Below, one piece after another: positions 1 to 64,000 of a stretch of DNA of 64,000 nt (position 1 is the first letter of the stretch; each line of letters opens with the position of its first letter). The stretch lies in contig NZ_NIHB01000001.1 of assembly GCF_002591915.1 (NCBI RefSeq), forward strand, positions 411,805-475,804. Reading direction: 5' to 3'. Source of the stretch: Marinicella litoralis (GTDB taxonomy: Bacteria > Pseudomonadota > Gammaproteobacteria > Xanthomonadales > Marinicellaceae). Made by a program: the position numbers and the translations under genes. The notes beneath the pieces are model-generated. The model worked only from the letters and a program-made list of their open reading frames with translations. It made no database searches and was not told the DNA's origin.

Positions 1-20
1 AACCGCATTGGGTTTTTTTA
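1..20 (+). terminator. Possible right half of a terminator cut by the window edge
   Basis: The window opens with a short run ending in TTGGGTTTTTTT, which looks like the 3' arm and U-tract of an intrinsic terminator of a plus-strand gene lying to the left. The 5' arm is outside the window, so the hairpin cannot be confirmed. Confidence 0.25.
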
Positions 21-77
21 TCAATCAAAGGTGAACAAAGCGTTTTGACAAGCGTTTGGGTAGGGACGCGCGCATGA

Positions 78-635
78 TCATAATGGGTGTTTATCGAGCC
101 AAGTCGATTTTAACAGTCCATAGACTTCACTGTCGGTAATCACCCCATCAATTAACCAGCGTTGTTTCAGGAAGCCCTCCAAACTGAATCCCATGTTTTT
201 TAACAAAGCAGCAGACGCCGCATTGGCTGGGTCGATGTCAGCTTCGAGTCGGCGCAAATTCAAGTCGGAAAAACAAAATGAAATAAAAGCCGAAATCGCT
301 TCAGTCATCAGCCCCTTTTGCCAGTGTGAACGGGACAACACGTAACCAATTTCTGCTCTGGCGGAATCCTGATGAATATTAAATAAACTGATTTGGCCGA
401 TCATGTTTTGCTGTACTTTTGATTCTACAACCAATGACAAGGCAGCGTTGTTTTGATTGGCTTGGACATTGCGCAAAACTTTTTTCTTGGCTTGTGCCCT
501 GTCTTGCATCGGAGGGTCGCTCCAAAATTTCATGGTTTGGACATCGGAAAAAATAGCAAAGACCTGATCAAGGTCATGCAATCCGATGGGCCTCAACTTC
601 AATCGGTCGGTTTCTATGTGTATTGAATTAAACAT
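78..635 (-). CDS. GNAT family N-acetyltransferase (RimJ/RimL-like)
   Basis: Predicted acetyl-CoA-dependent N-acyltransferase of the GNAT fold, of the RimJ/RimL subgroup that acetylates protein N-termini or small amines. The start ETDRLKLRPIG is the typical first strand of this subgroup. The segment EIGYVLSRSHWQKGLMTEAI is the acetyl-CoA binding region, followed by NAASAALLKNMGF, the hallmark of the C-terminal half. A TTG lies 12 nt upstream (647), but I prefer the ATG at 635; a second ATG is directly before it. It is the last gene of a three-gene operon, and its start overlaps the stop of the membrane-protein gene upstream, so translation is probably coupled. Substrate cannot be told from sequence. 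Confidence 0.88.
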   Translation of the reverse strand: MFNSIHIETDRLKLRPIGLHDLDQVFAIFSDVQTMKFWSDPPMQDRAQAKKKVLRNVQANQNNAALSLVVESKVQQNMIGQISLFNIHQDSARAEIGYVLSRSHWQKGLMTEAISAFISFCFSDLNLRRLEADIDPANAASAALLKNMGFSLEGFLKQRWLIDGVITDSEVYGLLKSTWLDKHPL

Positions 636-1014
636 CATCCTTATCAATCAAAAAGTGCAAAACAACGGCCAATAACAGACATAAAATACCCAATATATCC
701 ACCATGGTCACTTTCATCAATGCATCATTGACTTCACCGACTGACCAAACCAAGAACAAAAAACCAACCATTGAAATGCCAGTCATCACCAAGGCAGCAG
801 TTCTTAACTGGGGTTTAAACAAGGCACAGAAAACAAAACCACCCATTATGCCAAACAACAAAGCACGATGCCGCATCAGGACTTCCAATTCATTGTTGTT
901 TATGACAACACCATAAGCTTGGGACAGTTGGGCTGTCGAAAGCAAGCCAATCAGTGGCAGAAAATTAATCAGACCAATGACAAAAAGCAGCGACAAATAA
1001 ATTTTAAGTTTCAT
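628..1014 (-). CDS. Small hydrophobic membrane protein, unknown function
   Basis: A 128-residue protein with about four predicted membrane segments: an N-terminal helix at roughly residues 5-27, then segments near 50-65, 72-92 and 103-123. There are short charged loops and an acidic tail ending in DKDDV. I do not recognise a family. Its ATG overlaps the stop of the upstream acetyltransferase gene in an ATGA arrangement, and its own stop overlaps the start of the next acetyltransferase. All three are therefore co-translated, and it may be a membrane partner of those enzymes, but that is inference. Confidence 0.75.
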   Translation of the reverse strand: MKLKIYLSLLFVIGLINFLPLIGLLSTAQLSQAYGVVINNNELEVLMRHRALLFGIMGGFVFCALFKPQLRTAALVMTGISMVGFLFLVWSVGEVNDALMKVTMVDILGILCLLLAVVLHFLIDKDDV

Positions 1015-1526
1015 GACCCTTCCTTGTACTTACTCACTTCGGCCACTTGTAAACTGACTTGTTTGGAATGTTCATCTAACCACTGTGTGGCCACTTCAGT
1101 AAAACCAAACCGTTGATGAAAAATTTGTGAGGCTGTGTTCAATGGTTTGATGTTGTATTCACAAGCAATGAGTTCAATGCCGACTGTTTTGGCAGTGGTA
1201 AATAAATCCTGGTACAGCAAGCTGCCAATTTTTTTGCCGGTCATGGCAGCATCTACGACAATGCGATCGACATAGTAAAATGAGGGGAAATGCTGGTTAA
1301 ACCAACGGTAATTCGGGCTTTGATACGCTTGACCTGCAGACAATACCAATAAAAAGGCCACCACTTGATCTTGGTGGATGACCACCTTGTGATAATCAGA
1401 CCAGGCATGGAGGTTTTGTAGGTGAGGTAAATCCATTTCGCTGGTCGCTTTGATGGCGGCCAGGTTGAGCGCAAGGATGCGCTGAAAGTCATGAGGCTTG
1501 GCGGGACGAATTTTACAGTCATTCAT
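1011..1526 (-). CDS. GNAT family N-acetyltransferase
   Basis: A 171-residue protein matching the single-domain GNAT fold. It starts KIRPAKPHDFQRILALN, typical of the first strand and helix. The central VDRIVVDAAMTGKKIGSLLY is the beta4/alpha3 acetyl-CoA pyrophosphate-binding loop (R/Q-x-x-G-x-G/A variant). The C-terminal half contains LNTASQIFHQRFGFTEV. It differs in sequence from the downstream RimJ/RimL-like enzyme, so the two are not a recent duplication. It is the first gene of the overlapping operon that runs to position 78. Substrate unknown. Confidence 0.85.
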   Translation of the reverse strand: MNDCKIRPAKPHDFQRILALNLAAIKATSEMDLPHLQNLHAWSDYHKVVIHQDQVVAFLLVLSAGQAYQSPNYRWFNQHFPSFYYVDRIVVDAAMTGKKIGSLLYQDLFTTAKTVGIELIACEYNIKPLNTASQIFHQRFGFTEVATQWLDEHSKQVSLQVAEVSKYKEGS

Positions 1527-1566
1527 CCATTGATTTTAACTGGCTTCAAGGATTAATTAAAGCCAT

Positions 1567-1594
1567 AAAAAAAGCCGGCACATGGCCGGCTTTT
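1567..1594 (-). terminator. Intrinsic terminator after the cold-shock gene
   Basis: Perfect GCCGGC arms (1574-1579 and 1585-1590) around a 5-nt loop, flanked by A-runs and T-runs so that the stem extends to ten pairs. Read on the minus strand, the hairpin ends in a U-tract 25 nt past the cold-shock stop codon. The symmetric flanks mean it could also stop plus-strand transcription. Confidence 0.88.
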
Positions 1595-1618
1595 CAATTC
1601 TTATGCTGAAGTGAACTC

Positions 1619-1825
1619 TTATTGAGGCACTACATTGTTAGCACAAGGACCTTTTTGGCCTTGGCCAACTTCGAATTCAACGGCTTGACCGTCATTCAAT
1701 GTAGCGAAACCGCCGCCACTTTGAATTTCTGAATGATGAACAAATAAATCTTTACCACCGTCTTCTGGTGTAATAAATCCGAAACCTTTGTCCGCGTTGA
1801 ACCACTTTACTGTACCTTTACTCAT
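1619..1825 (-). CDS. CspA-family cold-shock protein
   Basis: A 68-residue single cold-shock domain that binds single-stranded RNA and DNA and melts mRNA structure. Both nucleic-acid binding motifs are present: RNP1 KGFGFITPE and RNP2 LFVHHSEI. The start [14 protein letters not shown] is standard. Length is normal for the family. The gene stands alone, with a strong terminator directly downstream and about 360 nt of non-coding DNA upstream, which fits the long regulatory leader common in csp mRNAs. Whether it is cold-induced or a constitutive paralogue (CspC/CspE type) cannot be decided. Confidence 0.96.
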
Positions 1826-2183
1826 AATATAAATCTTCTAAATGTTTGGTGAATAATAAATTAATCCTACAATCGAATTCACCGTTTCGATGTAAGAACT
1901 TCATGTTAATTCAGGGCAATTTCACAAAAAAATGATTTTATGTAGAAAATGTAGTTTTGAACAGATGAAGCCACTGACTTCATGTTTGATTAGAATGTCT
2001 TGGAGCAAATATTCTCAACCCGTTTCAACAAAAACTGAATTTTGTATCAACGCCTGATTTGAGTGCATTATAGGGCATGAACCTGAAAATTATCTGAATA
2101 ATATCAATTATTATGCCTGTTTTTGCTCTAAAACCACTAAAAAACAACAAATTATGGGGTTTTCCTTAATTTATTTTTTGAAA
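1826..2183 (-). promoter_or_regulatory. Non-coding stretch upstream of csp; probable promoter and leader
   Basis: These 358 nt hold no convincing coding frame. The part nearest the csp start is AT-rich, with oligo-A/T runs, consistent with promoter elements and a long 5' untranslated leader. I could not define a cold-shock box or promoter hexamers with confidence. The far end also holds the 3' flank of the short-chain dehydrogenase gene. Confidence 0.4.
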
Positions 2184-3038
2184 TCATTGATCCAGATACA
2201 AATCTCGCATCAGCTCTTTTGACGCTGGATCAAACAAATAAACATCAAAATCAGTCACTCCTTTACTGCGCAAGACTGATTCGTCAATCAAAGTTTGGCC
2301 TGAATAAGACAAGTCATCGGTTTGGATAATCGCCAACGCAGCCTCTGCCATGATCAATGGAGTGCGTGATTTTTTCATTAGATTGGCATCCAATGCATAT
2401 TGAACGGCAGCAGTTGCAATGGCCGTTTGTGGCCAGAGGGTTGATGCTGAAATGCCATCAACACGTAATTCTTCGGCCAGCCCCAGTGTCAATAAGGTCA
2501 TGCCATACTTGGATAAAGTGTAGGGAATAAATGGTTTAAGCCAATGCTTGGCCATATTCATCGGTGGCGATAAGGTGATGATGTGTGCATTTTGACTGTT
2601 TTTTAAATATGGAATGGCTGCTTTACTACACACCAAGGTACCACGGGTGTTGATCGAATGGATCAAATCAAATTTTTTAACATCGGTGTCTTGTAAAGGG
2701 GTGAGTGCAATGGCACTGGCGTTATTGATCAAAACATCAATCCCACCAAAAGCTTCAACCGTTTGTTCCATGGCCGCTTGGACCTTGTCTTCATTCCGCA
2801 CATCCAGTTGTAAGGCCAGTGCTTTGCCGCCTAAGGCCTCCACTTCAGCAGCCACTGTGTGAATGGTGCCAGGTAATTTGGGGTGCGGATCAGAAGATTT
2901 GGCAGCAATGACGACATTGGCACCTTGTTTGGCACACGTCAATGCCATCTCTCGACCGATACCTCTGGAAGAACCTGTAATGAAAATGGTTTGATTGCTT
3001 AAGCTCAATGTATTGGTCCTGTGAAATGATTGCAACAT
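2184..3038 (-). CDS. Short-chain dehydrogenase/reductase, HSDL2-like
   Basis: NAD(P)-dependent oxidoreductase of the SDR superfamily. The Rossmann motif ITGSSRGIG lies near the N-terminus, followed by LINNASAIA (NNAG-type motif) and the catalytic YTLSK. After the fold there is a tail with SGQTLIDESVLRSKGV, typical of the HSDL2/SDR group linked to fatty-acyl or hydroxysteroid metabolism; the SCP2 domain of animal HSDL2 is absent. An in-frame ATG at 3065 gives ten more residues, but AGGAG lies upstream of the ATG at 3038 and the shorter form matches the family start. The methyltransferase gene is divergent. Substrate not known. Confidence 0.88.
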   Translation of the reverse strand: MLQSFHRTNTLSLSNQTIFITGSSRGIGREMALTCAKQGANVVIAAKSSDPHPKLPGTIHTVAAEVEALGGKALALQLDVRNEDKVQAAMEQTVEAFGGIDVLINNASAIALTPLQDTDVKKFDLIHSINTRGTLVCSKAAIPYLKNSQNAHIITLSPPMNMAKHWLKPFIPYTLSKYGMTLLTLGLAEELRVDGISASTLWPQTAIATAAVQYALDANLMKKSRTPLIMAEAALAIIQTDDLSYSGQTLIDESVLRSKGVTDFDVYLFDPASKELMRDLYLDQ

Positions 3039-3212
3039 TTTGACATGAACAAGCTCCTGAAACAATGCTGCAGAGTTCAGGGCGCAGACTCAGACGCCAA
3101 TAACATTTGTTTAATAGGCTTTTTACACCATGGTATGAATCATTGGCTCACAGTGTGTACAATGAGTAATGAAAGACAAAAGTCTTTATTCAATACTATC
3201 TGTGAGGTACCT

Positions 3213-3845
3213 ATGCAAAAAGAATTTTGGTTTGATGTTTGGCAAAACAATGAACTTGGCTTTGACCAAAAGGCCGTTAATCCTTTGTTAGTCAGTCACA
3301 TCAAATCCTTGAATTTAGCAACGGGTGACACCGTTTTTGTGCCCTTGTGTGGTAAATCAATAGACATGATTTGGTTGCTTAAACAAGGATACAAAGTGGT
3401 CGGCGTTGAATTGAGCGAGGCGGCCATAGAACAGTTTTTTGCAACGCTTGAAGTCAAAGCCGAGATTTGGAATGACCGATCATTCAAACGTTACTCTGCT
3501 TATAACATTGAAATCTTGGTCGGCGATTATTTTCAATTGAGTGATGACATTGTTGGGCCGATAGATGCCATTTATGACCGCGCATCCTTGGTGGCGCTTC
3601 CTCATGACATGCGGCTTGCGTACTGTAGACACTTGATGGAAGTTTGTGACTTGGCACCACAGTTGTTGATTACCTTCGATTATGACCAAGGGTTACAGGA
3701 AGGCCCGCCATTCTCGATCAGCCAGAATGAGGTCATACAACATTATGACGCGCATTATCAAGTGACCTTGTTGGACAGTGTGGATGTGAAAGGCGGCTTA
3801 AAAGGTGGCTGTCAAGCTGATGAGCAGGTTTGGTTGTTGCTGTAA
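3213..3845 (+). CDS. tpm: Thiopurine S-methyltransferase family protein
   Basis: SAM-dependent methyltransferase of the TPMT family; bacterial members methylate thiopurines and oxidised selenium or tellurium compounds. The start MQKEFWFDVWQNNELGF aligns with the family N-terminus (WxxxWxxxxxGF), followed by VFVPLCGKSIDMIWL, the SAM-binding PLCGK motif. YDRASLVALP is the family's YDRxxLxAxP motif. I use the ATG at 3213, giving 210 residues, because GAGG precedes it and the upstream extension to 3030 has no family similarity. The C-terminus is slightly shorter than typical but complete. Confidence 0.92.
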   Translation: MQKEFWFDVWQNNELGFDQKAVNPLLVSHIKSLNLATGDTVFVPLCGKSIDMIWLLKQGYKVVGVELSEAAIEQFFATLEVKAEIWNDRSFKRYSAYNIEILVGDYFQLSDDIVGPIDAIYDRASLVALPHDMRLAYCRHLMEVCDLAPQLLITFDYDQGLQEGPPFSISQNEVIQHYDAHYQVTLLDSVDVKGGLKGGCQADEQVWLLL

Positions 3846-3944
3846 ACAGGATAGAAGACCATCCTGAGTACAGTGATCATATTCAATCAGCCCATGATGT
3901 TGGGAGATTCTACGAGCCTCACAGAATCCCCCCAAATGGACTGA

Positions 3945-5672
3945 TTATTTTTTCTTCGGTAGATACAAATCAGTGATGGTGCCTTCATAGGCTTCGGCAC
4001 TCATGGCCACGGATTCAGCCAAGGTGGGATGGGGGTGAATGGTCAGCCCAATGTCAGCCGCTTCACAACCCATTTCAATCGCCAAACACAACTCACTGAT
4101 TAACTCACCTGCATTGGTACCTACGATCCCAGCGCCGAGGATGCGATTGGTTTCAGGATCAAACAATAACTTGGTAAAACCTTCTGTGCGGTCATTGCCG
4201 ATGGCACGGCCACTGGCTGCCCATGGAAACTTACCGATTTCATAAGCCAAGTCCTGCTCTTTGGCCTCCAATTCTGTCAAGCCCACCCACGCCACTTCTG
4301 GATCGGTGTAAGCCACCGAAGGAATCACCAACGCATCAAAATACACTTTCTGGCCGTGCGCCACTTCAGCAGCGACTTTGGCTTCATGGGTGGCTTTGTG
4401 TGCCAGCATCGGTTGACCGACGATGTCGCCAATGGCAAAAATGTGATCTACATTGGTGCGCATTTGTTTATCAACCTCAATGAAACCACGGTCAGTGACT
4501 TCAACGCCGGCTTTTTCCGCATCCAATAATTTGCCATTGGGTATGCGACCTACGGCCACCAAAACACGGTCATAAGTGACTTTTTCTGCACCATCAAATT
4601 CAACTTCCAGTCCCGTTTTATTGGCCACACAAGCAGTGACTTTGGATTTGAGTTTGATTTCTTTGTATTGTTTTTTGATGTGTTGCATCAACGGCTTGAC
4701 CAAATCCTTGTCAGCACCTGGAATGATTTGATCCATCATTTCTACGATGGTGATTTCAGTGCCAAGGGCTGAGTAAACCGTGGCCATTTCCAAGCCAATG
4801 ATACCGCCACCGATGATCAACATAGACTTGGGTATGTCTTGCATTTCCAAAGCGTCGGTTGAATCCATCAAGCGATCATCTTCCCAAGGCATGCCGGGTA
4901 ATTTGAACACTTGAGAACCAGCTGCAATGATGCATTGCTTGAAGGTCAGTGTTTCGCCATCAATGGTGACGGTGTGGGCGTCGATAAATTTGGCTTCGCC
5001 GGTTTTGCGATTGACTTTTCTTTGCTTGGCCATTTGGCCCAAGCCGCCAGTGAGCTTTTGTACCACGGATTGTTTAAAGCCCAATAATTTTTCACGATCG
5101 ATTTCAGGCTTGCTGAAAGTCACACCATGTGAAGCCATGTGCTCGGTTTCACGAATGACTGCCGCCGTATGTAACAAAGCTTTGGATGGGATACAACCCA
5201 CGTTCAAACAGACACCGCCTAAAGAATCGTAGCGTTCAACCAAAGTCACATCCATGCCCAAATCAGCCGCACGAAATGCCGCGGTGTAGCCACCTGGTCC
5301 AGCGCCAATCACCAATAATTCAGTGTCATAATCGCCCTCCTTTACCTCGGCTTGTTTCACCACAGGTTGCGCTTTTGGGGTTGGTTCATCTTTGATTTTT
5401 TGGTTTTCCGTTGCTTTGGGTTCAGTTTCATCAGCGACTTCCATGGTGCCGATCACCTGACCAATTGAAACTTGGTCCCCTTCACTGACTGTCATGGATT
5501 TAATCACGCCACTTTGTGGACTGGGGATTTCCATGGTCGCTTTATCACTTTCTAAAGTAACTAATGACTGGTCTTTATCAACGTTGTCACCGGCTTTAAC
5601 CAAGACTTCAATCACTGGAACGTTGTCAAAGTCGCCTATTTCTGGAATTTTAATGTCTGTTATTTTACTCAT
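3945..5672 (-). CDS. lpdA: Dihydrolipoyl dehydrogenase with N-terminal lipoyl domain (E3)
   Basis: E3 of the pyruvate dehydrogenase complex: FAD enzyme that reoxidises dihydrolipoamide and reduces NAD+. Residues 1-80 are a lipoyl domain with the modifiable lysine K44 in LESDKATME. An Ala/Pro/Lys linker runs to about 112, then the E3 fold: LLVIGAGPGGYTAA for FAD, the redox pair CLNVGC, the NAD motif IIGGGIIGLEMA, and the C-terminal HPHPTLAES holding the catalytic His548. The longest frame begins at 5780, but the extra 36 residues are unlike the family; MSKITDIKIPEIGDF at 5672 is the true start. Last gene of the aceE-aceF-membrane protein-lpd operon. Confidence 0.97.
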   Translation of the reverse strand: MSKITDIKIPEIGDFDNVPVIEVLVKAGDNVDKDQSLVTLESDKATMEIPSPQSGVIKSMTVSEGDQVSIGQVIGTMEVADETEPKATENQKIKDEPTPKAQPVVKQAEVKEGDYDTELLVIGAGPGGYTAAFRAADLGMDVTLVERYDSLGGVCLNVGCIPSKALLHTAAVIRETEHMASHGVTFSKPEIDREKLLGFKQSVVQKLTGGLGQMAKQRKVNRKTGEAKFIDAHTVTIDGETLTFKQCIIAAGSQVFKLPGMPWEDDRLMDSTDALEMQDIPKSMLIIGGGIIGLEMATVYSALGTEITIVEMMDQIIPGADKDLVKPLMQHIKKQYKEIKLKSKVTACVANKTGLEVEFDGAEKVTYDRVLVAVGRIPNGKLLDAEKAGVEVTDRGFIEVDKQMRTNVDHIFAIGDIVGQPMLAHKATHEAKVAAEVAHGQKVYFDALVIPSVAYTDPEVAWVGLTELEAKEQDLAYEIGKFPWAASGRAIGNDRTEGFTKLLFDPETNRILGAGIVGTNAGELISELCLAIEMGCEAADIGLTIHPHPTLAESVAMSAEAYEGTITDLYLPKKK

Positions 5673-5688
5673 TGTTATCTCTTGTTTT

Positions 5689-6357
5689 CTAAGAGCCGTC
5701 CCAAAGGGGAACGCCCAAGGTGGTGGCCAATAATTCGGCGTCATCGATAACAGCTTCATGTTTGCCGTGATCAATGACATTGATTCTGCTGGCGTCTGCT
5801 AACACCAGATTGATTTCATAACTGTAGTAGGAACCATTTTTACTGCTTATGCGTTCACGCAATACTTGAATGGCTTTGACTTCACTGAGGTGGGTCAGTG
5901 CATGCTGGTTGTTTGAATCCATGCTGAGCTTATGGTCTGGTTTTTTTCGACCTTTAAAGTAACAGCCATAAAAAGTGTCAAAAACCCGTGGTGTGGTCAT
6001 GTAGTAAAACAAAAAGAACCCAACAGCTAAAAACACACCGCCAAACAACAGGGCAAACAACACCAACCCCCATTCCTTTTGGCCTTCATGGAAAAAAATA
6101 AGCGCTGGGATGAGCATGCCGATGATTCCAAAAAAGACAAAGGCCGCTGAAAATAAATAAGCACCCTTGCTGGCTTTAAAAACCAGAAAATCTGGGTTAC
6201 TGCTGTCCAAGCGATGGGTTTGAAAATTAGCCCCTCCGCCCTTCAGCGGGTGCCAATCTGTTTGTTGAGCCAATGGGTGATTGAACACGGCGGGCTCTAC
6301 ACTTTGCACCGCCCTTTGTTGTGCTTGTTCCACCCATTTTTTTAACTTTTCAAACAT
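5689..6357 (-). CDS. Membrane protein of unknown function inside the pyruvate dehydrogenase operon
   Basis: A 222-residue protein with two strong membrane helices (roughly residues 67-90 and 96-119), a soluble N-terminal part of about 65 residues and a C-terminal soluble domain of about 100 residues that follows the motif TPRVFDTFYGCYFKGRKKP. The layout resembles DUF3592-type proteins, but I cannot assign a family with certainty. It lies 16 nt after aceF and 16 nt before lpd, all on the minus strand, so it is almost surely co-transcribed with the complex genes. Its link to pyruvate metabolism is by position only. Confidence 0.8.
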   Translation of the reverse strand: MFEKLKKWVEQAQQRAVQSVEPAVFNHPLAQQTDWHPLKGGGANFQTHRLDSSNPDFLVFKASKGAYLFSAAFVFFGIIGMLIPALIFFHEGQKEWGLVLFALLFGGVFLAVGFFLFYYMTTPRVFDTFYGCYFKGRKKPDHKLSMDSNNQHALTHLSEVKAIQVLRERISSKNGSYYSYEINLVLADASRINVIDHGKHEAVIDDAELLATTLGVPLWDGS

Positions 6358-6373
6358 CAGTCGGCTGCTTAAT

Positions 6374-7696
6374 TTACAACAACATTTTCTTCATATCGGC
6401 CAGGATGCTGGATAAGTACACGATAAAGCGTGCGGCATCAGCACCATCAATGACACGATGGTCATAACTCAAAGACAGTGGCAACATCAGTTTGGGTTCG
6501 AATTCTTTGCCGTTCCAAACTGGTTTGATGTTAGATCTGGAGACGCCCAATATGGCCACTTCAGGCGCATTGATGATGGGTGTGAATGCAGTCCCTCCGA
6601 TGCCACCCAAGGAGGAAATTGAAATACAGCCACCTTGCATGTCACTGGGAGATAATTTACCGTCTCTGGCTTTGAGCGAAATGTCGCGCATTTCTTTGGC
6701 AATTTCAAACACTTCTTTTTTATCACAATCTCGGATGACCGGAACCACCAAGCCATTGGGGGTGTCCACCGCAATACCAATGTGAAAGTATTTTTTGTAG
6801 ATCAGGTTTTCACCATCCACATCCAATGAGCTGTTGAATTTTGGAAATTTCTTCAAGGCTTTGGCCATGGCTTTCACAATAAAGGCCAGTGGTGTTAGGC
6901 TGAATCCTTGCGCTTTGGCGTCGGCTTTATTGGCTTGTCTGAAGTCTTCAAGTTCGGTGATGTCAGATTCATCGTATTGCGTCACATGTGGGATGCGTAC
7001 CCAATTGCGATGCAAGTATTTGCCAGAAATTTTCTGGATGCGGTTCAAGGGCTGACTGTCCACTTCGCCAAATTGGGTGAAATCAACGGCGGGGAATGGT
7101 GGTACATCAAAACCTGCGGTAACCACCGTTTGGCCACCCGTCTGCATGGCTGTTTTGATGTGATTCTTAACATCATCTTGGGTGATTCGGCCTTTCCGGC
7201 CCGTTCCTATCACTTGAGAAATGTCTGCACCGAGCTCGCGTGCAAACTTGCGCACTGACGGAGAAGCGTGTGCCAATTTACCACTGGGCTGCTTGGGAAT
7301 TTCAACCGGCACTGGCGGTGGCTTAGGTGCCGCCTTCGCTGGTTTTTCTGCTGACGATTGCTCCGCGGCCGCTTGCTTGGGTGTTTCTTTGGCCGGTTCA
7401 GCTTCCTCTTTGGCAGCTTCTTTCGGCGCTTCAGCAGGCTTGTTATCATTGCTTGATGAGGTTTTGATTTTGATCATCGGTGAACCTTCTGAAACAAAAT
7501 CGCCTTCTTTGACCAAAATTGCTTCAATGACGCCACCTTCAGGGGTCGGGACTTCAATCGTGGCTTTTTCAGATTCTAAGGAAATGATGGCATCTTCAGC
7601 ACTGACTTCGTCACCCACTTGGACCAACACTTCAATCACTTCGACTTCTGCGAAGTCACCAATATCAGGTATGTTTATTTGTTTGCTTTCACTCAC
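6374..7696 (-). CDS. aceF: Pyruvate dehydrogenase E2, dihydrolipoamide acetyltransferase
   Basis: Core enzyme of the pyruvate dehydrogenase complex; transfers the acetyl group from lipoamide to CoA. One lipoyl domain (residues 1-76, lipoylated K44 in LESEKATIE), a long Ala/Glu/Pro/Lys-rich linker (about 82-140), a peripheral-subunit binding domain (about 143-180, containing SVRKFARELG and GTGRKGRIT), then the catalytic domain ending in YDHRVIDGADAARF with His413 and Asp417. E. coli AceF has three lipoyl domains; this one has a single one, and the second copy in the complex sits on E3. The start MSESKQINIPDIGDF is standard. It follows aceE by ten nt. Confidence 0.97.
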   Translation of the reverse strand: MSESKQINIPDIGDFAEVEVIEVLVQVGDEVSAEDAIISLESEKATIEVPTPEGGVIEAILVKEGDFVSEGSPMIKIKTSSSNDNKPAEAPKEAAKEEAEPAKETPKQAAAEQSSAEKPAKAAPKPPPVPVEIPKQPSGKLAHASPSVRKFARELGADISQVIGTGRKGRITQDDVKNHIKTAMQTGGQTVVTAGFDVPPFPAVDFTQFGEVDSQPLNRIQKISGKYLHRNWVRIPHVTQYDESDITELEDFRQANKADAKAQGFSLTPLAFIVKAMAKALKKFPKFNSSLDVDGENLIYKKYFHIGIAVDTPNGLVVPVIRDCDKKEVFEIAKEMRDISLKARDGKLSPSDMQGGCISISSLGGIGGTAFTPIINAPEVAILGVSRSNIKPVWNGKEFEPKLMLPLSLSYDHRVIDGADAARFIVYLSSILADMKKMLL

Positions 7697-7706
7697 AATC
7701 TATTCC

Positions 7707-10370
7707 TCATCTGTTTCGTGGGTCAGCGACCGCATCATCAATGTTATAGGTTTTTTTGGCTTTGCCTATGGCAGTTTTTGGTAAGTCGCCGGATTTAACC
7801 AATTCCACTACGGTGGTATAAGCAATGTGGTTGCGATCCACTTCAAAGAAATTACGCAACTGTTCTCTGGTGTCACTGCGGCCAAAGCCATCGGTACCTA
7901 AAGTGGTGTAGCTGTTGCTGACCCATGGTCTGATTTGCTCTGCAAAATCATGGGTGTAATCGGTTGCAGCAATCACTGGACCGGGTTGTTTGCTGAGGCA
8001 TTGTTCAACATAACTGAGTTTGGCTTTCTTGTCAGCATGTAAGCGGTTTTGTCTGGCTACGGCCTGTGCTTCGCGTTTCAACTCTGTCAAAGAAGTGGCA
8101 CTCCAAATGTCACAACTGACTTTGAAATCTTTGGCCAACAACTCGGCAGCGGCTTCCACTTCGCGCAAGATGGTGCCTGATCCCAGCAGCTGTGCTTTGA
8201 TCTTGGCTTTGCCGCCATCTTTCAGTAAGTACATGCCTTTGATGATGCCTTCTTCTTGGCCTTTAACCATTTCAGGATGGGGGTAGTTTTCATTCATCAA
8301 GGTCAGGTAATAATACACATCTTCGTTGTTGCCATACATCCGTTCCAAACCATTTTGAATGATCACTGCCACTTCATGGGCATAAGTTGGGTCATAAGAT
8401 ATGCAGTTAGGTACGGTCGATGCAATCAAATGTGATTGACCATCTTGGTGTTGCAAGCCTTCGCCATTCAAGGTGGTGCGACCAGCTGTTCCACCCAACA
8501 AAAACCCTTTGGCACGCATGTCACCAGCTGCCCAACATAAATCGCCAATGCGTTGATGTCCAAACATGGAGTAATAAATGTAGAAGGGAATCATCGGCAC
8601 ATTGTAATTGGCGTAAGAAGTTGCTGCGGCAATCCACGAAGACATGGCACCCGCCTCGGTGATGCCTTCTTGTAAAATTTGACCGTCAGCTGATTCTTTG
8701 TAGAACATCAATTGATCTGAATCTTCTGGTTCATATTGTTGCCCTTGGTGGGAATAAATGCCTAATTGGCGGAACATGCCTTCCATACCAAAGGTTCTGC
8801 CTTCATCGCACAATATTGGCACAATGCGCTGTTTAATGGCTTTGTCACGTAACAACAATGACAACACCCGCACAAAAGCCATGGTGGTTGAAATTTCTCT
8901 TTCGCCGGTGCCTTTGGTGATGCTTTCAAACGCCGACAAAGCAGGCACATCTAAAGATTGTTCTTTGACCACCCTGCGAGGCAAGTACCCACCGAGCTCT
9001 TCTCGGCGTTGTTGCAGGTATTTCATTTCTGCAGAGTCTTCGGCGGGTTTGTAATAAGGGACTTCTTCCAGTTGATCGTCTTTGATCGGTACATGAAACT
9101 TGTCTCTGAATTGACGAATGGATTCGGTGTCCATTTTTTTCTGTTGATGGGTGGTGTTGGCTGCTTGTCCAGAATGGCCCATGCCATAACCTTTAACCGT
9201 TTTGGCCAGAATTACCGTTGGTAGTCCTTCGGTCTCGTTGGCTTCTGCATATGCCGCATACATTTTATGTGGGTCATGGCCACCACGATTCAAACGCCAG
9301 ATGTCATCATCGGTCATGTTTGCAACCATGGCTTTTAATTCAGGGTATTTACCAAAGAAATGTTCACGCACATAGGCGCCATCTTTTGATTTGTAGTTTT
9401 GATAATCGCCGTCAACCGCTTCTTCCATGCGTTTGCGCAATAAGCCGTCTTTGTCTTTGGCCAGTAATTTATCCCAGTAAGAGCCCCAAATGACTTTGAT
9501 TGCATTCCAACCGGCACCACGGAACACACCTTCTAATTCTTGTATGATTTTGCCATTACCACGAACCGGTCCATCCAAGCGTTGTAGGTTACAGTTAATC
9601 ACAAACACCAAGTTATCCAATTTTTCGCGCCCAGCCAAAGAAATGGCACCCAATGATTCAGGCTCATCGGTTTCACCATCACCCAGAAAACAATAGACTT
9701 TTTTATCGGTTTTTTCAATCAAGCCGCGGTTCTGCAGGTATTTCATGAATCGTGCTTGGTAAATGGCTTGAATCGGCCCCAATCCCATCGAAACGGTAGC
9801 AAACTGCCAGAAATCTGGCATCAACCAAGGGTGGGGGTATGAAGACAGTCCATCGCCATCCACTTCACGACGGAAATTATCCATTTGTTGTTCATTGATG
9901 CGACCTTCTAAATAGGCCCTGGCATAAAAACCAGGTGCACAGTGACCCTGTACATACAACAAGTCGCCACCTGAAGGGTGGTCTGAACCTCTGAAAAAAT
10001 GATTAAAACCCACATCATAGATGGTGGCGGCCGAAGCAAAAGAAGCAATGTGTCCGCCCAATGCACCAGGTCTGCGATTGGCCCTGACCACCATGGCCAT
10101 GGCATTCCAACGTATGATGGCACGAATGCGCCATTCCAGGTCATTGTTACCAGGAGATTTTTTCTCTTCACCCAATGGAATGGTGTTGAGGTAAGCAGTG
10201 GTGGCTTGGTAAGGCAAATGACCACCTGAGCGTCGATTCAAATCAATCAATTGTTCAATCAAGTAATGGGCCCGTTCAGGACCTTCTTCATTGATCACTG
10301 CGGTTAAGGCATCAAGCCATTCTTGTGTTTCTGTTGGATCCAAATCAGGTGTGGTTTTGATGTTTGTCAT
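7707..10370 (-). CDS. aceE: Pyruvate dehydrogenase E1, homodimeric type
   Basis: Thiamine-diphosphate enzyme that decarboxylates pyruvate and acetylates the lipoyl groups of E2 and possibly of E3. The 887-residue length matches the homodimeric AceE family. Clear signatures are HPWLMPDFWQFATVSMGLGP, the ThDP/Mg motif GDGETDEPESLGAI ending at FVINCN, and later RTFGMEGMFRQLGIYS and GRTTLNGEGLQHQDG. It is the first gene of the operon aceE-aceF-membrane protein-lpd and lies 52 nt after the malic enzyme gene, so it may share its transcript or have its own promoter in the AT-rich gap at 10371-10422. No pdhR-type regulator is seen nearby. Confidence 0.98.
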   Translation of the reverse strand: MTNIKTTPDLDPTETQEWLDALTAVINEEGPERAHYLIEQLIDLNRRSGGHLPYQATTAYLNTIPLGEEKKSPGNNDLEWRIRAIIRWNAMAMVVRANRRPGALGGHIASFASAATIYDVGFNHFFRGSDHPSGGDLLYVQGHCAPGFYARAYLEGRINEQQMDNFRREVDGDGLSSYPHPWLMPDFWQFATVSMGLGPIQAIYQARFMKYLQNRGLIEKTDKKVYCFLGDGETDEPESLGAISLAGREKLDNLVFVINCNLQRLDGPVRGNGKIIQELEGVFRGAGWNAIKVIWGSYWDKLLAKDKDGLLRKRMEEAVDGDYQNYKSKDGAYVREHFFGKYPELKAMVANMTDDDIWRLNRGGHDPHKMYAAYAEANETEGLPTVILAKTVKGYGMGHSGQAANTTHQQKKMDTESIRQFRDKFHVPIKDDQLEEVPYYKPAEDSAEMKYLQQRREELGGYLPRRVVKEQSLDVPALSAFESITKGTGEREISTTMAFVRVLSLLLRDKAIKQRIVPILCDEGRTFGMEGMFRQLGIYSHQGQQYEPEDSDQLMFYKESADGQILQEGITEAGAMSSWIAAATSYANYNVPMIPFYIYYSMFGHQRIGDLCWAAGDMRAKGFLLGGTAGRTTLNGEGLQHQDGQSHLIASTVPNCISYDPTYAHEVAVIIQNGLERMYGNNEDVYYYLTLMNENYPHPEMVKGQEEGIIKGMYLLKDGGKAKIKAQLLGSGTILREVEAAAELLAKDFKVSCDIWSATSLTELKREAQAVARQNRLHADKKAKLSYVEQCLSKQPGPVIAATDYTHDFAEQIRPWVSNSYTTLGTDGFGRSDTREQLRNFFEVDRNHIAYTTVVELVKSGDLPKTAIGKAKKTYNIDDAVADPRNR

Positions 10371-10422
10371 AGCATTCTTTGTCGTTGTTTTTTGGTATTG
10401 TTTTTTTATAAATTATCTGTAT

Positions 10423-12702
10423 TTACGATTCCTGGCTTACCTTTTGTGCATCAACCGCAGCAATGGCCACCATATTGACTATTCTCCTGACTGAAGAAGA
10501 AGGGTTCAATACATGTGCCGGCAAATTGGTACCCATTAACATGGGCCCCACAGTAACACCTTGGGAAAAATATCTTATCATGTTTAAAGCCATGGTGGCC
10601 GAATCCAAATTGGGCATGATCAGCAAGTTGGCTTTTTGTTCGTAATTGGCGTTGGGAAATACATGGGCCCTGATATTTGGCATCAAAGCGAACTCAGCAT
10701 CCATTTCACCTTCAACGGCCAAATCGGGTGCCAGTTTGCGAATCAACTTCAGCGCCTTGCGCATTTTTTCTGGGCTGTTGCCATCACGGGTACCGAAGTT
10801 TGAATATGACATCAAAGCCAACCTGGGTGTTTTGCCAAAAGCTTTGACGCGTTCAGCTGCACTGATGGCCATATTGGCAATCTCTTCGGCGGATGGATTG
10901 GGGTTGACATTGGTGTCAGTGACAAAATAACTGCCCATGTCAGTGGCCACTGCGCTCAAACCTGATGGTGTTTGATCCTTTAAACCAATCACATCAGTGA
11001 TGTGTTGTAGCACCTTGTGGAATCGTCCTGTCAGTCCTGCCAACATGGCATCGGCTTCACCGCGTTTAACCATCAATGCAGCAATGACTGTGGTGCGGGT
11101 CCTGACGATTGCTTTGGCAATTTGAGGGCTCACGCCTTGGCGTTGCATCAGTTCATGGTATTGGGTCCAATAGGCTTTGAATCGCGGGTCATCTTGTGGA
11201 TTGACCAATTCAAAGTCACGGCCAATTTCTAAATTCAGCCCCACCCTTTTGATGCGTTGATTGATCACATCAGGGCGGCCAATTAAGATTGGAATTGCCA
11301 ATTGATCATTGTTGATCACTTGGACAGCGCGCAACACACGATCGTCTTCACCTTCAGCCAAAACGACGCGCTTTAAATCTTTGCGTGCTGCATCAAACAC
11401 TGGCCGCATCAACAAGCCGCTTTGGTAGACAAATTCATTCAACTGGTGTTTGTATTCGGCCATGTTGGTGATTTGGCGGGTGGCCACACCACTTTCCATG
11501 GCAGCCTTGGCAACGGCAGGAGCCACATGAATCAAGATGCGTGGATCAAAAGGTTGTGGAATCAAATATTCTCGGCCAAACTTCATTTCCTTGCCACCAT
11601 AGGCTTTGCTACTGACTTCACTGACTTCCATTCTGGCCAATTGGGCCAATGCATGGACGCAAGCGGTTTTCATGGCTTCATTGATACAGCTGGCGCCAGC
11701 ATCCAAGGCCCCGCGGAATATGTAAGGAAAACACAATACATTGTTCACTTGATTTGGGAAGTCTGAACGCCCCGTTGCAATGATGGCATCGGGCCTGACT
11801 TCCAAGGCCAAATCAGGCATGATTTCAGGAATGGGATTGGCCAAAGCCATGATCAAAGGGTCTTTGGCCATTGGTTTAATCATTTCAGGCTTAAGTACAC
11901 CTGCCACAGACACCCCCAAAAATATGTCTGCACCAACCAATGCTTCAGTCACCGATTGTTGTTTGACACCTTTGGCATAGGCGCGTTTGCGGTCTGATTC
12001 TAAATCTTCACGACCTTCGTACAGCACCCCAGCAGAATCAGAAACAATGATGTTATCCATACTCATGCCCAATTCCACCAACAAGTCCAAACAGGCCATG
12101 CCCGCAGCGCCGGCTCCTGATGTGACCAATTTAACTTGTGATAACTCTTTACCAACCACATGCATGGCATTGATCACTGCAGCACCACAAATGATGGCTG
12201 TGCCATGTTGGTCATCATGAAAAACCGGCACTTTCATGCGGTTTTTTAATTTTTCTTCAATATAAAAACATTCAGGCGATTTGATGTCTTCTAAATTAAT
12301 GCCGCCAAAGGTGGGTTCGAGAGCAGCGATGATATCAATTAATTTGTCAGGGTCTTTCTCATCAATTTCAATGTCAAAGACATCTATCCCTGCAAATTTT
12401 TTGAACAGCACGGCCTTGCCTTCCATCACTGGTTTGGCAGCCAAAGGTCCAATGTCACCCAACCCCAATACAGCAGTACCATTGGTGACCACAGCAACCA
12501 TATTGGCGCGAGCGGTGTAATCTGCAGCGGTGGCCGGATCTTCATAGATTGCCATTGAGGGTGCAGCCACGCCAGGAGAATAGGCCAAAGCCAAGTCTTG
12601 TTGTGTGGTCAGCGCCTTGGTGGCGGTTATTTTAATTTTTCCAGGCGTTGGATGTTTGTGATAATCCAAAGCGGCTTGCTTAATGTCTTCTCTTAGACTC
12701 AT
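10423..12702 (-). CDS. maeB: NADP-dependent malic enzyme with C-terminal phosphotransacetylase-like domain
   Basis: Oxidatively decarboxylates malate to pyruvate, making NADPH. Residues 1 to about 430 are the malic enzyme part: [11 protein letters not shown] near the start, the active-site region [10 protein letters not shown] and the nucleotide-binding [16 protein letters not shown]. The rest is a phosphate-acetyltransferase-like domain ([16 protein letters not shown], ending [17 protein letters not shown]). In MaeB-type enzymes that domain is regulatory and usually inactive, binding acetyl-CoA. Length 759 is normal. It lies directly upstream of aceE, so malate-derived pyruvate would feed the encoded dehydrogenase. 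Confidence 0.97.
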
Positions 12703-12730
12703 TATGTTGCCCCCAACACTGTCATTGAGA

Positions 12731-12769
12731 CAACAACGCTCTTGGTTTAACTGAGCAAGAGCGTTGTTG
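12731..12769. terminator. Strong hairpin between aldolase and malic enzyme genes
   Basis: Perfect 14-nt inverted repeat (CAACAACGCTCTTG at 12731-12744 and its complement at 12756-12769) with an 11-nt loop. There is no U-tract on either side, so it may be a weak or factor-assisted terminator, a processing site or a transcript stabiliser separating the gap-pgk-fba group from maeB. Confidence 0.55.
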
Positions 12770-12814
12770 AGTTAATTCACTGATCGATCCTGATACAGTG
12801 ATTGATTTGCTGTT

Positions 12815-13840
12815 TTATTCAGATTCTAACTTTGACTCATATTGTCCCATGGTAGCCAAACCATTCATGCGGGCTCGGTGAGACAATTCGGCTTGAGCTG
12901 CCTTTACATTGTCTTGAGGATTGGCGCCCCAAACTTTCAATGCAGAAGACTGCAAAGCGCGACCATAAGAAAAGCTTAAAGGCCAAGGTAAAGTACCCAT
13001 GCGGTTCATCGCATCCAAATGTTCAGTGGCTTCAATTTCAGACTGGCCGCCTGATAGAAAGACAATCCCGGCCAATGAAGCTGGAACTGCATTAAAGAAA
13101 CAGTCCAAAGTGGCTTCAGCCACATCATCAACATCAGCTTGTTCTGGACAATCGGCACCAGGAACCACCATGCTTGATTTCAAAATACAGGCTTCAAGCA
13201 CCACATTTTGATCAAACAACTGATCAAACAAAGTTTTTAAGGTCAACAAGGTCACTTCATAAGCCGTTTGCAGGTCATGATCGCCTTCCATCAACACTTC
13301 TGGTTCAACCATGGGTACCAAACCGGCTTCTTGACACAATGCTGCATAGCGAGCCAAGGCATGACAATTGGCATCAATACAAGCTTGAGAAGGGTTGTCT
13401 TCGCTGATGGTAATGACCGCACGCCATTTAGCAAAGCGAGCACCCAACTCATAATATTCATTCAATCGTTCGCGCAAACCATCCAGACCTTCGGTTATTT
13501 TTTCACCTTCAAAACCAGCCAATGGATGTGCACCTTTGTCGACTTTAATGCCGGGGATGATGCCATTGTCTTGCATGATTTTAGTCAAAGGAACACCGTC
13601 TGCAGAAGATTGGCGCAGGGTTTCATCAAATAAGATTGAACCAGAAATGTGTTCGCCTAAATCTGGGGTACTCAATAACATGTGGCGATAATCCCGACGT
13701 GACTGTTCAGTACATTCAACCCCAATGCTGTCAAAGCGTTTTTTACAAGTGCCCGTTGATTCATCAATGGCCAGTACACCGCGTCCAGCAGCAACCATCG
13801 CCGCAGCTGTTTCAATCATTTCATCTAATTTATCTGTCAT
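12815..13840 (-). CDS. Fructose-bisphosphate aldolase, class I
   Basis: Schiff-base aldolase that splits fructose-1,6-bisphosphate in glycolysis or joins the trioses in gluconeogenesis. It belongs to the animal/plant-like class I family: RGVLAIDESTGTCKKRF corresponds to the LAADESTGS motif, and the Schiff-base lysine is in ILKSSMVVPG. The segment ITEGLDGLRERLNEYYELGA is also typical. The 341-residue length is normal. It has no metal-site residues of class II enzymes. It follows pgk with a gap of about 80 nt on the same strand, so gap, pgk and this gene form a set. A pyruvate kinase gene, which sits here in some relatives, is absent. Confidence 0.96.
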   Translation of the reverse strand: MTDKLDEMIETAAAMVAAGRGVLAIDESTGTCKKRFDSIGVECTEQSRRDYRHMLLSTPDLGEHISGSILFDETLRQSSADGVPLTKIMQDNGIIPGIKVDKGAHPLAGFEGEKITEGLDGLRERLNEYYELGARFAKWRAVITISEDNPSQACIDANCHALARYAALCQEAGLVPMVEPEVLMEGDHDLQTAYEVTLLTLKTLFDQLFDQNVVLEACILKSSMVVPGADCPEQADVDDVAEATLDCFFNAVPASLAGIVFLSGGQSEIEATEHLDAMNRMGTLPWPLSFSYGRALQSSALKVWGANPQDNVKAAQAELSHRARMNGLATMGQYESKLESE

Positions 13841-13922
13841 CTTTTATTCCTATATATGCTGTTTATTCTGTTTACTGATTTCAGTTGGTTAATCAGTCAA
13901 TTGTCTGTGCGATCCAGCGTGG

Positions 13923-15098
13923 TTAATTGGACATGGCTTCTAAAATAGCCACGGCTGGTAATTCTTTGCCTTCTAAAAACTCGAGGAAGGCGCCACCACC
14001 GGTTGAAATGTACGATAGTTTATCTGTTATTTGATATTTATCAACCGCAGCAAGCGTATCTCCGCCTCCAGCCATTGAAAAACCTTTACTATTGGCAATT
14101 CCAAGGGCCAAAGTGCGGGTTCCTTCACCAAATTGGTCAAATTCGAACACCCCGACCGGTCCATTCCAAATAACGGTGCCGGCTTGTTCGGCCATGGCGG
14201 CGTACTTGGCCGCTGTTTTGGGGCCAATATCAAGAATCATGTCATAGGGGCCTACTTCATCAACATTTTTGATGATGGCTTGGGCATCTTCACTGAATTC
14301 AGTCGCCACCACCACATCAGTGGGAATGGGGATTTCGTTACCGGCTTTGATCGCTTGGTTGATTAAGCTTTTGGCGTGTTCAATCAAGTTGGGTTCACAC
14401 AGGGATTTGCCCACCGGATAACCAGCTGCTGCAATAAAGGTGTTGGCAATACCGCCACCAACAATCAATTGATCAACCTGGGTAGACAAGGTATCAAGCA
14501 CCGTCAATTTAGTAGAAACTTTGGAACCACCAACAATTGCCAACATGGGTCTTTTGGGGTTCTCAAGGCCTTTGGCCAAGGAGGCCAGCTCATGTGCAAG
14601 CAATGGGCCAGCACAGGACAATGGTGCAAATTTAGCCACACCATGGGTTGATGCATGTGCACGGTGTGCGGTACCAAAAGCATCCATCACATACACATCA
14701 CAAAGGCTGGCCAGGCGTTTAGCCAAGCCATCGTCGTTGGCTTTTTCACCCACATTAAAGCGGACATTTTCTAACAACACCACTTCGCCCTTTTCAACCA
14801 CAACCCCATTACTCCAATCATTGATTAAGTGGACTTTTTGATTCAAAGACAGGCTCAAATAATCTGCCACTGGCTGCAATGAAAAATTGGACTCAGGTTG
14901 TCCTTCGGTGGGTCGACCCAAGTGTGACATCAAAATAACCGCGGCGCCTTTTTCCAAGGCCAGTTCGATGCTTGGCAAGGAGGCCAATATCCGCTGGTCA
15001 CTGGTGATGGTGCCATTTTTCATGGGAACATTTAAATCCAGTCGAATGAGGACCTTTTTGTTATTCAGGTCCTGGTCAGCCATTAACTTTACTTTCAT
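13923..15098 (-). CDS. pgk: Phosphoglycerate kinase
   Basis: Transfers the acyl phosphate of 1,3-bisphosphoglycerate to ADP. Signature [15 protein letters not shown] near residue 19 and the substrate-binding HLGRPTEG are present. The region [15 protein letters not shown] and the C-terminal nucleotide-binding loop around [16 protein letters not shown] and [11 protein letters not shown] follow. Length 391 is typical of bacterial monomeric Pgk. The start [11 protein letters not shown] is the longest ATG; the internal [15 protein letters not shown] is also possible. It lies 33 nt after gap on the same strand. Confidence 0.97.
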
Positions 15099-15131
15099 TT
15101 TAAAACCTTCTAATACTGTTAGAACAAGACG

Positions 15132-16139
15132 TTATTTGGCCTGCATCAGCGCCAAGGAAACATCCAACATGCGGTTCGCAAACCCCCATTCATTGTCATA
15201 CCAGGCAAGTACTTTCACCAGTTTGCCTTGATTCACTCTGGTCATACCGGCATCAAAAGTTGATGAAGCTGGGTTGTGGTTAAAGTCAATTGACACCAGA
15301 GGCTGCTCACAATAATTCATCACGGATGATTTTTGCGCGGCAGATTTTACCACTTCATTCACTTCATCGACTGAAGTTTCTTTGCTGGCAATAAAAGTTA
15401 AGTCCACCGAAGAAACATTGATGGTAGGTACTCGCATGGCATAACCATCTAATTTACCGTTCAATTCGGGCATCACCAAGCCAACGGCCAATGCGGCGCC
15501 GGTCTTGGTAGGGATTTGGTTCAAACCAGCCGCTCGCGCCCGGCGCAAATCTTTGTGGTAGGTGTCTGACAGGACTTGATCATTGGTGTAGGCATGAATG
15601 GTAGTCATTAAACCTGATTCAATGCCAATTTTTTCATTGATCGCTTGTGCCAACGGTGACAAGCAATTGGTGGTGCAAGAGGCATTCGAAATAACCTGCA
15701 TGTCTGAAGTCAAAATATGGTCATTGACACCAAACACAATGGTGGCATCAATTTCGCCATTGGCTGGTGCTGAAATGATGACTTTTTTGGCTCCAGCTGT
15801 GATGTGTTTGGCGGCCAAGGCCCGGCTTCTGAAATGACCGGTACATTCCAGCACCACATCGACACCCAGATCGGCCCAAGGTAATTGCTCTGGATCAGCT
15901 TCTGACAGTATCTTGATGCGATCATTATCAACCACCAAGTGCCCATCTTGTATAGAAACCTGGGCATTGAAACGGCCATGAGCGGTATCGTATTGGGTGA
16001 GGTATTGCATGGCAGCAGGATCGCCCAAATCATTGATGGCAACGATTTTAATGTCTTCAGTTCTTTGGTATTCGTAAAGGGCTCTTAGGATGCAACGGCC
16101 CACACGGCCGTATCCATTGATGGCGATTTTTATGGTCAT
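15132..16139 (-). CDS. gap: Glyceraldehyde-3-phosphate dehydrogenase, type I
   Basis: Oxidises and phosphorylates glyceraldehyde-3-phosphate to 1,3-bisphosphoglycerate. N-terminal NAD fold [16 protein letters not shown], active-site [15 protein letters not shown] with the catalytic Cys, then [15 protein letters not shown] and the C-terminal [14 protein letters not shown]. Some segments ([25 protein letters not shown]) also resemble erythrose-4-phosphate dehydrogenase. The motif [21 protein letters not shown] and the pgk/aldolase neighbours favour a true Gap. Length 335 is normal. First gene of the gap-pgk-fba group. Confidence 0.94.
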
Positions 16140-16228
16140 ATTTTTTCTCTTATCTATTTCTGTATCTATCTATTGATTGTCGGTGATTTTTCAAGTTGAC
16201 TCAAGCAAAGATGATTAATTTAATGCAC

Positions 16229-16256
16229 AAAAAAGCCCGATTTTTTAATCGGGCTT
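16229..16256 (-). terminator. Intrinsic terminator after the downstream AGCS symporter
   Basis: Inverted repeat AAGCCCGAT / ATCGGGCTT (16233-16241 and 16248-16256) with a 6-nt loop. On the minus strand it is followed by a run of six T, about 35 nt past the symporter stop codon. Confidence 0.88.
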
Positions 16257-16290
16257 GGCAAACGTCTGAATGCCTTGTAAGGCAGCGAAT

Positions 16291-17799
16291 TTATTTACTG
16301 AATACAATGGCACCTGATTTGATATCAGCCATAAAGGCATTCAATTCTTGTTTGACCACTGGCGCCAAGAAATACAAGCCAATGATGTTGGGGAATGACA
16401 TGGCCAAAGTCATGGCGAAAGAAAAGCCAATCACTGCGCTTAAATCGAGGGTGGAGCCAATCACAATAAACACCAAGAATATAACTTTAAAGACATGTTC
16501 TTGCGTTTTGTTTTCACCAAACAAATAAGTCCAGGCACGAACCCCATAATAAGACCAAGAGATCATGGTAGAGAAGGCGAACAGAATGGCTGCCACTGTC
16601 AGCACGTACGGGAACCAAGAAACTGCACTGGCAAAAGCATTGGAAGTTAACGGGATGCCTTGCAAGCCTTCAGATGAACCCAATGAGCCGGTAATTACAA
16701 TAACCAAAGCGGTGATGGTGCAAACCACAACGGTATCGATAAAGGGCTCATACAATGACACCAAACCTTCAGTGATGGGTCGATCGGTTTTGACTGCGGC
16801 ATGCGCAATGGCTGCTGAACCAACACCCGCTTCATTAGAGAATGCGGCCCTTTGAAAGCCCACAATCATGACACCAAGTACACCGCCTGCTATGGCCGAT
16901 GGGTTGAAAGCACCATTGACGATCTGGCTAAAGGCATCAATCAATTGATCACCGTTCATGGCGATCACAACCAAGCCTGTGATGACATAAATCACCCCCA
17001 TAATTGGTACCAATTTAGAAGTGACTTTGGCGATGCTTTTGATGCCGCCCAGAATGGTCAGGCCAGTGATTAATGCCAAAACCAAACCGAACAACCAGCC
17101 TTTACCTGCCAGCATGCCATTGGCCCCACCTGTGATGTTTTGTAACTGAGAAAAGGATTGATTGGCTTGGAACATGTTGCCACCACCCAGTGCGGCGCCC
17201 ACACAAAGTATGGCAAATAATATGGCCAAAGTTTTGCCGATACCGGGCATGCCTTTTTCAGCAAATCCTTTGGATAAATATTTCATGGGGCCACCCGCAA
17301 CAGTACCATCCGGGTGAATGTCGCGGTATTTAACGCCCAAAGTGCACTCAACAAATTTAGTTGACATCCCCAATAAGCCTGCCACGATCATCCAAAAAGT
17401 AGCGCCTGGGCCACCCATGCTGACGGCAGTGGCCACACCAGCAATGTTGCCTAAACCCACAGTGCCAGAAACCGCAGTCGACAAGGCTTGAAAGTGGGTC
17501 ACCTCACCTGCTGCGCCAGTGGTGTCATACTTGCCTTTGATGATTTTCAAACTGACGGCAAATGACCGCAAATTAATGAATTTAAAATACAGGGTAAAAA
17601 AACAAGCCGCCACCACCAACCAAAGAACAATGAACGGCGCCGGTCCAACGAACGGAATGTGTACAGCCGTCATAAAGAAGCCATCGACCGCATTGGCCAC
17701 TGGGGTGAGAAAGTCATTAATGGCCTGGTCAATCTCAACAGCCGAAGCTGAGCCAGGTATGTTGATTAGTAGAACCAGGAGTGCGAATTTTATAATCAT
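16291..17799 (-). CDS. Sodium:alanine/amino-acid symporter, AGCS family (copy 2)
   Basis: Inner-membrane transporter that imports alanine, glycine or a related amino acid with Na+. The 502-residue sequence has an N-terminal hydrophobic helix and about ten to eleven further membrane segments. Family motifs are [15 protein letters not shown] (the AGCS signature), [15 protein letters not shown] and [16 protein letters not shown]. It is a close paralogue of the next gene upstream, with long matching stretches through the core. The two are separated by a terminator, so each is probably transcribed alone. Substrate preference cannot be read from the sequence. Confidence 0.94.
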   Translation of the reverse strand: MIIKFALLVLLINIPGSASAVEIDQAINDFLTPVANAVDGFFMTAVHIPFVGPAPFIVLWLVVAACFFTLYFKFINLRSFAVSLKIIKGKYDTTGAAGEVTHFQALSTAVSGTVGLGNIAGVATAVSMGGPGATFWMIVAGLLGMSTKFVECTLGVKYRDIHPDGTVAGGPMKYLSKGFAEKGMPGIGKTLAILFAILCVGAALGGGNMFQANQSFSQLQNITGGANGMLAGKGWLFGLVLALITGLTILGGIKSIAKVTSKLVPIMGVIYVITGLVVIAMNGDQLIDAFSQIVNGAFNPSAIAGGVLGVMIVGFQRAAFSNEAGVGSAAIAHAAVKTDRPITEGLVSLYEPFIDTVVVCTITALVIVITGSLGSSEGLQGIPLTSNAFASAVSWFPYVLTVAAILFAFSTMISWSYYGVRAWTYLFGENKTQEHVFKVIFLVFIVIGSTLDLSAVIGFSFAMTLAMSFPNIIGLYFLAPVVKQELNAFMADIKSGAIVFSK

Positions 17800-17874
17800 A
17801 TTTCCCTCTTTGTTTGTTAGTTATATGTTCAGGTGCAGTTGTTCAATGGTCTTGGTTGTTTTAAATTATGCCAC

Positions 17875-17905
17875 AAAAAAACCCAACGAATGCGTTGGGT
17901 TTTTT
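17875..17905. terminator. Intrinsic terminator between the two AGCS symporter genes
   Basis: Stem AACCCAACG / CGTTGGGTT (17880-17888 and 17893-17901) around an AATG loop, flanked by A-runs and T-runs that extend the stem to about 13 pairs. It should end transcription of the upstream symporter on the minus strand and could work in both directions. Confidence 0.9.
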
Positions 17906-17927
17906 AGGTTCACACTATATAAATTGG

Positions 17928-19439
17928 CTATGAGCTCGGTTTGATTTCACCTGATTTGACCTTTGCCATATAAGTGACCAATTCACGTTTAACCACTGGA
18001 GCCAAGAAATAGAGGCCGATTAAATTTGGAATAGACATGGCGAAAATCATGGCATCAGAAAAGTTAATCACGGCAGTTAAACTCATTGAAGAACCAATAA
18101 CAATGAACAACAAGAACATGATGTTGTAAGTCAAATCTTGTGCTTTGCCATGACCGAACAGGTAATTAAAGGCACGCAATCCATAGTATGACCATGCCAG
18201 CATGGTTGAGAAGGCAAACAGCACAGCTGCCACGGTCAATACATAAGGAAACCAAGAAATGGCAGAGCCAAAGGCTGTTGATGTCAATGCGATGCCCATG
18301 CCTCGTGTTGGCTCTTCAGGAATAAAACCAGCAATGCCAATCACCAAAGCAGTGATGGTACACACCACAACGGTATCGATAAAAGGCTCATACAAAGCCA
18401 CCAGGCCTTCAGTCACCGGATGGTCGGTTTTGACCGCAGAGTGGGCAATTGATGCCGAACCAATACCGGCTTCATTAGAGAAGGCGGCTCTTTGAAAACC
18501 GACAATCAACACCCCGACCAAGCCACCAAAGGCAGACTGGGTGGAAAAGGCGCCGTCATAAATGGCACCAATAGCCGGTCCGATTTTGTCATAGTTCATG
18601 GCAATCACGATCAAACCGGTGAAGACATATAAAACACCCATAAATGGCACCAATTTAGAGGTCACCTTTCCAATACTTTTGATCCCACCGATGATGGTGA
18701 TACCTACCAAGACAGCAACCACAAGGCCAAAAACCCAGCCGTTGTTGGCTAAAAATGATTCATCGCCACCGGTGACACTGACCAATTGTTCCAGCGCCTG
18801 GTTAACTTGAAACATGTTGCCGCCACCCAAGGAGCCGCCAATACACATGACAGCGAATACCACGGCCAAAACTTTACCAAACCCAGCCATGCCTTTTTCT
18901 GCAAAGCCTTTGCTAAGATAGCGCATGGGTCCGCCATGAACATGACCGTTGGGTAACACTTCACGGTATTTGACCCCCAAGGTACATTCGACAAATTTAG
19001 AAGACATTCCAAGGAAACCACAAACAATCATCCAAAAAGTGGCGCCAGCACCACCGATTCCGACGGCTGCGGCTACACCGGCAATGTTACCTAATCCGAC
19101 AGTTCCAGAAAGTGCAGTGGTTAAGGCTTGAAAATGTGTGACCTCACCGGGGGCGTTTGAATAATCGTATTTACCACGCATCAAGGCAAAACCGTGCTTG
19201 AAAGAACGCAAGTTAATGAATTTAAAATACAGGGTAAAAAATGTGGCGGCAATCACCAACCAAATCACCACCCATGGGACAGTAACACCACCAAAGAAGG
19301 GTATTTGCATAAAAATTAAATTGGTGAAGCTGTCTAAATATGGCCCGACTACTCTATTGACCTTTTCATCTATACCCTCTGCCAAAGACGAGCCAGTAAA
19401 GGCGGTCATCACAGCAGTTATAAAATATTTTATTTTCAT
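17928..19439 (-). CDS. Sodium:alanine/amino-acid symporter, AGCS family (copy 1)
   Basis: Na+-coupled amino-acid importer of 503 residues with the same layout as its downstream paralogue: signal-like first helix, signature [46 protein letters not shown], and a C-terminal helix ending [12 protein letters not shown]. The N-terminal 45 residues and the loop after AFGSA differ most between the copies. The two therefore look like an old tandem duplication that has diverged and may differ in substrate. Its own terminator follows at 17875-17905. No regulator is adjacent. Confidence 0.94.
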
Positions 19440-19560
19440 GTTTTACCCTGTATTTATTTTTGGTTTGAATTAGAATGAATTGCTAAAGTTTTAAAATTCT
19501 TCGGCATGAGTTCGGCAAATATCTTAACTGTTTTTTAACCCTATGGATAGACGCAAACAA

Positions 19561-19995
19561 TTATTTCAGGTTGATGATCATTTCATCACCGGCTTTGAAG
19601 CCATATTTTTCACTCAGACCAGCGTTGATTTCTAATACATATTTGGTGGGTTTTAAACTTGGGTAATTAGGACAGCGGCTGCTGGTATTTTTACAAGGTG
19701 GGGTGTTTTCGCTGATACTGACAATTTTTTTATTGGCATCAAAATACAAAATATCCAAAGGTATCAAGGTGTTTTTCATCCAGAATGCCCGCATTTGGCT
19801 GTCAGGAAAAATAAACAACATGCCATCATCGTCAGCCATTTCTTTGCGGTACATTAAACCCAAAGCCCTTTTGTTGTCATCATCTGCTAACTCTACGGCA
19901 AAAGTGATGTCATTAATGGTCACCCGGTGTTGATTGATGTGACAACTGCTTAAGAATAAAACAAGTACACCAAGCAGAGACAATTGTTTAGTCAT
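19561..19995 (-). CDS. DUF192 family lipoprotein
   Basis: A 144-residue exported protein. The N-terminus MTKQLSLLGVLVLFLSSC ends in a lipobox (LSSC), so it is predicted to be lipid-anchored. The rest is a DUF192 domain: FAVELADDDNKRALGLMYRKE, the turn FIFPDSQMRAFWMKNT, IPLDILYFDANKKIVSI and the C-terminal VLEINAGLSEKYG. Two further Cys (PPCKNTSSRC) sit in the middle as in many family members. Molecular function of DUF192 is not established. The gene is divergent from pilT, separated by about 85 nt. Confidence 0.88.
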   Translation of the reverse strand: MTKQLSLLGVLVLFLSSCHINQHRVTINDITFAVELADDDNKRALGLMYRKEMADDDGMLFIFPDSQMRAFWMKNTLIPLDILYFDANKKIVSISENTPPCKNTSSRCPNYPSLKPTKYVLEINAGLSEKYGFKAGDEMIINLK

Positions 19996-20079
19996 GAGGA
20001 ATCAAATATTTAAAAAGTAAACTGGAATTTATCACTTAACAAAGCTAAACTCAATACAAGTTAATCATAGAGTTTTCAA

Positions 20080-21117
20080 GTGGATATAGCTGAATTATTA
20101 GCCTTTACAGTAAAAAACAAAGCCTCAGATTTACATTTGTCGGCAGGTTTGCCTCCGATGATCCGTGTTGATGGGGATGTCAGACGAATCAATTTACCGC
20201 CTTTGGAGCACAAAGAATTGCATGACATGATGTATGACATCATGAATGACTATCAAAGGAAGGAGTACGAAGAAAATTTTGAAATAGATTTTTCATTCGA
20301 AATTCCTGGCTTGGCGCGATTCAGGGTCAATGCCTTTAATCAGAATCGTGGTTGTGGTGGGGTTTTTCGAACCATTCCAACCGAAATTCTGACCTTTGAG
20401 GATTTGAATTGTCCGGCCATTTTCAAAGAATTGATTGATGTACCCAGGGGCCTGATTTTGGTCACCGGACCTACTGGGTCAGGTAAATCAACGACTCTGG
20501 CGGCGATGGTTGATTACCTCAATAAAAAAGAACACGGTCACATATTGACCATTGAAGATCCGATAGAATTTGTACACACCAGTAACAAATGTTTGATCAA
20601 CCAGCGTGAGGTTCATCGAGACACCAAGAGTTTTGAAAATGCATTGCGTTCAGCTTTGCGTGAAGATCCCGACATCATTCTGGTGGGTGAGCTGCGTGAC
20701 TTAGAAACCATTCGTTTGGCTTTAACCGCTGCAGAGACGGGACATTTGGTGTTTGGCACCTTGCATACCACCTCAGCGGCCAAAACCATTGACCGAATCA
20801 TTGATGTATTTCCTGCAGGGGAAAAACCCATGGTTCGTTCTATGTTATCAGAATCATTGCGAGCGGTGGTGGCACAAACATTGATCAAACGTGTTGGTGG
20901 CGGTCGGGTTGCCGCCCATGAAATTATGGTCGGAATACCTGCAATCAGGAATTTGATTCGTGAAGATAAAGTGGCACAAATGTATTCATCAATTCAAACC
21001 GGTCAGTCTGTAGGCATGCAGACCTTGGATCAATGTTTGATCGAATTGGTGCGCAAGGGTTTGATTTCCAAAGCCCAAGCCAAATCAAGGGCCGTTAAAA
21101 AAGCTGATTTTGAATAA
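20080..21117 (+). CDS. pilT: Type IV pilus retraction ATPase PilT
   Basis: Hexameric ATPase that depolymerises type IV pili for twitching motility. It starts with GTG (20080), giving MDIAELLAFTVKNKASDLHLSAG, the standard N-terminus. Walker A GPTGSGKSTT, Asp-box/Walker B IILVGELRDLETIRLAL, the His-box LVFGTLHTTSAAKTIDR and the retraction-specific AIRNLIRED motif are all present. Length 345 is typical. It is followed 67 nt later by pilU in the same orientation. No pilin or assembly genes lie in the window. Confidence 0.97.
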   Translation: MDIAELLAFTVKNKASDLHLSAGLPPMIRVDGDVRRINLPPLEHKELHDMMYDIMNDYQRKEYEENFEIDFSFEIPGLARFRVNAFNQNRGCGGVFRTIPTEILTFEDLNCPAIFKELIDVPRGLILVTGPTGSGKSTTLAAMVDYLNKKEHGHILTIEDPIEFVHTSNKCLINQREVHRDTKSFENALRSALREDPDIILVGELRDLETIRLALTAAETGHLVFGTLHTTSAAKTIDRIIDVFPAGEKPMVRSMLSESLRAVVAQTLIKRVGGGRVAAHEIMVGIPAIRNLIREDKVAQMYSSIQTGQSVGMQTLDQCLIELVRKGLISKAQAKSRAVKKADFE

Positions 21118-21184
21118 TGGTTTAAAATATACACACTGTATCAAATGCTATAAAATAAATTTAAGAATAAACTGAGGAACAGTC

Positions 21185-22312
21185 ATGGACTTTAATTCAT
21201 ATCTCAAATTGATGGTGCACAAAAAGGCGTCTGATTTGTTTATCACAGCCAATTTGCCGCCCAGTATTAAAATTCATGGCCGGGTGATACCGATAACCCA
21301 ACAACCATTGACCAAGGCTCAGGCCAGGGACATGGTAACTGGTATCATGTCGCCGTATCAAAAAGAAGAGTTTGAACGGACGCATGAATGTAACTTCGCC
21401 ATTGGTGTTTCATCGGTAGGCCGATTTAGGGTCAGCGCCTTTTACCAAAGAAATGCAGTGGGTATGGTGATTCGTCGGGTTGAAACCAAAATCCCAACTT
21501 TTGAATCATTGAAACTCCCCGAAGTGTTGAAGGAGTTGTCGTTGACCAAACGTGGCATCATTATTTTTGTCGGTGGAACCGGTACCGGTAAATCAACCTC
21601 ATTGGCAGCCATGGTTGGCTACCGAAATGTAAACACCACGGGTCACATCATCACCATCGAGGATCCCATCGAGTATGTGCATGAGCACCAAGGCTGTGTG
21701 ATCACCCAACGAGAAGTTGGCTTAGACACAGAATCATTTGAAATTGCCTTAAGAAACACCTTGAGACAGGCGCCTGATGTCATCATGATTGGCGAGATTC
21801 GTACTTCAGAAACCATGCAACAAGCGGTCACCTTCGCAGAAACGGGTCATTTGTGTTTGGCCACTTTGCATGCAAACAACGCCAATCAGGCATTGGACCG
21901 TGTTTTACACTTTTTCCCTAAAGACGCCCGTGACCAATTGTTGATGGACATGTCATTGAATTTACGTGCCATGGTGGCGCAACAATTGATCCCAACACCA
22001 GATGGTACAGGACGACGAGCCGCAGTTGAAATTCTGATTAATTCACCCTTGGCCCAAGAATACATTCGCAAAGGCAAGATTGAAAAGCTGAAAGATTTGA
22101 TGAAAAAATCAACCAATATGGGCATGCAAACTTTTGACCAAGCGATGTTTGATTTATACCAAGCGGGCGAAATTACCTATGAAGATGCATTAAGACATGC
22201 AGATTCTGCCAATGAAGTGCGTTTGGCGATTAAATTGTCACAAGGTGGTGATGCAGATTCCTTGTCGATGGGCATGGATGGCATCGGACTGGAAGAAGAT
22301 AAGCAGTATTGA
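21185..22312 (+). CDS. pilU: Type IV pilus accessory retraction ATPase PilU
   Basis: PilT paralogue that assists PilT-dependent retraction. MDFNSYLKLMVHKKASDLFI start, Walker A GGTGTGKSTS, Walker B region VIMIGEIRTSETMQQAV and His-box LCLATLHANNANQALDR. The PilT AIRNLIRE motif is replaced by SPLAQEYIRKGKIEKLKD, and the C-terminus is extended and acidic, as usual for PilU. RBS GAGGAAC precedes the ATG. The transcript probably includes pilT, since only 67 AT-rich nt separate them. Confidence 0.96.
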   Translation: MDFNSYLKLMVHKKASDLFITANLPPSIKIHGRVIPITQQPLTKAQARDMVTGIMSPYQKEEFERTHECNFAIGVSSVGRFRVSAFYQRNAVGMVIRRVETKIPTFESLKLPEVLKELSLTKRGIIIFVGGTGTGKSTSLAAMVGYRNVNTTGHIITIEDPIEYVHEHQGCVITQREVGLDTESFEIALRNTLRQAPDVIMIGEIRTSETMQQAVTFAETGHLCLATLHANNANQALDRVLHFFPKDARDQLLMDMSLNLRAMVAQQLIPTPDGTGRRAAVEILINSPLAQEYIRKGKIEKLKDLMKKSTNMGMQTFDQAMFDLYQAGEITYEDALRHADSANEVRLAIKLSQGGDADSLSMGMDGIGLEEDKQY

Positions 22313-22332
22313 TTTCTTGTTGAATTGACAGG

Positions 22333-22368
22333 CCCTGTTTCCCCTCTGAAGGCAGAGGGGAAACAGGG
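22333..22368. terminator. Perfect 16-bp hairpin between convergent pilU and btuB
   Basis: Arms CCCTGTTTCCCCTCTG (22333-22348) and its exact complement (22353-22368) around a 4-nt AAGG loop. It lies 20 nt after pilU and about 87 nt past the end of the convergent TonB receptor gene. It lacks U-tracts, so it may act as a bidirectional transcription barrier or mRNA 3'-end stabiliser. Confidence 0.65.
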
Positions 22369-22454
22369 TCGTATCAGATTCATGTCAGTGATCGTGTTTT
22401 TCAATAAGCAATACACTCGCCTATAATGAAATGACGAATCATTGAACGCACCAA

Positions 22455-24386
22455 TCAGAAATCAGCTTTGATACCCACTGAAAAATTGGCACCCGGTCGG
22501 GCATATCCCAACACTTCTTCATAACGTTCATCAAATACATTCATGGCTTTGACATAACTTTGTAGCTTGTCGTTGTGTTGCCAAGTAAAGGTTAAATCGA
22601 CGGTAGTGAAGGCGTCTAGTTTGGGGTTAGATGATTCGTAAGTATTGGGGTCAAAAAACACATCCAATTGATCGCCAACATACCTGGCCTGGGTGTGTAG
22701 GCGTGCGCGATCATCGGCAAATTGATAATTTATGATCAGGTTGGCCATGTTTTTAGGACGACGAACTTCTTTCACTTCATCGCCCAAGTTATTTTCTTCA
22801 GTAGAGTCGGTGTAGGTATAATTAAAATCAATGCCTAGCTGGGAGTTGATTTGATTGGACCCATTCAGCTCAAGCCCTCGACGTTGGCTTTCGCCAGTTT
22901 GGTTGTTGGCAGTGAATAAGCCTGAATCCACATCATAAGCAAAACCATTGATTTCATTGCTTAAGTTTTGATCAAAATAAACCAATTCCAGTTCAACTTG
23001 CGCCCATGTTTTTATCACAGCCAACTCAAAGGCATCTGATTCTTCTGGTTTTAATTGAGGGTTGCCGATGAAGTTGGCAGGGAAAAAGCCAAAGCGTTCT
23101 ATAAATGAAGGGGCTTTGCTGCCGGTGCCGAAAGCGCCGCGTAGTCTCAAGCCATCGTTGATCCTATAAGAGGTCGCTAGTTTGACATTGCTGACGTCTT
23201 CAAAGCGATTAAAGTCATCGTTTCTGGCCGACAAGTTGGCATTGAAATTTTCATTGAATTGATGGCGATACTCCAATGCAAGGCCAGTGACATGATAACT
23301 TTGGTGCTGGTTGGGATCTCCAAAGTTTGAAGCTTCCCCGCTTTGTGTAAAGTCGACTTGTCGGTGGTCAAAAGCAAAAGACAAGTTTTGTTTGCCGTTT
23401 TTCCCAAGGCTCACAGTGGTGTTTATTTTGACTTCATCGGTCGTGGCTGCGGTGGCGCTGGTTTCACCCAGACCGAAGGTGTAATTTTCAGCTGCCGTGT
23501 CCGTCCAATGGTATTGAAATTGGCTTTGCCAACGGCCATCAATAGGCTTAAAACCAAGGGCAAATTGAGCCGTGCTCTGGGTTCTTTCAGTCCATAAGTC
23601 GGCATCTGTGGGTAAGCCGGTCACGATAAAGTCGGTGCTGTCAAACTCGTTCATCGCATCACTGTGATTGAGTGATAATTTAAGATCGAAGTTGGCATTG
23701 AGGTCCATACCCCATTTCAAATAAGTGTTTAGGTTTTCAAACCCATCGGCTTCACTGCCTTGTCGGGAAATGTTGCTGCCAGCACTGTCCAGTGCATTGA
23801 TTCCGGCATCAAGAAACCAATTGTTTTGCCCATAGGCTGCATTCAGCCCTAATCTTTTGCTGTCAAAAGAACCCAGTTCAAGGTTGGCGCCCCATTGATT
23901 CTGTGAGGCATTTTTGGTGATGATATTAATCACTGCGCTGACGGCGTCGGTACCCCAAATGGCACTTTGTGGTCCGCGTATGATTTCAATGCGTGCTATG
24001 TTGTTGGTTAAACCATAGTTAATCAAAAACTCGTCACTGGCTGTTGGGTCATTGACTCTGACACCATCCAGCAAAACCAAGACATGATTGGCTTCGGAGC
24101 CACGGACTCGCAATTGAGTTTGGCTGCCCGGACCGCCGGATTGATTGATGGCAAAGCCGGGGACCTGTCTCAGGACATCAGATAAATAGGTGGCTTGATA
24201 GGCTTCAATATCGGCTGCTGTAATGAGGGTAACTGAGCCGCCATATTGGTTGGCTTCAATTGGTGTGATACCAGCTGTGACAATCAGATCAGCGAGTTCT
24301 TCTGTCGATTTGTTGGTGGTTTGTGCTTGTGAAGTCAGCGAAAAAGCCAACAAACAAGCCGCCCGAAGGTGGTTGCGTAATTTCAT
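22455..24386 (-). CDS. btuB: TonB-dependent cobalamin receptor, BtuB-like
   Basis: Outer-membrane gated porin for vitamin B12. The signal peptide covers about residues 1-21 (ending TSQAQ), with a TonB-box-like ADLIVTAG near residue 32. The plug domain follows, with VTLITAADIEAYQATYLSDVL, GSEANHVLVLLDGVRVNDP and IARIEIIRGPQSAIWGTDAV. The barrel makes up the rest and ends with an aromatic residue (SVGIKADF), as outer-membrane barrels do. The 643-residue length fits BtuB. The cobalamin riboswitch directly upstream makes the B12 assignment strong. No btuCDF genes are in the window. Confidence 0.93.
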   Translation of the reverse strand: MKLRNHLRAACLLAFSLTSQAQTTNKSTEELADLIVTAGITPIEANQYGGSVTLITAADIEAYQATYLSDVLRQVPGFAINQSGGPGSQTQLRVRGSEANHVLVLLDGVRVNDPTASDEFLINYGLTNNIARIEIIRGPQSAIWGTDAVSAVINIITKNASQNQWGANLELGSFDSKRLGLNAAYGQNNWFLDAGINALDSAGSNISRQGSEADGFENLNTYLKWGMDLNANFDLKLSLNHSDAMNEFDSTDFIVTGLPTDADLWTERTQSTAQFALGFKPIDGRWQSQFQYHWTDTAAENYTFGLGETSATAATTDEVKINTTVSLGKNGKQNLSFAFDHRQVDFTQSGEASNFGDPNQHQSYHVTGLALEYRHQFNENFNANLSARNDDFNRFEDVSNVKLATSYRINDGLRLRGAFGTGSKAPSFIERFGFFPANFIGNPQLKPEESDAFELAVIKTWAQVELELVYFDQNLSNEINGFAYDVDSGLFTANNQTGESQRRGLELNGSNQINSQLGIDFNYTYTDSTEENNLGDEVKEVRRPKNMANLIINYQFADDRARLHTQARYVGDQLDVFFDPNTYESSNPKLDAFTTVDLTFTWQHNDKLQSYVKAMNVFDERYEEVLGYARPGANFSVGIKADF

Positions 24387-24435
24387 GATTTCTCCTGTTC
24401 CGCCCGAACATGGTTTGATGATTAATTAGGATCAA

Positions 24436-24650
24436 ACTGGCCGGTCTCCGGACTGAAAAGTCGATGTGAAGTGCTACTGAACCATTTCACATCAATACCC
24501 ATCGCCTTCCCATGAATTATCACAGTGGCTGTTAGATGAGTCATTACTTTTATTACCGTTGCGGGGGCAGTGTTGGAATTGAATTCAAATGAAATTCGCA
24601 CCAACTTCCCGTTTAACCTGACAACTTTACAGTGATCAGGAACCTGTTTG
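24436..24650 (-). ncRNA. Cobalamin (B12) riboswitch upstream of btuB
   Basis: Read on the minus strand, this leader has the conserved blocks of the cobalamin aptamer in order: GGGAAGTTGGTGCGAA near 24590-24610, ACTGCCCCCGCAACGGTA near 24565, the B12-box-like GCCACTG followed by GGGAAGGCGATGGG, and AGTCCGGAGACCGGCC at 24439-24454. It ends about 50 nt before the btuB ATG, so ligand binding most likely occludes translation or terminates the leader. B12 should repress btuB. Confidence 0.95.
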
Positions 24651-24723
24651 AAGGTGGGCACATGCTAACCAGCTTGATGGTTTGTGTCAACCATCATTGA
24701 TGCATAAATTCATTGAATTGTAT

Positions 24724-25071
<348 letters not shown>

Positions 25072-25734
25072 CTACCAAGGTAATTGTTCACCATCAGCAT
25101 GCCAGAAAGCGCCGGTGTTATCCAGATTTAATTCTTCAATTCTGGCCAATAAGCCTTTGGCCGAATGTGTTGTATCAACAAAGCCCTGTTTGCCTGTCAT
25201 ATCGGTTTTGACATAACCTGGATGAAGTAATCCGACTGCTATGCCTTTGGGTTTTAAGTCAACGGCTAAACTGGTTCCGGCCATATTAACGGCAGCCTTA
25301 CTCATGCGGTATCCATACTGGCCACCAGAATCATTGTCAGACATTGAGCCCATGCGACTGGTCACGATCAAAACTTTTGATCCAGGGTGTAAAAACGACA
25401 ACAAGGATTCAGTCACTTTTAACGGGCCGATGGCATTCACTGCAAATTGTTGCATCACCGATTGGTAATCAATTTCACCCAAAACATTGTTGGCAAGGAT
25501 GCCGGCATTGTTGATTAAAATATCAATGTCAGTGTCACCCAATTGTTGATTCAATTTTGCCAATGAATCATCGTCAGTGACATCTATGCCTGAAATCGTT
25601 TGCACGCCCAGTTGTTCCAATTCAGGGCTGCTGCTGCGACACACCGCGAAGACGTTTTGGCATTGGGCTTTGAGTTGACGACAAAGTGCTAACCCTATGC
25701 CTCGATTGGCTCCGGTGACTAGAATGTTTTTCAT
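25072..25734 (-). CDS. SDR family oxidoreductase, C-factor-like
   Basis: A 220-residue short-chain dehydrogenase. Cofactor motif VTGANRGIGLALC at residue 6, LINNAGILA at about 93, catalytic Ser in VTSRMGS and catalytic YGYRMSKAAVN. LLHPGYVKTDM follows. The short length and these motifs resemble the CsgA/C-factor group of SDRs. It precedes the P-II gene by nine nt on the same strand and so probably shares its transcript. Substrate unknown. Confidence 0.88.
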   Translation of the reverse strand: MKNILVTGANRGIGLALCRQLKAQCQNVFAVCRSSSPELEQLGVQTISGIDVTDDDSLAKLNQQLGDTDIDILINNAGILANNVLGEIDYQSVMQQFAVNAIGPLKVTESLLSFLHPGSKVLIVTSRMGSMSDNDSGGQYGYRMSKAAVNMAGTSLAVDLKPKGIAVGLLHPGYVKTDMTGKQGFVDTTHSAKGLLARIEELNLDNTGAFWHADGEQLPW

Positions 25735-25807
25735 GGCTTACTCCAAAGTTTGCAGAACAGGATTGAATTGATTAACATGGTATTTAATTTCCATAAATCA
25801 ACTCATC

Positions 25808-25993
25808 ATGCTTGAAATGAAACAACTATGTGAACGCTGTGACAAAAGCTTAAAAGCTGAGGAACATGAGGCGTTCATTTGTAGCTTTGAATGTACATTT
25901 TGTCGTGAATGTACCCAGCATGATTTAAAGTTCAACTGTCCAAATTGTGGTGGGGTTTTGGTGCAGCGCCCCAATCGTGTCAAAAAAGATTGA
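25808..25993 (+). CDS. DUF1272 domain protein, small zinc-ribbon-like
   Basis: A 61-residue protein with eight Cys in pairs: CERC near residue 8, then C-x3-C-x2-C-x2-C around FICSFECTFCRECTQ, and CPNCGG near residue 45. The pattern matches the DUF1272 family, which probably binds zinc. The C-terminus is basic (RPNRVKKD). Function is not known. It stands alone and is divergent from the SDR gene. Confidence 0.82.
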   Translation: MLEMKQLCERCDKSLKAEEHEAFICSFECTFCRECTQHDLKFNCPNCGGVLVQRPNRVKKD

Positions 25994-26007
25994 ATCACCT
26001 TCTGGAA

Positions 26008-26718
26008 TCAAAACAATTGTTTTCTCACTTCATCTATATCAGTATGACGAACATCTTGACCCATCACCAAGTAAACCACATTCTCACAAATGTTCTTGGC
26101 GTGATCACCGATGCGAGCCAGTGATTGTGCACATTGACTTAAATGTAAGTAAGGTTTGACCTGTTCCGGGCTTTTAATCATGCGCTTAATCAAATGCCCA
26201 TTCAACGCATCAAAACGCGCATCGATCAGTTGATCTTTCTTGGCCATTGTAATCGCCAGTTCAGCATCCAATCGTGCCAACGCATTCAACGAGCTTGATA
26301 AATGAGTCAAGACTTGTTGAGCCAATTGGTCAATTTCTCCATAATATTGACTGCGAAAGTTGCGCTTGAATAAAGGCTTCAGTAAATCAGCCATTTTTTC
26401 TGTTTCATCGCCGATTCTTTCAATGTCTGTGATGCTTTTCATCACCGCAACAATCAAACGCAAGTCACTGGCTGCAGGTTGTCGTCTGGCAATGATTCGA
26501 GTGCATTCTTGGTCTAAATCGATTTCCATTTGGTCGATGTCGTCACCTTGTGACAAGATGTCATTGGCCAAATCCACTGAATGCTGTTTCATGGCATCTA
26601 TCACCAAACGCAATTGCATTTCAGCTTTACCACCCATTTTGAGTAAATGGGTACGGATTTCTTCTAGTTCTGTGTTGTATTCACTGGATGTGTGTTTGTC
26701 AAAATCAAATGATTCCAT
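26008..26718 (-). CDS. phoU: Phosphate signalling regulator PhoU
   Basis: Negative regulator linking the Pst transporter to PhoR and restraining phosphate uptake. The 236-residue protein contains two PhoU helical repeats, each with an acidic metal-binding motif: LDQECTRIIARRQPAASDLR and, in the second half, LARIGDHAKNICENVVY. The tail is VRHTDIDEVRKQLF. It is the last gene of the pst operon, 34 nt after pstB. Confidence 0.97.
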   Translation of the reverse strand: MESFDFDKHTSSEYNTELEEIRTHLLKMGGKAEMQLRLVIDAMKQHSVDLANDILSQGDDIDQMEIDLDQECTRIIARRQPAASDLRLIVAVMKSITDIERIGDETEKMADLLKPLFKRNFRSQYYGEIDQLAQQVLTHLSSSLNALARLDAELAITMAKKDQLIDARFDALNGHLIKRMIKSPEQVKPYLHLSQCAQSLARIGDHAKNICENVVYLVMGQDVRHTDIDEVRKQLF

Positions 26719-26752
26719 TGTATTTACCTTATATTGTAGTGGTTACTTGGCA

Positions 26753-27649
26753 TCAGCCAAATCGGCCAGTGATGTATTTTTCAGTCAGCTCGTGTGCAGG
26801 GTTGGTGAAAATTTGGTTGGTGTCTCCGACTTCAATCAAACGGCCCATATGGAAATAGGCCGTTCTTTGCGACACCCTGGCGGCTTGTTGCATCGAGTGG
26901 GTCACGATCACAATGGTGAAATTTTCTTTCAACTCGTTGATCAGTTCTTCAATCTTGGCGGTAGCTATCGGGTCCAATGCCGATGCGGGTTCATCCATTA
27001 AAATCACTTCAGGTTGAACTGCAATGGTGCGAGCAATACACAGACGCTGTTGCTGGCCACCAGATAATCCTGTGCCTGGTGCCTGTAAGCGATCTTTCAC
27101 TTCTTGAAACAAGCCAGCCTTAATCAACGACGCTTCTACCAACTCATCCAATTCAGCTTTGTTGCTGGTTAAGCCATGTATTCTTGGACCATAGGCTACA
27201 TTGTCATAAATTGATTTAGGGAAGGGGTTGGGTTTTTGGAACACCATACCCACCCTGGCACGAAGCAAGACAGGGTCTTGTTTCTGGTGATAAATGTTTT
27301 CTTGATCTAATAAAATTTGTCCTTCAACGCGACAGATGTCAATGGTGTCATTCATTCGATTCAAACAGCGTAAATAGGTTGATTTGCCGCAACCTGAAGG
27401 TCCAATCAAAGCGATGACTTCATGGGCACCGATGTCCAAGGACACATCATGGATGGCTTGGTTGTTGGCATAGTACACATTGACGTTTTGCGTACTGAAT
27501 TTGGCATTTTGACAATTTGGCTGTCCCACAGTTGCCGTGTAATCGATGTTTAAGGCATCTTCTGTGGTAGTTTGTTTATTGACTTTCAAGGCTTGTTCTA
27601 CCAAACCACTGGGTTTACTTAATAGGGCTTTATTCATATTTTTTACCAT
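26753..27649 (-). CDS. pstB: Phosphate ABC transporter ATP-binding protein PstB
   Basis: ATPase of the high-affinity phosphate importer. Walker [19 protein letters not shown]-loop [20 protein letters not shown], signature [16 protein letters not shown], Walker [14 protein letters not shown] and switch His [10 protein letters not shown]. The first 45 residues before [13 protein letters not shown] are an N-terminal extension beyond the E. coli protein. An internal ATG at 27637 would shorten it slightly. The start overlaps the end of pstA by seven nt, giving translational coupling. Confidence 0.97.
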
Positions 27650-28917
27650 TTTTTCTCAAACTTTTTGCGCAGGTATATGGCGATGGCATTCATCGCAATT
27701 AAAAAGCACAGCAAAACCATGATGGCCGCTGATGTTTTTTCTAAAAAACCGCGCTCGGGTGAATCTGCCCACAGGAAGACTTGTATGGGCAATACGGTCG
27801 ATGGATCAACCACAGATTGTGGTATGTCGGCGATAAAAGCAACCATACCTATCATTAACAGGGGCGCTGTTTCACCCAAGGCTTGTGCCATGCCAATGAT
27901 GGTGCCAGTTAAAATACCAGGCAATGCTGCTGGTAACACATGGTGAAACACTGATTGCATTTTTGAGGCCCCCAAACCCAATGCGGCCTCTCGCAACGAG
28001 GGCGGAACGGCTTTGATGGCGGACCGCGAGGCAATGATGATGGTGGGTAAGGTCATCAAGGACAGGACTATGCCACCGACCACAGGTGCAGACCTTGGCA
28101 GGTTAAAAAAATTAATGAACACAGCCAAACCAAGCAAACCAAACACAATCGAAGGTACGGCCGCCAAATTGTTGATATTTATTTCTATGAAATCAATCAA
28201 TTTGTTTTTAGGTGCAAACTCTTCTAGGTAAATGGCGGCTGCAACGGCCACTGGAAATGACAGCGACAAAGTGACCAATAAAGTATACAAAGAGCCTATT
28301 ATGGCACCCTTGATTCCTGCCATTTCAGGTTCGCGTGAGTCGCCACTGGCAAAAAACGAGCCATTGAAGCCAGTGGTTATTTGGCCGTTGGACTCCAGTG
28401 ATTCAATCCATGCCAGTTTTTTATTTTTGACCCGGCGATCAGATTCAGGCAGTGTGCGATCAATTGACCCCTTAACAATAGCATCCACATCGTCATCAGC
28501 CATGAATTGTACTTTAATCGTTTGTCCAATCAAGTTCGGATTATCAATCACCATATCGCGGAGTTGAAATTCTGCTCCCATGCTGGTTAAAGCATACAGT
28601 GTACGTTTGTCTTGACGGCTTTTGACATCAGGAAAACGATTCATCAGGGCTTCTCTGATAACCCATCTGAAATCTGCTGCCATGATCGCTGGCTTGGAGC
28701 TGTAGGCATCCAAGTCCAATTTTTCAGCATCTAATTGGACCGTCAACTCGATTTTTGTTTGCCAAAATGCAGGCCATGCTTTGTTAACAATATCAGTCAG
28801 CAATACCGCCAGGAAAAGGATGGCTACCGCGATTGAAAAAAACCCGGTAGATTTAAATATTCGTTCCTTTAAATGGCGTTTTTTCAGACTTCTTTTGATT
28901 GCATTTGTATTATTCAT
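27643..28917 (-). CDS. pstA: Phosphate ABC transporter permease PstA
   Basis: Inner-membrane permease of the Pst importer. About six membrane helices: one near the N-terminus, then a large periplasmic segment of about 150 residues, then the core with the EAA-type loop [20 protein letters not shown]. The periplasmic insertion makes it longer than E. coli PstA. I place the start at 28917 ([13 protein letters not shown]), because AGAGAAC precedes it and it overlaps the pstC stop by eight nt; a longer frame to 28953 has no such support. Confidence 0.95.
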
Positions 28918-30292
28918 ATTGTTCTCTGTATTTTCTGACCACATGCAATGCAATGACGTTTAACACCAAAGTGGTGACAAACAACATCAAGCCTAAGGCA
29001 AATGCCGCCAAAGTTTTGGCACTGTCAAACTCTTGGTCACCGGTCAACAAGGTAACAATTTGTACAGTGACTGTGGTGACCGCTTCCAATGGGTTCACGG
29101 TTAAATTGGCTGCAAGACCTGCTGCCATTACCACAATCATGGTTTCACCAATGGCCCTTGATGCGGCCAGTAAGACACCACCAACAATCCCAGGCAATGC
29201 GGCTGGAATCAATACTTTGATGATGGTTTCGGAATGGGTGGCACCTAAGCCCAATGAACCTTCTTTTAAACTTTGTGGGACTGCCGATAACACGTCATCA
29301 GACAATGAGGAAACAAATGGTATGATCATAATTCCCATCACCAAACCGGCAGCCAAGGCGCTTTCAGATGCCACTGACAAACCAATGGATTCACCCAGTC
29401 CACGAATCCATGGCGCAACAGTTAATGCAGCAAAAAAACCATAGACCACGGTAGGAATGCCGGCCAAGATCTCTAATATGGGTTTGGCCACTGAACGCAC
29501 TGAATGACTGGCATATTCAGACAAATAAATGGCAGACATCAAGCCCAATGGCACTGAGACCAATAAAGCGATGAATGAAATCAGCATGGTTCCAATGAAT
29601 AAAGGCACTGCGCCGAAGGCGGCAGATGAGCCTACTTGATCGGCTCGTATGGCTGTTTGGGGTGACCACTCAGTGCCCAACATAAAACTGAGCACAGGTA
29701 CTTCACCAAAGAAACGTGTTGATTCGAACAGCACTGAAAAGACAATGCCGACAGTGGTCATGATGGCAATTGAAGCGGCCAACAACAACAACCCTTCGAT
29801 TATTTTTTCAAAAACTTTACGGGCTGGTGTATCGGTATTGATTTTTCGCATGCCCCAAATGACAAACAAAACAGCAATCGATAACACAATGGTTGTATGG
29901 GTTCTTTTTGTGGTGGTTTCAATTTCATGGTATCGATGATAGACCTGCTGCTTTTCCGCACTCAGTGCGGCCACCTTATCAGCCGTGTCAGCACTTTTTA
30001 TTTCATTCAAATATAAACCCAAATCATTGTCAGATGAATGCTCATAATGAGTCAGGTAGTTTGAAATTTCACTGTTAATATAGGGTTCTTCAATCAGTTG
30101 TAACAACAACATGACGATCAATGCAGGCAACAGCGAACACAAGGCAGCTACATAACCAAAATATTTCGGCAGGGTCAGGATTTTAGTCTTTTGTTGACGC
30201 TGCCGATAAGCCGTGGTTATTTTTTGCTTGGCCATAAAATAACTGAAGGCGGCAAAGACCAACAACAAAATAATTAATGCGCTGATTTTCAT
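28910..30292 (-). CDS. pstC: Phosphate ABC transporter permease PstC
   Basis: Second permease of the Pst importer. N-terminal helix, a second one near residue 55, a periplasmic segment rich in charged residues (about 80-140), then six helices with the EAA-type loop SLKEGSLGLGATHSETIIKV. Like PstA it is extended at the N-terminal side (460 residues). Such a long form occurs in several marine Gammaproteobacteria and usually pairs with a long PstA. An intercistronic hairpin separates it from pstS. Confidence 0.95.
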   Translation of the reverse strand: MKISALIILLLVFAAFSYFMAKQKITTAYRQRQQKTKILTLPKYFGYVAALCSLLPALIVMLLLQLIEEPYINSEISNYLTHYEHSSDNDLGLYLNEIKSADTADKVAALSAEKQQVYHRYHEIETTTKRTHTTIVLSIAVLFVIWGMRKINTDTPARKVFEKIIEGLLLLAASIAIMTTVGIVFSVLFESTRFFGEVPVLSFMLGTEWSPQTAIRADQVGSSAAFGAVPLFIGTMLISFIALLVSVPLGLMSAIYLSEYASHSVRSVAKPILEILAGIPTVVYGFFAALTVAPWIRGLGESIGLSVASESALAAGLVMGIMIIPFVSSLSDDVLSAVPQSLKEGSLGLGATHSETIIKVLIPAALPGIVGGVLLAASRAIGETMIVVMAAGLAANLTVNPLEAVTTVTVQIVTLLTGDQEFDSAKTLAAFALGLMLFVTTLVLNVIALHVVRKYREQYE

Positions 30293-30345
30293 TGGACTGT
30301 CATCTCTCGATTTAAATCACATGAAGGTGAGTGGTGAGGTAAAAG

Positions 30346-30377
30346 GAACACAGCCATGATTGAATATGGCTGTGTTC
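30346..30377 (-). promoter_or_regulatory. Hairpin in the pstS-pstC intergenic region
   Basis: Perfect 12-bp stem (GAACACAGCCAT / ATGGCTGTGTTC at 30346-30357 and 30366-30377) with an 8-nt loop, 30 nt past the pstS stop codon. No U-tract follows on the minus strand. A likely role is to protect the pstS message or lower read-through into pstC, which would give more binding protein than permease. Confidence 0.6.
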
Positions 30378-30406
30378 AAGGGCTTTGATTATTGAAACGT
30401 AATCAA

Positions 30407-31444
30407 TCACAACGCCAGGTTGTTCATTTGCATGGTATCAGTTTTAACTTCATTGAATTTGTCGACATCCAAAGGTATCAATCCTTTGTCTGTTAAATAG
30501 CCTGTTTCACCCATGGCTTTCTCACTAATGAATTCATTCAAAAATTCTTGCATGCCAGGAATTTCTGCAACGTGTGCTTTTTTCACATAAAAATACAGTG
30601 GTCTTGATACGGGGTATTCACCACTGGCAATGGTTGCAAACTCAGGCGCGGCCCCATCAATCAAGGCGCCTTTGACTAAATCCGCATTTTGATCCAAGAA
30701 TGAAAAACCAAATATACCCAGTGCATCAGGGTTTTTTTGTAATTTTTGAATGATTAAATTGTCATTTTCACCTGCCTCAATATAAGCACCGTCTTCGCGA
30801 ATGGTGTGACAAATTGATTTGTATTGTGCTTTATCCGAACTTTTGGTGGCTTTGATCCAAGGGAAATTTTTACAACCTGCTTCCATCGCCAATTCAACAA
30901 AAGCATCGCGAGTTCCTGAAGTGGGTGGTGGACCTAATACTTCAATTTTAACTGCTGGCAATTGGGCATTGACTTGGCTCCACAGGGTGTACGGGTTGGC
31001 AACCAATTCACCTTCATTAGATGTAGGCACCTCTTTGGCCAATGCCAAAAACAAATCCTTGCGAGTTAAGTTAAAGGTTTTGGCATGGATGTCATTGGCC
31101 ACCACAATTCCATCATAGCCAATCAATACTTCTACAACATGGTTTACACCATTTTGATGACACATCGTCAGTTCAGATGCTTTGATTCTTCTTGATGCAT
31201 TGCTGATATCAGGGGTGTCAATTCCGGTGCCTTTACAAAACAACTTCATGCCGCCACCTGTGCCAGTGGATTCAATTTTAGGTGTTTTGAATGATGTTGA
31301 TTTGCCAAACCTTTCTGCCACAACAGTAGAAAAAGGATAGACAGTGGATGAACCCACCACGCTGATATAATCTCTGCCAGCTGCTTGGATTTGAGTGACG
31401 GTTAGCAGACTTGCCAATAGGCTTATTTTTTTCAATGCTTTCAT
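30407..31444 (-). CDS. pstS: Phosphate-binding periplasmic protein PstS
   Basis: Substrate-binding protein of the phosphate importer. Signal peptide MKALKKISLLASLLTVTQIQA, then ISVVGSSTVYPFSTVVAERF with the phosphate-binding SSTVYP-type loop, ESTGTGGGMKLFC and, in the middle, PPPTSGTRDAFVELAM, which forms the other anion-binding side. Length 345. It is preceded by a PhoB-type operator and starts the operon pstS-pstC-pstA-pstB-phoU. Confidence 0.96.
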   Translation of the reverse strand: MKALKKISLLASLLTVTQIQAAGRDYISVVGSSTVYPFSTVVAERFGKSTSFKTPKIESTGTGGGMKLFCKGTGIDTPDISNASRRIKASELTMCHQNGVNHVVEVLIGYDGIVVANDIHAKTFNLTRKDLFLALAKEVPTSNEGELVANPYTLWSQVNAQLPAVKIEVLGPPPTSGTRDAFVELAMEAGCKNFPWIKATKSSDKAQYKSICHTIREDGAYIEAGENDNLIIQKLQKNPDALGIFGFSFLDQNADLVKGALIDGAAPEFATIASGEYPVSRPLYFYVKKAHVAEIPGMQEFLNEFISEKAMGETGYLTDKGLIPLDVDKFNEVKTDTMQMNNLAL

Positions 31445-31493
31445 ATGATGTTTAATAAATGGTTTGGAATGGCTGGCATTTTAGGCAGCCAAG

Positions 31494-31522
31494 ATGACAG
31501 TCATATGACGTGTATGTGACAA
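31494..31522 (-). promoter_or_regulatory. Pho box upstream of pstS
   Basis: On the minus strand three direct repeats TTGTCAC, ACGTCAT and CTGTCAT occur with exactly 11-nt spacing, matching the PhoB operator (CTGTCAT repeats separated by 4 nt). A TAAAAT hexamer (31478-31483) sits at the right distance to be the -10 element. The pstS start is 50 nt downstream. Confidence 0.88.
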
Positions 31523-31548
31523 TTGTGTGAAGCAACATGCCCCGACTA

Positions 31549-31569
31549 AATGTCCTTTAGCAGGACATT
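31549..31569. other. Small hairpin in the phoR-pstS gap
   Basis: AATGTCCT (31549-31556) pairs with AGGACATT (31562-31569) across a TTAGC loop. It lies between the end of phoR and the Pho box and may mark the phoR transcript end, although no clear U-tract is present. Confidence 0.4.
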
Positions 31570-31638
31570 AATGAGGATGCACAGCACTCAGTAACTGATG
31601 AATGTTTGGTTTGGTTACTTACGCCATGAAGGGTTGTT

Positions 31639-32940
31639 TCAGCGCACAATCTTTGATCGATGTGCAGGAAAGATGACTTTGAAAGTGGTGCCTTGTCCTT
31701 GAGTACTTTCAACTTCAAATCGAGCGCCATGTTTGATACAAATGTGTTTAACGATTGCCAATCCCAGCCCAGTGCTTTGTTGGTTTTGGACTTTGGAGTT
31801 ATCCACCCGGTAAAATCTTTCGGTTAAATGGGGAATGTGTTTGGCATCGATACCTGGGCCATTATCAATCACATAAAAATGAGCTTCTTCATTTTGTATA
31901 AACCATTTGATTTTTATGCGTGTACCATCCGGCGTGTGAATGGTGGCATTGTGAATTAAATTGAGGCAAATACTGGTGATTTCTGATGAATCGCCTTTAA
32001 GCCACAGGGCAGAATTGATTTCAGCTTCCATGATGTGTTTGCCAGAATTGGGACCGTTTTTGATGTCATTGAACAGGCCGTTGATTAATTCTGGCATAGG
32101 AATTTCATCGTTTTTGGATTGGATGGCTCGGTTGTGTTCAATTTTCGATAATTTCAACATGTCATCGATTATTTTTGCCATCCTTGTGGCTTGGTCCTTG
32201 GCTTGATCGATGGCCACTGACCAGTCTTCATTGACGTGATCTGAGCTTTGCATCATTTCCAAATAGCCGGAAATGACGGTTAAGGGTGTTCTGAGCTCAT
32301 GTGAAGCATTGGCAACAAAGGCTTTTCGGGATTTTTGTAAGGCCTCTTGTGCGCTGATGTCCCAAGCAACCATCAAAAACCGATCTTTGTTGATTTGAAT
32401 CAAACGCAGTTGAATGCTTTTGCTGTTGTCACTATTGAGGTTTAGTTTGATTTCCTGGTCTTCGATGCCTGTACTTAATAATTCAATGAAAGCAGGTTCT
32501 CTGATGATGTTATCAATTTTACCATTCATGTCAGCATCACTGATGTTCAGTATTTCTTGAGCCATAAGGTTCACCCACTGGATTTCAAAACGACTGTTCA
32601 GCAATAAGGTTGCAAATGGCAGGGCTTGGGCTGTGGTTACAAATTGTTGCAGCAGGTGTTTATTGCGGTTTTGAGCTTCCTTGATCCGATTTTTGTTGCT
32701 GATGACTTTACAGCTTATGGTTTCAAATATACCGTGGTAGGCAGGGAGGTTTTTTTTCGATGCACCACGCATATACCAATCATAAAAGCTTTTAAATTCA
32801 CTGATTTTCCAAGCGAAATAAATCACTAACCACAACAGAAAGCTCCATGACCATAAGCCACTGACAGCACCAGTTATTGATGCCAAAATAATGAAGACAA
32901 TAATGGCCAGTCTTTCTTGTTTCCACCCTGAATTCTGCAT
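31639..32940 (-). CDS. phoR: Phosphate regulon sensor histidine kinase PhoR
   Basis: Membrane sensor kinase for phosphate limitation. Two closely spaced N-terminal membrane helices, a PAS-like segment (VTTAQALPFATLLLN to ILNISDADM), the H-box FVANASHELRTPLTVISGY, then N-box NLIHNATIHTPDG, G1 YVIDNGPGID and G2 STGLGLAIVKHI. The longest frame begins at a TTG (32976); I prefer the ATG at 32940. Its normal partner phoB is not adjacent: the upstream gene is the divergent porin. PhoR must therefore act through a regulator encoded elsewhere. Confidence 0.93.
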   Translation of the reverse strand: MQNSGWKQERLAIIVFIILASITGAVSGLWSWSFLLWLVIYFAWKISEFKSFYDWYMRGASKKNLPAYHGIFETISCKVISNKNRIKEAQNRNKHLLQQFVTTAQALPFATLLLNSRFEIQWVNLMAQEILNISDADMNGKIDNIIREPAFIELLSTGIEDQEIKLNLNSDNSKSIQLRLIQINKDRFLMVAWDISAQEALQKSRKAFVANASHELRTPLTVISGYLEMMQSSDHVNEDWSVAIDQAKDQATRMAKIIDDMLKLSKIEHNRAIQSKNDEIPMPELINGLFNDIKNGPNSGKHIMEAEINSALWLKGDSSEITSICLNLIHNATIHTPDGTRIKIKWFIQNEEAHFYVIDNGPGIDAKHIPHLTERFYRVDNSKVQNQQSTGLGLAIVKHICIKHGARFEVESTQGQGTTFKVIFPAHRSKIVR

Positions 32941-33059
32941 ACCACTCAGTTTGATCGATTGATTGAAATGTCGCAATCATAGCTTAATGCCCCCCTGTTT
33001 TTGTTCAAATTTCTGAATTTTTTATCAGTAGTTGATTGGAACCAAGCAAAATGCAAGAA

Positions 33060-33086
33060 ATGTCATGAAATTGTCATGCTTGTCAT
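33060..33086 (+). promoter_or_regulatory. Pho box upstream of the porin gene
   Basis: ATGTCAT, GAAA and TTGTCAT form one canonical 18-nt Pho box (33060-33077). A further TGTCAT begins at 33081. It ends about 40 nt before the porin start, with a TATTTT at 33097-33102 as a possible -10. It predicts PhoB-dependent expression of the porin. Confidence 0.85.
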
Positions 33087-33129
33087 CTAACATTCGTATT
33101 TTTTTAAATATAGCTAAGTGAGTAATGTC

Positions 33130-34335
33130 ATGAATAAGAAAATATGGGTAACTTCATTGTTGTTATCAATGGGTTCGACAGTGTGGGCAGATTCAACTCA
33201 AGATGAAATTGCATTGTTGAAAGAACAATTAAAAATGTTGACGCAAAAAATTGAACAGTTGGAAGAAAAAACCAATACCACCGAAGCCGAAATTAAAAAA
33301 GTGGCTGAAGTCAAAGCGGAGGAATCTTCAGAGTCTTGGTCTGACCGCATTACATTCTCTGGTGACATTCGTGATCGATTTGAATACATCGACGAGCGTG
33401 GTAAAGCCGTCAGAACAAGAAACAGGGTTCGCTTCAGATTAGGCGCTACCGCCACTGTCAATGATGATTTGAGTGTGGGCTTTAGGTTGGCTACTGGCAG
33501 CGAAGATCCTACTTCGACCAACCAAACATTGGATGGCGCCTTTTCTACTAAGGACATTCGTTTGGATTTGGCCTATTTCAATTATAAGCTGAACAGTGAC
33601 CTGACTTTAACCGGTGGTAAAATGAAAAATCCATTTTATGTACCGGCCAAAACGCCTGTTTTTTGGGATGGAGATTTGAATCCTGAAGGTTTTGCTTTGT
33701 CATATGATAAGAATGGTTGGAACGGATCATTGGCTGGGTTTGATGTTGAAGAAAGAAGCGCTGCTGATGACACATTGTTGTTTGGTGGTCAATTAACCAA
33801 ATCCTTGAAACTTGAAGGTGGATCAATAACAGCTGGAATGGGTTATTATGATTACCAAGATTTACAAGGGTCAACCCCATTGTTTGATGGAAAAGCTCGC
33901 GGTAACACCGTAGATGCCTCTGGAAAAATTGCCAATGACTTTAATATATTGGAAGGCTTGGTTGAATACAAAACCAAAGTGGCCACTCACCCGCTGACTT
34001 TATTTGCAAGTTATTATCAAAATACCGAAGCTGATGATCTCGACACTGGTTATGCCTTGGGCTTTGGATTGGGTAAAGTCAGTGACACAGGTTCTTGGAG
34101 TTTGGGTTATTCCTACATGGACATAGAAGCCGATGCGGTCTATGCCTTGTTCAATGATTCAGATTTTGCAGGCGGCGAAACCGATTCAAAAGGACACATT
34201 CTGAAAGCCGGCTATGGTTTGCGTAAAAACATGGCATTGGGTATGACATACATCAGTTCAGAACAAGACCAAAGCAAAGCCAGTCAAAATGATTACGACC
34301 GATTACAATTGGATTTGGCGATAAAATTCAAGTAA
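33130..34335 (+). CDS. Phosphate-regulated outer-membrane porin
   Basis: A 401-residue exported barrel protein. Signal peptide MNKKIWVTSLLLSMGSTVWA, then an alpha-helical coiled-coil stretch rich in Glu, Lys, Leu and Gln (about residues 21-60), then a beta-barrel beginning ITFSGDIRDRFEYI and ending with the C-terminal strand LQLDLAIKFK. The layout fits the putative porin family (Porin_5/OprP-like). Its Pho box and position beside phoR and pstS suggest it carries phosphate or phosphate-containing anions. A GTG twelve nt upstream is an alternative start. A terminator follows. Confidence 0.85.
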   Translation: MNKKIWVTSLLLSMGSTVWADSTQDEIALLKEQLKMLTQKIEQLEEKTNTTEAEIKKVAEVKAEESSESWSDRITFSGDIRDRFEYIDERGKAVRTRNRVRFRLGATATVNDDLSVGFRLATGSEDPTSTNQTLDGAFSTKDIRLDLAYFNYKLNSDLTLTGGKMKNPFYVPAKTPVFWDGDLNPEGFALSYDKNGWNGSLAGFDVEERSAADDTLLFGGQLTKSLKLEGGSITAGMGYYDYQDLQGSTPLFDGKARGNTVDASGKIANDFNILEGLVEYKTKVATHPLTLFASYYQNTEADDLDTGYALGFGLGKVSDTGSWSLGYSYMDIEADAVYALFNDSDFAGGETDSKGHILKAGYGLRKNMALGMTYISSEQDQSKASQNDYDRLQLDLAIKFK

Positions 34336-34355
34336 TTGAGATTTACCAAAGTATT

Positions 34356-34385
34356 AAAAACCTCGATTGATTCGGGGTTTTTTTG
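34356..34385 (+). terminator. Intrinsic terminator after the porin gene
   Basis: Stem AACCTCGA / TCGGGGTT with one G-T pair and a TTGAT loop, followed by seven T. It lies 20 nt past the porin stop. Confidence 0.85.
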
Positions 34386-34465
34386 TGTCTGGATGTAACC
34401 AAATCAATTTTTGACCGTTCCTTAAAAACAATAAATAAAAAAATTGAGGAGCGCCAGGAACTGTT

Positions 34466-35869
34466 ATGTTGTTTAACACCCCCATCTTTTTTGTCTTTCT
34501 GATTGTATTTTTGTTGTTTTATGGCTTTGTGTTTTTGCGCCATAAACCCAGAATTTATTTTATCCTGGTGTCATCATTGGTGTTTTATGGCACCTGGAAC
34601 TACCGATTCATTCCATTGTTGGTGGGTTCAGCAGTCATTGATTATTTCTTGGCCCAAGCCATCTACAACGCTTCTGATCAACGCCGCAAAAAACTGTTTC
34701 TGACCTTATCGGTGGTGATGAACCTCGGCATCTTGGCGCTGTTCAAATACGCTGATTTCGCCATCCAATCAGTGGCTGATTTTCTGACTGTTTTGGGTTA
34801 CCAAGCCGACTTGGGTTCATTGTCCTGGGTGTTGCCGGTTGGCATTTCCTTCTATACCTTCCAAAGTCTGAGTTACACCATCGATGTGTACCGTGGCGAC
34901 ATGAAGGCCCGAAAAGGACTGGCTGAATTCACCACTGCCTTGGCGTTTTTCCCACAATTGGTTGCTGGTCCTATCTTGCGCGCTAAACACATCTTGCCAC
35001 AATTTCACAAGCTACCTGTACCCACCTGGGACATGGTGCGCAACGGCTTCTTGTTGATCACGGTTGGTCTGTTCAAGAAAACCATTGCTGATTTGTTGGC
35101 CGGTCCTGCCGCTGCCGCTTTTGATGGCGGTGCCGTCAGTGTGTTGGAAACCTGGACTGGGGTGTTGGCCTTTGCTGGACAAATTTATGGCGATTTTTCT
35201 GGTTACAGTGACATGGCCATTGGTATTGCTCTATTGATTGGTTTCAAAATACCTTTGAATTTCAGGTTGCCCTATTTTGCCCTGTCACCAGTTGATTTTT
35301 GGAAGCGGTGGCACATTTCACTGTCAACTTGGTTAAGGGATTATTTATACATTTCTATCGGCGGTAAGAACAACCGAATCAGAAATGTCATGATCACCAT
35401 GTTACTCGGTGGCTTGTGGCATGGCGCGGCCTGGACTTTTGTGACTTGGGGCGCCTTTCACGGCTTGATCATCATTGCCACCCACCAACTGTCACAAACC
35501 GCGGTATTTGCTGGTTTCGCCAACAGCCAACAGTGGTTCAACAAAATATTCAAATGGGCCATCACCTTTTATCTGGTGTTGCTTGGTTGGGTGTTGTTCC
35601 GCGCGACTGGGATGGACGCTGTGTGGCAAATCATCGGCCAGATGCACAGCATCGGTGATTTACCAACGGCCGGCTCTAAAGCACTGATCGTTTTTGGTAT
35701 GACTGCTTTGGCCTTGGTGTTCATGCACATCATGGATTATTTCGTGCTCAACAAAACCCCACAATTGATGGCCAAGTGGTGGTTGTTCTGGCCCTTGCTA
35801 GTCATCATACAAGCCATTTGTTTACTTATCGGAGACCCAGGCAATGCCTTCATCTACTTCCAATTCTGA
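34466..35869 (+). CDS. MBOAT family O-acyltransferase (AlgI/DltB-like)
   Basis: Polytopic inner-membrane acyltransferase of 467 residues with about ten to twelve helices. AlgI/DltB hallmarks are LPVGISFYTFQSLSYTIDVYRG in the middle, FPQLVAGPILRAK, FSGYSDMAIGIALLIGF, PVDFWKRWHISLSTWLRDYLY and the catalytic histidine in GGLWHGAAWTFVTWG. Such enzymes pass an acyl (often acetyl) group across the membrane to a periplasmic partner. The partner is the next gene, which overlaps its 3' end by 26 nt. No alginate genes are nearby, so the target polymer is unknown. Confidence 0.93.
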   Translation: MLFNTPIFFVFLIVFLLFYGFVFLRHKPRIYFILVSSLVFYGTWNYRFIPLLVGSAVIDYFLAQAIYNASDQRRKKLFLTLSVVMNLGILALFKYADFAIQSVADFLTVLGYQADLGSLSWVLPVGISFYTFQSLSYTIDVYRGDMKARKGLAEFTTALAFFPQLVAGPILRAKHILPQFHKLPVPTWDMVRNGFLLITVGLFKKTIADLLAGPAAAAFDGGAVSVLETWTGVLAFAGQIYGDFSGYSDMAIGIALLIGFKIPLNFRLPYFALSPVDFWKRWHISLSTWLRDYLYISIGGKNNRIRNVMITMLLGGLWHGAAWTFVTWGAFHGLIIIATHQLSQTAVFAGFANSQQWFNKIFKWAITFYLVLLGWVLFRATGMDAVWQIIGQMHSIGDLPTAGSKALIVFGMTALALVFMHIMDYFVLNKTPQLMAKWWLFWPLLVIIQAICLLIGDPGNAFIYFQF

Positions 35870-37067
35870 CACCGTGAACCCAACAACCGAACGCCGAATT
35901 TATGGCAAAACCCTGCTGGTGATTCTGTTAGGAATGACAGCGGCATTGGGTTTGGTCAAAGCTTTCGCATACGCCAATGATGCCTCCAGCGAAACCATTT
36001 TAGGGCGGGTGTTAGAGGCCAAAGCCGCCTTGCCCCAAATCCTCCAAGAACCCGAAGAACTGGTGATGGTGTTTGGCTCATCGATGGTGCATGCTGGCTT
36101 TTCACCGCGTGAATTTGATCAGCACATGCGCGATGCAGGCATTGAAAACACCCAATCATTTAACTTTGGTTTTGGCGGCCTCAATCCCTTTTTCCAAGAC
36201 ATTTTTACTCGGCGCATCAGAGAAGCGTTTGAGGCCGAAAATCGACGCTTGAAATTGGCCGTGATTGAATTCAACCCATTCCAAACCACCATCACCCGCC
36301 ACCAGGGTGCGCTGGCCTTGGAAGATTCATTCATCACCATGCTGGGCAGCGAAGCCGAGTTCCGCGAAATCCTGCTGGATGACCCCACCCGTGGTGTGCG
36401 TTTGTACAACATCAAGTACCTGCGTGACAGCATTTCAGCCGAAATGATTACCAATTTTTTCAGTCGTGGCTTTCAAGAACCACGCCAACGCAGTGAGCTG
36501 AAACGCGATCAAGCGATGGCTGAAAAGCTCGAAGCAGTGGGCGAAAAACTGAACACCGCTTTTGAACAAGACTACCCCGATTTTCAAGGTGCCCAATGGT
36601 CTTACCAGTGGCAAGGTGGCGGCACCATACCGGCCGAACGCAGTGCGGAAACCTTGGCCCTGTTCGATGAATACTATGCTTTGTCGATGGATCCGGCACG
36701 CCTGGACGACGATCGCTTGAACCGCATTCACACCGCTGACATCATCGAAATGCATTTCAGTGATGAATTGGTGGAAGCCTTTATCCGTTTGGTCAATCAA
36801 TTCAAAACATTTTCAGACCATGTTGAAGTGGTGATGCTGCCACGCAATACCGACTGGATCATTTACACTGAAGGTGGTCAACAAAGACTGGATGCAGCCA
36901 TCAAACGCATTGAACAGGGCACTGGACTCAAGATCAAAAACCACCAAGACCTGCCTGTAATGAAACCTCACATGTTTGCAGACACCACTCATTTAAACCG
37001 CTACCAAGGCGCCAGTACTTACACCCGCTACCTGGCTCAAGAATATCAATATTATTTAAGAAACTGA
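35844..37067 (+). CDS. SGNH-like membrane-anchored protein, probable MBOAT partner
   Basis: A 407-residue protein with one N-terminal membrane helix (about residues 23-44) and a large extracytoplasmic domain. Motifs fit an SGNH/GDSL-type esterase or acyltransferase: block I VMVFGSSMVHAGFSP with Ser80, a GFGGLNPF segment, and the C-terminal DTTHLN with Asp380 and His383. It begins inside the MBOAT gene (26-nt overlap), so the two are co-translated. The role by analogy with DltD, AlgJ/X and PatB is to accept the acyl group and put it on a surface polymer. It is not clearly one of those families. Confidence 0.8.
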   Translation: MPSSTSNSDTVNPTTERRIYGKTLLVILLGMTAALGLVKAFAYANDASSETILGRVLEAKAALPQILQEPEELVMVFGSSMVHAGFSPREFDQHMRDAGIENTQSFNFGFGGLNPFFQDIFTRRIREAFEAENRRLKLAVIEFNPFQTTITRHQGALALEDSFITMLGSEAEFREILLDDPTRGVRLYNIKYLRDSISAEMITNFFSRGFQEPRQRSELKRDQAMAEKLEAVGEKLNTAFEQDYPDFQGAQWSYQWQGGGTIPAERSAETLALFDEYYALSMDPARLDDDRLNRIHTADIIEMHFSDELVEAFIRLVNQFKTFSDHVEVVMLPRNTDWIIYTEGGQQRLDAAIKRIEQGTGLKIKNHQDLPVMKPHMFADTTHLNRYQGASTYTRYLAQEYQYYLRN

Positions 37068-37116
37068 TTCCCGCAGCGTGCTAAGATTGCTTGATATCAA
37101 TCAGTTTTGGCATGTC

Positions 37117-37644
37117 ATGAATCGAAGAAAACTCCTGAAAAAATCAATCTATTTGGGTCTGGCCGGGGCGGTGGCTGGATCAGGTGTTTGGCTGATGAAT
37201 GGCAATGATGTCAGCCAACTGACCATTGAACAAGCCATCATTGATTTGCAAACTTTATATTTATTACCTATTGAGACTGAAGATGGTTGGAATATCAGTC
37301 AAATATATAACCATTTGGCACAAAGTATTGAATATTCAATGACTGGATATCCTGAACACAAATCAACTGAATTCAAAAACACCTTGGGGCAAGCTGCTTT
37401 TTCAGTGTTTTCATACCGTGGAAAAATGAGTCACGATTTATTGGAACCGATTCCTGGGGCGCCGGTTCTGCGTGCAGACAACAAATTGTTGGCTTTCAGC
37501 CGATTATTGAATGCATTGAATGACTTTAAAACGTTCAAAGGTCAATTAGAACCACATTTTGCCTATGGTGAATTAAATCACCAGCAATACACTTTGGCCC
37601 ATGTGATGCATATCAATAACCATCTGGAACAATGGTTAAGCTGA
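37117..37644 (+). CDS. DUF1569 (DinB-like) protein with Tat-like leader
   Basis: A 175-residue protein beginning MNRRKLLKKSIYLGLAGAVAGSG, a signal sequence or membrane anchor with the twin-arginine-like RRKLLKK. The rest matches the DUF1569 pattern: IYNHLAQSIEYSM with a His, and a C-terminal FAYGELNHQQYTLAHVMHIN-N-HL with several His, reminiscent of the metal-binding DinB/YfiT fold. The longest frame starts at 37078, but the ATG at 37117 gives a proper leader. It lies 50 nt after the SGNH gene and may be part of that operon. Activity not known. Confidence 0.75.
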   Translation: MNRRKLLKKSIYLGLAGAVAGSGVWLMNGNDVSQLTIEQAIIDLQTLYLLPIETEDGWNISQIYNHLAQSIEYSMTGYPEHKSTEFKNTLGQAAFSVFSYRGKMSHDLLEPIPGAPVLRADNKLLAFSRLLNALNDFKTFKGQLEPHFAYGELNHQQYTLAHVMHINNHLEQWLS

Positions 37645-40056
37645 CTACAACAGGTATAAAATACTGTGCCTGATGCGCCGTGAAAGGATGTCTTTGGCGC
37701 CTTGATACATGGGCTCTAAATTGTCAGAATGAATGATTTTGCCGGCCAGATCGGTTTTGATGATTTGTTCTTGTTTTAAGATTGAAATAAACTGTCTGAA
37801 CAGTGTTTTATCAAAAAAGTCCGGCGAGTTGAATTCGTACAGCAATGACAATTGGCTGGCCACTTGGTGACACAATGACTCCAGTTCATTGCTGGTTAAA
37901 TTGCCTGACCCGCGTTTTTTCAACAACGCAATCACAATGAAAAATCGTTCATAGGTTTGCATCAAGGCATTGGCCAACACCCTGAGTTCAGCCGCTTGTA
38001 AAGAACCCCCTTTGTGGCGTTCTAAATTGCGACCCGCTGAAACCAACAGGTCCAAATCTTTTAAAAGTTTTAAGGTCTTGCGGCCATATTCAACGAACTC
38101 TTCGCGGGTCCACTTGAGGAACAACTCGTGTTTGATGAATGGATAAACGATGGCCATCATGCGCAACACTTCGCGTCGAGGTTGTTTCACATCATTGACA
38201 AAAAACATGGCAATGAATGAACTGGCAGCAAACAGGTGTAACACATTATTGCGGTAATAAGTCATCAACACACCCATGTCATCTTTAACCTGAATCACAT
38301 CACCCAAACTGTGTGAAACCCTTTGGATAAAACCCAAAGTGATGCCTTTTTCTATGATTTCTTCAACAGATAATGTAGTCACCGTGGTTCTGCTCGAATA
38401 GGGTAAGTCGAGGATGATTTTTTTATAGAGTTTAATCTGTGCTTTTAGATTTGATTCTGATGCGGCTCGATTCGGTGTCGACAATAAAGTCACGGCCAAT
38501 AAATTGATGGGGTTTACGTGTGAAGCTTCATTGATTTTGGTTAGGATTTGCGTGCCTGCATCAGACACCACGCTTTTGAACCATTTTGGTTTTTCTTTGA
38601 CATCGAGTTTGATGTCGCGCCAATCTGGTTTGTGTTGGTCGAGGATGTCATCCAATTCGATGGGTTCTGAAAAGTTGACGGTTAAACGTCCATAGTCTTC
38701 TTTCAGTAATTTTAGGGTTTTAAACAATCCTCCAATGGATTCTTTCTTTTTGCCTTTGCCGCCCAGCTCATTTTTATAGGAGGCCCCTTCCATCAGTTTT
38801 TCATAATTCAGTGAAGAAGGTAAAAACACCAGCGGTTTACTTCTTTCATTCAAATAACTGCGCACTGTCATGGCCAACATACCGGCTTTGGGGTGTAACA
38901 ATCGTCCGGTCCGTGAACGGGTGCCTTCGATGAAGTATTCAATCGAAACACCATGGGCAATCAATGAACTGAGGTATTCTGAAAATATGGTTGAATACAA
39001 CACTGAATTGAAAGATCGACGCAAGAAGAAGGCGCCTGAACCCCTCAACAGCCGACCAACCAGTGGCAGGTTCAAATTGATGCCAGCTGCGATGTGAGGT
39101 GGCACAATCCCTTTCTCATACAATGAATAAGACAGGATCAAATAATCAATGTGACTGCGATGACATGGGGTGTAAATGATTTCCTTTTCAGTGGTTAAAT
39201 TTCTGAATTCATCAAAAAAATTTAATTTGACTCCATCATATACTTTGGTCCAAAACCACCTAAAAATACCACTCATGAATTTAATCGAGGAATATGAGTA
39301 ATCAGCCGCAATTTCACGGATGATTTTTTGTGCTTCTTTTTGTGCCTTTTCGATTGGTATTTTTTGCCGTTCAGCATAACTGGCAATTTCTTTTTGGACA
39401 ATCGGTCGTTTAATGATGTTCTTGGCAATCGTTCGGCGATGAGACAAGTCTCTGCCAACCACGGCGGTCTTAACCCGGTTGTTATGTAAGCGCAGTACCC
39501 GAGACAGTTTGTGCGCTAATTTGGCAGGCCCTTGCTGATTGTCCAGTGATTCATTGATCAAAATGGGCTGGCTCAAGCGCACCAAGGTGTGTTTGCCATG
39601 AATAAGAAATGAAATGAATTTTCTGAAGCGTCCGGTGATGCCCCATTTTTCAGAAAAAATAACCTTAAAAATACCATGATCACGGTCAGGTGCCCGTCCT
39701 AAGAAAACGGCAATGGGTATCAGTTGAAGTTGTTTTTTGGGGTCTTTTTGAATTTGTTCAATGGCACCAGTCAGTTGATTTTCAAATTCTTTGTATTCAG
39801 TTTTTCGGTTCCAGAAACCAACTGTTTTCTCAGAAGCCAAAATACTCTTATTGAGGTTAAACTCTTGCTGGATTTCATATGGCTTGGGCAAATGGCCTCG
39901 TCTGATTTCCTCCCACAGGATACTCCTAGAAACAGTTGATTCTGTGGACAAGACATACACAAAGGGAATGTCAGGGTCAATTTCCAGGCTCTTAAGCTTG
40001 GTTGGGCTGAATTCAACCTTGACCCTAAGATACAGTAATTTGCTGAGTATTGACAT
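37645..40056 (-). CDS. plsB: Glycerol-3-phosphate acyltransferase PlsB
   Basis: Inner-membrane enzyme that puts the first acyl chain on sn-glycerol-3-phosphate. At 803 residues it has the large-form PlsB layout. Acyltransferase motifs: I CHRSHIDYLILSY (HxxxxD), II SGAFFLRRSF, III FIEGTRSRTGRLLHPK, IV PLVFLPSSLNYEKL. The gene is convergent with the DUF1569 gene, with the two stop codons adjoining and no room for a terminator between them. Confidence 0.97.
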   Translation of the reverse strand: MSILSKLLYLRVKVEFSPTKLKSLEIDPDIPFVYVLSTESTVSRSILWEEIRRGHLPKPYEIQQEFNLNKSILASEKTVGFWNRKTEYKEFENQLTGAIEQIQKDPKKQLQLIPIAVFLGRAPDRDHGIFKVIFSEKWGITGRFRKFISFLIHGKHTLVRLSQPILINESLDNQQGPAKLAHKLSRVLRLHNNRVKTAVVGRDLSHRRTIAKNIIKRPIVQKEIASYAERQKIPIEKAQKEAQKIIREIAADYSYSSIKFMSGIFRWFWTKVYDGVKLNFFDEFRNLTTEKEIIYTPCHRSHIDYLILSYSLYEKGIVPPHIAAGINLNLPLVGRLLRGSGAFFLRRSFNSVLYSTIFSEYLSSLIAHGVSIEYFIEGTRSRTGRLLHPKAGMLAMTVRSYLNERSKPLVFLPSSLNYEKLMEGASYKNELGGKGKKKESIGGLFKTLKLLKEDYGRLTVNFSEPIELDDILDQHKPDWRDIKLDVKEKPKWFKSVVSDAGTQILTKINEASHVNPINLLAVTLLSTPNRAASESNLKAQIKLYKKIILDLPYSSRTTVTTLSVEEIIEKGITLGFIQRVSHSLGDVIQVKDDMGVLMTYYRNNVLHLFAASSFIAMFFVNDVKQPRREVLRMMAIVYPFIKHELFLKWTREEFVEYGRKTLKLLKDLDLLVSAGRNLERHKGGSLQAAELRVLANALMQTYERFFIVIALLKKRGSGNLTSNELESLCHQVASQLSLLYEFNSPDFFDKTLFRQFISILKQEQIIKTDLAGKIIHSDNLEPMYQGAKDILSRRIRHSILYLL

Positions 40057-40096
40057 GGGTTAATTCATTGCTTTGGTTTAACTTTGTGTAAAGCTG

Positions 40097-40122
40097 AAAA
40101 AGGGCCGATATCCGGCCCTTTT
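40097..40122 (-). terminator. Intrinsic terminator after the lipoprotein gene
   Basis: Ten-bp stem AAAAGGGCCG / CGGCCCTTTT with a five-nt loop. On the minus strand a T-run follows the stem, about 20 nt past the lipoprotein stop codon. Confidence 0.88.
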
Positions 40123-40144
40123 GTACAACAGTTGCGTGGTGAAA

Positions 40145-40972
40145 TTATTTTTCACCAATCCAAACACCGTCTTTCTTAATCATATTCATCACTTGGCTCA
40201 CTGACTCGCCAAACACTTCAAAAGTGACGACCATAGATGCTTTGTCACCTTCAACGTCGACCGTGTCAACTTCAACTGAATTCAACATGTCATCCATAGA
40301 GATTCCATAAGCGCCTAATACGTTTTTAACCCCACCAAAAGCAATTGAACCTTTGTCCAAAGCTTGGTCGAAGCTCATGTTTTGGACTTCATCCAAAGAT
40401 TTCATGTCCAATTCTTTTGCGGTGTTAACCAAGGCAGAAATAGCGGCTTTGGTTTTGTCTTCACTTAAGATGTCATTTTCACCCATCCAATCCATCGCGG
40501 CGCCAACCACAGTTGCGGCTGAATCACGCTGAGCTTCTGGTAACATGGGGTTTTCTTTGATGCCTTGCAGGATTTGGTCTTTGCCCATCATCAACATCAT
40601 TGGTAGCATGGCTCTGGCTTGTTCCAGTTGTGGTTCAACCATGGCATACAAAGTTTCTTCAGCGCCATCGGATGTCAACATGGTAACCGTTTGAGCAAAT
40701 TGTGCTTTGTCTGCTTCAGAGAAATCACCTGTTTTGTTGTTTTCAAATTCCGTGACCAATTCGTTGTACTGTTCTTGGCTCAATGAATTTTTAATCAATG
40801 ATTTCAGATCGTTTGATTTCATCGCCGCCACTGACGCCATAAAGGCACCATCTGGTGTGTTGATGTCCATTTTCGAAATCTCAGCTTCGGCAGAATTATC
40901 ATCTCCACCACAAGCGACTAATCCCATCAGTAATACCAACAGCAGTGACCCTAATTTTAAATGTGCTTTCAT
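40145..40972 (-). CDS. Predicted lipoprotein, unknown function
   Basis: A 275-residue exported protein. N-terminus MKAHLKLGSLLLVLLMGLVAC is a lipoprotein signal with lipobox LVAC; GGDDN after the Cys suggests inner-membrane retention if the Asp-type rule holds. The body is acidic and mostly helical, with many Met residues and no cysteine. The C-terminal part (KASMVVTFEVFGESVSQVMNM then KDGVWIGEK) looks like a strand-helix ending. I do not recognise the family. It has its own terminator. Confidence 0.75.
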   Translation of the reverse strand: MKAHLKLGSLLLVLLMGLVACGGDDNSAEAEISKMDINTPDGAFMASVAAMKSNDLKSLIKNSLSQEQYNELVTEFENNKTGDFSEADKAQFAQTVTMLTSDGAEETLYAMVEPQLEQARAMLPMMLMMGKDQILQGIKENPMLPEAQRDSAATVVGAAMDWMGENDILSEDKTKAAISALVNTAKELDMKSLDEVQNMSFDQALDKGSIAFGGVKNVLGAYGISMDDMLNSVEVDTVDVEGDKASMVVTFEVFGESVSQVMNMIKKDGVWIGEK

Positions 40973-41087
40973 TGTGTTCCTCTTCTAAATTTTGTATTGA
41001 ATAGCCGTGTATTATCTCTTGATTATTGGTTTTCCACAAGTTTTTAACCTGTATTCAAGCGTCCACAAGGATGATGTTGGGCCAATA

Positions 41088-42413
41088 TCACAGAATATAA
41101 CGACTTAAGTCCTCATCTTCTGACAATTCGCCGACGGCTTGATTAACATGTTCTGCATCAATCACATAATCGCTGCCGGATTTATCCGCCGCTTCAAATG
41201 CCACTTCATCGAGGATTTTTTCTAACACGGTGTGTAATCTTCTGGCGCCAATGTTTTCGGTTTTTTCGTTCACCGAGGATGAGATTTCAGCGATGCGTTT
41301 GATGCCATCTTTGGTGAATATCAGTTTGACATTTTCTGTACCAATCAATGCACGGTATTGTTCGGTCAATGAATGCTCTGGTTCGGTCAAAATGCGTTCA
41401 AAGTCATCACTGGTCAATGCCCTTAATTCCACCCGGATGGGTAAGCGACCTTGTAATTCAGGTATCAAATCAGAGGGTTTGCTTAAATGAAAGGCGCCCG
41501 AGGCAATGAACAAAATATAGTCGGTTTTGATCGGGCCATACTTGGTGTTGACCACTGAGCCTTCAATCATTGGCAACAAATCACGTTGTACGCCTTCTCT
41601 TGAAACTTGGCCAGTTCCACCGATGCCACCACTTTTTGCTACTTTATCGATTTCATCGATAAACACGATGCCATTTTCTTCGGCTTGGGTCAGGGCTTGT
41701 TGTCTGATTTCATCTTCATTGATTAATTTTTGAGCTTCTTGTTCGGCCAATATAGGTAAGGCGGCTTGGATGGTCAGCTTTTTGGTTTGTTGTTTCTTTT
41801 TTCCTAAGTTTTCAAACATGCCTTGTAATTGATCGGTCATTTCCTCCATGCCTGGCGGTCCCATGATATCAACGCCTAAATTCATATTGACCTTGATTTC
41901 TATTTCTTTGTCATCAAGCTTACCCTCGCGCAAGCGAGTGAGGAATTTGGCTCGGGTGGCGCTGTCATCCACAGACTCGCCAGGAATGGGTGATTCTCTT
42001 TTGGGTAACAAATAATCCAAGACCCTTTGTTCGGCCGCATCTTCCGCTTTTTTCGTCACTTGTTTCATGGCCGCTTCACGAGTGCGTTTCATTGATGACT
42101 CGACCAAGTCACGGATGATGGATTCAACGTCTTTACCAACATAACCCACTTCGGTGAATTTAGTGGCTTCCACTTTGATGAATGGCGCATCTGCCAACAC
42201 CGCCAAACGACGTGCGATTTCAGTTTTACCCACACCAGTTGGCCCAATCATGAGGATGTTTTTTGGGGTGATTTCTTTGGCCATGGCATCATCCAGTTGC
42301 ATGCGGCGCCAGCGGTTACGCAAGGCGATGGCCACGGAACGTTTGGCATTGTGTTGGCCAATGATGTGTTTGTCTAATTCTTCAACAATTTCTCTGGGAG
42401 TCATGTTTGACAT
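41088..42413 (-). CDS. hslU: ATP-dependent protease ATPase subunit HslU
   Basis: AAA+ unfoldase of the HslUV protease. [20 protein letters not shown] start, Walker [18 protein letters not shown], the pore-loop region [20 protein letters not shown], an I-domain in the middle, Walker [13 protein letters not shown] and the C-terminal DLSRYIL tail that docks into HslV. The longest frame (42485) adds 24 residues unlike the family; the ATG at 42413 gives the standard 441 residues. It follows hslV by ten nt. Confidence 0.97.
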
Positions 42414-42423
42414 AATAATTCCT

Positions 42424-42975
42424 TTATAAATCCAATGTTTCGATGGATTGGTTTCGATTGGTGTAGATACAAATATCGGCTGCAATGTTCAAGGCTTCTT
42501 TGGCCAATTTTTCAGCCGGTAGTTGGGTGTTTTTAATCATCGCCAATGCGGCGGCTTGAGCGAATGGGCCGCCAGAGCCAATGGCAATCAAGCCATGTTC
42601 AGGTTCGATCACATCACCGTTACCGGAAATGATCAATGAAGTGGTTTTGTCGGCCACTGCCAACAAAGCTTCCAAGCGACCCAGGCGCCGATCTGTGCGC
42701 CATTCTTTGGCCATTTCGACGGCTGAACGAACCAAATGCCCTGAATGTTTTTCCAGCTTGGCTTCAAAGACTTCAAACAAGGTAAAGGCATCCGCTGTGG
42801 CACCAGCAAAGCCAGCCAAAACTTCATTGTGGTAAAGCCGGCGGACTTTTCTGGCATTGGATTTCATGACGGTGTTGCCTAGGGTCACTTGACCGTCACC
42901 GCCGATAACCACTTGTTTGTCATCACGATAACTGACAATGGTGGTGCCTCTGTAATTATGCATGGATTCTTTCAT
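42424..42975 (-). CDS. hslV: ATP-dependent protease peptidase subunit HslV
   Basis: Peptidase ring of the HslUV protease. [51 protein letters not shown]-type region and [16 protein letters not shown] are conserved. The catalytic Thr should be the first of the TTIV pair, at residue 11 or 12 of this frame. The enzyme thus has a short propeptide (about [10 protein letters not shown]) to be removed, unlike E. coli HslV, where Thr follows Met directly. An internal ATG at 42963 would shorten the propeptide. Co-transcribed with hslU. Confidence 0.95.
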
Positions 42976-43055
42976 TTGCGCTTTGATTTAATAGTTAGGT
43001 TCCTAAGATGGGATTTAACTTTAGAAATTCAATTGTTTGTTGAGATTCTTTGTAG

Positions 43056-43093
43056 CAAAAAAAACACCCTGCCAGACGGTGGGTGTTTTTTAC
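43056..43093 (-). terminator. Intrinsic terminator after the DUF1232 gene
   Basis: AAAAACACCC pairs with GGGTGTTTTT around an eleven-nt loop, with A-runs and T-runs on both sides. It lies about 45 nt downstream of the DUF1232 stop on the minus strand and just upstream of hslV. Confidence 0.82.
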
Positions 43094-43134
43094 TGGCCAA
43101 ATAAATGGCAGCGTGACCGTTCAGTGGTTGGTCA

Positions 43135-43650
43135 TTAAAAGCCTCTTGATCTTCTTGAGTTTCTGAAACGACGATTTCTGGCACGACTCACAGCCTCTTG
43201 GTCTTTAATTTTGCCCCAATCATCCAATGAAAATGGACCGTTTTTGGCGTACACCAAACGAGCACGACAGAAATCTTTGTATTCCATCATCTCGTCTTCA
43301 ACAGCATCCATGGTGCCATCAATCACGATACAATCGTCCACATAGCCGATTCCTGGGATGTGATCTGGGATCACGTCATTGTCATCAATGAAGTATTTGA
43401 TGGTGGCGTTGATTTTTTCCTTGTTGCTGTCTTCGATCACCCAAGTGTTGTCTTCAACCATGCTTAACATCATTTGTAAACAACCCACTTGGTCAATCAC
43501 ATAGCCGTCATTGACGCTTTCACGAACTTCCGCGACCTTCTTTAAAGCTTCTTTGACATCAGCTGAATCAATGTTGGTGCCATGTTCTTCGATAAATTTA
43601 TTAAAATGTGCTTTGACTTGATCATCAATATCAATTGAAACTGTTGCCAT
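43135..43650 (-). CDS. DUF1232 (YkvA-like) protein
   Basis: A 171-residue acidic protein with a very basic Arg-rich tail (SRARNRRFRNSRRSRGF). The DUF1232 core is ATIKYFIDDNDVIPDHIPGIG-YVDD at about residues 84-108, matching the family's YFIxPxDxIPDxIPxxGxxDD signature. Family function is unknown. It usually lacks strong membrane segments in this form. It stands alone with its own terminator. Confidence 0.82.
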   Translation of the reverse strand: MATVSIDIDDQVKAHFNKFIEEHGTNIDSADVKEALKKVAEVRESVNDGYVIDQVGCLQMMLSMVEDNTWVIEDSNKEKINATIKYFIDDNDVIPDHIPGIGYVDDCIVIDGTMDAVEDEMMEYKDFCRARLVYAKNGPFSLDDWGKIKDQEAVSRARNRRFRNSRRSRGF

Positions 43651-43748
43651 AGTTTTCCTCTGTCAGAATAAATGTAAACATTATAAACAGCCCATCAGAT
43701 AAATCAATTGGCTGGGTTAAGTCGTTTATAATATCATTGCTTGGTTAA

Positions 43749-44408
43749 ATGCGGACAATAAATATCAAAAATATACGTCACACATATATACATCACGTTT
43801 TAGCAGCACTTTTGTTACTGAGTTTTGTTGTATTATCGAAAAACCAACCAACAAAACTGTTGAATCTCGCTGAGCAGCAACAACAAAAACTGGTAGAGAA
43901 GTTTGGTTTACTGGAAAACCAAAAGTGGTTGAAACGATGTGACCAATTGATGACAACCTTGTCACTCTCCGAGTTTAACCAGTGTTTCATTATTGATGCG
44001 GATTTCGCCAATGCCTATTCTTTGGCGAATGGAGTTTTGATTTTGACCAAGGGCCTGATGCAGAATATCAAGAACGATGATCAGTTGGCTCATATCATGT
44101 CGCATGAACACGCGCATTTGGTGCTAAATCACCATCATCAAGCGATGCAAATGGTAAATAACCCACCCACATTTTTTACCAAATCACGGCTAAAAAAGTT
44201 CTATCGTCAGTTGGAATCAGCAGCCGATCAAGCAGCCACTGAACGGATGCTTGAACTCAAGCGCGACCCCTTACAAATCCATCATTACCTGTTGCGCATT
44301 GAAAAAAACAGCAAGGAGGACAGCAGTGACCACCAGAAAATCAAAGATCGCATACAGCGTAACGACTTGCCTGATGAAGTGCTTGAGACGTTTTGGCTGA
44401 GTCAATAA
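43749..44408 (+). CDS. Small M48-type metallopeptidase
   Basis: A 219-residue exported or membrane-anchored protein. N-terminal helix at about residues 16-32, then a peptidase domain with the zinc motif MSHEHAHLVLNHH (HExxH) and the third ligand in QLESAADQAATERM (ExxxD form). Length is short compared with BepA/LoiP-like M48 proteins, and there is no tetratricopeptide domain. It stands alone upstream of the GTPase pair. The peptidase substrate is unknown. Confidence 0.85.
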   Translation: MRTINIKNIRHTYIHHVLAALLLLSFVVLSKNQPTKLLNLAEQQQQKLVEKFGLLENQKWLKRCDQLMTTLSLSEFNQCFIIDADFANAYSLANGVLILTKGLMQNIKNDDQLAHIMSHEHAHLVLNHHHQAMQMVNNPPTFFTKSRLKKFYRQLESAADQAATERMLELKRDPLQIHHYLLRIEKNSKEDSSDHQKIKDRIQRNDLPDEVLETFWLSQ

Positions 44409-44608
44409 AGCACTGTGTCCGCCGTCTTGTAGTGGTTGAAAAAATTCAGCAAACATTTCTCATATCATTAAAGTACATCAACAACAAAATCAGCTCACTG
44501 AGTACTTCGACGGGCATACAATATTAAGTTTGAGGGTGTAGCAAGTTTATCGCAAATTGATGACTATTCACACGAGCCAGGTGGCAGGTATTTATTTATA
44601 ATGAGCTT

Positions 44609-46063
44609 ATGAAGTTAAACAGCAGAACATTTTTATTGATTGTCTTGGTTGCATTGGGCTTGTTTGCTTTGGTGATGGTTTTGATTTTGGCCGAAAAGTT
44701 GTTAACCATTTGGCAACACTTACAAGATGCACCGCTTTGGGTCACCGTGATGTATGCGGTGGTTATTTTGTTGGTGGCATTGATACCGCTGTGGTTGTTT
44801 TTAAAATTGACGCGACCCAAAGTTAAAACCGAAGCATCGGTCAAGGTGATTGATGAAGGCTCTTTACAACAGGCCATCCACAAAGAACAAAAGCGTGGCG
44901 TAGATACCCAAGCCGCTGATGCTGAAATGCTGGAATTACAAAACCGACGTGCCGGCGGCCGGTTTCACATCAGTCTTTTTGGTGGCGCATCGACCGGTAA
45001 ATCCAGTTTAATTGATGTGCTGATTCCAGCGGCTGAAGTTGCTATGGATGTCATCAAAGGCACCACCATAGATGCCCATCACCACAGTTACAAACAACTG
45101 GTGATTACTGATTTACCTGGTTTTGATGCGGTTGATCAAGCGGAGTTGGAAACCCTGGCTTTGGAAGAAAGTCAAAGGGCCCATGTGGTGGTGTTTTTGC
45201 TGAATGCCGATATTTCCCGCAGTGAAATGATTTTGTTTGAAAAGCTCAACCAATGGCATAAGCCCATGGTGGTTGCGTTGAACAAAGTAGATGTGTATTC
45301 TGCTGAACAACTGACGAAACTGACTGCTGCCATTGAAGCCAAAATTCAACAACAATTTCCAGTGGTGATGATTAACACCGGTGGTTTTAAATCAGTGACT
45401 GTGGTACATCCAGATGGCAGTGAAGAACACAAACAGCAAGCAATCCCAGTCAACATAAAACCTTTGTTGGATGCGATTGAAACGGTGGTACAAGATAACC
45501 CCGAAGCCCTGCATCGTTTCCGAGATGCCGGTATTTTGATGTTGGCAGAGGAAAAGTTGCACCAAGCCAGCCAAAAACACAATCAGCAATTGGCCGCAGA
45601 AACCATTGATCGACATACCAAGCGAGCCATCGTTGGCGCCTTGGCATCGGTGGCTCCGGGGTCCGATTTGGTGATACAAGGCACCATTGGCACTCAATTG
45701 GTTCGTGAGTTGTGCCAATTGTATGATGTGCAAGTGAATCAATTACAAGTAGATGAGGTGTTGAAGTCAGCCGGTGGTAAATTGCGCACCTCAACTTCAT
45801 TGGTACTGGCGGTGGCTGGTAATGCCTTAAAAGCATTTCCAGGGGTGGGAACAGCGGCCGGGGGCATCATGCATGCGGTGGCTTATGGCATGATTTTCAA
45901 TTCATTGGGTAAGGCCGTGATGACATCGGTCAGTACCCAAGGTCGGTTAGATACCGAACAAACCAAACAAACATTTGAGGAGAACCTACTTGGCTCATCT
46001 AAAGAATTGGCGAAAGATTTGGCGAAAATGGCGCTCACCATCAGCCGCAACAAAAACCAATAA
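44609..46063 (+). CDS. Membrane GTPase with DUF697-like C-terminus (first of pair)
   Basis: A 484-residue protein. Two N-terminal membrane helices (about 9-28 and 43-66), then a G domain with G1 GGASTGKSS (125-133), G2 region KGTTIDAH, G3 DLPGFDAVD and G4 NKVD. The C-terminal region (about 330-460) is hydrophobic and Gly/Ala-rich (SVAPGSDLVIQG, AFPGVGTAAGGIMHAVAYG), resembling DUF697. The gene overlaps the second GTPase gene by 74 nt. I know no experimentally described role for such pairs. It may work at the membrane as a GTPase heterodimer with its neighbour (inference). Confidence 0.88.
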   Translation: MKLNSRTFLLIVLVALGLFALVMVLILAEKLLTIWQHLQDAPLWVTVMYAVVILLVALIPLWLFLKLTRPKVKTEASVKVIDEGSLQQAIHKEQKRGVDTQAADAEMLELQNRRAGGRFHISLFGGASTGKSSLIDVLIPAAEVAMDVIKGTTIDAHHHSYKQLVITDLPGFDAVDQAELETLALEESQRAHVVVFLLNADISRSEMILFEKLNQWHKPMVVALNKVDVYSAEQLTKLTAAIEAKIQQQFPVVMINTGGFKSVTVVHPDGSEEHKQQAIPVNIKPLLDAIETVVQDNPEALHRFRDAGILMLAEEKLHQASQKHNQQLAAETIDRHTKRAIVGALASVAPGSDLVIQGTIGTQLVRELCQLYDVQVNQLQVDEVLKSAGGKLRTSTSLVLAVAGNALKAFPGVGTAAGGIMHAVAYGMIFNSLGKAVMTSVSTQGRLDTEQTKQTFEENLLGSSKELAKDLAKMALTISRNKNQ

Positions 46064-47390
46064 GACCACAGCAGACAAGCACAAAGCTAAGGCTGAAAAG
46101 CTTGATGAAACCCCTGTGCCGACTGCCAATGAACAAGCCTTGGGCAGTTTGCGACAGTTGTTGTCCGATCCCAAAATTCCGGCAGCGGTCAGAAATCAAT
46201 TAAAGGAAGAATACCAGAACATCCAGCTCTTGATTGATAAGTTGGAAAATGAACAAATTCATATCGTGGCATTCGGCAAGGTCAGTACCGGCAAGTCATC
46301 ATTGCTCAACGCCATCAGTGGACAAGCACATTTTACCGTCAGTCCATTGCACGGCGAAACCAAACACAGCAGTCACTTGGATTGGCCCAGTTATGAACAG
46401 CAAGCCGTGGTGTTGATTGACACCCCGGGTACCGATGAATTTGACGGTGAAGCGCGTGAAATCATGGCGCAACAAGCGGCCAAACAAGCCGATGTTATCT
46501 TGTTCGTATTGGATGGCGACATCAGCGAATCACAGAAACAACAACTGGCCATCATTGCTCAGCCGAACAAACCGATAGTCATCGTTTTGAACAAGGCCGA
46601 CCTTTATACCCATGATGAAATAGAACGCATCAAGGCATCCATCGCCAACAAAACCCAAGGCATCAACAGCCGCATCGTGGCAGTTTCTGCGGACCCAAGA
46701 CCCAGGACGTTGATCATCCAATTGCCAGATGGCAGCCAGCAAGAAAAAATTGAAACCCCAGCTGCACACATTGATGAACTCAAACAGCTGATTTGGGACA
46801 TGTTGGAAACTGAAGGCAAAACCATCACCGCTTTGAATGCCAGTTTGTTTGCTGGAGAAGTGTCGGAAAATGTAGCGAAAAAAGTCATTGAAGTGCGTAA
46901 ATCCGCAGGTCAAAAAATCATCAGAACCTATTGTATGGCCAAAGGCATTGGTGTGGCATTCAATCCGATTCCAGTGGCAGATTTATTGTTTGCTGCTGGC
47001 TTGGATGTGGCCATGATCAGACAATTGTCCAAACTGTATGGACTGTCATTGGGTAAAGTGGAAGCGACCAAGTTGACCACCACCATCATGGCTCAATTGG
47101 CGGTGTTGATGGGTGCAGTTTGGGGCGTTAACCTGTTGTCATCAGCGATGAAAACAGTCAGTGCAGGCTTATCGACCACCATCACTGCCACAGCCCAAGG
47201 GTCCTTGGCCTATTACGCCACCTACTTGGTAGGGCAGATTGCTGAGTATTATTTTGTTCAAGGGAATTCATGGGGTAAAGAGGGCCCAAAAACAGTGGCG
47301 AAAAACATCGTAAAAAACCTGGATCGTAATTCCATCTTACTGGAGGCTCGGGAGCAAATTCTAAAAACCTTGAATAAAAAAAACGACTGA
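45990..47390 (+). CDS. GTPase with DUF697-like C-terminus (second of pair)
   Basis: A 466-residue protein that begins in the 3' end of the first GTPase gene. No ATG is available: the best start is TTG at 45990, seven nt after a strong GAGGAG ribosome binding site at 45977-45982; an earlier TTG at 45975 is before that site. The N-terminal basic stretch is followed by a coiled-coil-like region, then G1 GKVSTGKSS (about 96-104), G3 DTPGTDEF and G4 NKADLY. The C-terminal part has VAFNPIPVADLLFAAGLDVAMI (DUF697-like) and a later hydrophobic pair of helices. Translation is probably coupled to the first GTPase. Confidence 0.85.
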   Translation: MAHLKNWRKIWRKWRSPSAATKTNKTTADKHKAKAEKLDETPVPTANEQALGSLRQLLSDPKIPAAVRNQLKEEYQNIQLLIDKLENEQIHIVAFGKVSTGKSSLLNAISGQAHFTVSPLHGETKHSSHLDWPSYEQQAVVLIDTPGTDEFDGEAREIMAQQAAKQADVILFVLDGDISESQKQQLAIIAQPNKPIVIVLNKADLYTHDEIERIKASIANKTQGINSRIVAVSADPRPRTLIIQLPDGSQQEKIETPAAHIDELKQLIWDMLETEGKTITALNASLFAGEVSENVAKKVIEVRKSAGQKIIRTYCMAKGIGVAFNPIPVADLLFAAGLDVAMIRQLSKLYGLSLGKVEATKLTTTIMAQLAVLMGAVWGVNLLSSAMKTVSAGLSTTITATAQGSLAYYATYLVGQIAEYYFVQGNSWGKEGPKTVAKNIVKNLDRNSILLEAREQILKTLNKKND

Positions 47391-47410
47391 AATGATGTGC
47401 CTGTGCTGGT

Positions 47411-47779
47411 CTATAACAAAGATTTAAGCCATTGATTCATTCTGAATTTGGATTTGAAGTTTTTACTGCAGAGATAAAAGCCACCCAAGAAATGACCGCC
47501 TTCCTCTTTGACCCATAACAATTCAGCAAACACCTTGATGTGTTGTGCATCACAGTGGTCAAGGTTTAAAAGCAAAGTCAATTCATGAATTTCATTCAAC
47601 GCCCTGTTTTGCAACATCAATAATTGCATGCCAAATTCATTGAAATTCAGTACATGACCAATCAATTCATTGGAGCACGAGTCAACCACATTGACCTTAT
47701 TATCAGGCCTCAGACGAACCGGTCGGTCCCAATGTTTAAGGTTATTAAAAACCTGCCTTTCAATCGTTTCTTGGTTCAT
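47411..47779 (-). CDS. Small PilZ-like domain protein
   Basis: A 122-residue protein. The middle has RPVRLRPDNKVNVVDSC then VLNFNEFGMQLLML, which looks like a PilZ domain with a divergent second motif (NxNEFG in place of D/NxSxxG), followed by AELLWVKEEGGHFLGGFYL. If real, the RxxR part could still bind cyclic di-GMP, but the second motif is altered, so it may be a non-binding member. It is convergent with the second GTPase gene. Confidence 0.55.
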   Translation of the reverse strand: MNQETIERQVFNNLKHWDRPVRLRPDNKVNVVDSCSNELIGHVLNFNEFGMQLLMLQNRALNEIHELTLLLNLDHCDAQHIKVFAELLWVKEEGGHFLGGFYLCSKNFKSKFRMNQWLKSLL

Positions 47780-48049
47780 TTTATCAACTCAGTGTATACA
47801 ATTATCATAATACGAAAACCCGGTTTTATAGGATCTGAGTTGTTAACAATTGTGATAAACAGCCAAATCAGCAGGAAAAATCTGGTTTTAATGTTCTGAA
47901 AAGTAAAAAAGGTGAAAAATTATCAATAAAATAACAGAAACACCGGTGGACAAAGGCCACAGTCCAACGATTTCAGTTGGCCATGGGTCTGAATAACGGG
48001 TTTGCGAAAGCTGGAGAAGTGAAAGACATCCTTGTCTTTGATGGCTTGT

Positions 48050-49063
48050 TTATTTAATCGGTTGATAAATATAAGTCAAAATTTCAGTCTCTGGAACGGT
48101 TTCTGGGTCATTGGCGTAGACTTCCCATGGGTTACCATTGCGCTGTAGTTCATTTTCAGCGATGTAAGCATCCAGTAAAGCGTATGAGGCTTCGCCTTGG
48201 TCATACGAGCCTTTTTGGATGTATTTAACCGCTTTACCGGCATAGGTTTGGCCCAGTTGAATTTCACCGGTTTCACCTTCAATGCTGGTCAGGTCAACTG
48301 GGATGGCTGCATCAAATTCCCACACGCTGTTTTCCCAACTGCGGGTAATGGCCAGTGGCATGCCACCGAAATTGATGTCGTTGGCAGCCATGAATGCAGT
48401 GATTTTTCCGTAAGCTTCGCCAATCACACCACTCAAATCATCATTGGTGTTGCCTGAGGCAGTGATGTACAAGACATTTTGTGATGACACATTTTCAATG
48501 CTGAAGCCGGAAAAATCATAAACCGGTTTTGCCTCAACCAAGGTTTTTAAGTTTTGCAAACCCAATTCATACTGCGGGCCTAACATGCCATCCATCATCA
48601 TGCCAAAATAACGTCCGAGGATGTCGCCTTTAAAATCAGCGTCAAAAATCCACGAAACTTCTGTTGAATCTCCCATTGCTTTGATTTGATAGGTGGCCCA
48701 TGCGGGATCATCTCCTTGTCCATCAAAATACAATTCAGCTTTAATTCTTTCATAAGGTACTGATTCAATGATGGTTTGGTGACCCGAACCCACTTCTTTG
48801 TTACCAGACCATGACATTTTAGAACCAACCCCTTTCTCAGGTCCTTCATACTGGTAGCTTGCATCGGGGTCTAGCTTGGCCCAGGGAGACCATTGGTTGA
48901 AAGTGTGCATGGAGTTGACGGTTTTAAAAACCATTTTTGCCGGCCGGTCAATGGTGATGCTGCGCGAAACTTGCACTTTATCTTCTAAAAAGAAAAAGCC
49001 ATAAGCATAGAAAGCGATGACTAAAAATAACAATGCGAAAAACAAATACTTGAAAACTCTCAT
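48050..49063 (-). CDS. SRPBCC domain protein with GyrI-like C-terminus
   Basis: A 337-residue protein. N-terminal membrane helix (about 5-27) anchors an SRPBCC/polyketide-cyclase-like domain (about 33-175: VSRSITIDRPAKMVF, FNQWSPWAKLDPD, GSKMSWSGN). From about 180 onward the region resembles the GyrI/effector-binding fold seen with AraC-type regulators (GEAYGKITAFMAAN, AVKYIQKGSYDQGEASYALLD, PWEVYANDP). This two-domain membrane-anchored form is common among SRPBCC family proteins. It probably binds a hydrophobic small molecule, but the ligand is unknown. It is divergent from rmuC. Confidence 0.82.
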   Translation of the reverse strand: MRVFKYLFFALLFLVIAFYAYGFFFLEDKVQVSRSITIDRPAKMVFKTVNSMHTFNQWSPWAKLDPDASYQYEGPEKGVGSKMSWSGNKEVGSGHQTIIESVPYERIKAELYFDGQGDDPAWATYQIKAMGDSTEVSWIFDADFKGDILGRYFGMMMDGMLGPQYELGLQNLKTLVEAKPVYDFSGFSIENVSSQNVLYITASGNTNDDLSGVIGEAYGKITAFMAANDINFGGMPLAITRSWENSVWEFDAAIPVDLTSIEGETGEIQLGQTYAGKAVKYIQKGSYDQGEASYALLDAYIAENELQRNGNPWEVYANDPETVPETEILTYIYQPIK

Positions 49064-49110
49064 GATGAATACCCTATGTTTTAACTGGGTTAAATGATAG
49101 CATATATGCC

Positions 49111-50538
49111 ATGAAAAACCTTTTGAGTTATGCGGAAATTTACCTGCTAGAAAGTTTGTTGATCAGCCTGCTTTTGGGCGTATTTTTGTGTGCATTATTG
49201 GTTTGGTTTTTATGGGCCAAAGCCAAGAATCAATGGCAATCCCTGACGGCCGAAAAGCACCGGGCAGAAATTCAGTTGCATCAACAGCAATCGCAACAGC
49301 TACAAGCAGAACTTGAGAAAGTTTCTCAAGAAAACGAACAACAAGAACGAGAATTGTTGCGGCTGAACAAACTGACCGTCAAAATTTCAGAGCAGTATAA
49401 ATACAGCCAAGAAAAAGCACAGCTGGCTGATGAGCGACAATTGGCACTATCAGAAGCAGAAAAACAATTGACTCAATTGAAATCTGAAGTCGAACATCAA
49501 TCAGCGCGCTTCAAAGAACAAACGGAATTCATTAAAAACTCTCAGGCAACCTTGTCCGACCATTTCAACACTTTGGGGCAGAAAATTCTGGAAGAAAAAT
49601 CCGCCAAATTTACCGACCGCAACAAAGAACAAATGAACCAGGTGGTCAGCCCTTTACAAAAACAATTACAGGAATTTCAGCTACTGATTAATCGCAATGC
49701 CACCGAAGGTTTGGCCCAACAAAAATCGATGAAGTCAGAGATTGAGCGCATCTACCAGCTCAATCAGGAATTAAGTAAAAAAGCCACAGATTTGACCAAA
49801 GCGTTGACCTCAGAAAGCAAAACCCAAGGCAATTGGGGTGAATTGATCTTACATCGATTGCTTGAAGTGGCCGGCTTGGAAAAAGGCCGTGAATTTGAAA
49901 CCGAAATTTCTTTCACCAATGAAGACAACAAGCGCTACCGTCCTGATGTATTGATTCATTTACCACAACAAAAAACCATGGTGGTTGATGCCAAGGTGTC
50001 ATTGACGGCCTTTGAGCGCTATGTCAATGCAGCAACCGATGCCGAACGACAAAACCAATTGAAATTGCATGTGCAATCGATGCAACAACACATCAAAACC
50101 TTGTCAGAAAAAGCCTATCAGAAGATTGAACAAATTGATTCATTGGATTTTGTGATGATGTTTGTGCCCGTTGAGTCGGCTTTTTTAGAAGCGGTTAACT
50201 CACAACCTAATTTGATTGAAGAGGCCTATAAAAAGAACGTCTTGATTTTATCCGCCAGTAATTTATTGGCCACTTTACGCACGGTGATGGTGCTGTGGCA
50301 AAACGAAAATCAAAACAAGAATGCCCAATTGATTGCTGACAAAGCCGGCAAAATGTACGACAAGTTTGTCAGTTTTGTTGATGATTTGAACCAAATCAAA
50401 CTGCGTTTAGATCAAGCCGACAGTGCTTGGTACGATGCAGAAAACAAACTCAAAACAGGCCGCGGTAACCTCATCAGACAGGCGGACAATTTAAAACAAT
50501 TGGGCGCACGCAACAGCAAACAATTACCCTCCGACTGA
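49111..50538 (+). CDS. rmuC: DNA recombination protein RmuC
   Basis: A 475-residue protein of the RmuC family, which limits DNA rearrangements at inverted repeats and carries a PD-(D/E)XK-like nuclease fold. N-terminal membrane helix (about 14-36), long coiled coil (about 40-150), then the RmuC domain: KTQGNWGELILHRLLEVAGL, RYRPDVLIHLPQQKTMVVDAKVSL, DFVMMFVPVESAFLEAV and NLLATLRTVMVLWQNENQNKNAQLIA. These are all hallmark stretches. Confidence 0.95.
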   Translation: MKNLLSYAEIYLLESLLISLLLGVFLCALLVWFLWAKAKNQWQSLTAEKHRAEIQLHQQQSQQLQAELEKVSQENEQQERELLRLNKLTVKISEQYKYSQEKAQLADERQLALSEAEKQLTQLKSEVEHQSARFKEQTEFIKNSQATLSDHFNTLGQKILEEKSAKFTDRNKEQMNQVVSPLQKQLQEFQLLINRNATEGLAQQKSMKSEIERIYQLNQELSKKATDLTKALTSESKTQGNWGELILHRLLEVAGLEKGREFETEISFTNEDNKRYRPDVLIHLPQQKTMVVDAKVSLTAFERYVNAATDAERQNQLKLHVQSMQQHIKTLSEKAYQKIEQIDSLDFVMMFVPVESAFLEAVNSQPNLIEEAYKKNVLILSASNLLATLRTVMVLWQNENQNKNAQLIADKAGKMYDKFVSFVDDLNQIKLRLDQADSAWYDAENKLKTGRGNLIRQADNLKQLGARNSKQLPSD

Positions 50539-50573
50539 CCTTTTTTCAATCGTGGTCAACCTGCCAAGCTCTG

Positions 50574-53500
50574 TTATTGACCATGTGGCACCGGTGCTTT
50601 GTTTTCACTTTTTCGTTGATAGCCTTTGATGTTGATGAATCGATACTTCATGCGCTCTAACAAGGCGTACAAGGCGGGAATCAATATCAAGGTAATGACC
50701 GTGGCGAATAAAATTCCAAAAGCCAGGGACACCGCCATCGGGATGATGACTTTGGCCTGTAAGGATTGTTCGAACATGATCGGTAACAAACCAAAGAATG
50801 TAGTCAAAGAGGTCAATAAAATGGCCCTGAACCGTTTGCTGCCGGCGTGTTTAACCGCGGTAATGATGTCTACGCCATGGCTGCGTTCTTTGTTGATGTA
50901 ATCAACCATCACCAGCGAATCATTGACCACCACCCCAGTGAGTGCAATCACCCCAAAGATTGACATCATGCTGAAGGTCATGCCCAGCAACAAATGCCCA
51001 ACGATGGCACCAGTAATTCCAAAGGGGATCACCATCATGATGATAATGGGTTGTAAATAGGACTTCAGAGGAATTGCCAATAAAACATAGATCAACATGA
51101 TGGCAGACAACATGCCGATGGCCAGGTTATTGATCAAGTCAGTCATCTCCTTGCTGGTGCCGTCCAGATCGAATTTCACATCGGGGTATTCAGGCACTAT
51201 GGGGCCACCATTGCTTGGCATGATTTGACCCACAATGGCTTGAGGGTCGGCAATCGATTTATCAACCGCTGCGGTGATTCGGGCGGCCCGTTTGCGATTA
51301 ACCCGTTCAATCGAATTGGCCGCTTTACCCAAGGTAACTTCAGCCACGGTATTCAAAGGCAATTCATCGCCCTGCTGAGTGCGGATGCGCAAATCATCCA
51401 GTGATTTCAATGACTCCCTGGTTTCGCGGTCATAACGCAACATCACCTTGATTTCATCATTGCCTCTTTGCAGGCGTTGAATTTCTTCGCCGTAATAAGC
51501 TTGCCTGATTTGTCTTCCAATGTCGCTTTGACTGAGGCCCAAGCTGCGCCCGACCGGCTTGATGGAAAATTCAATTTCATCCTTGCCGGCTTCCAATGAA
51601 TTTCTGACATCAGAGACGCCTTCAAACTCAGCGATTTTTCCCGCCAGTATTTCTGCCGCCAACCTGAGCTCTTCGGTGTCATTGCCCACCAGTTTTAGGC
51701 TCACATCAGGACCTTGGCCAGGGCCGGTCAATGACATGGTGCCGATGTGCGTGGCGCCAGGAATGTCGCCAATGTATTCTGTCCAGCGCCGCAACATTTC
51801 TTTGCCATCAATGACTGAGTGTTCATCCTTGACCAATTCAACGATCACTTTGCCTGATATTTGAGAATCAATGAAAGACAATCTGTGGGTAAACACAGCG
51901 CCGCTTTCTTTGCCCACTTCCTGACTGATGTCTCGGTCTAATTTAACCAAAGAATTTTCAATGTGATCAAGCACTTCCATGGTTTTGTCCTGAGGTGTTC
52001 CTTGGGCCATGGCAAAATCTGCTTGCACAAAATCCGCCACAAAATCCGGCATCATCACGAAACGAACCAAGCCATTACTGATTAAACCGATGCTTAAAAC
52101 AAAGACCGCAACAAAGGCAGTTAAAGTCAAGCCTGGACGATTAATGGCTTTGCCGATAATGGGTTTGTAATGGTGCTTGATGACGTATTCCAAACCGTGG
52201 TTGACCTTGCGTTGTAGCCGCAACAAGGGTCCGGGATTTTGGGTGCCAATGTCATCGGATTTCATGTGTGCCAAATGTGCTGGCAAGATTAATTTTGATT
52301 CCACCAAGGAAAACAACAAACACAAAATCACCACCCAACCAATGGCTTCAAAAAAGGAACCAAATAAAGTGCCAACGAACAGCATCGGGGCAAAGGCCGC
52401 TATGGTGGTTAACACCCCAAAGGTGGCAGGTGTGGCCACTTTTTGCGCTCCGACCACTACATTTTTTAAGGAATGTCCATTGTGTTGGATTTCGGAGTAG
52501 GCGCTTTCACCAATAACAATGGCGTCATCAACCACAATACCCAACACCAATATAAAACCAAACATGCTGAGCATGTTGATGCTGACCCCAGTCAACGGCA
52601 GGAACATGAAGGCACCCAGGAAAGCGACGGGTAAACCGAGCATCACCCAAAAGGCCACTTTGAGGCGCAAAAATAAAGTCAAGGTCAATAACACCAACAC
52701 GGCACCTTGCAGCATGTTGCGTTCCATCATGTCCAGTCGGCCCCGTACATAATGCGAAGTGTCTGACCATGTGGCCACTGACATATTGGCTGGCATTTTG
52801 TCTTGAATTTGTGAGACGTAGGCATTGACCTGATCGGAAATAATCAACACCGATTCATTTTCCACCGCATTCACTCGAATACTGATCGCTGGTTTACCAT
52901 CAAAAGTGCCAATGTCAGCGGTTTCAACAAAGCCGTCCTTGATGGTGGCGATGTCAGACAGTTTTAACCTTGAGCCATCTGGATTGGTCCTGATCACAGT
53001 TGCTGCAAACTCCTTGCCAGTATAAGATTGGCCCACAGAACGCAGCAACACATCACCGCGATCGGTTTTGATGGAACCACCAGGTAAATCAATGGAAGCG
53101 GCTCGCAATGCGCGTGAAATTTCATCAAAGGTCAATTGGTACTGTCGCAGGGTGTTCTCAGTGATTTCAATGGCAATTTCATAATCTCGGCTGCCGACCA
53201 AAGTCGCCATGGACACGTCGGGTAAGTCTATGATGTCATCGCGCACATCGCGGGTGGCTTGCAGTAAATCAGATTCTGGCACATTGCCATAGACCGACAG
53301 AAACAACACAGGTTGTTGGATCACGATTTCACTGATGATGGGTTTTTCAGATTGTTCGGGAAATGAATTGATGCCATCGACGCGATTTTTAATTTCTGCC
53401 ATGACGTTTTTGACGTCGTAATTGCTGCCGATTTCTAGGTTGGCTCGGGCAAACCCTTCGTTGGCCAAACAGGTGGTTTTATCAATGCCTTCAAGCCCAG

Positions 53501-53732
53501 TGACGGCGTCTTCAATCTTGACACAAATGCCTTTTTCAACCTCATCAGGCGCAGCACCCGGGTAGGCCATGGTGATCTGAACTTGATTGATGGAGGTGGC
53601 AGGGAACATTTCTTTTTTCAGCGTCCAGGCTGAATACAAACCTCCAATGATTAAACAAACCATCAGCAAGTTGGATGCCACAGAGTTGCTGGCGAACCAG
53701 TAGATAATGCCTTGGTCCCATTGTTTTTTCAT
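50574..53732 (-). CDS. RND family efflux transporter, inner-membrane pump subunit
   Basis: A 1052-residue proton-driven efflux pump of the AcrB/HAE1-type superfamily. Twelve membrane helices in two sets, each followed by a large periplasmic domain. Characteristic stretches: GAAPDEVEKGICVKIEDAV in the porter domain, GLVVDDAIV-like region as FILVLGIVVDDAIVIGE in TM4 with the proton-relay Asp pair, and the equivalent ALTGVVVNDSLVMVDYIN in the second half. Overlaps the adaptor gene by four nt (ATGA). No outer-membrane channel gene lies next to it, so the partner is elsewhere. Substrates cannot be told. Confidence 0.94.
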   Translation of the reverse strand: MKKQWDQGIIYWFASNSVASNLLMVCLIIGGLYSAWTLKKEMFPATSINQVQITMAYPGAAPDEVEKGICVKIEDAVTGLEGIDKTTCLANEGFARANLEIGSNYDVKNVMAEIKNRVDGINSFPEQSEKPIISEIVIQQPVLFLSVYGNVPESDLLQATRDVRDDIIDLPDVSMATLVGSRDYEIAIEITENTLRQYQLTFDEISRALRAASIDLPGGSIKTDRGDVLLRSVGQSYTGKEFAATVIRTNPDGSRLKLSDIATIKDGFVETADIGTFDGKPAISIRVNAVENESVLIISDQVNAYVSQIQDKMPANMSVATWSDTSHYVRGRLDMMERNMLQGAVLVLLTLTLFLRLKVAFWVMLGLPVAFLGAFMFLPLTGVSINMLSMFGFILVLGIVVDDAIVIGESAYSEIQHNGHSLKNVVVGAQKVATPATFGVLTTIAAFAPMLFVGTLFGSFFEAIGWVVILCLLFSLVESKLILPAHLAHMKSDDIGTQNPGPLLRLQRKVNHGLEYVIKHHYKPIIGKAINRPGLTLTAFVAVFVLSIGLISNGLVRFVMMPDFVADFVQADFAMAQGTPQDKTMEVLDHIENSLVKLDRDISQEVGKESGAVFTHRLSFIDSQISGKVIVELVKDEHSVIDGKEMLRRWTEYIGDIPGATHIGTMSLTGPGQGPDVSLKLVGNDTEELRLAAEILAGKIAEFEGVSDVRNSLEAGKDEIEFSIKPVGRSLGLSQSDIGRQIRQAYYGEEIQRLQRGNDEIKVMLRYDRETRESLKSLDDLRIRTQQGDELPLNTVAEVTLGKAANSIERVNRKRAARITAAVDKSIADPQAIVGQIMPSNGGPIVPEYPDVKFDLDGTSKEMTDLINNLAIGMLSAIMLIYVLLAIPLKSYLQPIIIMMVIPFGITGAIVGHLLLGMTFSMMSIFGVIALTGVVVNDSLVMVDYINKERSHGVDIITAVKHAGSKRFRAILLTSLTTFFGLLPIMFEQSLQAKVIIPMAVSLAFGILFATVITLILIPALYALLERMKYRFINIKGYQRKSENKAPVPHGQ

Positions 53733-54925
53733 GGGCTTGCCTCAGAGGCTGAATCGTTGCTATCAACAGTGGCGTCATTTTTCCTTAATTTCATGCCAAC
53801 TTCTGGAGCCTGAATGGGGGTGGTGATGATTTGATCGTTGGCCGTTAAGCCATCATCTACATAAAAATACTCATTGGTTTTGTGTACCACATGGACTGAT
53901 TTTATGGCCAATGTGCCATCGGTTTGATACACAGAAAGTTGGTCGTTGGGCATCATCCAAGCGGTGGGTACGGCATAGACTTGGTCATAGGTTTGGCCAG
54001 TAATTTTTGCTTGTAAAAAGCTGTTGAATAACATCCCTTGGGCAAAAGGCTCAGGGACCTCGGCCACGGCATAAGTCATCAATGTTCGACTGTCTTTGCT
54101 GGATTCCAATCGCTTGATATGACCATTGATAGGTTTAGGCTGCTGATCACTGGTAAACACAACCTGTAATGGCTTGTCGTTCAATGTTTGTTCGGCGAGG
54201 TTCAGCTTGATTAAATTGTCATTGGTTAAGGGCAATCTAACCTCTGCAACTGCCGTACCGGCCAAGGTTGCCAATTGACCTGACATACCGATGAATTGTC
54301 CCAGATCAACCGATTTACTGATAACCGTACCATCAAAGGGGGCTTTGATTTCGGTTTTTTCTAAATCCCGCTTGGCTTTCATTAAATCAGCTTTGGCGGC
54401 TTTTAAGTTGGCTTTGGCGCCATCCAATTGTGGGATGTTGAGTAACAAGGCACTGGGCTGACCTTTTTTGCCAAAAGATTGCCAGTCTTTTTTGGCCTGA
54501 TCCGACTTGGCTTGTTCCAAATCCAATTGGGCTTGGGCGCTGGCGACATTGGCATCAGCTCGAGCCACGGCGACTCGGTAATCGGCTGGATCTAAGGTTA
54601 TCAACACATCACCGGAGTTAAAAAATCCGCCTACAGTGAACGATGGGCTTAAGGACAAGACCTTGCCACTGACTTCTGAGGCCAGGGTAATTTGACGCTT
54701 GGCTTGTAAAGTCCCTTGAGACTCCACTTGGATGGTTAATGAGCTGGGCTTTAGGGTTGCGGTTTCTACCAAAAAGCCTTTGGGTTTTTCAGGTATTTTG
54801 GCGGGTTCTGTTTTCATCGACGACATGAATTGCCAAGCGAAAATCACCAAAAGTACAATGATAATAACGGGCAAGACTCGTTTGATGAACGAGTTTTTGT
54901 GGTTTTGGTGACTGATCTTTTCCAT
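53729..54925 (-). CDS. RND efflux periplasmic adaptor (membrane fusion protein)
   Basis: A 398-residue adaptor of the HlyD/AcrA type. N-terminal membrane anchor (about 16-32), lipoyl-like halves with VESQGTLQAKRQITLASEVSGKV-type pattern, a coiled-coil hairpin (about 110-195: VARADANVASAQAQL, LKAAKADLMKAKRDL), second lipoyl half IKAPFDGTVISKSVDLGQF, then beta-barrel and membrane-proximal domains. The longest frame starts at 54961; the ATG at 54925 (MEKISHQNHKN) is better for a membrane leader. Operonic with the pump. Confidence 0.92.
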   Translation of the reverse strand: MEKISHQNHKNSFIKRVLPVIIIVLLVIFAWQFMSSMKTEPAKIPEKPKGFLVETATLKPSSLTIQVESQGTLQAKRQITLASEVSGKVLSLSPSFTVGGFFNSGDVLITLDPADYRVAVARADANVASAQAQLDLEQAKSDQAKKDWQSFGKKGQPSALLLNIPQLDGAKANLKAAKADLMKAKRDLEKTEIKAPFDGTVISKSVDLGQFIGMSGQLATLAGTAVAEVRLPLTNDNLIKLNLAEQTLNDKPLQVVFTSDQQPKPINGHIKRLESSKDSRTLMTYAVAEVPEPFAQGMLFNSFLQAKITGQTYDQVYAVPTAWMMPNDQLSVYQTDGTLAIKSVHVVHKTNEYFYVDDGLTANDQIITTPIQAPEVGMKLRKNDATVDSNDSASEASP

Positions 54926-55104
54926 GGCTTTTATCCAACGTTTCTCTGGTTTACTACGCAATCAACAGCTCCCCAACTGCTGTACATTTTCGGTGATTTT
55001 ATGTGGGTTATTTTAAACGATTACCAGCCATGGTGATATAGACCATCTGGCATAAATCTGATTCAACTTCAATGCCTGCAATCGGCATCAGCCCAAATCC
55101 TCGT

Positions 55105-55908
55105 TTACCTGAAAGCGTTGATGGTGTTTTTCAGGTCAATACAGGCTTGTTCGGCTTTCGCTGCGTAATTTTCTGGCTTATCACCAGCATAGATGATGCC
55201 GCGTGATGAGGAAATGATCAGGCCTTTGCCATCCGTTCTGAGACCGGCTTTTAAGGTGGCTTCGACATCACCGCCTTGCGCGCCAATACCAGGAATCAGT
55301 AAGGGCATGTCACCTACCAATTGTCTGATGGTTGCCAGTTCATTGGGATAAGTGGCACCAACCACCAGCAGTAAGTTGTGGTTGTGGTTCCAGTCTTGGC
55401 TGGCTTTTTTGGCCACCGTTTGGAACAAGGTGTCGCCATTGGCTAAGGTTAAATTTTGTAGCTCACCTGAACCAGCGTTGGAGGTTTTGCACAGCACCAC
55501 CACGCCTTTGTCTTTGAATTTGGAATAGGGTTCAATGGTGTCGCCACCCATGTATGGATTGACGGTGACGGCATCGGCCTGATATCGCTGGAAGGCTTCG
55601 GCGGCATATTGGTCTGCGGTGCTGCCGATGTCCCCGCGTTTGGCATCCAAGATGACCGGAACTGTCGGGTGGTTTTGCTGGATGTATTGAATGATCTGAG
55701 TGAGCTCTGTTTCTGCTTTCAAGGCGGCAAAATAGGCAATTTGAGGTTTGAAGGCACAGACATGTGCGGCTGTTGCATCGACGATGGCGGTTAACCAAGG
55801 CAATAAATCAACGCCCAGTTCACTCAATTTTTCAGCATTGGGGTCAAGGCCAACACAGACCAAAGATTGATTTTTATCTTGCGCGTGTTCTAATTGTTGA
55901 ATAAACAT
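55105..55908 (-). CDS. pyrF: Orotidine 5'-phosphate decarboxylase (PyrF, type 2)
   Basis: Final step of UMP synthesis. The catalytic DAKRGDIGSTADQYA motif is near residue 90 with its essential Asp and Lys residues, preceded by LVCVGLDPNAEK and AFKPQIAYFAA. Later VTVNPYMGGDTIEP, ALLV-type VVGATYP and LIPGIGAQGGDVEATL follow. The 267-residue length and these motifs fit the type-2 (mycobacterial-like) subfamily, rather than the E. coli type. The gene is divergent from degQ. Confidence 0.96.
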   Translation of the reverse strand: MFIQQLEHAQDKNQSLVCVGLDPNAEKLSELGVDLLPWLTAIVDATAAHVCAFKPQIAYFAALKAETELTQIIQYIQQNHPTVPVILDAKRGDIGSTADQYAAEAFQRYQADAVTVNPYMGGDTIEPYSKFKDKGVVVLCKTSNAGSGELQNLTLANGDTLFQTVAKKASQDWNHNHNLLLVVGATYPNELATIRQLVGDMPLLIPGIGAQGGDVEATLKAGLRTDGKGLIISSSRGIIYAGDKPENYAAKAEQACIDLKNTINAFR

Positions 55909-55994
55909 GGTCTTGAAAATAGACAGAAAGCGTCTATTTTAGGAGAGTGACCTCAGAATGGGAACTTTAATTTAGTTAAACAATCAGAAACACT

Positions 55995-57335
55995 ATGAAA
56001 AAAATCAGCTTCATCATCATGTTTTTTGTGGCGGCCACTGTTCAGGCCACTTTGCCAGCAGCCGTGAGTGGTCAACCCGTGCCTTCTTTGGCACCTATCT
56101 TGGAGCGGGTGACTCCGGCGGTGGTCAACATCAACACCAAATCGGTGCAATATGTGCGTTCCCGCAACAGTGAGTTTTACAGTTGGTTTTATGGACTGCC
56201 CAATACCCCCAGAGAACGGGTGACTCAATCATTGGGGTCAGGGGTGATCGTGGATGCAGTGAAAGGCTTGATCTTGACCAACCACCATGTGGTCAATGAC
56301 GCCGATGACATATCAGTGGTGTTGCATGATGGGCGTACTTACAATGCCAGATTGATTGGTTCAGATGACGGCACCGATGTGGCTGTGATACAGATTGATG
56401 CAGACAATTTAACGGCTTTGCCATTGGCTGATTCGAAACAGTTGCGGGTGGGTGATTTTGTGGTGGCAGTGGGTAATCCATTTGGTTTGGGTCAAACCGT
56501 GACCTCAGGAATCGTCAGCGCTTTGGGCCGCACCAGTTTAAGCGGACTGGGTTTTCAAAATTTTATACAAACCGATGCTTCAATCAATCCAGGTAACTCT
56601 GGTGGAGCCTTGATTGACCTCAATGGTTCTTTGGTGGGTATCAACACCGCGATATTCTCGCCTTCAGGTGGCAATGTTGGCATTGGTTTTGCCATTCCAT
56701 CTTCCTTGGCCGAACGCATGATGCGCCAATTGGTGGAGTTTGGCACCGTACGCCGTGGTTCTTTAGGTATGGGTGTACAAGACATCACTGAACGCTTGGC
56801 TCGGGCTTTCGATGTGGGTCAAAAACAAGGGGTTTTGGTGACCTCGGTTGATCCAGACTCTCCGGCCGATCGTGCCGGTTTACAAGCTGGTGATATCATC
56901 ACCCAGTTAAACGGTGATCGCATCACCAGCCAAAAACAGTTTCAAAATTACGAAGGCCTGATTGAATTGGACAGCCATGTGATCATTGATTACATGCGCA
57001 ATGACAAGCAACGTCAAGTCCAAACCCTGATCACCGAAGCCGATCGCAATGAAATGAAAGGCAAGGAACTACATCCACTGCTTAAAGGTGTCTTGTTGAG
57101 TAATTTGCCGGTGCAATACAAAGATCGTTTTCAAGGTGTTTTGATCGAAGAAATTGAGCGTGGCTCAAAGCCATGGAAATTGGGTCTGCGAGCGGGTGAT
57201 TTGATCACCTCGGTCAATAAAACAGAAATCAACAGTCTCAAGCAGTTGACCCAAAATGTTGAACGATCCCGCAAGACACCGTTGTTAAACATTTACCGCA
57301 ACGGCCGCAATTATTTGTTGTTGCTGGAAGAGTAA
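55995..57335 (+). CDS. degQ: DegQ/DegP-type periplasmic serine endoprotease
   Basis: HtrA family quality-control protease. Signal peptide (about residues 1-19), then a trypsin-like domain with catalytic His in LTNHHVVNDADD, Asp in DGTDVAVIQI and Ser in DASINPGNSGGALI, then two PDZ domains (VLVTSVDPDSPADRAGLQAGD, and a second near GLRAGDLITSVNK). Length of 446 fits DegQ better than DegP (short LA loop). It is followed 18 nt later by msrB in the same orientation. Confidence 0.95.
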   Translation: MKKISFIIMFFVAATVQATLPAAVSGQPVPSLAPILERVTPAVVNINTKSVQYVRSRNSEFYSWFYGLPNTPRERVTQSLGSGVIVDAVKGLILTNHHVVNDADDISVVLHDGRTYNARLIGSDDGTDVAVIQIDADNLTALPLADSKQLRVGDFVVAVGNPFGLGQTVTSGIVSALGRTSLSGLGFQNFIQTDASINPGNSGGALIDLNGSLVGINTAIFSPSGGNVGIGFAIPSSLAERMMRQLVEFGTVRRGSLGMGVQDITERLARAFDVGQKQGVLVTSVDPDSPADRAGLQAGDIITQLNGDRITSQKQFQNYEGLIELDSHVIIDYMRNDKQRQVQTLITEADRNEMKGKELHPLLKGVLLSNLPVQYKDRFQGVLIEEIERGSKPWKLGLRAGDLITSVNKTEINSLKQLTQNVERSRKTPLLNIYRNGRNYLLLLEE

Positions 57336-57353
57336 AGTAATAGAGTAAACAAC

Positions 57354-57740
57354 ATGAAAGAAGAATTGAAAAAACAACTCAAAGAAAAACTCGACCCAGT
57401 CAGTTACGAAGTCATCGTCAACAAAGGCACCGAACGACCACATTCCGGTGAATACAACCTCAACCTCAAAGATGGTATCTACAGTTGTAAGGCCTGTGGT
57501 GAAGCTTTGTTCGAAAGCGGTTCAAAATTTGATGCCGGTTGCGGATGGCCCAGTTTTGATCAAGAAATTGCTGAAGGTAAAATCAAAGAAGTGTTCGATG
57601 ATTCCCATGGCATGCGACGGGTTGAGGTGGTTTGCGCCAATTGTGATGGTCACTTGGGTCATCTGTTCAATGATGGTCCGACTGAAACTGGTTTGCGTTA
57701 TTGTGTGAACTCAGTGTCGGTGGATTTTGAGGAAGCTTGA
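57354..57740 (+). CDS. msrB: Methionine-R-sulfoxide reductase MsrB
   Basis: Repairs methionine-R-sulfoxide in proteins using thioredoxin. 128 residues with two zinc-binding pairs (SCKACGEALF and VCANCDGHLGHLF), the substrate-binding CGWPSFDQ and the catalytic Cys in LRYCVNSVS. The lower-coordinate Cys often used for recycling is absent or not obvious. It shares a transcript with the protease gene degQ. No signal peptide is seen, so it is cytoplasmic. Confidence 0.95.
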   Translation: MKEELKKQLKEKLDPVSYEVIVNKGTERPHSGEYNLNLKDGIYSCKACGEALFESGSKFDAGCGWPSFDQEIAEGKIKEVFDDSHGMRRVEVVCANCDGHLGHLFNDGPTETGLRYCVNSVSVDFEEA

Positions 57741-57827
57741 TTTTTATGGGTTCAATCATTGGCCTGAACAATAAGATATAATGATTAGCACATTCATTGT
57801 TTTTATTGTGCGAGGGTCTAACAGAAA

Positions 57828-58169
57828 ATGAAAATATTTTATCAAGTCATCACTGTCATTTTGATGTTGTTGGCTGTTTCTTCGGGCATCAGCAAAATCA
57901 TGTTGATGGAACAAGACGTGATGTTCTTTGCACCCTACGGCTTCAGCAATGCTTTGCTGATGATTTTTGGTGTCGCACAAGTCATTGGTGGTTTGTTATT
58001 GATGCCATTCAAAACCAGGGTGTTGGGGGCGATCATTGTGGCCATTACTTTTGTTATTTCCCTGGTGATGCTCCTTATGGCGAAAAGTATGCTGTTTGCA
58101 GCGGTCACCCTGGTCTCGCTGTTGTTATTGGGCATGGTGGTTAAAGAACGCTTGAGTGCATCCAGTTAG
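57828..58169 (+). CDS. DoxX-like membrane protein
   Basis: A 113-residue inner-membrane protein with four helices (about 5-21, 42-60, 66-84, 88-104) and a short N-terminal leader. It resembles the DoxX/DUF4345-like small membrane family by helix layout and the FGVAQVIGGLLLMPF-type second helix with Gly/Gln. Function not known. It stands alone 88 nt after msrB. Confidence 0.65.
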   Translation: MKIFYQVITVILMLLAVSSGISKIMLMEQDVMFFAPYGFSNALLMIFGVAQVIGGLLLMPFKTRVLGAIIVAITFVISLVMLLMAKSMLFAAVTLVSLLLLGMVVKERLSASS

Positions 58170-58376
58170 TCCAATACACACAGATGGCATCAGTTTAGAT
58201 CAAAATTAACTTGCTGTATCCGCATGATTCACACAGTGGTGCAATATGTGTTTGCAAAGCATGACTGCAGACTGGCTTTAACACTTTAACAGGGGTTTAA
58301 ATCTTCCAGTAAGTAACCAAAATGATTTTTCTGCGTTTAATCAGTGAACTGAAGCCAATCTTTATTGAGATATCGT

Positions 58377-59585
58377 ATGACATTTAATTACATCAAAACA
58401 CGCCTTTTTTGCTTGTCATCCAAGCGCGTCATTAAGCACCCATGTAATAAGAACAATCAACGTCAAAAAAGTCGTGCAAGTAAATTGATACTTCTGATGC
58501 TGTGGATTTCCAGTACCAGTTTGTGGGCTGAAAAATCGACTTGTATTGAGGCACTAAAATTTTATGATACAGCCACATTCGTACAACAAATCGATTGCTT
58601 GCGCCAAGCAGCAAAAATTCCTGGATTGTCATTTGCGGTAGTAAAGGATCAAGAGGTTTTGATTGCGGCGGGTTTGGGATACGCCCATAAAGAATCTGGA
58701 TTGCGGGTGACTGCACAAACGCCTTTCAACATCGCCTCGGTGACTAAGCCTTTATCAGCAGTGGCCGCTCTTCGAATGGTAGAACTGGGTCAACTTCAGT
58801 TAGATCGGCCGATCGCTGAATACAGCCAATGGTCCGATTTCTGTCATGCATTCAGTGAACAACCTTCGATTTTTGCCAAAGAGCTGCAGTGTCAATCAGC
58901 TGATCACACCCTCAGACAACTGCTTTCTCATACGGCCACTGGCATGCCCGGTACACGTTTTTCATACAATCCGGTTTTGTACTCATGGGCATCACGTCCC
59001 ATCATGGCTGTCGGTGAACGTTCTTTTTCCAATTTGGTTGATCAATACGTGTTGCAGCCTGCTGGCATGCTGCAATCAGCTCGAACCAACCGAGACCTTC
59101 CGCTGACTGAGGATTTGGCTCAACGGTTGGCGAAACCTTATCTGCTTGACAGCACTGGAAAGATTCAGCGTGCGCCTTTACCGCCACCTCAAGGCGATGG
59201 TGCAGCCGGCGGGGTCATCAGCACGGTGATAGATTTGGCCAAATTTGATATCGCCTACGATCAAGGACAGCTCATTTCTGCACAGTCTCGTGAGTTGATG
59301 ATGACACCTACGCAGTTGACTGGTGGAAAAACTGCCCCTTATGGGATTGGTTGGTTTGTGCAAGATTATCAGGGTCATCGCTTGGTCTGGCATTCAGGAT
59401 GGTGGGAGGATGCGTATTCGGCTATTTATTTAAAGGTTCCAGAGCAACAATTGACCTTTATTTTGCTGGCTAACAGTGAAGGCGTTTGGTGGGACAACCC
59501 ACTGGATTCGGCCCGAGTGCAGGACTCTGAATTTGCTCAGGCGTTTTTTTCGACTTATATCAAAGATTGGGTGTTGCCAAACTAA
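58377..59585 (+). CDS. Serine hydrolase of the beta-lactamase/PBP-like family
   Basis: A 402-residue exported protein with a long basic N-region and then a signal helix (SKLILLMLWISSTSLWA, about residues 37-53). The beta-lactamase-like fold follows: catalytic SxxK in ASVTKPLSAV, a YxN-type motif as FSYNPVLY and an HxG-type motif in VWHSGWWED. It belongs to class C-like serine hydrolases, which include esterases and D-aminopeptidases; antibiotic hydrolysis is not implied. The ATG at 58377 is preferred over a TTG at 58365. Confidence 0.88.
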   Translation: MTFNYIKTRLFCLSSKRVIKHPCNKNNQRQKSRASKLILLMLWISSTSLWAEKSTCIEALKFYDTATFVQQIDCLRQAAKIPGLSFAVVKDQEVLIAAGLGYAHKESGLRVTAQTPFNIASVTKPLSAVAALRMVELGQLQLDRPIAEYSQWSDFCHAFSEQPSIFAKELQCQSADHTLRQLLSHTATGMPGTRFSYNPVLYSWASRPIMAVGERSFSNLVDQYVLQPAGMLQSARTNRDLPLTEDLAQRLAKPYLLDSTGKIQRAPLPPPQGDGAAGGVISTVIDLAKFDIAYDQGQLISAQSRELMMTPTQLTGGKTAPYGIGWFVQDYQGHRLVWHSGWWEDAYSAIYLKVPEQQLTFILLANSEGVWWDNPLDSARVQDSEFAQAFFSTYIKDWVLPN

Positions 59586-59702
59586 AATTCCCTGCCTTTC
59601 TTGGCACGACTCAAGTTTCGGTTTTACCTCGTACTGCTTAAATGAAGTTTTGTCATTTGAAATGAATATAGGTGACAGCAGGCCACCAATCGCTGTCGCT
59701 TA

Positions 59703-60155
59703 ATGAATGGGGGTAATTTATTCTTCATGTGTTACTATTATATGGCATTAATGGTTGAACCAAAGGTTAAGAGTACAGTGAAGAAAATTAAAATAGGTAC
59801 AATTTTCGGGTCTTTAGTGGGTTCAAGTACTGCTGCAGCACATGGTGGTTTGTCATCCTTAGAGGGCCTGTGGGTCATTTATTTGGTGCTGGTATTGATC
59901 GGGTGTCTGTTGGTGGTCATGGGTCTATTTTGGCTGTGGCTGACTTACCTGTACTGGACCCAAGCACGTGCGCGCTTTTTCCGCATCAAGACCTACCTGT
60001 TTTTATCCATCGCCATGACTCTGGTGGCTGGATTCAGTGCTTTCACATTCCATGCCAATGCACCTTACAGCCAGAATGTTTATTTTTCACTCGTCACTGT
60101 TGTGGTTATAGTGACCAGTTTATGGACTGTGATTGGGCAGTATAAAAGAACATAA
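59703..60155 (+). CDS. Small membrane protein, unknown function
   Basis: A 150-residue protein with three clear helices (about 56-79, 92-112, 124-144) and an N-terminal basic leader (VEPKVKSTVKKIKIG) followed by a small-residue stretch ending AAAHGG, which could be a signal or extra helix. The start could be the ATG at 59703 or the internal one at 59751 (MVEPKVK). I do not recognise the family. Confidence 0.6.
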   Translation: MNGGNLFFMCYYYMALMVEPKVKSTVKKIKIGTIFGSLVGSSTAAAHGGLSSLEGLWVIYLVLVLIGCLLVVMGLFWLWLTYLYWTQARARFFRIKTYLFLSIAMTLVAGFSAFTFHANAPYSQNVYFSLVTVVVIVTSLWTVIGQYKRT

Positions 60156-60394
60156 AACGGAGTGATTCCCCCCCACGTTACCTCACTTTTGATATTCATA
60201 TAAACTTGTGTTGTTTGAGGTGTAGTTTGGCACCTTGCCCATGACACAGAATCAATGGGCGCTATAAGCCAGCACATGTGACTGTTGTTAAAATAACTAT
60301 TGAGTGGCTTCATGTGTGCCAGTAGAATTTATTTTTAAATCACCCCTTTTGTAGTGTTATGACCCTCCAAAAATGACTGTTGTGTACTTAGTTC
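60156..60394. other. Non-coding gap before the LysR remnant
   Basis: No convincing coding frame of either strand. A mononucleotide C-run (CCCCCCC near 60167) and several stops are seen. This may hold the eroded front part of the LysR-like gene that follows, but no N-terminal helix-turn-helix can be recovered. Confidence 0.45.
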
Positions 60395-60731
60395 TTGCTG
60401 CTATCAACTGCAGCTTTGACCGACCAACCACCAGCTGATTCAACCCTTGATTTAAAGGCTAATTATTCGGAGTTTCAATATTGTGACCAGTCCAGGGCAA
60501 GCGGGTTTTCTAATCAAGTGGGTTTGATTTTGGAGCCTTTAAGTGTGGATTTGGGATTTACTGTGCTGCTGGCTCATGCGGTGGCGGCTTTCCCCAAACC
60601 GCAATTGATAACGACGCATTGCTTACCTAACCCTATCGATCGGTGAAACCTTGTATCTGGGCTATCGACAACATAAACCCATTGCCAACCGCGTAAAAAC
60701 AGTGATGGCAGAAATCAAAAAGTGGCTTTAA
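60395..60731 (+). pseudogene. Decayed LysR-family transcriptional regulator, C-terminal remnant
   Basis: The first frame (from 60395) reads SRASGFSNQVGLILEPLSVDLGFTV then AHAVAAFPKPQLITTHC, which resembles the effector-domain end of a LysR-type regulator. It runs off into a stop at 60646. A second frame takes over near 60640 and reads GETLYLGYRQHKPIANRV then MAEIKKWL and a stop at 60729. Joining the two frames gives a continuous LysR C-terminus, so at least one frameshift is present. The DNA-binding half is missing. It is therefore a pseudogene rather than a short intact gene. Confidence 0.72.
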
Positions 60732-60904
60732 CAAGCTATATGTATAAAAGCCACCAGACACCATATCATCAAATAGATTGGGTTCAAACAATCGATTCAA
60801 TAGGGTGTTTTATGAACATTTTTGCAGATTGTGTGGCAAGTTGTGTAGCCAAAGGCATAAACTGGGTGTTGATCATTTATCCAAAAGTAACAGGAGCCAA
60901 ACCC

Positions 60905-62215
60905 ATGGATTTTCAAAATTTTAAACAGTCCTTGATTGATGGGGGCAATCATGTTGCTGCAACCTGGGTACAAACTGAAACCTATGCTCAGTTGGCTATG
61001 GTGTTGTTGATTTTTATCGTGGCATTGATAATCACCAATCGCTTGCGAAAATCTTTTCCATTGATAGCCAAGGCTCCTGCCGATGCGCCATTAAGTCCTT
61101 TGAGGAAGTTGGCCAGCAAAATGGGCAATTTGTTGTTTCCATTGATTGCCATATTGGCCTTGAGTTTCGCGGTTGAAATCAGTGCGAATTTATTGGGGCA
61201 AACTTGGTTGGTCAACACGGCTTTGACCCTGGCCATGATGTTGATGTTCATTGCCATCATTCGAGACCATGTCAGAAGCAATTTCATTGCCTTTGTTTTT
61301 CGCTGGATTGGATTGCCGCTGTTGTTTTTGCACCAAGTTAACCTATTAGATCCACTCATCGAAACACTGGAAAGTATGCAAATAACGGTGGGAAATATTC
61401 AGGTATCCGCCTACGGTGTCCTGCGCGTGGCATTGTTTGGTACTTTGTTGTTCTGGTTGGGTCGTTTTTCTAACAGCACTGGTAAAGAAATCATCCGGCG
61501 TCAACCCAAACTCGATTTTCGCACCAAAGAAGTGGCTTCAAAACTGTTAGAAGTCGCGATTTTCTTTTTGGTGTTTTTATTGTTGTTGCAAGTCATGGGC
61601 ATCAACCTAACAGCCATAGCGGTGTTTGGTGGGGCGATTGGTGTTGGGATCGGTTTTGGTCTACAAGCCATCGCTTCCAATTTTATTTCTGGCATCATCA
61701 TATTACTTGATCGCTCTATTTCGGTTGATGATTACATTGAGTTGGAAGATGGCAGAACCGGGATTGTGCGAGAAATGAAACTGCGCTCAACCACCTTGGA
61801 AACTTTTGATGGCAAAGACATCATGGTGCCGAACGAAAAGTTCGTGACCGAAAGTTTCATCAACTGGACTCATAAAGACAAGAAGCAACGTTATCGGGTC
61901 GACTTTTCAGTGGCCTATGATTCTGACATCCGTCAATTGGTGGAAATCATCAAAGAAACCGTGGCTTCACATGATCAAGTTATCAGCGGTGAAGACATCC
62001 CCATCGAAGAACGACCTGATTGTGAAATTGATGGTTTTGGCGATTCAGGCGTCAACATGTTTGTCGAGTTCTGGATGTTGGGTATAGATGATGGAAAAAA
62101 CCGCGTTGGTGGTGATTTGTTGTTAATGATTTTCGAAGCGATGCGCAACAACGGTTTCACCATACCATTCCCACAACGAGAAGTGCGAGTGCTTAAAGAT
62201 CCGACAGCAAAATAA
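60905..62215 (+). CDS. MscS-family mechanosensitive channel
   Basis: A 436-residue channel of the small-conductance MscS family with four or more membrane helices before the conserved pore helix and a cytoplasmic beta/alpha domain. The pore segment reads AVFGGAIGVGIGFGLQAIAS with alternating Gly and Ala. Then ISVDDYIELEDGRTGIV and the C-terminal part ending FPQREVRVLKD. The longest frame starts at 60722 but lacks support; the ATG at 60905 has AGGAG eight nt upstream (60893 region) and gives MDFQNFKQSL. Confidence 0.93.
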   Translation: MDFQNFKQSLIDGGNHVAATWVQTETYAQLAMVLLIFIVALIITNRLRKSFPLIAKAPADAPLSPLRKLASKMGNLLFPLIAILALSFAVEISANLLGQTWLVNTALTLAMMLMFIAIIRDHVRSNFIAFVFRWIGLPLLFLHQVNLLDPLIETLESMQITVGNIQVSAYGVLRVALFGTLLFWLGRFSNSTGKEIIRRQPKLDFRTKEVASKLLEVAIFFLVFLLLLQVMGINLTAIAVFGGAIGVGIGFGLQAIASNFISGIIILLDRSISVDDYIELEDGRTGIVREMKLRSTTLETFDGKDIMVPNEKFVTESFINWTHKDKKQRYRVDFSVAYDSDIRQLVEIIKETVASHDQVISGEDIPIEERPDCEIDGFGDSGVNMFVEFWMLGIDDGKNRVGGDLLLMIFEAMRNNGFTIPFPQREVRVLKDPTAK

Positions 62216-62229
62216 CAGTTTCAAATCCA

Positions 62230-62550
62230 TTAAGGAACGGTTTGATCTTCCACAAAATGTTTCAGTGCATCGAGCCTGTGTTCCCACTGTTGTTCCAGTC
62301 GGGTAATGAAGGTTCGTGCCATTTTTAATTTGTCGGGATTCAACAGCACCTGGGTTTCTCGACCCTGTTTCTTTAATTGAACCAGTTCGGCCGATACCAA
62401 CACTTGAATTTGTTTTCTCGCCCCTTGTCGAGAAATGCCCAAATTTTCAGACAGTTTGCCAATGGTATGGGTTGAGCGTCCGGACAATCTTGTAATGATT
62501 TTTAATCGGACAGGGTCTCCCAATGCTTTGTAAATATCGGCTTCGATCAT
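62230..62550 (-). CDS. ArsR-family transcriptional regulator
   Basis: A 106-residue winged helix-turn-helix protein: IYKALGDPVRLKIITRLSG, then the recognition part ENLGISRQGARKQIQVL and a wing with GRETQVLLNPDKL. It lacks the cysteine metal site of ArsR/SmtB sensors and looks like the GntR-free group that pairs with AHSA1-domain proteins. Its start overlaps the upstream AHSA1 gene by four nt. A likely operator lies in front of the operon. Confidence 0.9.
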   Translation of the reverse strand: MIEADIYKALGDPVRLKIITRLSGRSTHTIGKLSENLGISRQGARKQIQVLVSAELVQLKKQGRETQVLLNPDKLKMARTFITRLEQQWEHRLDALKHFVEDQTVP

Positions 62551-62990
62551 GATGAGCCAGAAAAATACTGTGCCAATCGATCCATCATAAAGTCCCAGCC
62601 ACCTGAGTTTTGTTTGATGGCATCTGCCATCATTGCTGCTGGTAAGGCTGCAAAGCCAGATTCAGTCAAGGTGACTTCGCAGGCGCCATCAGTGGCTGCT
62701 GAAATCTTAAATTCAACCAGGGTATGGGGCACAGTGCGCACATCACCGATGAACATATTGGACCCGGGCACCCAGCGAAAAGCGAAGTATTCATGGGGTT
62801 TGGCCGCTTCAACATGAATTTGGGTTTTGCCGCCTTCACCAAATCCAAATACTGGCTGACTGCCTGGCTGGTAGTCTCCTTCCAGTGTTTCCGGAAACCA
62901 CTTCACCACCAATTCAGGATCGGCGATGGCCGCATAGATTTGTTGTTGAGTGGCCTTGACTTGTATTTTTCGTTGAATGGTGTCTTGCAT
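62547..62990 (-). CDS. SRPBCC/AHSA1 domain protein
   Basis: A 147-residue protein of the START/SRPBCC family with the AHSA1-like fold: IQVKATQQQIYAAIADPELV, KWFPETLEGDY, FRWVPGSN and the C-terminal helix NSGGWDFMMDRLAQYF. Binds a hydrophobic ligand in most families; the ligand here is not known. It is the first gene of a two-gene operon with the ArsR-type regulator. Confidence 0.9.
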   Translation of the reverse strand: MQDTIQRKIQVKATQQQIYAAIADPELVVKWFPETLEGDYQPGSQPVFGFGEGGKTQIHVEAAKPHEYFAFRWVPGSNMFIGDVRTVPHTLVEFKISAATDGACEVTLTESGFAALPAAMMADAIKQNSGGWDFMMDRLAQYFSGSS

Positions 62991-63042
62991 TTGAGGTTAT
63001 CCAAATAGTTTTGTTAATTAGATTTAAGCATGGTTTATCTTA

Positions 63043-63066
63043 ATATGCAACTATTGGGTTGCATAT
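63043..63066. promoter_or_regulatory. Operator-like palindrome upstream of the AHSA1/arsR operon
   Basis: Perfect inverted repeat ATATGCAAC (63043-63051) / GTTGCATAT (63058-63066) with a six-nt spacer. It lies 53 nt ahead of the AHSA1 start. Size and dyad symmetry suit a dimeric ArsR-type regulator, implying autoregulation. Confidence 0.6.
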
Positions 63067-63111
63067 AATCATAGCTATGTTCATACAGGCCATGTTTTAA
63101 TTGCTTACATA

Positions 63112-63141
63112 TTGACAAGACCTGTTAAAAGGTGCTATAAA
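63112..63141 (+). promoter_or_regulatory. Sigma70-type promoter of the toxin-antitoxin operon
   Basis: TTGACA (63112-63117) and TATAAA (63136-63141) are separated by 18 nt, about 30 nt upstream of the antitoxin ATG. A short dyad (ACCT / AGGT) sits between the hexamers and could be the operator for autorepression. Confidence 0.7.
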
Positions 63142-63169
63142 ATGGTCTTTCCATCAATTGATAAACCTG

Positions 63170-63439
63170 ATGCCAACTAAATTTTCTGAAGATGTCATTT
63201 CTTTATCAGAGCTCAAAGTGAATCCAGGCAAGGTTGTTAATCACGCCAAGGACTCTCAACGTCCTATTCTTTTAACCAGTCGCGGTAAAGGAGTTGCAGT
63301 GGTTCAAGGCCTGGCAGAATTCGAAAAGAATGGTGAGGAGCTGGCTTTTGTGAAAGCCATATCTCAAGGCTTGATGGATATTGAAGAAGGCAAGGTTATG
63401 AGCCTCAAAGACGCCAAGAAAAAACTAGCTATTGATTAA
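63170..63439 (+). CDS. Phd/YefM-family antitoxin
   Basis: An 89-residue antitoxin beginning MPTKFSEDVISLSELKVNPGK, then RPILLTSRGKGVAVV, the YefM/Phd DNA-binding core, and an acidic-to-basic C-terminal half that should wrap the toxin. A TTG at 63158 would add four residues; the ATG at 63170 is preferred. The toxin gene follows directly, with its GTG immediately after the stop. As in such modules, the pair should bind its own promoter. Confidence 0.9.
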   Translation: MPTKFSEDVISLSELKVNPGKVVNHAKDSQRPILLTSRGKGVAVVQGLAEFEKNGEELAFVKAISQGLMDIEEGKVMSLKDAKKKLAID

Positions 63440-63733
63440 GTGAAGATTTTATTCTCAGATTCTGCCGTGGCTGACCTTGAGAGTATTAAAGCATATTACA
63501 TCGAACAAATGGTTGCAGTGATTGGGGAAAAATTTGTTGCTGCAATCATTGAAAAAATTGAAACCCTTAATGATCATCCTGACATGGGCAGAATTGTTCC
63601 TGAGTTCGATGAAAGCCATATCAGAGAACTTATCCACCCGCCATTCAGAGTCGTTTACCTGCGCGGTAAAGCCTCAATTCAAATAGTTAGGGTTTGGCGA
63701 AGCGAAAGGTTGTTGAATCTTGACGAAGGTTAG
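63440..63733 (+). CDS. RelE/ParE-family toxin
   Basis: A 97-residue toxin with a GTG start immediately after the antitoxin stop. MKILFSDSAVADLESIKAYY and the C-terminal PFRVVYLRGKASIQIVRVW-type strands with Arg fit the ParE/RelE fold; the ending VWRSERLL is typical. Mode (gyrase versus ribosome-dependent mRNA cleavage) cannot be decided by motif. The pairing with a YefM-type antitoxin is common. Confidence 0.9.
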   Translation: MKILFSDSAVADLESIKAYYIEQMVAVIGEKFVAAIIEKIETLNDHPDMGRIVPEFDESHIRELIHPPFRVVYLRGKASIQIVRVWRSERLLNLDEG

Positions 63734-63834
63734 TAACATCGCCACAGAATTTAAACTCGGATATTTCTTTGATAGGTAAAAAGAAATTGTTTGTGATGTA
63801 ACACATAACTTATACAGACTATTTAAAAATTAAA

Positions 63835-64000
63835 ATGGGATGGACACTGCAATATAAAGCAACAGCACATGAAGAAGTGCTCGAAACATTTGTTAATGAA
63901 GCAAATCAACATTCACTAAAACTTTCTTGGGGTGCGGAGCCTTATTGTTGGGGTTTGAATGAGGACAACACAGCCGGAGGTTTTACTAAAATAGAGTCAT
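63835..64000 (+). CDS. Partial gene at the right edge, unknown product
   Basis: An open frame begins at an ATG at 63835 and runs to the end of the window without a stop (55 codons). It starts MGWTLQYKATAHEEVLETF and has AEPYCWGLNEDN later. I do not recognise it. The upstream 100 nt are AT-rich, with no clear ribosome binding site, so the exact start is uncertain. Confidence 0.5.
   Translation, partial: MGWTLQYKATAHEEVLETFVNEANQHSLKLSWGAEPYCWGLNEDNTAGGFTKIES

Follow-up and report, generated by a model that had tools for sequence, protein, structure and literature searches.

Two overlapping genes for paralogous GTPases

The window (the whole stretch of DNA analysed: 64,000 nucleotides of Marinicella litoralis) carries on its plus strand two genes that overlap by 74 nt in different reading frames. 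Gene A (44609..46063, 484 aa) begins at ATG and encodes a DUF697 GTPase with a predicted N-terminal membrane hairpin; gene B (45990..47390, 466 aa) begins at TTG and encodes a second DUF697 GTPase. The G domain occupies residues 121-226 of A (44969..45286; PF01926, 47 bits) and residues 92-202 of B (46263..46595; PF01926, 69.6 bits), and is followed by a DUF697 region at residues 315-451 of A (45551..45961; PF05128, 29.6 bits) and residues 288-446 of B (46851..47327; PF05128, 109.6 bits). All four matches exceed the Pfam cut-offs, A's DUF697 marginally (gathering cut-off 27.7 bits). MMR_HSR1 was matched by 18/18 orthologues of A and 18/18 of B, and DUF697, at E 0.001, by 18/18 orthologues of B and 13/18 of A. 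Matches and coordinates agree with the first-pass annotation, which had seen in the bare sequence two P-loop GTPase genes overlapping by 74 nt, each with a DUF697-like C-terminus. A scan of 44350-47500 for promoter-like sites gave no excess (three, against 4.6 expected); a terminator scan of the same interval gave eight terminator-like sites against 4.7 expected (sd 2.2) and was not used as evidence.

Conservation was followed in a set of 95 A-B pairs, obtained from 119 loci by removing 11 that lacked one or both genes, seven duplicates, five in which the open frames lie >300 nt apart and two partial loci, and by adding the window. The G3 motif is kept as D-x-P-G in 94/95 A and as DTPG in 95/95 B; the G4 motif NKxD is kept in 94/95 of each; and G1 of B reads G-x-V-[SG]-x-G-K-S-[SA] in 95/95. 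By their G1, G3 and G4 motifs both proteins are P-loop GTPases (TRAFAC, MMR_HSR1 type). A vs B gives 24% identity (E 4e-23), and hhalign aligns the two across both domains, over 350 columns, with a probability of 100. Judged by these alignments A and B are ancient, full-length paralogues, which corrects the earlier description of two different P-loop GTPases: they are not unrelated. The correlation between the identity matrix of A and that of B is 0.88, a value that common descent by itself would give.

The paralogues differ at their N-termini. Two membrane helices are predicted in A, at residues 9-27 (44633..44689) and 47-65 (44747..44803), with mean Kyte-Doolittle values of 3.37 and 2.79 against a maximum of 1.69 for any stretch of B; the two extra helices that A had been credited with from the sequence alone are thus borne out. 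B is predicted to begin instead with a basic, Trp-rich helix (residues 2-15; 45993..46034) encoded within the overlap, which the structural model places at low confidence (pLDDT ~49). Across the 95 pairs the 16 residues after the start of B have a mean net charge of +2.8 and a mean hydrophobic moment of 0.49; amphipathicity exceeds that of the sequence's own shuffles (0.05) in just 41/95.

The start of B lies within A

The earliest ATG in the frame of B, at 46464 (residue 159), falls inside the G domain, so that B has no ATG from which a complete protein could start. The TTG at 45990..45992 stands 7 nt downstream of GAGGAG (45977..45982), a Shine-Dalgarno-like site within A, where, by sequence and alignment, it is part of the F-E-E codons. 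A second TTG, at 45975, was considered and set aside: it abuts the Shine-Dalgarno site, and its column holds an in-frame start in 24 rows, none of them (0) with an SD-like motif.

The alignment column of A that holds the window's start contains an in-frame start of B in 85/95 pairs (47 GTG, 23 TTG and 15 ATG), and an SD-like 4-mer lies 5-14 nt upstream in every one of them (85/85). When 998 column-and-phase sites of A were scanned, a start together with an SD-like motif was found in 89% of pairs at this site; the runner-up, an adjacent column, reached 15%. The resulting overlaps measure 59-95 nt (median 77) and are at least 60 nt long in 79/85. Among the ten pairs that lack an in-frame start at the column, eight have their first candidate between -8 and +157 relative to the end of A, while two (L088 and L137) have a candidate elsewhere inside a long overlap.

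Five clades of 7-9 sequences each were picked by hand, and codon identity was scored in them wherever the amino acid is the same in two sequences. The share of identical codons in the frame of A was, in the overlap vs the rest of the gene, 0.82 vs 0.49, 0.82 vs 0.51, 0.70 vs 0.44, 0.82 vs 0.45 and 0.82 vs 0.58; in the frame of B it was 0.89 vs 0.50, 0.94 vs 0.51, 0.91 vs 0.44, 0.86 vs 0.44 and 0.83 vs 0.60. No equally long window outside the overlap reached the overlap's value in any clade or either frame, and as a negative control the end of A in six sequences of a clade free of the overlap gave 0.51 vs 0.55 in the rest. On this evidence it is nearly certain that the 74 nt (45990..46063), codon-constrained in both frames, code for both proteins.

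The obvious objection is that the overlap is a mispredicted start codon and that B begins further downstream. According to a 2008 survey of 338 genomes, co-directional overlaps that are long and have weak starts typically reflect misprediction (PMC2478687), and among the ten pairs without a start at the column are the eight whose first candidate lies at -8 or later. Against this stand a start and Shine-Dalgarno motif specific to one column, a dual-frame constraint that is absent from the negative control, and a first in-frame ATG within the G domain; misprediction is accordingly extremely unlikely. The start at TTG 45990 behind GAGGAG, as first proposed from the sequence, is upheld by the column's conservation and by the codon constraint, and the long overlap with the start of B inside A is, by comparative sequence analysis, genuine: the start is conserved among orthologues, and the dual-frame constraint is limited to the overlap. 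The same survey recognized no genuine co-directional overlap >60 nt and regarded longer ones as annotation errors (PMC2478687); the A-B overlap is a well-supported counter-example to that conclusion.

The identity of B's start codon follows the residues that A encodes at that point. It is TTG where A has Leu or Ile followed by Gly (by Glu in L036), ATG where Asn or His is followed by Ala, Asp or Glu, and GTG where Ser, Gly or Arg is followed by Gly, Asp or Glu. The window's start is TTG because A reads Leu-Gly there, and in the window's clade the Shine-Dalgarno site is likewise a piece of A's Phe-Glu-Glu/Asp codons. In this way the residues of an upstream protein can force a weak start, TTG or GTG, on the next gene, so that a gene finder which trims starts of this kind would remove the N-terminus of B. 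On a quick tree of B, built with the N-terminal region left out, the long overlap needs seven changes against a mean of 20.3 after shuffling. This is compatible with an origin close to the root of the class and a few later losses, the count of changes being blind to gain vs loss.

Inheritance and surroundings of the pair

The distribution of the pair was determined by profile searches (cut-offs E 1e-30 for A and E 1e-60 for B) in an even sample of 274 genomes from across the class; single-protein searches at E 0.001, which matched 46 and 61 of 61 genomes, mix orthologues with cross-matches to the paralogue and other GTPases, and counts were taken from the profiles. A was found in 37/274 genomes and B in 36/274, with both present in 36; the pair is patchy, 237/274 genomes being without it. 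The one genome with A and no B (G212) has A running off the end of a 5,971-base contig, and no genome among the 274 has B without A. The genes are consecutive in 33/36 genomes and on different contigs in three (G097, G127, G257). In two of these, G097 and G127, the genes lie away from the contig ends; together with G257 they would be natural test cases for the working of an unlinked pair.

A phylum-wide sample gave B in 11/299 genomes, eight of them outside the class, and in 8/8 of these A directly precedes B. The first start candidates of B there stand at -4 from the end of A in five genomes, and at -8, -41 (the next at -20) and +18 in the others. Scanning genome contigs with the A alignment yielded 312 relatives; among the best 80 of these, those named to a group within the phylum are gammaproteobacterial, and include Marinicella, Thiothrix, Thiofilum, Cocleimonas, Sedimenticola, Chromatiales, Arenicellales and others. 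The tree of B places the window closest to a Lysobacterales MAG and Marinicella species. By these searches A and B are inherited as a pair across many Proteobacteria: they stand together in related genomes within and outside the class, which is what the neighbourhood comparison suggested at first reading had looked for. The suggestion of a tight pair is supported by co-inheritance (36/37) and adjacency (33/36); "obligate" is too strong for adjacency, given the 3/36 genomes with the genes on different contigs and two families with other genes between them.

Co-inheritance also bears on whether A and B are simply tandem-duplicate paralogues that sit side by side and act separately, each as a homodimer. 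Their paralogy, the intact G motifs of each and the 3/36 genomes with separate contigs are compatible with such independence. However, no B occurs without A in the 274 genomes, the sole A without B lies at a contig end, and the pair is also together in the eight sampled genomes outside the class: separate homodimers are unlikely. Still less probable, and very unlikely on present evidence, is a mobile accessory system of the LeoABC/dynamin type, anti-phage or otherwise. The PADLOC LeoBC and LeoA models do match both proteins (LeoBC at 2.4e-15 and 5e-15), mostly in the G domain, but none of the ten plasmid records that B matched reaches 80% coverage of it, a search of phages with A gave one record covering 32% of A, and the surroundings of the locus are ordinary and conserved within Marinicella.

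Most neighbours vary by clade. In the window's genus the pair is often preceded by two genes that we take to be hslVU. The M48-type peptidase gene upstream of A (43749-44408) adjoins A in eight other Marinicella-clade loci and is absent there in others of the genus; found beside A solely within this clade, it was rejected as a partner and is probably unrelated to the pair, as the first-pass annotation had also supposed. The gene before it, on the minus strand (43135-43650, 171 aa), has relatives in the same eight loci. A further gene, divergent to A and without a Pfam match (L075:5195-5797, 200 aa), has relatives adjoining A in L073, L081, L098, L112 and L131; five of its six loci hold pairs without the long overlap.

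Among the 119 loci, yceI and cytochrome b561 (seven loci) are the sole neighbours that recur between distant clades. Four loci from two families of the window's order have the arrangement A - yceI - cytochrome b561 - yceI - B: L023:4332-8856 and L026:2343-6893 (family f3; a single open frame of L026 holds b561 fused to the second yceI) and L024:5481-10317 and L025:5083-9912 (family f12). In a third family (f11) the pair is split: yceI follows A (L027:4949-7049, L029:4618-6680) or directly precedes B (L042:5234-7089). The calls rest on Pfam for L023, L026 and L042 and on tblastn for the others. YceI or b561 was found in 8/146 loci in all, one being a second copy of the L024 stretch; the window's own genome has two YceI genes, both distant from the pair. 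A third GTPase paralogue between A and B, suggested when chance ORFs that overlap in high-GC DNA were clustered together, was abandoned once Pfam and better gene calls showed yceI-b561-yceI there. The pair lcoA-bcnA (a b561 plus a YceI lipocalin) guards against lipid peroxyl radicals (PMC9113575), and the yceI/b561 context at most hints at a link between A-B and membrane-lipid stress.

This context is also part of the case for A and B as a regulatory GTPase pair that serves a transporter or an envelope stress response – gating uptake or reporting the state of the membrane, in the manner of slr1306 or E. coli YcjX-YcjF. The slr1306 family is the best NCBIfam match of both proteins (A 1.1e-19, B 1.5e-35), B weakly matches TIGR01620 (38.1 bits), yceI stands beside A or B in three families of the order, with yceI and b561 between them in two, and the lcoA-bcnA type of gene pair is a lipid-peroxide defence (PMC9113575). 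However, the scores fall far under either family's cut-off (490 and 160), and the recurrent context is limited to the 7/119 loci. A regulatory pair is possible, if doubtful.

A possible membrane machine and its known counterparts

Our preferred reading, to which we give a probability of about 0.5 and which draws on analogy with known systems, is that A and B together form one heteromeric, GTP-driven machine of the inner membrane. A would be held in the membrane by the helical hairpin at its N-terminus, and its G and DUF697 domains would lie in the cytoplasm; B, which has no strong membrane helix, would reach the membrane through A, through its DUF697 helices and perhaps through its basic N-terminal helix. 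Both would bind and hydrolyse GTP, and GTP cycling at the paired G domains would move the helical DUF697 parts so that the membrane is reshaped, tethered or repaired, by analogy with bacterial dynamin-like pairs. The start codon and Shine-Dalgarno site from which B would be initiated double as codons of A, and one message would thereby supply both subunits in a set ratio.

Several observations lead to this reading: A and B are co-inherited, consecutive and paralogous, their GTPase motifs are kept, and the start and codons of the overlap are conserved; A has predicted membrane helices, and the top Foldseek ranks of the B model are membrane-working GTPases; and bacterial dynamin-like protein (DLP) genes are mostly paired in operons, the C. 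jejuni pair forming a heterotetramer (PMC6104087), while subunits of heteromeric complexes are enriched for short gene overlaps (PMC10666635). Against one machine stand whole-model TM-scores to dynamin-like proteins of ~0.25, a G domain nearest to YsxC and Era, and a score for A below the Dynamin_N cut-off; the separation of the genes in 3/36 genomes and, in two families, the presence of other genes between them; and the patchy distribution, the 41/95 for amphipathicity and the failure of a single-sequence model of A (pLDDT 42).

The structural evidence derives from B, whose model (67 sequences, pLDDT 78.5) shows a G domain followed by long helices. Foldseek ranks BDLP, LeoA, IRG-type proteins, EHD4, mitofusin-1 and the C. 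jejuni DLP pair highest for the B model (E 1.2e-7 to 4.4e-6), but at TM-scores of ~0.25. By VIA-align the nearest structure to B's G domain is YsxC (Z 19.5, rmsd 2.5, 168 residues), then Era (Z 18.8, rmsd 3.0, 161 residues), the aligned rows mostly spanning residues 75-288, so that the absence of a family from this list is not telling. YsxC and Era are GTPases of ribosome biogenesis. Dynamin_N (Pfam cut-off 27 bits) scores 54.2 bits for B and 24 for A, and MMR_HSR1 outscores it in both. We hypothesize a dynamin-like action of the pair and do not class it as a member of the dynamin superfamily.

How B is translated may differ between lineages. Termination-reinitiation is described for genes that overlap by 4 or 1 nt or are parted by very short gaps (PMC10666635). 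Within the class B mostly starts ~77 nt before the end of A (74 nt in the window), and initiation at the internal Shine-Dalgarno site is for this reason the more likely step, ribosomes perhaps opening the message as they translate A; the -4 spacing in five of the eight sampled relatives outside the class would suit termination-reinitiation. A bolder version of the proposal is tentative, and as a whole rather improbable: a GTPase machine of Gram-negative bacteria, obligately heteromeric and membrane-remodelling – a short counterpart, of DUF697 type, to dynamin/mitofusin pairs – that maintains inner-membrane lipids, is partnered in some lineages by an lcoA/bcnA-like lipid-peroxide defence, and has its subunit ratio set by internal initiation in the dual-coded overlap.

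In the literature searched, which covered few subscription journals, no paper on the function of the A-B pair was found, in keeping with the initial remark that no established function is known. A and B thus define a membrane GTPase pair, co-inherited in many Proteobacteria, for which that literature gave no studied function; cultured relatives (Marinicella, Thiothrix lacustris, Cocleimonas flava) make the question testable.

Four known systems invite comparison. The cyanobacterial slr1306 family (NF049994) provides the best NCBIfam match, which takes in the G domain and some of the C-terminal region, but A (70.4 bits) and B (122.7 bits) score below its curated cut-off of 490. According to the title of a paper, slr1306 is reportedly a putative component of the CO2-concentrating mechanism. 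YcjF (TIGR01620), of the YcjX-YcjF stress pair, has DUF697 in common with A and B, and PF05128 also matches the E. coli control genome; B reaches 38.1 bits against that family's cut-off of 160, and A is not listed. Cj-DLP1/2 of C. jejuni are likewise two paralogous membrane GTPases encoded by adjacent genes (PMC6104087). Their structure (5owv) stands at Foldseek rank 8 for the B model, with a weak sequence match to B (9.4e-6). A and B differ from them in length (466-484 aa), in the DUF697 helical domain, in the TM-score of ~0.25 and a modelled G domain of B closer to Era/YsxC, in the membrane hairpin of A, and in genes that overlap by ~77 nt. As to the overlap itself, the counterpart is holD-rimI of enterobacteria (32-56 nt), the longest co-directional overlap accepted in the 2008 survey (PMC2478687). 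Both are conserved, co-directional and dual-coding; unlike holD-rimI, the A-B overlap measures 59-95 nt, extends over many gammaproteobacterial groups and joins two paralogues.
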